From a virus, in the IMG/VR virus record IMGVR_UViG_3300034082_004166, positions 1-28,766 of that record: a stretch of 28,766 bases of DNA. One strand, written 5' to 3'. This document shows, piece by piece, positions 1 through 28,766 of this stretch (positions are counted from its first letter, which is position 1; each line of letters opens with the position of its first letter). A program made the translations under genes and the position numbers. The notes under the pieces were generated by a model. The model had not been told where the DNA came from. It worked only from the letters and a program-made list of their open reading frames with translations, and made no database searches.

Positions 1-376
1 CACCACCACCGGCTGCGAGGAATGGGTAGTGGGTTGCGGTGAGGTCGATTTTTTCGAAGTCCTCGTTGTTGAGACTGCGGCTGACTTGCATCAGAACCGT
101 CATGCCACCCGTCTGTTGCAGGTGCGCTGGAATGGCATTGGCGAGAGCAAGTGCAGCTCCGATTTTACCACTGAAGGACGAGGTCTTGGCCACCAGTCCC
201 GAGAGTTTGATTTCGACTTTCTCCTGGTAGAGCGAGAGGCCGATGATTTCTCCGCTCTTGTTGAGCACAGGTTTTTCCTGGTTCGAATAATCGAATGAGA
301 GGTCGGTGATGAGAATTCCCGCTTGATCGTTCGGGATGCCCCAGTTGCCAGTAGTGCCGATAAAAGTCGCAGACAT
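1..376 (-). CDS. Putative major tail tube protein, partial (runs off left edge)
   Basis: An open frame starts with ATG at 376 and runs without a stop to the left edge, giving 125 residues that begin MSATFIGTTGNWGIPND. It is the last visible gene of the structural cassette and follows the tail-terminator-like gene. In lambda that slot holds the tail tube protein gpV, so the call rests mainly on gene order. No catalytic motif or membrane segment is visible, and the sequence is rich in Ser, Thr and Gly, as expected for a beta-rich structural protein. A TTGACA hexamer (392-397) lies 15 nt upstream of the ATG, as at other late genes here. Confidence 0.6.
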   Translation of the reverse strand, partial: MSATFIGTTGNWGIPNDQAGILITDLSFDYSNQEKPVLNKSGEIIGLSLYQEKVEIKLSGLVAKTSSFSGKIGAALALANAIPAHLQQTGGMTVLMQVSRSLNNEDFEKIDLTATHYPFLAAGGG

Positions 377-402
377 TTGCTGCGGTCGCGATGTCAACCG
401 CA

Positions 403-828
403 TCACACGGCAGACACTACGGCCTCGTAGCTCAGCACGGTTTCCCGGCCACGAGATTCATCGGGGGTGGTGACACTCTCGCGGTCGATCAGGCCATGAA
501 GGCAAAACGATTCGGAATCGAGTTCCTGCTGCATGGTCGCCTTGTCGCGCATGAGCAGCACCAACTTGCCCGCCCAGAGCGCGTGATCCTCGGCGGAGGT
601 ATCATCCACCTGGGAAAACAAGTGGACGTCCAGCTTCACGCGAGCTGTGTGCGGCATGCCTGGGATGGGCTTGGATTCCGTGGGGTTGAGAACCACGCAG
701 GGTCGCGTGCGGATGTCGTCACGGCGTGCGACATGGAATGGCACGGACTCGGGGATTTCCGCAGGACGGTGACTGGTCATCCACTCAGCCAGCAATGACG
801 ATAAGCGATCTTCGATCAAGTTGAGCAT
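403..828 (-). CDS. Putative tail terminator / head-tail completion protein
   Basis: A protein of about 141 residues, close to lambda gpU (131), lying between a gpZ/HK97-gp10-like gene and the tail tube candidate. The functional call is positional; I do not recognise the sequence itself. It contains no membrane segment. I chose the ATG at 828 because the upstream gene stops at 848 and a TTGACG hexamer (846-851) precedes this ATG by 17 nt. An in-frame ATG at 888 would add 20 residues (beginning MTAQIEHW) but overlaps the upstream gene by 41 nt. Confidence 0.6.
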   Translation of the reverse strand: MLNLIEDRLSSLLAEWMTSHRPAEIPESVPFHVARRDDIRTRPCVVLNPTESKPIPGMPHTARVKLDVHLFSQVDDTSAEDHALWAGKLVLLMRDKATMQQELDSESFCLHGLIDRESVTTPDESRGRETVLSYEAVVSAV

Positions 829-847
829 CTTGGCCGTGGCATGCGCG

Positions 848-1633
848 TCAACCGGCACGACGACCCAGTGCTCGATTTGCGCGGTCATTGATTTTGCGTA
901 GCGAGGTGGCAAGTGCTTTTCTCAGTCGTCCCGCTGCAACTTCCAATGCGAGGCTTACGGTCTTGTAGGTCGTCACGTCATCGATGTAGTCGAGCTTGTT
1001 CACCAGCGTAACCGAAGCCTTGTCGCCAGTCTTGATCACCGCAGCGCCGGGAGCCTGCTTGTGACGAGTCGCCCACTGCACCGCCCCGCGGATGCGACCG
1101 CCAATCGATTTGCCCGCATTGATCCACGAGCCTTTGGCAAAACCGACACGCTTCTGGATCTTCGTGATGTATGTCTCGCGCGCCTTGGGACTGGTGACGA
1201 TTTGCTTCGGCTTCTCAGCACCGAGTTGCCCCCACTGATGCAGGTTCGGGTCGAGACGGCCAACGGCAAGGTCATTCCATCCACTACTCGACTGGCGAAG
1301 ATTGTTTTCTGCGCGTTTGAACCGGCGATTCTGGATGTTGGCCCAATATCGATCGGCTGCTTGCGGGTCAGACTTGCGCAGTTCCTCGTAGGCGTCGGAA
1401 GGCAACGCGAATACACCCGCGATGTCTCTGGCCACGGCATCCTCACCGATCTTGCGGGCTTTGTCAGCAAACCCGAACGGACGGGTATTGCGGGCGAGCT
1501 CCACCGATAGCCCACGAGCCTCCTGCTTTACGAGAGATTCCATCGTGCGGCCGACTTTCTCCGGGTGTCGTCGCAAGAGTCGCACCACATCCGCCTTGCC
1601 ATCGAGTTTGGCTGTGATACGCACGTCACTCAT
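848..1633 (-). CDS. Minor tail / head-tail connector protein (gpZ or HK97 gp10-like)
   Basis: A 261-residue protein starting MSDVRITAKLDG, strongly basic throughout, with a helical N-terminal half (residues 10-50). It sits between the small head-tail joining protein and the tail terminator candidate, the position of lambda gpZ (192 aa) and HK97 gp10. Such proteins join the head connector to the tail. The start overlaps the stop of the upstream gene (ACCGATGAGTGA), which suggests translational coupling. The C-terminus (residues 200-261) is Arg/Lys/Leu-rich and may contact nucleic acid or acidic partners; that is inference. Confidence 0.55.
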   Translation of the reverse strand: MSDVRITAKLDGKADVVRLLRRHPEKVGRTMESLVKQEARGLSVELARNTRPFGFADKARKIGEDAVARDIAGVFALPSDAYEELRKSDPQAADRYWANIQNRRFKRAENNLRQSSSGWNDLAVGRLDPNLHQWGQLGAEKPKQIVTSPKARETYITKIQKRVGFAKGSWINAGKSIGGRIRGAVQWATRHKQAPGAAVIKTGDKASVTLVNKLDYIDDVTTYKTVSLALEVAAGRLRKALATSLRKINDRANRALGRRAG

Positions 1634-1937
1634 CGGTAGAGGATAGGCTGAGGGTGAGTAGTGGAGATCGCGGATGACTGCTCACGCGTGTGATGCGATA
1701 GACCGCACCATCCACCTCCATGCGTTCACCGAGCTTCGGCAAGGCAGCAGGAAATGCGAGCTTTGGCACACGCAGGCTGAGATCCGGCGAATCCACAAAG
1801 CCGCCAATATCGAGTTGCTGCTCGTTGCGATTACGACTAACAAGCACGAGCAGGTTGATGCCGTTCCACCGCGCCTGCACTCCATGTTCCTGGAGAAGTT
1901 GCTGCAGGTCGTTAAGAATGTCGGATTCGAGGGACAT
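1626..1937 (-). CDS. Small head-tail joining protein (gpFII-like position)
   Basis: A 103-residue protein beginning MSLESDILNDLQQLLQEHG, directly after the major capsid gene. Its N-terminal helix is followed by a beta-rich domain, and both size and position fit lambda gpFII (117 aa). The ATG at 1937 lies 13 nt downstream of a TTGACA hexamer (1951-1956) that forms part of the T-rich tail of the terminator behind the capsid gene. Its stop overlaps the next gene. Confidence 0.5.
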   Translation of the reverse strand: MSLESDILNDLQQLLQEHGVQARWNGINLLVLVSRNRNEQQLDIGGFVDSPDLSLRVPKLAFPAALPKLGERMEVDGAVYRITRVSSHPRSPLLTLSLSSTDE

Positions 1938-1954
1938 GCCGTGGTAGGTATGTC

Positions 1955-1989
1955 AAAAATAAACCCCCTCTCCGTTTCCAGAGAGAGGG
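1955..1989 (-). terminator. Rho-independent terminator or attenuator after the capsid gene
   Basis: Read on the minus strand, CCCTCTC (1983-1989) pairs with GAGAGGG (1966-1972) across a 10-nt loop and is followed by GGTTTATTTTT. It lies about 20 nt after the capsid gene stop, inside an otherwise continuous operon. Partial termination here would keep capsid mRNA in excess over the downstream connector and tail genes. The strength is inferred, not measured. Confidence 0.7.
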
Positions 1990-2011
1990 CGACCACGAAC
2001 CAGAGGGAAAT

Positions 2012-2908
2012 TTAGGCAGGGCGAATGATCCGCTCGATCACCGGCTTGTTGCCCGTGGCGAAGCCATACATGAGTGTGAAGCTCACTTCTTGCTTGCCTA
2101 GGCGACCGTCATAGCGATCACGGACCTGAATCGAGAGGCCAGTGCGCGGGTCGGTAACCACGCGGATGACGGTGTCACCAGTGTTGGCTGGCACATCCGG
2201 CACGCGAGCAGCCATGATGAGTCCCTCGCGAATACCAGCGAATCCGACCAATCGTTCACCATTCTCGGGAAGAGCCGAATATTCGATTACAGTAAAGCCG
2301 TTCACGTCGGGCAGCATTCCAGTGACCACCACATTGCTCGCAGCTGGGGTGATGTAGGCCTTGTAGAGAGCCTCGTCCTTTTGCAGGGCGTTGTAGTAGT
2401 CCGAATTGACGAACATAAAGCGACCCATGTCTGGGATGAAGCGCTTGTTGAGCTTGGTGCTGACATCCACCACTGCGTTGCGACCGAAGCTGGCTACCGC
2501 GATTTCCGTCTTATTGGTGAAGTTCGCGTTGATGATGAGCGCCATCAGGTCGTCACTCACCTTGCGACCGAGAGCGTAAGCTACCTTATCTGCGTAACGT
2601 TGGTTGAGGTCGATCTCACTTGTCGAGCGTTCGACGTCGGTGATGGCATAGCCCGCGTAGGCGTGCTTGTTGATTTTGACGCTGACATCGACCTGTGCCT
2701 GATCGTCAGGGACGTAACCTGTAGCAGGAACGAAATCCTTGGCCACAGTTGGCGTGACGATGTGGGTGACGATGTCCTGATTGAACTTCACGCTCGCCGA
2801 TGAGAAGTCGGTAGCAATTTGTCCAAGGAGCGGGAACTTTGCCTGTAGCGTGGTGAGCGCGGTCTGGGCGATGATGGCGGCATTTACTGTGGCGTTGGTA
2901 TTGGGCAT
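2012..2908 (-). CDS. Major capsid protein
   Basis: A 298-residue protein beginning MPNTNATVNAAIIAQTAL, with a size and an alternating helix/strand pattern fitting an HK97-fold major capsid protein. Supporting segments are a long central helix (about residues 100-128, with the NQRYADKVAYALGRKVSDDL stretch) and a C-terminal beta-rich half with RVVTDPRTGLSIQVRDRYDG around residues 248-267. It follows the S49 protease/scaffold gene by 6 nt and precedes a terminator, both typical of the capsid gene. The start has no Shine-Dalgarno sequence and no TTGACA element. No separate decoration protein gene (gpD-like) is seen between protease and capsid. Confidence 0.85.
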   Translation of the reverse strand: MPNTNATVNAAIIAQTALTTLQAKFPLLGQIATDFSSASVKFNQDIVTHIVTPTVAKDFVPATGYVPDDQAQVDVSVKINKHAYAGYAITDVERSTSEIDLNQRYADKVAYALGRKVSDDLMALIINANFTNKTEIAVASFGRNAVVDVSTKLNKRFIPDMGRFMFVNSDYYNALQKDEALYKAYITPAASNVVVTGMLPDVNGFTVIEYSALPENGERLVGFAGIREGLIMAARVPDVPANTGDTVIRVVTDPRTGLSIQVRDRYDGRLGKQEVSFTLMYGFATGNKPVIERIIRPA

Positions 2909-2914
2909 GACGGC

Positions 2915-3376
2915 TTAGCGGTTGAAGAATGGTTTGAGGTGAGTTTGAAAGAAGGCGGCGGCCTCTTCTGGTTTGCGTGCTGAAACGAGGCGGTCGTATT
3001 CGGCGGCGAGCTGGTCGTAGCTTGCAGGCGTCCCTGGTGTCTGACCGTCTCCTGCGGGGGTGACGCGAGCCGGATGGTTTGTGCCTGTAGCTGCGGCAAT
3101 GCGGGCCACCTCGGTCTGAACGCGACGATCGAAATCAATCTGTGATGCTTCCAGTTCGGTGACGCGGGATTGCAGGCTAGTGGCCTGCTCGGTAGCTGCG
3201 TCCCGCTCATTGGTGAGCGTTTCGAGTTGTGCGCTGAGGGCTTCCACTTCGCCGCGCAGTGTGCATACGGCGGCTGATTCCTCTGCAAGGAGTTGAGTCT
3301 GAGCTTGGTGGTCCCGATTGAGATCAGCGAGTTCAGTGCGGGCTTGGGCGAGTTCGTCTTCGATGGGCGTGTCCAT
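2915..3376 (-). CDS. Nested scaffold protein from an internal start (Nu3-like)
   Basis: Met275 of the S49 gene (ATG at 3376) would start a 153-residue protein, MDTPIEDELAQARTELADLN onward, made only of the coiled-coil scaffold part. Lambda Nu3 arises in the same way from an internal start within gene C and has a similar length. A TTGACA hexamer (3391-3396) lies 14 nt upstream of this ATG, the same arrangement as at the real starts of neighbouring late genes. This is a prediction from the shared start signal and the lambda parallel. Confidence 0.6.
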   Translation of the reverse strand: MDTPIEDELAQARTELADLNRDHQAQTQLLAEESAAVCTLRGEVEALSAQLETLTNERDAATEQATSLQSRVTELEASQIDFDRRVQTEVARIAAATGTNHPARVTPAGDGQTPGTPASYDQLAAEYDRLVSARKPEEAAAFFQTHLKPFFNR

Positions 3377-4198
3377 TGCCAGTGATCCGGTGTCAACCGA
3401 CGAAGAGTGATAGACACGAAGACGACGCATGGCTTCAGACCTGTCCGAAACCATTCCGGCGAGGTTGTGACGTTGCGCTTGTTTGCCGCTGAAGGTCTGG
3501 CCTTCCATAGCTTCCGTGGGAATGGCTCGACCTTTTGCGAGAACTGCCGCGTGGAACTCACCAGCGATCTCAGCAAGGTTCGAGGAAATCAATTCGCGTT
3601 GATCATCGGTGAGTGGAGTGCCGGGCGCACCCATCGCTTTGTATTTGCCGACGGAAAAGACCTCGACCTTGATGCCTCGGTTTTCGAGTGCCGCGCTGTT
3701 GTCGATCACCGTTTGCACCACTCCAATCGAACCCACTTGAGCGGATGGCGTAGCATAGACGGCGCGTGCTTGGCTCGCGATCCAGTAGGCAGCCGAACAC
3801 ATGAGGCCTGACGAAAAGGCATAGACCGGCTTCTTCTTATCGAGCCGTGCCACCGCATTGGCGAGTTCCGGTGTGCCGGCCACGGTGCCGCCGGGAGAAT
3901 CGATGTTGAGAAACACCGCCTTGATGTCCGCGCGACCTTCGACCTCATGCAGCGCGTCCGCGATTTCCTCGGAACTGGTCGCGCCGAAGAACACACGAGC
4001 GAAGAGATCGGGCTTGCGAAGAATCGGGCCTTCGATGGCCACGACACCAATGCCATCGTCGATGGAGAGGAGAGAATTTTGCGGAGCTTGCTTCGAGAGA
4101 AATCCTCCACGGTCTGCCTGTTCTTGAAAGGCGGCAGAGATTGTTTGCAGAGCATCAGGTTGAATGAGCCACTCGCGATGTTGAAGAACCGGGTTCAC
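2915..4198 (-). CDS. Prohead S49 serine protease with C-terminal scaffold domain (lambda gpC-like)
   Basis: A 427-residue protein with an S49 (SppA/ClpP-fold) peptidase in residues 48-262: DSPGG (100-104), the nucleophile Ser135 in GLMCSAAYW, and the candidate catalytic lysine in VGKYKAMG (Lys185 or Lys187). Residues 275-427 are a coiled-coil-prone, Glu/Gln/Ala-rich tail that looks like a scaffold. In lambda, gpC matures the prohead and its 3' part also encodes the scaffold Nu3. The start is GTG at 4198, 13 nt after TTGACA (4212-4217), overlapping the portal gene by 44 nt. The frame also holds a probable internal start at 3376. Confidence 0.88.
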   Translation of the reverse strand: MNPVLQHREWLIQPDALQTISAAFQEQADRGGFLSKQAPQNSLLSIDDGIGVVAIEGPILRKPDLFARVFFGATSSEEIADALHEVEGRADIKAVFLNIDSPGGTVAGTPELANAVARLDKKKPVYAFSSGLMCSAAYWIASQARAVYATPSAQVGSIGVVQTVIDNSAALENRGIKVEVFSVGKYKAMGAPGTPLTDDQRELISSNLAEIAGEFHAAVLAKGRAIPTEAMEGQTFSGKQAQRHNLAGMVSDRSEAMRRLRVYHSSSVDTGSLAMDTPIEDELAQARTELADLNRDHQAQTQLLAEESAAVCTLRGEVEALSAQLETLTNERDAATEQATSLQSRVTELEASQIDFDRRVQTEVARIAAATGTNHPARVTPAGDGQTPGTPASYDQLAAEYDRLVSARKPEEAAAFFQTHLKPFFNR

Positions 4199-5615
4199 GC
4201 CCGGTTGGCGGTGTCAACGCTGTGCCACTTGGCTTCCAAAGCATCTCAACGGGGACACTGTATTTTTCGGCAGTCTCGATGATGAGTTTCGCATCACTAG
4301 CACGGCGTTCGATTTCCTCACCAAAATCTGCCCCGAGTTCCTGGAAGTGATCGGAGAGAGTTTTGAGACCCATCTCCACATCGGCGCGGTTCTGTTGGGC
4401 TTCGCGTCCAGCGTCTACAGTCACCCGCTTCGGAGGCACGGAGGAAATCTTCCACCATTCCGCAATAGGCGGTAGGAGTCCGCGGACAATCGCATCGCCA
4501 ATCACGTAGATCCACACGGGCTTGATCAGACGACGTTCGAGAATCATTTGTCGAAACGAGAATCGTCGATCTGCTTTGGCTACGATCAATCGCACACCTG
4601 CCCCACCGACCTTGCTCGAATCCGCAGCGAACTCGAATGGGATTACACCGAGTGCTGAATCGCGTCGTAAGTGTTCGAGAAAGCCAGTGAACGTAGGTGA
4701 TGGTCGATTTGACTGGAAGCTCTCCAGGGACTCGTCTGGCTTCAATGCCACGAGCTTTCCACCGACAATCCGCTGGAGAGTGACGGGATCACTCGGCTCA
4801 CCAGCACCCACAGAGCCACCCACTACGAAGTCGCCATTATCGTCGATTTCACCTCGTGCTGTTTTTAGAATCCGCGACACGTCGGCATTGTCCTTCACGG
4901 CATGTTTCTCCAAGGCTAGCAATTCGATTTCATCGAGGACATGATTGATTGAGTGCTGGATGGTTGGATGCGACCTAACGCCTCCGGCCCACTCCGGTTC
5001 GTGGATGTGTAAGATCGACGAAGCGGAAATATCTCGGGTATTCCCATCATCTTCCAGAACTCGATAGAATATGGGTGCTCCCCATGCGTCGATCCCAACA
5101 CCGTCGATGGTTTGTTTTGATCCGAACGCATCGCCAATCCGGTGAGACTCAATCAACTGGATTTTTGGCTCACCATCCGAGTCGCGAGTTTTGTGGATGA
5201 AGTATTCCCCATCGATGTCCACACCTCGGCAGACGAGTGCCTGGCATTCTTCAAACGAAAACCTGCGAGTGATTTCGCAGCGAGCCGCCCAGAGTAAAAA
5301 GTAGGCTTCGGCCTGACGGTTCCACTCGGGCTTGGCAGATTGGGCCTGCACGCGGATACCGTCCCCGGTCGAGTAGATGGCCATGTTTGCGACCAACTCG
5401 CGCATGAAGCCGCTGTTCTTGTGAAGGTAGCGAGACTTGCGCACGAGCTCCGAGCGCACATTGGGAGTGAGTTCATTACGAGCATCCGTTGGTGCAGCTC
5501 CAGGCACAATACCACGACGCGGTGACCAGTTTGCTGCCTCAAAGGGTGATCCCCACGCCTTTGGGAGAAGGATGGGTGGAATCAAAGATCTGGCGATGGA
5601 TTGGAGTCGGTTCAT
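4155..5615 (-). CDS. Portal protein (lambda gpB-type)
   Basis: A protein of 486 residues (lambda gpB has 533) that fits the lambda-type portal family by motif pattern: a basic N-terminus, the RSRYLHKNSGF/RELVANMAIYSTGDGI region (about residues 55-85), and CRGVDIDGEYFIH (about 120-132). It forms the dodecameric channel for DNA at the prohead vertex. I chose ATG at 5615, which overlaps the TGA of the gpW-like gene as AAATGA; a longer frame extends to 5705 but runs across that gene. The 3' end overlaps the protease start. Confidence 0.88.
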   Translation of the reverse strand: MNRLQSIARSLIPPILLPKAWGSPFEAANWSPRRGIVPGAAPTDARNELTPNVRSELVRKSRYLHKNSGFMRELVANMAIYSTGDGIRVQAQSAKPEWNRQAEAYFLLWAARCEITRRFSFEECQALVCRGVDIDGEYFIHKTRDSDGEPKIQLIESHRIGDAFGSKQTIDGVGIDAWGAPIFYRVLEDDGNTRDISASSILHIHEPEWAGGVRSHPTIQHSINHVLDEIELLALEKHAVKDNADVSRILKTARGEIDDNGDFVVGGSVGAGEPSDPVTLQRIVGGKLVALKPDESLESFQSNRPSPTFTGFLEHLRRDSALGVIPFEFAADSSKVGGAGVRLIVAKADRRFSFRQMILERRLIKPVWIYVIGDAIVRGLLPPIAEWWKISSVPPKRVTVDAGREAQQNRADVEMGLKTLSDHFQELGADFGEEIERRASDAKLIIETAEKYSVPVEMLWKPSGTALTPPTGREPGSSTSRVAHST

Positions 5616-5872
5616 TTGGCAAGATGTCCGGAGATGAAGGATACGCCCCCGGATTTCGGGCGACCATAGGTGGCTGGGTCGAGCACGCGCAGCGCGTAGC
5701 CGCATTCCTCTAGCACTTGGTCAACGGGCATCGTGAACTGCTTCGAGACGGATGTTTCCGCATCGTTCCAGTTCATGATCGTCTTGCCTTCGAGCAGGAG
5801 TTGTTTGGCCTTCTGCTGGATGGCGAGAACTTCCGCGACGGTGAAGCCAGTGATAAAAAGTCCGCGTGCCAT
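5612..5872 (-). CDS. gpW-like small head completion protein
   Basis: An 86-residue protein beginning MARGLFITGFTVAEVLAIQQ. It has an N-terminal helix with an AIQQKAKQLLLEGKTI segment and sits directly upstream of the portal gene, like lambda gpW (68 aa), which stabilises packaged DNA and forms the tail attachment site. It shares an ATGA overlap with the portal. The start has one of the few good Shine-Dalgarno runs in this cassette (GGAAAGGAAAG). Confidence 0.6.
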   Translation of the reverse strand: MARGLFITGFTVAEVLAIQQKAKQLLLEGKTIMNWNDAETSVSKQFTMPVDQVLEECGYALRVLDPATYGRPKSGGVSFISGHLAK

Positions 5873-5875
5873 CGA

Positions 5876-6316
5876 TTACTTTCCTTTCCAGGTTGAGTTG
5901 CGACCGCGTGTGTCGATGTGGACAAATCCCGAGGAGGGATAAAGCCCCAGACCTCCGACAAACTTGCCTGCCTTGCGCCACTCGATGAGACGTTCATAGA
6001 CGCGCTCAGGGGGCACGCCATCAAAGGCGATGTCGAGTGCGGTGAACTCCTTGTGCTGACTCAGTGGCGCGCCACCCACGGCTTTGTTGTAGGCCGGTGA
6101 GCGGTAGGAACTGAGGATGCGGCATGGCTTGCCAAAGGACTCGCGTAGCTCATCGACGATGCGGAGAGTCGGCACGATGTTTTTCCACAGCAAGCGTGGA
6201 GGCGCGCTGTTCTTCACGCCCTTGCGCTCGCGGGCAAAGTAGCTCGTGAATTCGTCGGCGGTGAAGTGACGAAATCCCTGGGCTGCAAACCAATCGTTGA
6301 ATGATTCCCGAGGCAT
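5876..6316 (-). CDS. Endolysin, M15-family peptidase
   Basis: A 146-residue protein with the zinc DD/LD-carboxypeptidase signature of the M15 family: SSYRSPAYNKAVGGAPLSQH ending at His88, Asp95 in FTALDIAF, and His133 in GFVHID. These are the expected zinc ligands. Such enzymes cut peptide stems of peptidoglycan at lysis. There is no signal peptide, so release would depend on a holin; the adjacent small membrane protein (6320-6697) is the candidate. The lysis gene lies inside the packaging/portal cluster, not behind the tail genes. Confidence 0.85.
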   Translation of the reverse strand: MPRESFNDWFAAQGFRHFTADEFTSYFARERKGVKNSAPPRLLWKNIVPTLRIVDELRESFGKPCRILSSYRSPAYNKAVGGAPLSQHKEFTALDIAFDGVPPERVYERLIEWRKAGKFVGGLGLYPSSGFVHIDTRGRNSTWKGK

Positions 6317-6319
6317 GGC

Positions 6320-6697
6320 TTACTTTGAGGTTTGAGGCTCCACGATGATTTCTACCCGACCATTGGGATGGACGAACAGCGTGCCTTTGTCGCTCTTGAA
6401 CTCGCCGGAGATCGGCAGTGGACGTGCGCAGGAACCGAGCAAGGGCACCATGAACAGCGCAAGAGCCAAGACGAGCAGTCCGAGCTGGAACGACTTGTTG
6501 GGCTTGCCATCGTCGAAGATGTCACCGAGCACCACCACTAGCTCCTTGAGGGCGAGAGCAGCGGGGCCAGCGGCGAGCAGATACTGAGACACTCCGGGTT
6601 CGAACAGGTTCGCTACTCCGCTGAGGTCGAGAGCCGCGACAGCCGAGAGAGTCGAGCCGACGGCAGTGAGGAATCGTAGGATGGTGACAGTTTTCAT
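6320..6697 (-). CDS. Small membrane protein, candidate holin/lysis protein
   Basis: A 125-residue protein with an N-terminal amphipathic or membrane stretch (residues 5-25), a second hydrophobic stretch (about 38-58) and a strong membrane segment (about 70-88) ending in PLLGSC, which resembles a lipobox. The C-terminal 35 residues are soluble. It lies 3 nt upstream of the M15 endolysin, so a holin role is likely. The ATG overlaps the terminase stop as ATGA and lies 16 nt after TTGACA (6714-6719). The internal lipobox-like LGSC is unusual and could point to a spanin-like part. Confidence 0.5.
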   Translation of the reverse strand: MKTVTILRFLTAVGSTLSAVAALDLSGVANLFEPGVSQYLLAAGPAALALKELVVVLGDIFDDGKPNKSFQLGLLVLALALFMVPLLGSCARPLPISGEFKSDKGTLFVHPNGRVEIIVEPQTSK

Positions 6698-8514
6698 GAC
6701 TCCTCGTCCTGAGTGTCAACCGAGGCCGTGGCAATGGACTCGCGTCCGACGATTTTGAGCATGGTCGCGGCAGCAGCTTGTTCGGCCTCGCAGTCCAGGT
6801 AGTGGTTCGGTCGGGAGCCGATTTGCTTCCACATCCATTGGCCTTTTTCCTTCACTCGCTGCTCGCTTTCCATTTGAGCGAGGTAGTCGTCGTCGATGTC
6901 ATCGGGTACTTCCCATGTGGGTCCTTGGCTCGGGTCTTGATTGCGACGCAAGCGGGCGAGCGTGTCCTTGATGTTGAGGTTACTCCAGTAGTGAACGTGG
7001 CAATGCTGACGGTGCGAGAGCACGACCTTGCGCCGGGGCGAATAGAACCGTTGGATCGTTTTGCCGTCGCGTCCCTTGTGGGCATAGACCGGGCGTCGGT
7101 CGCCGATGAGTGCCACCCAGCCACGCTTGGCGCACTCGCGATAGACATCATAGGTTGCGTAGCCGGCGTCGAGAAATACGAGACTGGAATGCACGCCGAA
7201 GCGCTCCTGCAGCACGTCGATGTCCGTGAAGGTCAGGATGCGCTCATTCCACATCAGGCGGCTTGATCCCTCAGCCGACCACGAGCGGACCACCACGAAC
7301 AAGTGATCCATCTGGCAGTCCACAGTAATGAAGCGCAGCGGGATGAGTCCCTTGCGCTCGGGCAACGGGGCGGCGAGAATGCGACCGGTCTTCGGATCGA
7401 TCGCGCCTTCTTCTTCCCAGGTCTCACCGCGCTTGTATCCGGACTTGGTGATTTCGAGTTTGTAGTCCTCAACGTATTCACGCCATGGCAGGCCGAGGCG
7501 CTTCTGATAGAACTGCTGGAGCAGCGAAACGTCTCCCTTCCGTGCAGCCGACTTCGCCCGCAGGTAGAGTTCCGCAAGCTGTCCCCAGCTCATCGCGCAC
7601 AGCGCATTCCAGTGGAAGCCGACGTTTTCCGCCGAGGCCTTCGGGTTCTTCTTGATGAACTGACCGGTGGCATTGAGTTCGCGGCGCGTGCGCTCGCCAT
7701 CGTTGAAGTAGTGATTGCATGACTCACATCGCAGCGAGGTGGTGCGCCGGACTTCATCGAAATCCCACTCGCCCGCTTCATCGCGCGCCGACTTGCTCCA
7801 CTCGACGCATTCCCACTTGAACGGCTGGCGGTGACCGCACTCGGTGCAGGCAAACGTCCATTCGCGCTGGTCGGTCGTCTCGTGCTTGCGATGGGTGTCG
7901 TCATCCTCCTCGCCGCCTTGACTCATGAAGATGCACTTGCCCAACCAGCCGAAAGCGGTGACGCGAGCTTCCGCTTCAGCCATGTGACCTTGCGGCCAAC
8001 GCCACGTTTCATCGCCGATGAGCCAACGGATCGAACGACGTTGCAAGTTCGTCTTGTTGTGCGCTCCGAGAATCCAGAGCGTCATGCCGTTGGTGAACTG
8101 AATCGCGTTGTTCTTACGCTTGTGGCGATGAACGCCCGTGGGCATCAGTCGTGCTACCGGTTGGCACTGGTCGAAGAGTTTCTGTAATCGTGACTCGGAA
8201 TAATCGCGCGCATCTTCATCGGTCTGATCGAGCCAGAGGGCCGGGCCCGGAAGGTTGGTAATGATGTAGCAGAGCGTCAGCTCCGGGGCCGTGGTCTTCG
8301 ATGACTGCACAGACGCAATGATCGAAACCAGCCGGACACGAGGATCGACCAAAGCCTCCATCACCTCGCGGATCCATGGTGAGTTTTCCGAACGGAATCG
8401 ACCGGGATTTGGCGAGTATGGAATCGCCTCGATGTGATCTTCACACCATTGCCAGGCGGGACGACGGTCTGGAGGTTGCCATGCTTCGCGCCAGATTTCT
8501 TTGAGCACATTCAC
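6694..8514 (-). CDS. Terminase large subunit (lambda gpA-type)
   Basis: A 606-residue protein of the GpA family (lambda gpA 641 aa). The N-terminal ATPase has a degenerate Walker A (IIASVQSSKTTAPE, about residues 65-78) and a Walker B, IRWLIGDETW (about 162-171). Two CxxC pairs (CTEC about 223-226, CESC about 263-266) suggest a zinc ribbon. The nuclease part includes RFITVDCQMDHLFVVV. It cuts and packages DNA through the portal. I chose GTG at 8514, 14 nt after TTGACT (8529-8534); a TTG five codons upstream is possible. Confidence 0.92.
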   Translation of the reverse strand: MNVLKEIWREAWQPPDRRPAWQWCEDHIEAIPYSPNPGRFRSENSPWIREVMEALVDPRVRLVSIIASVQSSKTTAPELTLCYIITNLPGPALWLDQTDEDARDYSESRLQKLFDQCQPVARLMPTGVHRHKRKNNAIQFTNGMTLWILGAHNKTNLQRRSIRWLIGDETWRWPQGHMAEAEARVTAFGWLGKCIFMSQGGEEDDDTHRKHETTDQREWTFACTECGHRQPFKWECVEWSKSARDEAGEWDFDEVRRTTSLRCESCNHYFNDGERTRRELNATGQFIKKNPKASAENVGFHWNALCAMSWGQLAELYLRAKSAARKGDVSLLQQFYQKRLGLPWREYVEDYKLEITKSGYKRGETWEEEGAIDPKTGRILAAPLPERKGLIPLRFITVDCQMDHLFVVVRSWSAEGSSRLMWNERILTFTDIDVLQERFGVHSSLVFLDAGYATYDVYRECAKRGWVALIGDRRPVYAHKGRDGKTIQRFYSPRRKVVLSHRQHCHVHYWSNLNIKDTLARLRRNQDPSQGPTWEVPDDIDDDYLAQMESEQRVKEKGQWMWKQIGSRPNHYLDCEAEQAAAATMLKIVGRESIATASVDTQDEES

Positions 8515-8541
8515 AGTCCTGCCGACCAAGTCAACAGCTGG

Positions 8542-9138
8542 TTAGCTCTCGTGAAGACAGAGGAGCACCTCATCAATCGCTCGGCGGCATTCTCGCTGAA
8601 TCCCTGTGGCATCAAGTCCCGAGAGGACCGGAGGCAATTCCGACTCAAATTTGGCTCGGAGGATCGATGTCGCCTGGGCGACCAGCCCGATCCATTCGCT
8701 CTTCACCTGATGGATCGGAACGTATTCTCCCTTCTTGACTGCGATTCGCAGCTCTCGCTCCTCGACCTCAGCGAGCAACTTGCGGGCCTTGAGTGCCTCC
8801 TCATTTCCGACCGGCACACGCCCGGCATTGAGTCCGCGTAGTCGCACGAACTCCCGCCAGTCTGCCACTGGCCAGAGTCCATTGGAGAGAGCCTTGGGTG
8901 CCCCCTCCATCTTCTGCCAGTTGGTCAGCGTGCGGCGCGAAACCCCGAGAACAGCAGCGAGTTCGACGAGGGTCTTGGCGTAGGCCAGTGTCTCAGCACT
9001 GCCGGCCGCCCGGGATTCGATGCGAGCACGCTCAGCCACGGTGAGAGGTTTGCCCCCGGCCACCTTCTTGACGATGTTTTGAAAATCCGCGTCGAGGATT
9101 TTCCCAGCGATGTCAGGGGATAATTCCTTTGTCTCCAC
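8542..9138 (-). CDS. Terminase small subunit (Nu1-like)
   Basis: A 198-residue protein (Nu1 181 aa). Residues about 60-105 hold a helix-turn-helix, AAVLGVSRRTLTNWQKM, followed by a helical C-terminal part that would assemble and contact TerL. It recognises the packaging site and lies directly upstream of TerL. GTG at 9138 is preferred, 13 nt after TTGACA (9152-9157). A diverged copy of its first ~70 codons exists at 10222-10431 as part of a chimeric remnant. Confidence 0.85.
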   Translation of the reverse strand: METKELSPDIAGKILDADFQNIVKKVAGGKPLTVAERARIESRAAGSAETLAYAKTLVELAAVLGVSRRTLTNWQKMEGAPKALSNGLWPVADWREFVRLRGLNAGRVPVGNEEALKARKLLAEVEERELRIAVKKGEYVPIHQVKSEWIGLVAQATSILRAKFESELPPVLSGLDATGIQRECRRAIDEVLLCLHES

Positions 9139-9162
9139 GCCCAAGAGGGAGTGTCAATCCAG

Positions 9163-9894
9163 CTAGCTGAGTCTGTAATGGACGAATCGTTGAATTTTCT
9201 GCATGCCTGATCCTACCAGTTCGCTGATGGGCCATACCTTGCTGATGTCGAGACTCCACATGGTCTTTGCCTTTGTCGCATCAGGACTCATGACAACCTC
9301 ACGGAGTTCTTCCAAAAGATTAACGACATCTCGCTGGGAAATCCCTCCCCCAGCAGCGCTGGCCAGAAGATCTACTACGAATTCCCTGACGCAAAGAATC
9401 ATGATATGGGCATGATTCACGTCGTTACGGTCACTCTGATCCAAAGTCACAACATTGCAGAGTTTAGCTTTCAATACTTTGATGGGAGCCAAAAGATGGA
9501 CCACGAGTTTGCCAACCGTAACCTGGATCGCATCGGATAACTCATTCCGCGCAAGGCCTCTCACATCCCGCAGCACTTCGATCTTTCGAAGGCCGTCGCC
9601 CAGCGATGCCTCGACGTAGCCAATAACGGGGCTCCGCGGCTCGGAATAGAAAACGGTGCCCTTGGTGATTCGCTTGATATGCTCCAGAAGTTCGCGGTTG
9701 CCTGTAATGTCGAGATCTTTACTCGTAAAAGGGCGATAGCGCGCTAATTTTCGTCCGATACGTTTCGAGTAATAAATGGCCCACGCATTGGCAGCCTGTC
9801 CTCCTACAATCACCGGGATTGGTAGGCCAGCTTCTACACCGAAAACGTCGGAATAGTCAGCGAGTTCCGTGGGCTTTTGGGTCATATCGCTCAC
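9163..9894 (-). CDS. Nucleotidyltransferase-fold protein (AbiEii/MNT-like), candidate toxin
   Basis: A 243-residue protein with nucleotidyltransferase-fold signs: GGQAANAWA (residues 31-39) after a hydrophobic strand and SKDLDITG with the Asp60-x-Asp62 metal pair. This arrangement occurs in AbiEii-type toxins and related proteins that transfer nucleotides to tRNA or proteins. GTG at 9894 overlaps the stop of the small upstream frame (AAGTGA), so the two form a coupled pair. It sits between the terminase small subunit and a broken relative of it, so it is a foreign accessory gene within the packaging cluster. Toxin function is inferred. Confidence 0.6.
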   Translation of the reverse strand: MSDMTQKPTELADYSDVFGVEAGLPIPVIVGGQAANAWAIYYSKRIGRKLARYRPFTSKDLDITGNRELLEHIKRITKGTVFYSEPRSPVIGYVEASLGDGLRKIEVLRDVRGLARNELSDAIQVTVGKLVVHLLAPIKVLKAKLCNVVTLDQSDRNDVNHAHIMILCVREFVVDLLASAAGGGISQRDVVNLLEELREVVMSPDATKAKTMWSLDISKVWPISELVGSGMQKIQRFVHYRLS

Positions 9895-10085
9895 TTGGCT
9901 CTGCGATTTTTAACGTAGCTCGCAAGATTGGTGATCTTCATGGTGACTCCAACTGGAATGAAAGAATTCTTTTCCTGAAGTTTGCGAGCGGAAACTTTAC
10001 CAGTGCGAAGGGCACGGGAATCCTCGGCCCTATCCTTTCGGTGGGCAGCTTGTATTTCGAGGAAACTGACCGTGTTGCGGCTCAC
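9891..10085 (-). CDS. Small protein coupled to the nucleotidyltransferase, possible antitoxin
   Basis: A 64-residue frame (GTG start) beginning MSRNTVSFLEIQAAHRKDRA and ending in a basic KNRRAK. Its stop overlaps the start of the nucleotidyltransferase gene. The size, order and overlap fit the first gene of a toxin-antitoxin pair, but I recognise no family. It is charged, has no membrane segment, and includes an RTGKVSARKLQEKNSF stretch. Confidence 0.4.
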   Translation of the reverse strand: MSRNTVSFLEIQAAHRKDRAEDSRALRTGKVSARKLQEKNSFIPVGVTMKITNLASYVKNRRAK

Positions 10086-10095
10086 ACGGAAATAT

Positions 10096-10431
10096 TTAGC
10101 AAAAATTTAGCGCGGAGTCAAGAATCATGGTTTGACTGCGACCCATCCGGCGAAGTTCAAGTGCCGCCAGAAGCAATCGACCGACGTGAAGCCTTCCTGA
10201 TGGAGAAGTTCTTCGTTCCAGCGTGCGCCGAGTGACGCCCATCACAGAGGCAAGCTCCACGAGTGTCTTAGCATAGGCGAGAGTCTCCACGCTACCCGCC
10301 GCACGGGATTCGATGCGAGCACGCTCAGCGACCGTGAGTGGTTTGCCTGCCGCGACTTTCTTCACGATGTTCTGAAAATCGGCGTCGAGGATTTTCCCGG
10401 CTATGTCATGCGATAATTCTTTCGGTTCCAT
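10096..10431 (-). pseudogene. Chimeric remnant: TerS N-terminus joined to methyltransferase C-terminus
   Basis: An open frame of 111 codons. The part from 10431 to about 10222 matches the first ~70 codons of the terminase small subunit gene at 8542-9138 (KELSxDIAGKILDADFQ, KPLTVAERARIESRAAGS). Just after RRTL it switches, at a shared CTGG, to DNA matching the last ~30 codons of the methyltransferase at 12210-12932. In this piece (10217-10125) the methyltransferase reading HQEGFTSVDCFWRHLNFAGW is in a different frame, so the chimera ends in unrelated residues. The start keeps a TTGACA (10445-10450) 13 nt upstream. An expressed DNA-binding fragment cannot be excluded. Confidence 0.8.
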
Positions 10432-10533
10432 GTCGACGGCGAGGTGTCAAAATGAGTCGGGAAACACGAAGCTAAAAGTGGGCTGGCCTTTCTTACCCGT
10501 CCAGTTAGCAGAAGAAGTTGCGCTAAATAATGT

Positions 10534-10563
10534 TTGACATATCATACAAAATGTAGATTTATT
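10534..10563 (+). promoter_or_regulatory. Candidate hipBA promoter
   Basis: TTGACA at 10534-10539 is followed by an AT-rich stretch with a weak -10 candidate about 17-18 nt further on (ATTTAT, 10557-10562). It lies 44 nt before the HipB start. This is the only plus-strand TTGACA I found in the window. HipB-type repressors usually bind their own promoter. Confidence 0.4.
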
Positions 10564-10582
10564 GCTCAGAATATCAGCCATT

Positions 10583-10909
10583 ATGGGACGAGAAAATAGC
10601 ACACTACTGCCCAAGCACGAGCGTCTCCTCGTCGATTTGGGAGAGAATCTTCGATTGGCGCGGCTGCGGCGAAAGCTGAGTGCCGAACAGGTCGCAGAGC
10701 GGGCGGGCCTCAGCCGCTCGACCCTGCATCTGATGGAAAATGGATGCGCCGGTATTTCGCTGGGCAAGCTCGTGCAGGTGTTGGCCGTGCTCGGACTTGA
10801 GCAAGATCTCTCCGCAGTGGGTAGCGACGATGTTCTGGGTCGCAAGCTGGAAGACGCTCGTCTCACGGAAACTCGGCGACGCGCGCCGAAAAGAAAACTT
10901 AAGCCATGA
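10583..10909 (+). CDS. hipB: HipB-like antitoxin, XRE-family repressor
   Basis: A 108-residue protein with an XRE helix-turn-helix at about residues 14-65 (LGENLRLARLRRKLSAEQVA, then AGLSRSTLHLMENG). The C-terminus is basic. It would neutralise HipA and repress the operon. ATG at 10583 was chosen; a TTG at 10562 would add seven residues. The stop overlaps the HipA ATG (CCATGAGC). It is one of the few plus-strand genes, inserted against the direction of the phage late genes. Confidence 0.85.
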   Translation: MGRENSTLLPKHERLLVDLGENLRLARLRRKLSAEQVAERAGLSRSTLHLMENGCAGISLGKLVQVLAVLGLEQDLSAVGSDDVLGRKLEDARLTETRRRAPKRKLKP

Positions 10910-12174
10910 GCAGGGAAATTGAAGTATGGGCCGACTGGCAGGAACTCGGTGCACCGATCCTAATGGGGCATCTGCGTTCCTCACTGACCCGAGGGAAGGA
11001 GATTTTTTCCTTCTCCTACGAGGGCGAATGGCTGGCAAGTGGTGCCGCACGGCAGCTCGATCCTGACCTGCGACTCTTTGGTGGACCGCAGTATCTGAAC
11101 TCCGCGGAACGACCGAACTTTGGTCTGTTCCTAGACTCGTCTCCGGACCGATGGGGAAGGCTCCTCATGCAACGACGGGAGGCGGCCCTCGCACGCGAGG
11201 CCAATCGTCCCGCCCATCGCTTGCAGGAAACCGATTACCTACTCGGGGTGCATGATGAGCAGCGCTCTGGTGCCTTGAGATTTAAGGAGCGCGAAACGGG
11301 CGATGCCTGGCTCAACAACGAATCCTCGATGCGGACACCTCCGTGGACATCCTTGCGCGAATTGGAACAGGCAAGCTGGAAGATCCAAGACGCTTCCGCA
11401 AACGACGACCCTCATTATCTCGAATGGCTCAACCTCTTGATCGCGCCGGGTTCTTCGATCGGTGGCGCTAGACCGAAAGCCGGGGTCAGGGATCCCAATG
11501 GCGACCTTTGGATTGCGAAGTTCCCCGGACGCTCCGATGCTCGGGACATGGCCGCGTGGGAGATGCTCACCCACCAACTCGCAGTCAAAGCGGGCCTTCG
11601 TGTCGCGGAAGCCGACCTGCAACAATTCGGAAGCGGCCATCGGACCTTTATGACCCGCCGCTTCGACCGGGTGCGGGGGAGCAACGGGACGCAACGAGTC
11701 CATTTCGCCTCGGCGATGACCCTGCTCGGGCACACCGATGGAGACAATCATCATGCCGGGGCAAGCTACTTGGAGATCGTCGAGTTTCTCTGCCGCCAGG
11801 GAGCCGCAACCGTCAGCGATCTTGCGGAACTGTGGCGAAGAATCGTTTTCTCCATCGCGGTTCGAAACACCGACGATCATCTTCGCAATCACGGCTTCCT
11901 GCTCACGGATGGCGGATGGCTTCTTTCTCCTGCTTATGATCTGAATCCCGAACCCACGGGTACCGGACTGAGTCTCAATATTTCGGAAACTGACAATGCC
12001 TTGAGTTTTGATCTGGCCATGGAGGTCGCTTCCTTGTTCCGGCTCAATCATGCGGCGGCGGAAGTCATTCTGCGCGAAGTCAAGGGTGCCGTGGGAACCT
12101 GGAAAAAACAGGCAATTGATCTTGGCATCGCGCGCGCAGAGCAGGAAATCATGGCGGCGGCTTTCGAAGCCTGA
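10906..12174 (+). CDS. hipA: HipA-like serine/threonine kinase toxin
   Basis: A 422-residue HipA kinase, close to the usual ~440. Features are the N-terminal HipA domain, the Ser-containing loop APGSSIGGARPKAG (residues 180-192), the lysine in LWIAKFPG (Lys205), the catalytic IAVRNTDDHLRNHG (Asp323/324, Asn328) and the metal-binding SPAYDLNP (Asp345). All key residues are present, so it should be active. HipA kinases phosphorylate translation factors such as GltX and stop growth. With HipB it is probably an addiction or anti-phage cargo. It runs tail-to-tail with the methyltransferase, 35 bp apart. Confidence 0.92.
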   Translation: MSREIEVWADWQELGAPILMGHLRSSLTRGKEIFSFSYEGEWLASGAARQLDPDLRLFGGPQYLNSAERPNFGLFLDSSPDRWGRLLMQRREAALAREANRPAHRLQETDYLLGVHDEQRSGALRFKERETGDAWLNNESSMRTPPWTSLRELEQASWKIQDASANDDPHYLEWLNLLIAPGSSIGGARPKAGVRDPNGDLWIAKFPGRSDARDMAAWEMLTHQLAVKAGLRVAEADLQQFGSGHRTFMTRRFDRVRGSNGTQRVHFASAMTLLGHTDGDNHHAGASYLEIVEFLCRQGAATVSDLAELWRRIVFSIAVRNTDDHLRNHGFLLTDGGWLLSPAYDLNPEPTGTGLSLNISETDNALSFDLAMEVASLFRLNHAAAEVILREVKGAVGTWKKQAIDLGIARAEQEIMAAAFEA

Positions 12175-12209
12175 GCCTATTTTTCGGTTCATCTGGATCG
12201 GATCGGGAT

Positions 12210-12932
12210 TCATGACTTCAACGCCACCCATCCCGCAAAGTTCAGATGCCGCCAGAAGCAGTCCACGGAAGTGAATCCCTCCTGACGCAGCAATTCCTCG
12301 TTCCAGTGAGCGGTGACTGGCACCAGCACGCCTTCGAGCGACATGCGCTTGCGATCGATCTGGCTCTCGGAGTAGCCATTCTCGCGTTTGATGTTGAGGA
12401 AGAGTTCGACGAAGGCTTCATCGAGCTTGGAGGTGGCACCCAGGACTTTCTCCACCAGGATGAAGGCTCCGCCCGGAGCAAGTGATTCGAACACGCGTCG
12501 GATGATTTGCTGGCGGTATTCGATGGGGGTAAACTGCAAGGTGAGCACCGCGAGAACCACGCTGGAGGTCACATCGGGGAAATCACGGCGCAAGTCGGCA
12601 GACTGGATGGTGACGCGATTGCCGTGCGGATGGTAGGCGAAGTTCTGGCGCGCGGCCTCAATCATTGGCTCGCTGATTTCGAGGCCGATGTAGTCATTGG
12701 CTTCGCCGAATTGAGAGACGAAGGGCAGAAGTGCCTGACCACGGGAGCAGCCCATATCGATGATGGCAGTGCCCGGTTGCACGAAGCGCCGGCCAACCTC
12801 AAAGGTCACCAGTCGCATGGCATTGTATTGCGGGATGCTGCGCTGCAGCATGTCGTCAAATACGGCAGTAACTTCCTGATCGAATTGCCAGGCTCCACGT
12901 GGCATCACCTCGTCTCTTTGCGTCTCGCTCAT
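12210..12932 (-). CDS. CmoA-like SAM-dependent methyltransferase / carboxy-SAM synthase homologue
   Basis: A 240-residue protein matching E. coli CmoA (247 aa) along its length: WQFDQEVTAVFDDMLQRSIP near the N-terminus, the SAM loop FVQPGTAIIDMGCSRG, LTLQF, LAPGGAFILVEK, and NGYSESQIDRKR followed by a Leu-Glu-Gly-Val segment. CmoA makes carboxy-S-adenosylmethionine from SAM and prephenate for CmoB, which modifies U34 of tRNA. The arginine in the last motif aligns, from memory, with CmoA Arg199, a substrate carboxyl contact. No CmoB is seen here. ATG at 12932 lies 14 nt after TTGACA (12947-12952), whose TGA is the stop of the upstream gene. A fragment of a second copy is at 10125-10217. Confidence 0.8.
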   Translation of the reverse strand: MSETQRDEVMPRGAWQFDQEVTAVFDDMLQRSIPQYNAMRLVTFEVGRRFVQPGTAIIDMGCSRGQALLPFVSQFGEANDYIGLEISEPMIEAARQNFAYHPHGNRVTIQSADLRRDFPDVTSSVVLAVLTLQFTPIEYRQQIIRRVFESLAPGGAFILVEKVLGATSKLDEAFVELFLNIKRENGYSESQIDRKRMSLEGVLVPVTAHWNEELLRQEGFTSVDCFWRHLNFAGWVALKS

Positions 12933-12948
12933 ACCGACGCGCGCGATG

Positions 12949-13401
12949 TCAACGAGGCAGTCGATTCACGACGCGTCTGCCGTCGGTGAGGCAGTCGCCT
13001 TCTGCCGTTACCCACAAGCTCGGGATCGAGAACTTGGCATACATGTCACGAGTCCGTGGGTTGCTCTCGATGGCCAGATAGGGCACTGATTCGCCGAGCT
13101 GCGGGAACACTTGTTGTCGGAGCAAATGCTCTTTGATCGCCGGTGGATTCCACCATCCCTTCGGCGCGAAGCACGCATGCTGCGGTCGCCAGTTCGTTTC
13201 CTCTTCAATTCGCGATAGAGTTGGCGTGAGCCATGTCTCCGGTCGCGCCGTGATCAGCATGACCGTGTGAGGCCGCACGAGCTCTACCAACCACTGGCGG
13301 TATTGTTCCCCGGCGAGACGTTTTTCCATGCGTTCGGGAGTGGTGCCGCGAGCCGCGTTGTTGGCTACCAAAGTGTAGTTGAGATCCAGTAGTATGATCA
13401 T
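12949..13401 (-). CDS. HAD-superfamily-like protein
   Basis: A 150-residue protein with HAD-like motifs: LLDLNYTLV at the N-terminus (motif I, but Asn in place of the second Asp of DxDxT), VMLITARPE (motif II, about residues 47-55) and YLAIESNPRTRDMY (motif IV region, about 108-121). Such proteins are phosphatases or nucleotidases. The Asn replacement suggests altered or weak phosphatase activity. It overlaps the upstream gene as ATGA. Confidence 0.6.
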   Translation of the reverse strand: MIILLDLNYTLVANNAARGTTPERMEKRLAGEQYRQWLVELVRPHTVMLITARPETWLTPTLSRIEEETNWRPQHACFAPKGWWNPPAIKEHLLRQQVFPQLGESVPYLAIESNPRTRDMYAKFSIPSLWVTAEGDCLTDGRRVVNRLPR

Positions 13402-14912
13402 AGGGTAATCTGAAGGAATTTGCTAAAGGAGTCCATGGCGCATTTTACTAAATCCATTCGCGTGCCATCGGGATAGGGCAGATCAAACTCAAACTCGATA
13501 GCCGCGCGGAGGCGTGTAGGATCGACGGGACGAGCAGAGGCGCAGGCCGCGTTGATATTGTTGGAAAATTCCTCGACCTTTACCGAGCGGAAGAACTGCC
13601 CGAAGAGTTCCTTGAACTCGGCCACGGTGTGATACTTCTGTACTTTGGGTTTGTCCTGAAAGTCGCCGATGCGAATGCCCGGTTCGTAGTCGAGACGGAA
13701 TGCGATGTTCCCGGCATTGCTCTCGTTCATGAACGCCTTGCCATTGACCTGTCGCCATCCGGACTCCCCAGCAGACGATGCGCAGGCATAGACCTTGGTG
13801 AACGGTTTGCAGAGAGCCGCACACAGGCATGCGATGTGCTCCCGGTCCTCGCGGAATGGCACGGAGTTGAGCACGCTGGCGATGAAGATGCTGGTCCATT
13901 CTTTCCCGGCAGCGACACCCTCCAGGAATGCTCGCGCCAGTTCCATGCTTTCCGCTTTGTTGATGCCGCCCGGTCCGAGGCGGTAGGGCTCGAAGGGCGT
14001 GCAGTCGATGCCCGCTTGTCGCAGCAGAAAGGTTTCCGTCAGGTGGCCCGCGCCAAAGTCGAGAATGGTCGTTCCGTGTTCCTTCACCCAGCGGGCCTTG
14101 TCGGTGGGCTTGGCGATGTCGAAGTCCTTGCAGGGTTTGGCTCCGTGTGTGGCGAAGATGAAGCCATTGCCGAGTTCACGCCGGACTCGACGCGCGCGAC
14201 GGAACGAGTTGAAGCGCAGCATGTCGGCGTAGCGCGTGTGGATGTCGAAGTCCATCGAGAGCAAGTTCATCATGGCCCGGGCAAACTCGGCTTCTTCTTC
14301 GGTGACGAACACGACTGGTGCAAAGGCCGCACCTTTTTCCGCCAGCATTTCCAGACGACCAATGCCGTTGATGACCGTGAGATCCTCACGGCAGACAATC
14401 GGCATGAGGATGTTGTGGCGATGCAATGTGCGGGCAAGGTTGCGAGCATACTGGATCCATTGCCCTGAGTTCACGCGGCAGAGATCCTTGACGGCGACTT
14501 CCGCGGGCTTGAGGCAGCGCAGGAAGCCATCACTGCCGACTTCCTTGTCGGGGATGCGGGCGGCGAGCGCCTGGATATCGAGCGATTGAAGCTCGCTTGT
14601 GACACGACCGGGCGTGCTGTTGAAATCGAAGTCGTTGGTCGCCCGGTTGAAGACGATGTTGAGAGCCTTGCGCTGTTCGAGATCGAGTGCCTTGGTGCGA
14701 AACACCGGAACGTGCGTGGCACCCATGCGAGTGGCGACGAGGTGGCGTTGGTGACCGGATAAAATTTCTCCCTCTGCATCCGCGAAGATGGGAGCGATGA
14801 AGCCGAGCTTGCGCAGCGAGAGTTCGATGAGGTCGAGTCGCTCAGCGACTGCAGATCTCGGGTTATAGGTCGAAGGACGGATGGCGTCGATGGATTCAAG
14901 AGTGATGTTCAT
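13398..14912 (-). CDS. Double ParB/sulfiredoxin-domain protein fused to a methyltransferase domain
   Basis: A 504-residue protein in three parts. Residues 1-75 form a ParB-N/Srx domain with SGHQRH (52-57). Residues about 140-210 look like a second, diverged ParB-type domain with VINGIGRLEML (180-190). Residues about 280-420 look like a Rossmann methyltransferase, with the SAM loop LDFGAGH (284-290) and an acidic residue in FEPY (Glu308). There is no DPPY/NPPY, so a base amino-methyltransferase is not supported. Related phage proteins pair ParB folds with DNA modification or nuclease roles. It is coupled to the upstream ParB gene by an ATGA overlap. Confidence 0.7.
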   Translation of the reverse strand: MNITLESIDAIRPSTYNPRSAVAERLDLIELSLRKLGFIAPIFADAEGEILSGHQRHLVATRMGATHVPVFRTKALDLEQRKALNIVFNRATNDFDFNSTPGRVTSELQSLDIQALAARIPDKEVGSDGFLRCLKPAEVAVKDLCRVNSGQWIQYARNLARTLHRHNILMPIVCREDLTVINGIGRLEMLAEKGAAFAPVVFVTEEEAEFARAMMNLLSMDFDIHTRYADMLRFNSFRRARRVRRELGNGFIFATHGAKPCKDFDIAKPTDKARWVKEHGTTILDFGAGHLTETFLLRQAGIDCTPFEPYRLGPGGINKAESMELARAFLEGVAAGKEWTSIFIASVLNSVPFREDREHIACLCAALCKPFTKVYACASSAGESGWRQVNGKAFMNESNAGNIAFRLDYEPGIRIGDFQDKPKVQKYHTVAEFKELFGQFFRSVKVEEFSNNINAACASARPVDPTRLRAAIEFEFDLPYPDGTRMDLVKCAMDSFSKFLQITL

Positions 14913-15568
14913 AGTCCGAGACGGTTGCGGATTTCGTTGAGCACGCTTTCCTTGTCGAAGCCGGCGTCTTGTTTCACCCGGTCACACCAAGCGATGAATT
15001 CGTCCTGAGTGATACGGAATCGATAGAGGCCAACTGCCACGGTGACATCGCTCTTATCGAGCTCTTTGTCGTGACGATCATCTTCATCGTCATCCTTGTT
15101 GTCTTTGCCGCCGGGATTGAGCAAGCCCTCCAGATCGGCTGATTCGAATCCGGCGAGAATGGTATCAAAGTCGATGGACTTCCACTCGCTGGCAATCTTT
15201 TCGAGTTCGTTTAGATCGACCGAGGAAAGTTCCGCCAAGCGGTTGTCGGCGACCAGCACGGCGAGTTCGTCATTCTCGTTGGCGAAATCCTGATAGTCTA
15301 CGGGCACGACCTCGACGCCAAGGTGTTTGGCGGCCATGAGACGTCCGTGACCGGACACAATCAGTCCCGTGAGATTTGAGACGGTAATCGTCTGTCTCCA
15401 GCCGAAGTAGCGGATGTTTTTCGCTAGCAACTCAATCTGTCGCTGCGGGTGCGTGTTGGGATTGCGCGGGTTAGGTTTGAGTTCACCGACCGGCACCAAT
15501 TTGTCGAAGCTGCACCAGACTTCGATGCCGTTGGCAAGTGTGCGTGCTTTGGGAGAATCTTCCGTCAT
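14909..15568 (-). CDS. ParB-N-domain protein
   Basis: A 219-residue protein with a ParB/Srx N-terminal domain: NPRNPNTHPQRQIELLAKNI (33-52), FGW, and the signature VSGHGRLMAAKHLG (71-84). It has GHGR where chromosomal ParB has GERR, so CTP-clamp partition activity is unlikely; phage proteins of this type are thought to be nucleases or modification partners. A Lys/Asp-rich acidic linker (155-170) leads to a C-terminal helical domain. ATG at 15568 lies 15 nt after TTGACA (15584-15589), which holds the upstream stop. A GTG at 15592 is the alternative start. Confidence 0.75.
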   Translation of the reverse strand: MTEDSPKARTLANGIEVWCSFDKLVPVGELKPNPRNPNTHPQRQIELLAKNIRYFGWRQTITVSNLTGLIVSGHGRLMAAKHLGVEVVPVDYQDFANENDELAVLVADNRLAELSSVDLNELEKIASEWKSIDFDTILAGFESADLEGLLNPGGKDNKDDDEDDRHDKELDKSDVTVAVGLYRFRITQDEFIAWCDRVKQDAGFDKESVLNEIRNRLGL

Positions 15569-15585
15569 CGATGCGTTGGCCGGTG

Positions 15586-16176
15586 TCAACACTCGGTGGC
15601 GTCGAGCCAGCTTTCCAGATCGGCGAGAGCGGCGCGAACGCAGCCGCCACTGCCGACGGCGATCCGCAGTGAGGTGGCCTGATCGACTTGCCAGTGACGC
15701 TGCAAAAACTCGGCAATGTCCTCGGTGCTCGGAGCCGCAAGTTTGATCGACTGGAAGCGTGTCTGGAACCGTTCGGTGAGAAGATCGAGTTGCAGGTTGC
15801 TCGTGCCGATCACGGCGCGTCCCGGTGGTAGTCGGTCGAGGTAACTCAAGAGCAGGTCCTGCGCATCCCGTGTGCAGCGATCCATCTCATTGATGATCTT
15901 TACCGAGTAGACCCCGAACATCGACTGGTAGGCGAGAGCCGTCATCCACTGTTTCACAGTCTCCACCGTTACGAGCTTGCCGTTGAACTCTTCGATGGCA
16001 AAGCGTGTGCCGGCCAGTTCATCGGCGATCATGTCGGCGATGCTGGTTTTGCCGACACCGGGCGGGCCGTAGAGCAGGATCTTCACCGGCGCGGTCGGGT
16101 TATCGTGCAACTTGCGAGCTTTGGCAACCAGACGCTTGGCGACGATGGCCGCGGGGCCGCAGAGATCATCGGGCAT
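15586..16176 (-). CDS. AAA+ ATPase (clamp-loader/RuvB-like)
   Basis: A 196-residue AAA+ protein: Walker A GPPGVGKT (37-44), Walker B KIINEMD (93-99, Asn-Glu in place of Asp-Glu), sensor 1 IGTSN (123-127) and a possible arginine finger in RFQTRFQ. It ends with a helical lid. Clamp loaders and RuvB are the nearest known types. ATG at 16176 is chosen because GGAGG lies 6 nt upstream, the clearest Shine-Dalgarno in the region; an ATG at 16251 would overlap the upstream gene by 86 nt. It is followed by two ParB-domain proteins, suggesting a joint DNA-acting module. Confidence 0.8.
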   Translation of the reverse strand: MPDDLCGPAAIVAKRLVAKARKLHDNPTAPVKILLYGPPGVGKTSIADMIADELAGTRFAIEEFNGKLVTVETVKQWMTALAYQSMFGVYSVKIINEMDRCTRDAQDLLLSYLDRLPPGRAVIGTSNLQLDLLTERFQTRFQSIKLAAPSTEDIAEFLQRHWQVDQATSLRIAVGSGGCVRAALADLESWLDATEC

Positions 16177-16399
16177 TTGAGGCCTCCACGCGAGTGGCGG
16201 CGGGCTTGCGGGGATAATCACTTTGGGCAGAATCTTGAATGGTTGTGACATAGGGATCTCGGTTGGTGATGGCGTTGGCTACGGCCACCGCACCTTTCCG
16301 GTAGACGGTGACGGCGAGGAGTTCGCCATCGACCGTGACCGACCAGTAGCGCGTGGCGTAGCCATCGGGTTTGCGGTATTTTTGGACTTCGACTTTCAT
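16166..16399 (-). CDS. Small hypothetical protein
   Basis: A 77-residue protein beginning MKVEVQKYRKPDGYATRYWS, with a short beta-rich pattern (WSVTVDGELLAVTVYRKGA). No family is recognised. It lies 4 nt after the previous gene and overlaps the AAA+ start by 11 nt, and its own coding DNA supplies that gene's GGAGG. Confidence 0.6.
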   Translation of the reverse strand: MKVEVQKYRKPDGYATRYWSVTVDGELLAVTVYRKGAVAVANAITNRDPYVTTIQDSAQSDYPRKPAATRVEASNAR

Positions 16400-16403
16400 C
16401 GGG

Positions 16404-16916
16404 TTATTTGTTCCAGCCCTCGCGGCGGACTCGGGTTTTGAGGGTGTTAGGTGACAGGGAGAAATGTTCAGCGGTTTGTTTCACGCTGCGGCACTCTTCC
16501 CAATAGGCTCGGACCTGCGCCCAGTAGTCGTCACCGTGCCCGGGATTGCCGATCTTTTTGGCGGGCTTGGTTTGCTTCGCCTTGGCCTTGCTGGTTTCCT
16601 TTGGCGCTGGTGGCGTCGCCTCGGCAAACGCGTCGTATCGCCCCGGCGTGACTTCGGGCTCAGGTTGCGCAAGTGGCACGACGTTCGCCGCCGGTGCGAC
16701 CTGGCTGCCATCGCCTCCAGCGAGGATTTCCGCAACGATCTCGCGGATCAGTGGCACGGGGATTTCGGTGATGGTGAAGACCAGTCCGTTGAGGGTCTTG
16801 CGCCCGAGGGATTGCTTGAGGAATTTCAGAGCTTCGCCTCGGGTGCGACCTTGGTAGCGGCCTTCGAACAGGTTGGTTTCCTTGTCGTCGCAGACGATCC
16901 AATACAGTTTGTTCAT
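16404..16916 (-). CDS. Putative DNA-binding protein with C-terminal HTH
   Basis: A 170-residue protein. The N-terminal 60 residues look folded, the middle (75-125) is a Pro/Ala/Lys linker, and the C-terminus has a helix-turn-helix-like segment VKQTAEHFSLSPNTLKTRVR (about 145-165). It could be an early regulator or a terminase-like DNA-binding protein; the family is not identified. ATG at 16916 is preceded by a G-free A/C-rich leader of about 30 nt (including AACCAACAACCAACC) that overlaps the 3' end of the upstream gene. Confidence 0.6.
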   Translation of the reverse strand: MNKLYWIVCDDKETNLFEGRYQGRTRGEALKFLKQSLGRKTLNGLVFTITEIPVPLIREIVAEILAGGDGSQVAPAANVVPLAQPEPEVTPGRYDAFAEATPPAPKETSKAKAKQTKPAKKIGNPGHGDDYWAQVRAYWEECRSVKQTAEHFSLSPNTLKTRVRREGWNK

Positions 16917-16920
16917 GATG

Positions 16921-17163
16921 TTATTTGGTTGGTTGTTGGTTATGGTTGGTGACGTTGCCGTCGGTGTCGATCCGGACGCTGAATGCCAGTAGTCCGGAGA
17001 GAGTGGCTTTGGTGAGGTGCGCGATAAATTCACGGGCTTCCGTGCCGGCCAGTGGATCAACCGGTCGTAGGCAGCGCAGGGTGAATCCGCTTTTCTCCAG
17101 TTCGCGAATGCTTCGCTGCATCGCTTTGTTCAGATAGTTGTTAGGGATGGTTGCTGTTGTCAT
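16921..17163 (-). CDS. Small hypothetical protein with duplicated leader
   Basis: An 80-residue protein starting MTTATIPNNYLNKAMQRSIR. No family is recognised. It is preceded by a leader containing a nine-codon micro-ORF (17172-17201) that is nearly identical to the leader of the small gene at 17957-18127. The first codons also resemble that gene ('ATIP'). Its 3' end overlaps the A/C-rich leader of the next gene. Confidence 0.55.
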   Translation of the reverse strand: MTTATIPNNYLNKAMQRSIRELEKSGFTLRCLRPVDPLAGTEAREFIAHLTKATLSGLLAFSVRIDTDGNVTNHNQQPTK

Positions 17164-17165
17164 AG

Positions 17166-17219
17166 CATCCCTCATCTGCCAGTCTGATCGGGCACGTCCA
17201 TGTCTTTTTTCGTCTTTTT
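17166..17219 (-). repeat. 54-bp direct repeat, copy 1 (leader)
   Basis: It matches 18128-18181 at 52 of 54 positions. It covers the micro-ORF and the A-rich stretch before it, and lies between the DUF2786 gene and the following small gene. Confidence 0.9.
17172..17201 (-). CDS. Leader micro-ORF, copy 1 (MDVPDQTGR)
   Basis: ATG-GAC-GTG-CCC-GAT-CAG-ACT-GGC-AGA-TGA, preceded by a purine-rich run (AAAGACGAAAAAAGAC). Its stop is 8 nt before the ATG of the 80-residue gene. Two related micro-ORFs precede other genes, and all begin MDV and contain Gly-Arg near the end. Confidence 0.45.
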   Translation of the reverse strand: MDVPDQTGR

Positions 17220-17231
17220 GTTGGAGCATTT

Positions 17232-17930
17232 TCATGAGGGTAGCGGGCGGTTGATTTGGATGGAGCGACCTTTGGTTTGACCAGCTGCGTAGCTTCCCGA
17301 ATGCAGGTTGCGGCGGCTCTGACTGCGTTTGCGGAGTTTGCCGTAGTGCTCCTCAACGTAGTGGGTGATCGCTGCCTTTTGATCCACGAGAACCAACCCG
17401 TAGGCCTGGCGTTCGTTGGCAGCGTAGGCTTGCTCGGCACGTTCTTTGGCTTCCTTGAGTGCGGCATTCAGTCCGTCGCGCAGCCCGCGGTAGTAAGACG
17501 CGCGGTCCGGATTGGGATGGACTTTCTTGAACTCGTTCCAACAGCGGAAGAAGGTCTGACGCAGGTAGTTGAACGCGTAGATCGCGAAGTCGATGTCGGC
17601 GGGAGCGCCGATGATGTCCACCGGGGTTCCACGACCGTTAGGCATCAGGATGGTCTTCACGTTGAAGTGGGCTTGGAGCAGCGACAGAATCATCAGGTCT
17701 GCCGGGTTGAGAGTCTTGGGCAGATCGAGATTGCCTTTGTTGACCGTGAACGATGCCCCTGACTCGCCGCGCTCCATGCGGAGCAGGGCGGAGTCGATGT
17801 TGTGGCGGGTCATCAGTTCCTGGGCCTTGGCCAGTGCGACCTTGGCTTCGTTCTCCGTGGAACCACGGGAGGTGTCGGCGAGTCGCAAGAGTTTGCGGAT
17901 TTTATCGAGGATGTCGGTTTGGTTGCTCAT
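17232..17930 (-). CDS. DUF2786-domain protein
   Basis: A 232-residue protein. Residues 5-48 match the DUF2786 pattern (ILDKIRKLLRLADTSRGSTE, then EAKVALAKAQELMTRHNI). The remainder (60-200) includes GAPADIDFAIYAFNYLRQTF and a long charged helix, as in proteins where DUF2786 is followed by a second conserved domain. The C-terminus is basic. The biochemical role is unknown; the family is common in phages and plasmids. The ATG follows a G-free leader (AACCAAACCAATACCAACC). Confidence 0.8.
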   Translation of the reverse strand: MSNQTDILDKIRKLLRLADTSRGSTENEAKVALAKAQELMTRHNIDSALLRMERGESGASFTVNKGNLDLPKTLNPADLMILSLLQAHFNVKTILMPNGRGTPVDIIGAPADIDFAIYAFNYLRQTFFRCWNEFKKVHPNPDRASYYRGLRDGLNAALKEAKERAEQAYAANERQAYGLVLVDQKAAITHYVEEHYGKLRKRSQSRRNLHSGSYAAGQTKGRSIQINRPLPS

Positions 17931-17956
17931 GGTTGGTATTGGTTTGGTTAAGAAAT

Positions 17957-18127
17957 TCAGCGGAAAGTGTTTTCATCGGCTGTGATCTCACGGATGGCGT
18001 GAACCTCTGCTCCGTGTTTCTCTACCCAGGCATTCAGGGCTTCGATGCTCTTGAAGGTTTTGCGCCAGGGATTAGATTTCATGCCTTTTACTCCGTGGGC
18101 TTCAATGGATGGGATGGTTGCTTTCAT
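17957..18127 (-). CDS. Small protein (56 aa) behind the second leader copy
   Basis: ATG at 18127, with another ATG directly before it at 18130, opens a 56-residue frame that begins MKATIPSIEAHGVKGMK and ends TADENTFR. It has a plausible short fold: a basic N-terminal half, then helix IEALNAWVEKHGAEVHAI. It fills the gap upstream of the DUF2786 gene and is preceded by the micro-ORF at 18134-18163. No family is recognised. Confidence 0.6.
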   Translation of the reverse strand: MKATIPSIEAHGVKGMKSNPWRKTFKSIEALNAWVEKHGAEVHAIREITADENTFR

Positions 18128-18181
18128 CATCCCTCATCTGCCAGTCTGAGTGGGCACGTCCATGTCTTTTTTCGTCTTTTT
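18128..18181 (-). repeat. 54-bp direct repeat, copy 2 (leader)
   Basis: Near-identical to 17166-17219 with two adjacent mismatches. Similarity resumes in the first codons of the following gene (shared AGCAACCATCCC on the minus strand), so leader and gene start were probably duplicated together. Confidence 0.9.
18134..18163 (-). CDS. Leader micro-ORF, copy 2 (MDVPTQTGR)
   Basis: Nine codons, differing from copy 1 by Asp to Thr at codon 5. The stop is followed after GGG by ATGATG of the 56-residue gene, an arrangement suited to re-initiation. Confidence 0.45.
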   Translation of the reverse strand: MDVPTQTGR

Positions 18182-18214
18182 TTCGGGAACATTTTTTCTC
18201 CGAATGACGCCGAC

Positions 18215-18319
18215 TTGGCATGCGTCCTGAGTCACATAATCTGTGCCAACTCGGCATCATTTGGACTCACCAAAATGCCTAACGATTGGCATGGATTATG
18301 AGTCACACGATCCATGCCA
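18215..18319. promoter_or_regulatory. Three-hairpin control region between divergent genes
   Basis: Three successive inverted repeats lie between the minus-strand small genes and the plus-strand amidoligase. Dyad 1 is TTGGCA (18215-18220) with TGCCAA (18244-18249). Dyad 2 is GGCATcATTTGG (18253-18264) with CCAAAATGCC (18270-18279). Dyad 3 is TGGCATGGAT (18287-18296) with ATCCATGCCA (18310-18319), a perfect match. Loops of dyads 1 and 3 share TGAGTCACA, and loop 2 is ACTCA. The likely role is a divergent operator or a structured RNA. Confidence 0.65.
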
Positions 18320-18362
18320 CCGTAATGTTTTTCTATCTTTTTTTGTCTAACTCCACTTAGCC

Positions 18363-18395
18363 ATGGACGTGAGGTGGCACCATGGCAGATATTAA
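18363..18395 (+). CDS. Leader micro-ORF, copy 3 (MDVRWHHGRY)
   Basis: Ten codons ending TAA, two nt before the amidoligase ATG. Compared with copies 1 and 2 it keeps CATGGACGTG, an 11-nt spacer, TGGCAGAT, and then ATGACAAC as in copy 1 at the gene start. It is a diverged third member of the leader family, on the opposite strand. Confidence 0.4.
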   Translation: MDVRWHHGRY

Positions 18396-18397
18396 CC

Positions 18398-19204
18398 ATG
18401 ACAACGCCAACACTGTCCCGCCGCTTCGGAGTCGAGATCGAATTCCTCTCCACCGTCACTGTAGAACAAGTTCTCACAAGTCTCCGCTCCGCAGGCATTC
18501 AAGCCGAATATGAGGGATACACCCACCGCACAACACCCCACTGGAAAATCGTGAGCGATGGCTCCTGCGGATACGAACTGGTGTCTCCGATCCTCGAAGG
18601 CGAAGCCGGTATTGAGGAACTTCAAAAAGCCGCTACGGCACTGGAGGCCACAGGCGCACAAGTCGATAGACGCTGCGGACTTCATGTCCATTTCGACGCA
18701 CGTCAGATGAGCCTCAAAGCGATCAAAAACATCTTCAAGATGTGGCTCAAATTCGAGGACGTTCTCGATACGTTCCAGCCACTTTCCCGCCGGGGCAGCA
18801 ACAACACTTACTGCCGCACGAACCTCGATCACAACATCATCGATGCCGACAATCACCGAGTGCAATGCTCGAAACTCTTCCGCCAAATTGACCAGTGTAA
18901 GAACATGGAGGACATGAGAGCTCTCTACCCCTGCCGCTACCGCAAACTCAACATTCAATCCTACTTCCGCCATCAGACGTTGGAAGTCCGTCACCACGCC
19001 GGGACAACGAATCCTGAAAAAATCACCAACTGGGTTCGCTTAATGGCACGACTCTTCGACGCAGCGGAATCCGCCGCTACCGTTCGCAACCGCCCACAGG
19101 ATACCGGAGTCGGCATGAACCGCATGAAGTGGTTCTTCCAAGCAATCGAAGCCCGCGGGCTCACCAAATTTTACAACGCCCGCGCGAAAAAACTCGCTGC
19201 ATAA
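18398..19204 (+). CDS. Putative amidoligase
   Basis: A 268-residue protein of the COOH-NH2 ligase superfamily (putative amidoligase family). Motifs are RRFGVEIEF (8-16), SDGSCGYELVSPIL (53-66), CGLHVHFDA (93-101) and RHQTLEVRHHAGT (191-203). These give the acidic and His residues expected for an ATP-dependent ligase related to glutamine synthetase and glutamate-cysteine ligase folds. Family members are thought to join amino groups to carboxyl groups of peptides or small molecules, and are found in phage and cell-wall contexts. It heads a plus-strand trio against the surrounding operon. Confidence 0.8.
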   Translation: MTTPTLSRRFGVEIEFLSTVTVEQVLTSLRSAGIQAEYEGYTHRTTPHWKIVSDGSCGYELVSPILEGEAGIEELQKAATALEATGAQVDRRCGLHVHFDARQMSLKAIKNIFKMWLKFEDVLDTFQPLSRRGSNNTYCRTNLDHNIIDADNHRVQCSKLFRQIDQCKNMEDMRALYPCRYRKLNIQSYFRHQTLEVRHHAGTTNPEKITNWVRLMARLFDAAESAATVRNRPQDTGVGMNRMKWFFQAIEARGLTKFYNARAKKLAA

Positions 19205-19213
19205 TTTCCAACC

Positions 19214-19495
19214 ATGAATACCATAATCCACATGAACACCGAATACCACACCATCGACGGCGCGACGTTCGCAGCCGCAGATCCCACTGACCTGATGGAG
19301 CAACTGCGAGCGGACAGCTTCAATCCCGAAGCAGACCTCTCGGCCTACTGTCGTGCGACCGCCAGGGCATCGAAGATGCAGACCGGAAAATCCCACCGAC
19401 CCTGGCCGCCCAAGGCGCTAGTCGAAGACATGATCGCCTCGGGACTCATTGCCACCGGCAAGCGCCATCCATCATGGGGAAACTCCAACGACTAA
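19214..19495 (+). CDS. Small hypothetical protein downstream of amidoligase
   Basis: A 93-residue protein starting MNTIIHMNTEYHTIDGATF, with an alternative ATG at 19232. The C-terminal half (LVEDMIASGLIATGKRHPSW) looks helical. No family is recognised. It is 9 nt after the amidoligase and 6 nt before the next gene, so the three are co-transcribed. The leader CCAACC precedes the ATG. Confidence 0.55.
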   Translation: MNTIIHMNTEYHTIDGATFAAADPTDLMEQLRADSFNPEADLSAYCRATARASKMQTGKSHRPWPPKALVEDMIASGLIATGKRHPSWGNSND

Positions 19496-19501
19496 ACGAC
19501 G

Positions 19502-19780
19502 ATGGTATACCGAATTTTTGAACCATGTTTCTCGCTCGGCAAAACCGTTGCCACTCCTGCCGTGATGGAGCTGGGAGTTGATCTCGCAGGCTACATGCGA
19601 CGGCATCACTGCGGTGATTGGGGCGACCTCTGCGAGGAGGACAAGCAAGCGAACGAGGATGCTCTCGTTCACGGCGACCGCATCCTGAGCCATTACAAGC
19701 TGACCGACGGTCGCCGCATCTACATCATCACCGAAGCGGATCGCTCCAGCACCTGCATCCTGTTGCCGGAAGAGTATTGA
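19502..19780 (+). CDS. Conserved small plasmid/phage protein (GDWGD...ITEADRS...LLPEEY family)
   Basis: A 92-residue protein with the pattern YMRRHHCGDWGDLCEED (about residues 31-47), DRILSHYKLTDGRRIYIIT, and EADRSSTCILLPEEY at the end. I recall this as a widespread small family on plasmids, phages and other mobile elements, sometimes mislabelled as a restriction subunit; its function is not established. Its last 53 nt overlap the end of the convergent endonuclease gene. Confidence 0.65.
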   Translation: MVYRIFEPCFSLGKTVATPAVMELGVDLAGYMRRHHCGDWGDLCEEDKQANEDALVHGDRILSHYKLTDGRRIYIITEADRSSTCILLPEEY

Positions 19781-20090
19781 TCCAGGCAACGATGCGCTCG
19801 ATGAAGCCGATCTCCAGTTGCTTCTCGGTGAGACGGATCACCGTCCATCCGGCGAGCACGGCTTCGAGGTATTTCTCGGCGTCCTTGGCGTAGCCTGCTC
19901 CGCGGTTGTGCCTACCGCCGCTGCGTTGGAAAATTCCACCCTCGATTTCGATCAGGGTGCGGGAAGGCATGTGCGCAAAGTCGGCACGCCACCGACGGGA
20001 AGGATGGAACTGAACTTCCCGCTCCAGGGGAGGACCTTGTGCCACGCGCCAGAGAAAGAGAAACCTTGATTCCAAATTGGATTGAGCCAT
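19728..20090 (-). CDS. PD-(D/E)XK-type endonuclease (Vsr/DUF559-like)
   Basis: A 120-residue nuclease-like protein: REVQFHPSRRWRADFAHMPS places the acidic Asp in RADF, followed by LIEIEGG (the E-x-E/K pair position), GRHNRGAGYAKDAEKYLEAV and GWTVIRLT. This order fits the very-short-patch-repair / DUF559 fold used for nicking or resolving DNA. ATG at 20090 lies 15 nt after TTGACT (20106-20111). It is convergent with the plus-strand trio. Confidence 0.7.
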   Translation of the reverse strand: MAQSNLESRFLFLWRVAQGPPLEREVQFHPSRRWRADFAHMPSRTLIEIEGGIFQRSGGRHNRGAGYAKDAEKYLEAVLAGWTVIRLTEKQLEIGFIERIVAWINTLPATGCRCWSDPLR

Positions 20091-20153
20091 TTCCCTGGCA
20101 CCCGGAGTCAACGAATCCGAGCTCCGTTATGTGGGAAACGCGAATGGCACATT

Positions 20154-20381
20154 TCACAGGAATTGGACACGGGTGGGGATATCCCTGCCAGCTATCAAGG
20201 GTTCAATAGATTCCTTGATGGGTTCGAATCCATTTGAACCCGTTTGAACCCCGTCCAGCATGGCGATGATGTCGGGTGTCACGTCGATGCTGGCTTGCCC
20301 ATGTTGCACAGCGATCAGCCGCGCTCCTTCGCGGAGCATGCGTGTGACCCTGTGAACTGGTGTCGTGGTGTTGAGAGGCAT
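20154..20381 (-). CDS. Small hypothetical protein
   Basis: A 75-residue protein beginning MPLNTTTPVHRVTRMLREGA. No family is recognised. Its C-terminal codons (about 20199-20250) contain GGTTCAAA-type repeats like those at 22079-22143, giving FEPIKESIEPL in the protein. The ATG was chosen just after the tRNA-like element. Confidence 0.45.
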   Translation of the reverse strand: MPLNTTTPVHRVTRMLREGARLIAVQHGQASIDVTPDIIAMLDGVQTGSNGFEPIKESIEPLIAGRDIPTRVQFL

Positions 20382-20393
20382 GGTGATCGTGAG

Positions 20394-20464
20394 TGGTTGC
20401 GGGGGCGGGACTTGAACCCGCAGGGGCGAGGGTATGAGTCTCGCTTGGAACATTCCTCCCCGCG
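20394..20464 (-). tRNA. Initiator-tRNA-like gene, anticodon CAT, compact D-arm
   Basis: On the minus strand this reads as a 71-nt cloverleaf. The acceptor is CGCGGGG / CCCCGCA with a C1-A72 mismatch, then ACCA encoded. The anticodon arm is CGAGA-CTCATAC-CCTCG (anticodon CAT at 20434-20436), the variable region CCCCT, and the T-arm GCGGG-TTCAAGT-CCCGC. The acceptor ends equal those of bacterial fMet tRNA. The D region is only 14 nt (at best a 3-bp GGA/TCC stem with a 4-nt loop, no GG), and the anticodon stem lacks the three G-C pairs typical of initiators. It starts 5 nt after the upstream gene stops. It may be a reduced tRNA, a mimic or a decayed gene. Confidence 0.6.
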
Positions 20465-20469
20465 TTTGG

Positions 20470-21084
20470 TTAGAGCGCCTCGTAGATGTCGAGGATCAGC
20501 TTGAAGTCCTTCTTGAGTCCTTCGCGACGATCATCGTCCCATTCATCGACGGGGGCCTTCTGCGTCTCACGCGCCCACCAACGGCGGATGCGGTTGAGCA
20601 AGGCGAGGTAGGTGACGTAGCCACGGTCGGCAGGGTCGCCCTGGACTTCCTCCTCGGTTGCAATTCGACCGAAGTTTATCGACTTGCGCAGACGATTCAC
20701 CCCGAGATCGTGTTTGGCTGCTTGATCGAGCCAATACTTTTGTTCTTCTGGATCTTTCAGCTTAGCCACCGTGTAGTGGTGCTTGAAGGTGAGATTTTCA
20801 TACCGGTATGAAAATTGGACCTTCCGTGCGACATAGGCGTAGTTGGCCAGTGTTTGGTATTCCAATCCTGTGCAAGCGATGGCCTCGTTGTATTTCTCGC
20901 CCCACTTGTTTTCGGCATAGTTGATCCAATCACCGATCATGAGGCCCAACGAACGCTCAGCATCTCCGAGTCTCGCGCCGATTGTTTCCCACTCTTCGAA
21001 GCTGAGGTCACCGTGGAAGTCGATGCCGCAGCGAGTGACCGTAAATTTACTTTCAAGATTTGGTAGATTGATAAGGGTGTCCAT
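20470..21084 (-). CDS. Conserved phage/plasmid DNA-associated protein (ERxxGxMIGDW family)
   Basis: A 204-residue protein with a pattern I associate with a phage/plasmid family of unproven function: SFEEWETIGARLGDAERSLG, MIGDWINYAENKWGEKYNEA, TGLEYQTLANYAYVAR, FKHHYTVAKLKDPEEQKYWL and GVNRLRKSI. The arrangement of helices and the HH...VAKL...LR order look like a ParB/HTH-type DNA-binding protein. It overlaps the upstream HTH gene by 32 nt and is followed at once by the tRNA-like gene. Confidence 0.55.
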   Translation of the reverse strand: MDTLINLPNLESKFTVTRCGIDFHGDLSFEEWETIGARLGDAERSLGLMIGDWINYAENKWGEKYNEAIACTGLEYQTLANYAYVARKVQFSYRYENLTFKHHYTVAKLKDPEEQKYWLDQAAKHDLGVNRLRKSINFGRIATEEEVQGDPADRGYVTYLALLNRIRRWWARETQKAPVDEWDDDRREGLKKDFKLILDIYEAL

Positions 21085-21625
21085 GTTTTTTCTTTTTGTG
21101 ATGTTTGGTTCGTGAGTTGCGGTAAGTCTTGCGTGCCTTCTCGCTGCGCATGGCTCGGGAAGGCGGAAGGTTCAGTTGCTGAGTGATGTCAACGCAGCGC
21201 TTCGAGACGGCGGCGCGGGTCACGCCATGGCGCTTGGCGATGCTCGTCATGCTCTCGCCGTTGTAGGCGCTGAGTCCGAGAGCGACGGCCAGGCACTCGA
21301 CGGTGAGCCGGGTGTTGCCTTCCGAGATCAAGTCCGCGACGAAGTGACGGAGCACCTCGATGGCATCGTGATTGATCGTGTCGGTCTGTTCATCATCGCG
21401 ATCGATCAAGGCCGCGATGTCGGGTTCATGGCTGGCCGCAGCTGAGTCAGCCATGTCTTGCTCTGCCGCTCCATTGCCGTGTCGTTGGACGCAGGATTTG
21501 AGCACGCCTAGCTTCTCAGCCTCGCGTCGTTCCTGCGGGGTCATGGACTTCACCCATGCCTCGTATTCGCGCTCATACTGGGCGTCGCGTTGTGATTGCT
21601 TTTTGGCGTAGTCATCGGAGTTCAT
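21053..21625 (-). CDS. Helix-turn-helix protein, sigma region 4-like
   Basis: A 190-residue protein. The N-terminal 60 residues are highly charged, and the middle is acidic. Residues about 120-155 hold LGLSAYNGESMTSIAKRHGV followed by TRAAVSKRCVDI, a clear helix-turn-helix of the sigma-70 region 4 / phage regulator kind. The C-terminus is very basic (KKKKHGH). ATG at 21625 overlaps the upstream stop (CCATGA). It is probably an early DNA-binding regulator. Confidence 0.6.
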   Translation of the reverse strand: MNSDDYAKKQSQRDAQYEREYEAWVKSMTPQERREAEKLGVLKSCVQRHGNGAAEQDMADSAAASHEPDIAALIDRDDEQTDTINHDAIEVLRHFVADLISEGNTRLTVECLAVALGLSAYNGESMTSIAKRHGVTRAAVSKRCVDITQQLNLPPSRAMRSEKARKTYRNSRTKHHKKKKHGHPYQSTKS

Positions 21626-21906
21626 GGCTGACCTCCTTTCCGTCCAGCCCACAAGCCGGTCTTGTGATCGTAGCAAAGCGTTCCCCGTTTCCGAGCACAG
21701 CCAAAGACCTTCTCAGCATCATCAAGGGACACCCCGAAGGACTCGCAGATGTAGCCAAGAACCTGGCTGTTTTTGGGTCGATAGAGCTCTGGTCGATTTG
21801 GCCAATGATCGAGTGGAGGCATGAAGTCCAACTCTGGCCATAGGTGCATGTGCTTCGATGTCCGGGGAATTTTCCGGGTCTTTTTTGACCGATGTCTAGG
21901 GTTCAT
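21622..21906 (-). CDS. Stand-alone copy of the primase C-terminal domain
   Basis: A 94-residue protein starting MNPRHRSKKTRKIPRTSKHM. Its C-terminal half (SQVLGYICESFGVSLDDAEK, then VFGC, LCYDHKTGLWAGR) lines up with the end of the primase-helicase just upstream (SGVLAYISDRI, LKEAQRVFYC, LVFDKATRLWRGR). It is therefore a detached paralogue of that domain. The frame is open further, to an ATG at 22149, but that part crosses dyads and repeats, so I prefer 21906. Confidence 0.6.
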   Translation of the reverse strand: MNPRHRSKKTRKIPRTSKHMHLWPELDFMPPLDHWPNRPELYRPKNSQVLGYICESFGVSLDDAEKVFGCARKRGTLCYDHKTGLWAGRKGGQP

Positions 21907-22138
21907 ATTCACCCGTACGATCTGCGTCAACGATGACAGAAATCGTGCTGTCGCTCTTACTAGCGTAACAGCAAACGCGAATACTGGTTCACCAGTTCGC
22001 GTTGTTATACTACGTATAACTGTCAGGTTCCCAGTAAGGCACCTTACATAGGGAAAATACTTTTCGTTAGATTTGACGGGTTCAAATGGGTTCAAACCAA
22101 TTTGAATCCTAGGTTCAAACCCTAGCATGATGAGGGGT
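21907..22138. promoter_or_regulatory. Dyad- and iteron-rich intergenic region, candidate replication origin
   Basis: This gap behind the primase-helicase gene holds three inverted repeats: AACGCGAAtaCTGG / CCAGTTCGCGTT (21974-22003, two-base bulge), perfect GTTATAC-tac-GTATAAC (22004-22020), and GTAAGG-ca-CCTTAC (22034-22047). Next to them are GGTTCAAA repeats at 22079, 22089, 22112 and 22136 and an inverted TTTGAATCC at 22101. CTAGGTTCAAACCCTAG (22110-22126) alone resembles a tRNA T-arm. Origin, operator or terminator roles are all possible. Confidence 0.55.
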
Positions 22139-24154
22139 TCAAACTGCATAATTGCGCCCCCTCCACAGGCGAGTAGCTTTGTCGAAAACGAGAGGTCCCG
22201 CCTTCATGTTAGCGAAGCAGTAGAAGACGCGTTGTGCCTCCTTGAGAGTGCAGTCACCATCGAGCTCAGCGATGCGATCCGAGATGTAGGCGAGCACACC
22301 GGATTCCTGGGCGATGCGTCCATTCGGCAATGGCGGCATGTTCTCCACGGCCTTGCCATAGCGGTCAGCAGTGCTGCCCATCTTGTAGGTGGCCTTCGCC
22401 TTCTCGCTTTTGGGATTGGCCTGGGGGGCCTTGAGAGCCGCAGGATCAGCGTTGCGGTCGGCGATGAAGATCGACTCGCACCAGCGGACGACAAACGGCT
22501 TCACGGGCGGCAGAGCGCGCAGGGTGAGGTCGATGACATGAGCATCATCTTCCTCGTGCGGCGTCATCGTTAGAATGACGTCGGGGTCACGAGCGAAGAC
22601 ACCCGAGCCACCGATGCGGTCGATGGACTCCTTGCCCGCTTGGTTGCCCTTCGAGAAGTGCGCGCCGAACACGGCCGCAGCTCCGGACTTCGCCGCCAGT
22701 TGCTCGACCTCATTGAGCAGGCTGGCGATGTCGCCGGCGTCGTTCTCATTCCGTGCGCCGAGGCCCTTGTAGATCGGGTCGATCAGGATCAGCGAATACC
22801 CGGTGTCGCGGATGCGCCCGAGGATCTTCGGGATGAGCGCGGAGAAGTCGGTCGCATGCCCCCGCAGGTTCCAGATGTCGAAGCCGGTGAAGTCCTCGAT
22901 CTCCTTCGCCGCTGCAATCCGGGTGATCCGGTATTGGAGCGCGAACGGTGGCAGCTCGAAGTTGAGATACAGGGCGCGACCCAGTCGCGTCGGAAATCCC
23001 CACCACGGCGAGCCCGTGGATACCGAGAGCATGAGGTCGATGAGCGACCAGCTCTTGCGCGCTTTCGACGGGCCACCGAGCACCATCTTCGCTCCCTGAT
23101 GAAGCACACCCTCGACGAGCTGCGGTGGCTCCGGTTCCGGCTGGCCCATGAAGGCATGGCCGGGAAGGATGGGTGGCAGGTCGGAGTTCGAGTGTGCCGC
23201 CTCCCACGCCGTCCACGATTCCGCGCCGAATTCCAGCGCGAGCAATGCCTGGCGACAGACATCCCCATCGACCGTGCGCCAGCCGTCCGGGCAGCGCGAC
23301 AGTCGCGACGGATTCCGGTTTTGCTTGTCCAGGTTGATCCCGGAGAACCATTCCCAGATGATCTCGACCCGGCGCTTGTATTCCTTCTCGTCCGGTGCAT
23401 CGACCCGGATCCAGGCGTGCAGGCTCTTGTTGCCCGAGTCGATCAAGGCCGCGACCGGCATGCCACTGGCGACGACCGCGTGGTATTGCTCCTCCTTCGG
23501 GATCAACTTCCCAGTCTCATCGCGATCGAACTCGACGAGCACATGGCGGAATGCGGTCACATCCTCGTTCTTCGCGCCGCCCTTGGTCATCGGGTTGATG
23601 CGCAGGAACAACCCGAGCTTGGTGCCGAAGACACGGTCCACGCCGCCCTTTGCCGCCACCTTGGATTTCCATTCGGCTGCCGTGAGCGTGACACCACGGC
23701 GCGGGACGATTTCGCCCTCTTCGTTCTCCGCCGCCGGTGCGATGGCGACGAATTCATCTGGCTGGAAACACTTGTCGATGAGCCTGACAAAGCCGTCGTC
23801 GATGGTGACTGGCAGAGCCATGGTGGATCGCTCGCGGTGGACCGGAGCGGGCGTGAAACGACGCGGTGCAGGTGATGGTGCGGTGGGCATTGGCCCGGAT
23901 GCTCCGAGCGGTTCCCTGGAGGTCCGTGCATAGACCGAGCGGATGGTCGTTCGCGCTTCGGATTCGGTGAGCCCGTCGGCCAGCGCACGGGCAAGAAGTT
24001 GACCTTCCGTTTCCTCCAGTGGATGGCCGGCATCACGGAACTGACAGGTCGCATCAAAGAGTTCGGCATTGCGCATTCCCTCGGCAGCCCCGCGTTGCAG
24101 GTAGTCGAGTGTGCGCTTGGGCAGTGATAGCCCGGTGGATCGGTATTTCGGCAT
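22139..24154 (-). CDS. Primase-helicase (AEP-like primase plus RepA-type RecA-fold ATPase)
   Basis: A 671-residue replication protein. Residues 1-80 are helical. Residues about 120-310 look like an archaeo-eukaryotic primase: VLVEFDRDE (206-213, metal acidic residues), DSGNKSLHAWIRVD (239-252, His247), and NRNPSRLSRCPDG (279-291). Residues about 345-600 are a RecA-like hexameric helicase ATPase: Walker A GGPSKARKSWS (360-370) and Walker B LILIDP (455-460), followed by FGAHFSKG. The last ~60 residues form a small domain repeated in the neighbouring 94-residue gene. It would prime and unwind phage DNA. Confidence 0.85.
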   Translation of the reverse strand: MPKYRSTGLSLPKRTLDYLQRGAAEGMRNAELFDATCQFRDAGHPLEETEGQLLARALADGLTESEARTTIRSVYARTSREPLGASGPMPTAPSPAPRRFTPAPVHRERSTMALPVTIDDGFVRLIDKCFQPDEFVAIAPAAENEEGEIVPRRGVTLTAAEWKSKVAAKGGVDRVFGTKLGLFLRINPMTKGGAKNEDVTAFRHVLVEFDRDETGKLIPKEEQYHAVVASGMPVAALIDSGNKSLHAWIRVDAPDEKEYKRRVEIIWEWFSGINLDKQNRNPSRLSRCPDGWRTVDGDVCRQALLALEFGAESWTAWEAAHSNSDLPPILPGHAFMGQPEPEPPQLVEGVLHQGAKMVLGGPSKARKSWSLIDLMLSVSTGSPWWGFPTRLGRALYLNFELPPFALQYRITRIAAAKEIEDFTGFDIWNLRGHATDFSALIPKILGRIRDTGYSLILIDPIYKGLGARNENDAGDIASLLNEVEQLAAKSGAAAVFGAHFSKGNQAGKESIDRIGGSGVFARDPDVILTMTPHEEDDAHVIDLTLRALPPVKPFVVRWCESIFIADRNADPAALKAPQANPKSEKAKATYKMGSTADRYGKAVENMPPLPNGRIAQESGVLAYISDRIAELDGDCTLKEAQRVFYCFANMKAGPLVFDKATRLWRGRNYAV

Positions 24155-24169
24155 CTTGTGGGTGAGTGG

Positions 24170-25672
24170 TCAGTGGTTGGCAAATTGAGCATTGAGGAAT
24201 TGTTGGGCTTCCTCGAACGAGGCGGTTTCCGGGCGACCATGGCCGTGGCGGCGCATCATCCGGACTTGTTTCGGTGTCGCTAGGCCGTGCTTTCGGCGCG
24301 TGATCAGGCGGTCGAGGATCAGCGAGGCGTGCCCTTTGCTCAGGACGCCCAGGGTATCGAGGCCGAACTTCTGCAGCACAGCGAGCTGCTTGGAAGTGGG
24401 CGACTGCGCCTGCCACGCCATGGTCGGAACGTATTCCGCCAGCGAGGCCTCGTTGAGCGTGACGGCAAGCTCCAAGGGATCGAGCACGCTGCCGCGCCGG
24501 GTCCGGTTCTGGCTGAGTCGCTCGGTGAGCGAGCGCGTGCGATCGGCATTCACTTCCTCGCGGGCTTCTTCGAGGTCCCCTTCACCACCGAGTTTTTCCG
24601 TGATGGCCTTCGCATCTGCTTCATCTTCGGCGATCAGGTTTGCTGGTCGCATCAGGCTGTGCTCTTCGGCCTGCCAGAGAAAATCGAGAACGAGCAAGTG
24701 GTCCTTGCCGCCATGCATACGCGTGCCGCGACCGATGATCTGCGAATAGAGCGCACGCACCTTCGTCGGCCGCAGGCAAACCACACAGTCAATGCTTGGT
24801 TCGTCATAGCCTTCGGTGAGCAACATCGCGTTGGTCAACACGCGGATCTCATCCTTGCGGAATCGCTCCAACGTCGCCTGGCGCTCGTTGCTCTGGCCGT
24901 CGATGTGCTCGGCTAACAACCCACGCTCGCGGCAGATTTCCGCGAAGCGTTTCGACACCGCGATGAGCGGCAGGAACACGAGCGTCTTGCGATGACGGTG
25001 TTCGACCAGCACGTCGACGATCTGTTCGAGATACGGCTCCAGCGCATGACCGAGGTCGTCCGCATTGAAATCACCCGCCGTCGTGCGCACGCTCCGGAGA
25101 TCCATGCCGAGCGGCACGGTCTTGACCTTGATTGGCGCGAGCCATCCTTGCTGAATCAAATCAAGCAGGCTGATTTCGCAGGCGATGTTCTCGAAGTAGC
25201 GGCCGAGGTTCTTTTTGTCTCCTCTGTCAGGAGTTGCCGTGACGCCTAACACTTTCGCGTGATCATGGAAATGACCGAGCGTGTTGAGGTAGCTGTCAGC
25301 GAGCGCGTGATGCGCTTCATCGACGACCACGAGGCCGAAGTGATCCCGCGGCCATCGCTCACGACGTTTTTCACGCATGAGCGTCTGCACCGAGGCAACG
25401 ACCACGGGCGCATCGAGCGACGCGCGATCGTCGCCCATCTCCACCTGGGCTTCAAGACCAGTAGAACTGCGGAGCTTGTCCACAGCTTGGGTGATGAGTT
25501 CCTCACGGTGAGCGAGGATCAACGTACGCCTAGGCTGGTAATCCTGAGCCAAGCGGCTGAACAGGATGGTCTTACCGCCACCGGTTGGGAGCACACCGAG
25601 CTGGCGGTCGAAGTCCTCAAATCCCTTGTGGATGTCCAACCGGGCTTTCATCTGATAGGCGCGGAGGCCCAT
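24170..25672 (-). CDS. SF2 DEAD/DEAH-box helicase
   Basis: A 500-residue helicase: LRAYQMKA near the N-terminus, Walker A PTGGGKT (29-35), DEAH box VVVDEAHHA (115-123), motif III VTATP (144-148), and motif VI QIIGRGTRM (about 325-333). It resembles phage recombination and replication helicases related to UvsW/RadD. C-terminal residues 350-500 carry an extra helical region. The ATG at 25672 is 4 nt after the SSB stop; a longer frame to 25759 overlaps SSB. Confidence 0.88.
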   Translation of the reverse strand: MGLRAYQMKARLDIHKGFEDFDRQLGVLPTGGGKTILFSRLAQDYQPRRTLILAHREELITQAVDKLRSSTGLEAQVEMGDDRASLDAPVVVASVQTLMREKRRERWPRDHFGLVVVDEAHHALADSYLNTLGHFHDHAKVLGVTATPDRGDKKNLGRYFENIACEISLLDLIQQGWLAPIKVKTVPLGMDLRSVRTTAGDFNADDLGHALEPYLEQIVDVLVEHRHRKTLVFLPLIAVSKRFAEICRERGLLAEHIDGQSNERQATLERFRKDEIRVLTNAMLLTEGYDEPSIDCVVCLRPTKVRALYSQIIGRGTRMHGGKDHLLVLDFLWQAEEHSLMRPANLIAEDEADAKAITEKLGGEGDLEEAREEVNADRTRSLTERLSQNRTRRGSVLDPLELAVTLNEASLAEYVPTMAWQAQSPTSKQLAVLQKFGLDTLGVLSKGHASLILDRLITRRKHGLATPKQVRMMRRHGHGRPETASFEEAQQFLNAQFANH

Positions 25673-25676
25673 TTTC

Positions 25677-26120
25677 TCAGAATGGTTCGTTGTCACTACG
25701 GCGTGCGGGTTGGGGTTTGGTTGCTGGTTTTGCGGCGGACTTCGGTGAGGCAGACTCACCGGGCTTGTCAGGCAGCCACGCGGTGACCTTGTTGCGCTTC
25801 TTGCCGTTGTATTCCTCGACGCTGAGGCGGGCCTTGCCGGTACGACCGATCAGGTCGTCAGCGGTGATTTCGACGTCCTCTTCTGGTGAAACCACTTCAC
25901 CAATGGCGGCGCGGAAGCTGTCGATTTTCCAGAACGCATTCGGGATGAATACGAGGAAGTCGTAGAGGTAACTGCCGGGCGATGTCCGGAGCTTGAGTTC
26001 GATCATCTCGTGACCGGTCTTGGAAACCGTCTCGATGGCGTCGATGACTTCGACTTGATAGTCGCCAGGATCAACAAAATCAGGGCGTTCGGTAGGAGTG
26101 GATGCAGTGTATGATGGCAT
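25677..26120 (-). CDS. Single-stranded DNA-binding protein (DUF669-like) with SSB-type tail
   Basis: A 147-residue protein. Residues 14-115 form a beta-rich OB-like domain (PGDYQVEVIDAIETVSKTGH, ELKLRTSPGSYLYDFLVFIP, GRTGKARLSVEEYNGKKRNK). This is followed by an Ala/Pro/Lys linker and the C-terminal tip SDNEPF, like the DxxPF tip by which SSB recruits partners. It lies between the nuclease and the helicase, as expected. The leader is G-free (CCAAAACCAAACCAAACTAAC). Confidence 0.75.
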   Translation of the reverse strand: MPSYTASTPTERPDFVDPGDYQVEVIDAIETVSKTGHEMIELKLRTSPGSYLYDFLVFIPNAFWKIDSFRAAIGEVVSPEEDVEITADDLIGRTGKARLSVEEYNGKKRNKVTAWLPDKPGESASPKSAAKPATKPQPARRSDNEPF

Positions 26121-26124
26121 AATG

Positions 26125-27126
26125 TTAGTTTGGTTTGGTTTTGGATTGTTTGAGGTAGGTGGAGGGCGCGGCGTGCTTCACCGCTTCTTCCGGGAATGGT
26201 TTTTCGCTGGGCATGCGCTGGCTCCACAGGTCGCGGAACTTGGCAGCTGATAGATTGCCGTAGGCATTGAGCACGGGGCCGAATCCGATGCGCTGGATGT
26301 GGTGGCCGACGGTTTCGCAATCGACGAACTCGCTGCCCTTGCGCGTGACGAGCTTCCAGCCAGGGACTTCGCCGCCGGTCTTGATGCGCTCGGTGGCAAT
26401 CTTCTTGGCGCGGTCACGGAAGTCTTCGACCACTGCGCTGGCTGCGAGAAATCGTCCGAGCTTTTCCGGATCAGCGAGCACGGCATCGAAATCGAAGTCG
26501 GGTTCCGTGACGGTCAGTGTCTCGCCGACCATCGCCAGACGTGCCGGACAGGTATCCGCCTTGGCGCACCACGAGCAGTATTCGCAGACGTTGGGCTTCT
26601 TCGCCGGATCGTTGAACGACTTGACGACCTGATCGACGATGGCGTGTGCCTCCTCGTAGGTGAACTTGTGCGTCTCTATCTCGCGCTGGTCGCAGAAGAG
26701 CAGGTGCGCCGTCCACGACGAGGCGAAGTGCGCGCCCATGAGTCCCAGCGCGTAGGCCGCCATCTGTTCGCGGTAGTTCCGCCTTGCACCGGTCTTCAGA
26801 TCGAAGTGAGTGAACTTCATCGGAACAATGGCATCCGCCGTGCCGGTGAGATTGAGGATCTTCACCCGGCAGTCGTCCTCGCGGGCAAGCACTCGCTCGC
26901 GGCCCGACATCGCTCGGACCATAGAGACCGACCAGTTAACTGCAGCGATTTCATCGGCAGTGAGTTTGTTGGCGAGGACGAAGCGTTCTTCGAGGCCGAG
27001 CAGTTCGGCGCGGAATGCGTTGTCTAGCAGTGTGCCACGCTCGGCGGCGGGGCCGGCCACGGGATTGCTCTCGTAGCAGGGGCACACGGCAAGCTTCGGC
27101 AGATTGGATGGACGAAGGGCGCTCAC
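26125..27126 (-). CDS. Cas4/RecB-like PD-(D/E)XK exonuclease (DUF2800-like)
   Basis: A 333-residue nuclease: GTADAIV (95-101, Asp98), FDLKTGA (108-114, Asp109 and Lys111), and QMAAYALG (121-128), the RecB-type motif series. Cysteines CEYCSWC and DTC (181-193), with CPC near residue 15, suggest an iron-sulfur cluster as in Cas4/AddB. It would generate 3' ends for annealing-type recombination. GTG at 27126 is chosen, with GGGGGAG upstream and an overlap of the ATPase stop; an ATG at 27153 would add nine residues. Confidence 0.8.
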   Translation of the reverse strand: MSALRPSNLPKLAVCPCYESNPVAGPAAERGTLLDNAFRAELLGLEERFVLANKLTADEIAAVNWSVSMVRAMSGRERVLAREDDCRVKILNLTGTADAIVPMKFTHFDLKTGARRNYREQMAAYALGLMGAHFASSWTAHLLFCDQREIETHKFTYEEAHAIVDQVVKSFNDPAKKPNVCEYCSWCAKADTCPARLAMVGETLTVTEPDFDFDAVLADPEKLGRFLAASAVVEDFRDRAKKIATERIKTGGEVPGWKLVTRKGSEFVDCETVGHHIQRIGFGPVLNAYGNLSAAKFRDLWSQRMPSEKPFPEEAVKHAAPSTYLKQSKTKPN

Positions 27127-28142
27127 GCTGTCTCCCCCTTCCCTTTCACCCATTCCGCCACAGCAGCGACGAAACGATCAGGCTCACTGAGCATCCGAGC
27201 GGCGTATGCCGGTTCCAGGTTGTCGATGGATTCTAGCGAACCTTCCTGCGTGTAGCTCAACTGGCCGCGTGCTACCAAGAAATCGACCACGTTGGCCATG
27301 TCGGCCTTGTGCTGGAATGCGGCGAAAACGCGGTCGGTCAACGACGCTGCCGGTTCTGCTGGTTCCGGCTTTGCAGCGACGGTGCCAACCGACTCGGCGG
27401 CCGCCCCGAAAACAGGAGTCAAGGCATCAGCGTTGAACGGAAGTTTGTCCGGGAGGCCATGGCGGTTTTTCGCGTCATAGGCTGCCGTATGGGTAGCGAA
27501 GAGCACCCGCTCCTTGCCGCCGACACCGCGCATCTTGCCGTTGTCCTTTTCAGCGATCTTGGTGACATAGTTCGCGAACAGCACCACGTCGGCCCATTCC
27601 TTGAGCAGCGGCGCGACCGACTTGCTCAGTTTCAGTTCGAAGCGGTCGTAGCTGCCCGCCTGATCGGGAGCCTCGAATTTCTTGACCGTGGAGTGAGCCA
27701 GGAACACGACGTGCATCCCGCGGGCAAGCAGCGCATCGAGCGAGCTGAGGAACCGGGCAAATTCTTCGGTGAGTATGACCCATCCTTTGCCGTAGCCAAA
27801 ATCCTCGATAGAGTCTTTGTTGGATTTCCGGCATAGGTGTTCGGCCAAGCGTTTTTCCAACCAGTCCGCCGTGTCGATGACCAGCGTCTTGAACGGATGA
27901 TCCGCCTTCACGAGTTGGGTGACGGCAGCGGTGATTTCCTCCCAAGTCGTCACCGCATCGAAGCGGGCGACATCGAGGTGGTGGGTGCCGCCTTCGGTGT
28001 CGAGGAAGACGGGTTCTGGTGCCTGACCAGCCAGCGTCGATTTGCCGACGCCTTCGGGTCCGTAGATGACGACCTTTTGTGGTCGGACGATTTTCCCTCG
28101 GCGGATCGCCAAGGCTGGTTTGGTAGTGGATGTCGTTTCCAT
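27123..28142 (-). CDS. Sak4-like RecA-fold ATPase (AAA_24 family)
   Basis: A 339-residue ATPase: Walker A YGPEGVGKST (27-36), DTEGG (48-52), Walker B TLVIDTADWLE (86-96), and VVFLAHSTVKKF. This is the pattern of phage Sak4/AAA_24 recombination proteins that work with SSB and an exonuclease, both encoded next. The C-terminus adds a linker (GVGG, then AAAKPEP-type residues) and a helical tail. ATG at 28142 is preferred; the frame is open to 28178. It is the first early gene after the repeat-rich control region. Confidence 0.85.
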   Translation of the reverse strand: METTSTTKPALAIRRGKIVRPQKVVIYGPEGVGKSTLAGQAPEPVFLDTEGGTHHLDVARFDAVTTWEEITAAVTQLVKADHPFKTLVIDTADWLEKRLAEHLCRKSNKDSIEDFGYGKGWVILTEEFARFLSSLDALLARGMHVVFLAHSTVKKFEAPDQAGSYDRFELKLSKSVAPLLKEWADVVLFANYVTKIAEKDNGKMRGVGGKERVLFATHTAAYDAKNRHGLPDKLPFNADALTPVFGAAAESVGTVAAKPEPAEPAASLTDRVFAAFQHKADMANVVDFLVARGQLSYTQEGSLESIDNLEPAYAARMLSEPDRFVAAVAEWVKGKGETA

Positions 28143-28187
28143 GATGTGAATCGGGCGGAGTCTCTTTGTCCGCCTCACCCCGATGTG

Positions 28188-28199
28188 CGGACATGTCCG
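28188..28199. promoter_or_regulatory. Palindromic operator candidate CGGACATGTCCG
   Basis: A perfect 12-bp palindrome 46 bp upstream of the Sak4 ATG, continuing on one side as TGTCCGAT. It shares its core with the 16-bp palindrome at 28284-28299. Its position in the early promoter region suggests a repressor site. Confidence 0.6.
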
Positions 28200-28283
28200 A
28201 TAAAGTCCGAAAATTCCGCTCTCAACCGCCCAGAACCATTGATCTACCGTGGAAAAATATTTTCATTTTTTTCTCCAGCACCC

Positions 28284-28299
28284 ATCGGACATGTCCGAT
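28284..28299. promoter_or_regulatory. Perfect 16-bp palindrome ATCGGACATGTCCGAT
   Basis: Two inverted TGTCCGAT half-sites with no spacer beyond the CATG centre. It bounds an AT-rich stretch (28253-28275) on one side and opens the half-site array on the other. Confidence 0.7.
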
Positions 28300-28533
28300 A
28301 GGCGCCCTAAAACTGTCCGATGATATGTCCGATAGCCCCGAAAAACTGTCCGATAGCCCGAAAAACTGTCCGATGATATATCCGATGGCTTGCGAGATAT
28401 GTCCGATGGCTTGCGAGATATGTCCGATAGCCTGCGAGATATGTCCGATGGCCTGCGAGATATGTCCGATAGCCTGCGAGATATGTCCGATAGCCTGCGA
28501 GAAATGTCCGATAGCCTGCGAGATATGTCCGAT
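28292..28533 (+). repeat. Directional array of TGTCCGAT half-sites (iterons)
   Basis: Exact copies start at 28292, 28314, 28326, 28347, 28367, 28400, 28421, 28442, 28463, 28484, 28505 and 28526, with a variant TATCCGAT at 28379. From 28379 to 28526 the spacing is exactly 21 bp, or two helical turns, and the filler (GGCTTGCGAGATA or AGCCTGCGAGATA) is also conserved. From 28292 to 28379 spacing is 22, 12, 21, 20, 12. It could be a replication origin, a centromere-like site or a cooperative operator. Confidence 0.9.
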
Positions 28534-28660
28534 GATCCGCAAAATCTTTCGCAGTTCTTAATCATCGTCTCCTCCGCTACGGCTTGATTTTTCGACGTTT
28601 GGCAATTCTTTCTTGATGACCTTCATTGATACTGTTCACTTGAACTAAATTCTCTCGCTT
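28534..28660. other. Non-coding stretch between array and right-edge ORF
   Basis: No gene or repeat is visible. It is AT-rich towards the right (TTCATTGATACTGTTCACTTGAACTAAATT, split here as TTCATTGATACTG and TTCACTTGAACTAAATT) and could hold a promoter for the plus-strand frame at 28661, but no convincing -35/-10 pair was found. Confidence 0.4.
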
Positions 28661-28766
28661 ATGCCATCCATTCGCATTCCCCGAATTGTCCGACCTGATG
28701 TCCTATCCAACCTCAAGTCTTCGAGCATCTTTGCGCTATTGCAGCCGTTTGAGTGCTATTTCATGC
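28661..28766 (+). CDS. Partial ORF at right edge, divergent from early operon
   Basis: ATG at 28661 opens a frame of 35 codons to the window end, beginning MPSIRIPRIVRPDVLSNLKS. It is divergent from the Sak4 operon across the repeat array, the usual place for a repressor or replication initiator gene. Too little is visible to name it. Confidence 0.35.
   Translation, partial: MPSIRIPRIVRPDVLSNLKSSSIFALLQPFECYFM

Follow-up and report, generated by a model that had tools for sequence, protein, structure and literature searches.

An initiator-like tRNA between two phage genes

The stretch analysed here (the window) is an entire virus record of 28,766 bases; linear IMG/VR records of this type are often fragments. 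A 71-nt element resembling an initiator tRNA is wedged between two genes on its minus strand, with the following layout.

20470–21084, minus strand: upstream 204-aa phage gene with a weak DUF1016_N-like match; its stop lies 5 nt ahead of the tRNA
20394–20464, minus strand: mini-D initiator-like tRNA, 71 nt, defined by sequence, fold, covariation in relatives and a match of 88.7 bits to model R1
20458–20464, minus strand: 5' acceptor strand CGCGGGG; C1 stands unpaired opposite A72, and positions 2-7 pair with the 3' acceptor strand
20447–20456, minus strand: mini D hairpin GGAATGTTCC of 3-4 bp, from the fold and from relatives such as GGGA-CGG-TCCC and GAGC-CGGA-GCTC
20426–20444, minus strand: anticodon arm GCGAG-ACTCATACC-CTCGC, with CAU in an open 9-nt loop, 31-39 (A/C) unformed and C38 in place of A38
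20405–20421, minus strand: T arm GCGGG-TTCAAGT-CCCGC, from the fold
20394–20404, minus strand: 3' acceptor strand CCCCGCA followed by A73 and the encoded CCA, from the sequence
20154–20381, minus strand: downstream 75-aa gene, whose ATG lies 12 nt past the CCA

Read from 20464 to 20394, the full element is CGCGGGG-A-GGAATGTTCC-AA-GCGAG-ACTCATACC-CTCGC-CCCT-GCGGG-TTCAAGT-CCCGC-CCCCGCA-ACCA. Folded for minimum energy, it gives a cloverleaf with four arms (-30.3 kcal/mol, z = -3.05) that was equalled by 1 of 200 shuffles, and its D hairpin spans 10-11 nt. The fold and the relatives described below place the element at 20394-20464 far above chance, on the minus strand. The sequence bears out the fMet-type acceptor with its C1-A72 mismatch, the CAT anticodon, the T-arm and the encoded ACCA that the initial annotation had listed, as well as the clean placement 5 nt past one stop and 12 nt ahead of the next ATG. 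A 99-aa ORF that starts inside the tRNA was rejected as a real start, its ATG being absent from relatives. A call by tRNA finders had been proposed as a check and was not obtained: the window element gave no tRNA call with ARAGORN, and Rfam returned nothing even at E = 1, with RF00005 also negative when run alone.

The element was compared with a bacterial tRNAfMet-CAU, the host Akkermansiaceae gene in L087. Both have C1-A72, acceptor pairs 2-71 and 3-70, CAU, A29-U41, G30-C40, the T arm and an encoded CCA, whereas the element has a D arm of about 11 nt instead of 17-18, A8 instead of U8, an open 31-39, C38 instead of A38 and a length of 71-73 nt instead of 77. The element family departs from the canonical D arm with G18-G19 and U8, having a mini hairpin and A8, and it lacks the three consecutive G-C pairs of initiators (29-41, 30-40, 31-39). 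The absence of these three stacked pairs had been noted from the outset, but the contrast with the host is smaller than it suggests: the host initiator itself carries A29-U41 and so has two of the three G-C pairs only. Likewise, the reported lack of GG in the D-loop holds for the window copy and not for most relatives, which keep GG (CGG or TGG); one G was lost in the window lineage.

The remainder of the window encodes a lambda-type portal, an S49 protease, a gpA-type terminase, an AAA/primase-like protein and a helicase. An Amidoligase_2 gene (18374-19204, plus strand) lies on the strand opposite to the early operon. In the terminase region, the first ~71 codons of a gene that adjoins the large terminase gene, likely the small terminase subunit, are duplicated with 89% identity (8542-9144 and 10096-10431, minus strand). 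The two copies flank a 243-aa gene of unknown family, and just past the second copy lies a HipB-like regulator and HipA_C toxin kinase pair (10562-12174, plus strand), set between phage genes and probably a cargo (moron) cassette. The layout looks as if a cassette had inserted with partial duplication. The right end (28354-28545) carries a 21-bp direct repeat (GATATGTCCGATRGCCTGCGA) in seven to eight copies, which are iteron-like and perhaps form an origin or an operator.

Conservation and covariation in the window family

A pattern search matched 37 viral stretches and 13 bacterial genome stretches, most of the latter from Verrucomicrobiota MAGs (Akkermansiaceae, Verrucomicrobiaceae). Four of the matches (L037, L044, L055, L065) proved not to be the element but initiators of canonical or broken form; L065, from Planctomycetales, was dropped as a broken canonical initiator that shares only its 3' part. 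Across viral contigs and Verrucomicrobiota genomes, 39 distinct versions of the element were found. It is present in 22 of the 23 contigs that encode the 204-aa neighbour, either directly after this gene or past one small inserted gene. Among 129 phage pairs in which the 204-aa gene is less than 80% identical, the element is on average 87% identical, versus 46% at fourfold sites. One-base length differences in the D-loop and in the variable region exclude a protein-coding role.

In a structural model built from 19 versions, 99.5% of the cells are paired, and the model collapses when the partners are slid. Two-sided compensatory changes, for which a search of related phages had been recommended, were found at acceptor pair 4-69 (G-C or A-U) and in both the D and the anticodon stems, and were seen over the 39 sequences as well. 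In variant L086 the T stem is also altered in a compensatory manner; the energy fold of this variant taken alone does not give the cloverleaf. Position 1:72 is C/A in 38 of the 39 variants and C/U in the remaining one. The family is invariant for CAU with U33, for G30-C40 and for A29-U41, its T-loop reads TTC(A/G)A, and CCA is usually encoded. The description as a reduced initiator-type tRNA carried by a phage is strongly supported by this conservation and covariation. A random partial match, in turn, is refuted by the conserved position and stems and by the compensatory changes.

The odd D arm, and the lack of an encoded CCA in L027, could be taken as marks of a decaying tRNA or of an attachment-site remnant, both of which had been envisaged. 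Purifying selection, covariation and wide recurrence, over dozens of contigs, refute decay for the family as a whole and leave this reading with a negligible probability. An attachment site is not supported, as the element sits mid-genome between early genes, its 5' half is kept and the host initiator genes are intact.

The anticodon arm of the family differs from that of ordinary initiators. Position 31 is occupied by A, C or T, with no G in any variant, the 31-39 pair is formed in none of the 39 variants, and position 38 always holds C or T, with no A. This leaves a canonical stem of effectively 4 bp and a loop of 9 nt, as in known 4-bp anticodon-stem tRNAs. Such stems are almost absent among bacterial tRNAfMet (0.2%; PMC13092985) but are the rule in this phage family, so that, judged from the aligned variants, the open 9-nt loop is a family trait and not noise.

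The surroundings of the element are far less constant than the element itself. It typically begins 5-8 nt past a stop and usually ends 9-15 nt ahead of an ATG, and this tight wedge would suit an RNA processing signal or a cis-regulator, in which a tRNA-like fold only cuts the early mRNA or controls the downstream gene. However, the downstream gene is unrelated in three relatives (L061, L063, L068) and has lost its start in five others (L015, L022, L043, L057, L070) while the element persists, and the upstream gene is a different one in eight (L007, L011, L016, L017, L027, L034, L059, L069). Nearly all relatives with changed neighbours have an intact element, L027 being the one without an encoded CCA. 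Neither punctuation nor cis-regulation would need the conserved CAU, C1-A72 and CCA. A role in cis for the next gene is hence improbable, and we give this explanation as a whole a low probability. The retention of the element despite the change of its neighbours argues for a trans-acting RNA freed by processing.

Reduced CAU tRNAs in other phages

We extended the search to viral contigs for CAU tRNAs with a GCGGGG or GCAGGG acceptor and a short acceptor-to-anticodon distance, leaving the D-region sequence and 1:72 free. This yielded 120 distinct sequences, including the window family; under stricter rules, 93 reduced CAU tRNAs were retained, of which 71, from diverse viral contigs, fall outside the window family, a class size that is a lower bound given the two acceptors used. 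These mini-D genes were picked by length, and their counts are not a frequency among initiators. The D-region length of CAU tRNAs is bimodal, with one group at 14-16 nt and the other at 18-22 nt.

Most D hairpins of the wider class have a 4-bp stem closed by an NGG or NGGN loop. In an alignment of 88 sequences that includes a few canonical ones, the D stem covaries with all Watson-Crick types at three of its four pairs, and the whole structure shows 401 two-sided cells versus 108 expected in shuffles; the alignment was built with model R1 and is biased towards its structure, while slid controls collapse and the D stem was unconstrained in the search. Outside the window family, A8 is found in 56 of the 71 mini-D tRNAs, and U8 in 112 of 116 canonical viral initiators. 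Position 1:72 is a mismatch or a weak pair in 69 of the 71, G-C or C-G occurring almost never. The window element shares the features of this class: short acceptor-to-anticodon spacing, a covarying D hairpin, CAU and a non-strong 1:72.

Within the same contigs, an equally short D region was found in only 1 of 164 other tRNAs, which indicates that in those contigs the reduction is largely limited to initiator-type tRNAs. This within-contig comparison replaced an anticodon-specificity control on the GCGGGG acceptor, which was uninformative: nearly all of its hits read CAU, but so do 103 of 105 canonical-length tRNAs with that acceptor.

Detection by ARAGORN differed between the groups (2 of 22 in the window family, 52 of the 71 other mini-D tRNAs and 115 of 116 canonical initiators). 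Mini-D genes also lie in tRNA arrays, at 22 loci by scan, with a large array in L133. In Limnohabitans phage DC31 (L379, 3989-4077), a mini-D CAU tRNA lies between tRNA-Pro and tRNA-Tyr in an annotated array of five tRNAs, in a gap that is blank in the record annotation, in ARAGORN and in Rfam. Single-sequence searches of named phages gave this one clear mini-D tRNA, the other hits being canonical initiators or T-arm matches. Related reduced CAU tRNAs lie in tRNA arrays of other Verrucomicrobiota genomes (L121 in G181, L122 in G037); one adjoins an RtcB-type RNA ligase and one lies near a class I aminoacyl-tRNA synthetase gene. In L150 (2383-2532), two reduced-D CAU tRNAs stand side by side, one with C-G at 1:72.

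Canonical initiators encoded by phages are known too, for example in Erythrobacter phage ZS04, whose tRNA is likewise phage-borne, with a C1-A72 mismatch, CAU and a CGCAGGG acceptor; unlike the element, it keeps the whole D arm, and ARAGORN detects it. D-arm-reduced mitochondrial tRNAs resemble the element in that their D arm is lost or replaced. They are mostly elongators served by adapted factors. The phage mini-D, by comparison, is largely restricted to initiators, forms a structured hairpin and keeps GG in most members. Searches among open-licence papers turned up no account of a D-arm-reduced phage initiator, and this type of phage initiator is apparently undescribed so far.

Host initiators and a possible role in translation initiation

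The hosts, assigned from MAGs, are Verrucomicrobiota, and the window is read as a small phage of this phylum. In nine genomes that carry the element, the usual 77-nt initiator with a complete D arm is present as well; eight of these genes are intact, and the remaining one is truncated by the end of its contig. The host genes have G-C at 31-39 and A at 38. From its co-occurrence with these genes, the element is read as an addition to the host initiator and not as a substitute for a lost gene.

This bears on tRNA-dependent lysogeny, in which a phage tRNA stands in for a host gene destroyed by integration, here the initiator gene. Such lysogeny is known for mycobacteriophages with other tRNAs (PMC10865867), and the host initiator gene does resemble an integration site for some elements. 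The intact initiators nonetheless make the explanation very improbable here, and in G009 the element and the tRNA with an extra 3' fragment are on different contigs. In G009 (L118) and G002 (L119), extra 3' fragments of the host initiator gene lie on the same contig as the intact gene, which suggests that tRNAfMet serves as an integration site for other mobile elements in bacteria of this type.

From comparative sequence evidence, we consider it fairly probable that the element is a true initiator tRNA of the phage, reduced in form and transcribed as part of the early operon. RNase P reads the acceptor plus T arm; together with 3' nucleases, it would free the element from the polycistronic early mRNA. 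MetRS, which depends mainly on the CAU anticodon (PMC9976931), would charge it through CAU/A73, formyltransferase would act through the open 1:72 end, and IF2 and the P-site would take it as an extra or substitute initiator. The charging and processing steps need the D arm little and EF-Tu delivery and A-site accommodation need it more, so that an initiator, which bypasses EF-Tu and the A-site, would be the tRNA best able to lose it. It appears that the phages come with a pared-down translation starter of their own, which probably backs up the host tRNAfMet.

Two points count against a working initiator, namely that the window D-loop is without GG and that the hosts already have normal initiators. 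In addition, anticodon-stem changes lower initiation in E. coli (PMC11497404) and 4-bp stems are as rare in bacteria as given above, so the open 31-39 could weaken P-site use. The main rival is an initiator decoy that would be charged and/or bind MetRS, formyltransferase or IF2 and initiate poorly, damping or redirecting host translation or regulating formylation. The acceptor determinants are kept while 31-39 is always open, unlike in other mini-D and canonical phage initiators, as a decoy might have it. Yet G30-C40, A29-U41 and CAU are invariant, which a decoy of acceptor-end enzymes would not need, related mini-D tRNAs lie in ordinary phage tRNA arrays, and the phage itself requires initiation. 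We regard the decoy as unlikely. That members of the mini-D class are also found within tRNA arrays of phages makes a working tRNA more likely than a decoy or mimic.

If the element is a working initiator, host enzymes that cleave tRNAfMet, for example VapC, may act poorly on it, given the changes in its body and in its anticodon loop (C38, 31-39 unpaired). Enteric VapC cuts tRNAfMet between A38 and C39 (PMC4105405), and the family is altered at 38 and 31-39, at this very site; the nuclease of these hosts may differ from the enteric enzyme. Phage tRNAs often carry anticodon-loop changes at nuclease sites, and the element shares such changes with anti-tRNase phage tRNAs, but these are ordinary tRNAs whereas the element is an initiator whose D arm is changed too (PMC10264068). 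Phages facing enteric VapC are reported to avoid tRNA-fMet in general (van den Berg 2023, PMC10264068). PIN-domain proteins are encoded by all nine element-carrying hosts, a circumstantial link to defence. By analogy with these systems, nuclease escape is a possible purpose of carrying the element, although we would not put it at an even chance. More tentatively still, phages of many hosts may share, or have repeatedly evolved, a minimal initiator with a 4-bp, NGG-loop D hairpin that works on ordinary bacterial ribosomes. The obligatorily open 9-nt loop of the window family would then shift start-codon choice or escape initiator-cutting immunity, the phage running initiation on its own tRNA.

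A full D arm is regarded as standard for all bacterial tRNAs; these observations suggest that natural initiators can do without it, and this fits the idea that the D arm serves mainly the EF-Tu and A-site steps. They also bring to light a type of phage tRNA gene that often escapes tRNA-finding software and lies within otherwise annotated arrays. The reason for which phages carry initiator tRNAs becomes testable, including whether host immunity attacks initiation.
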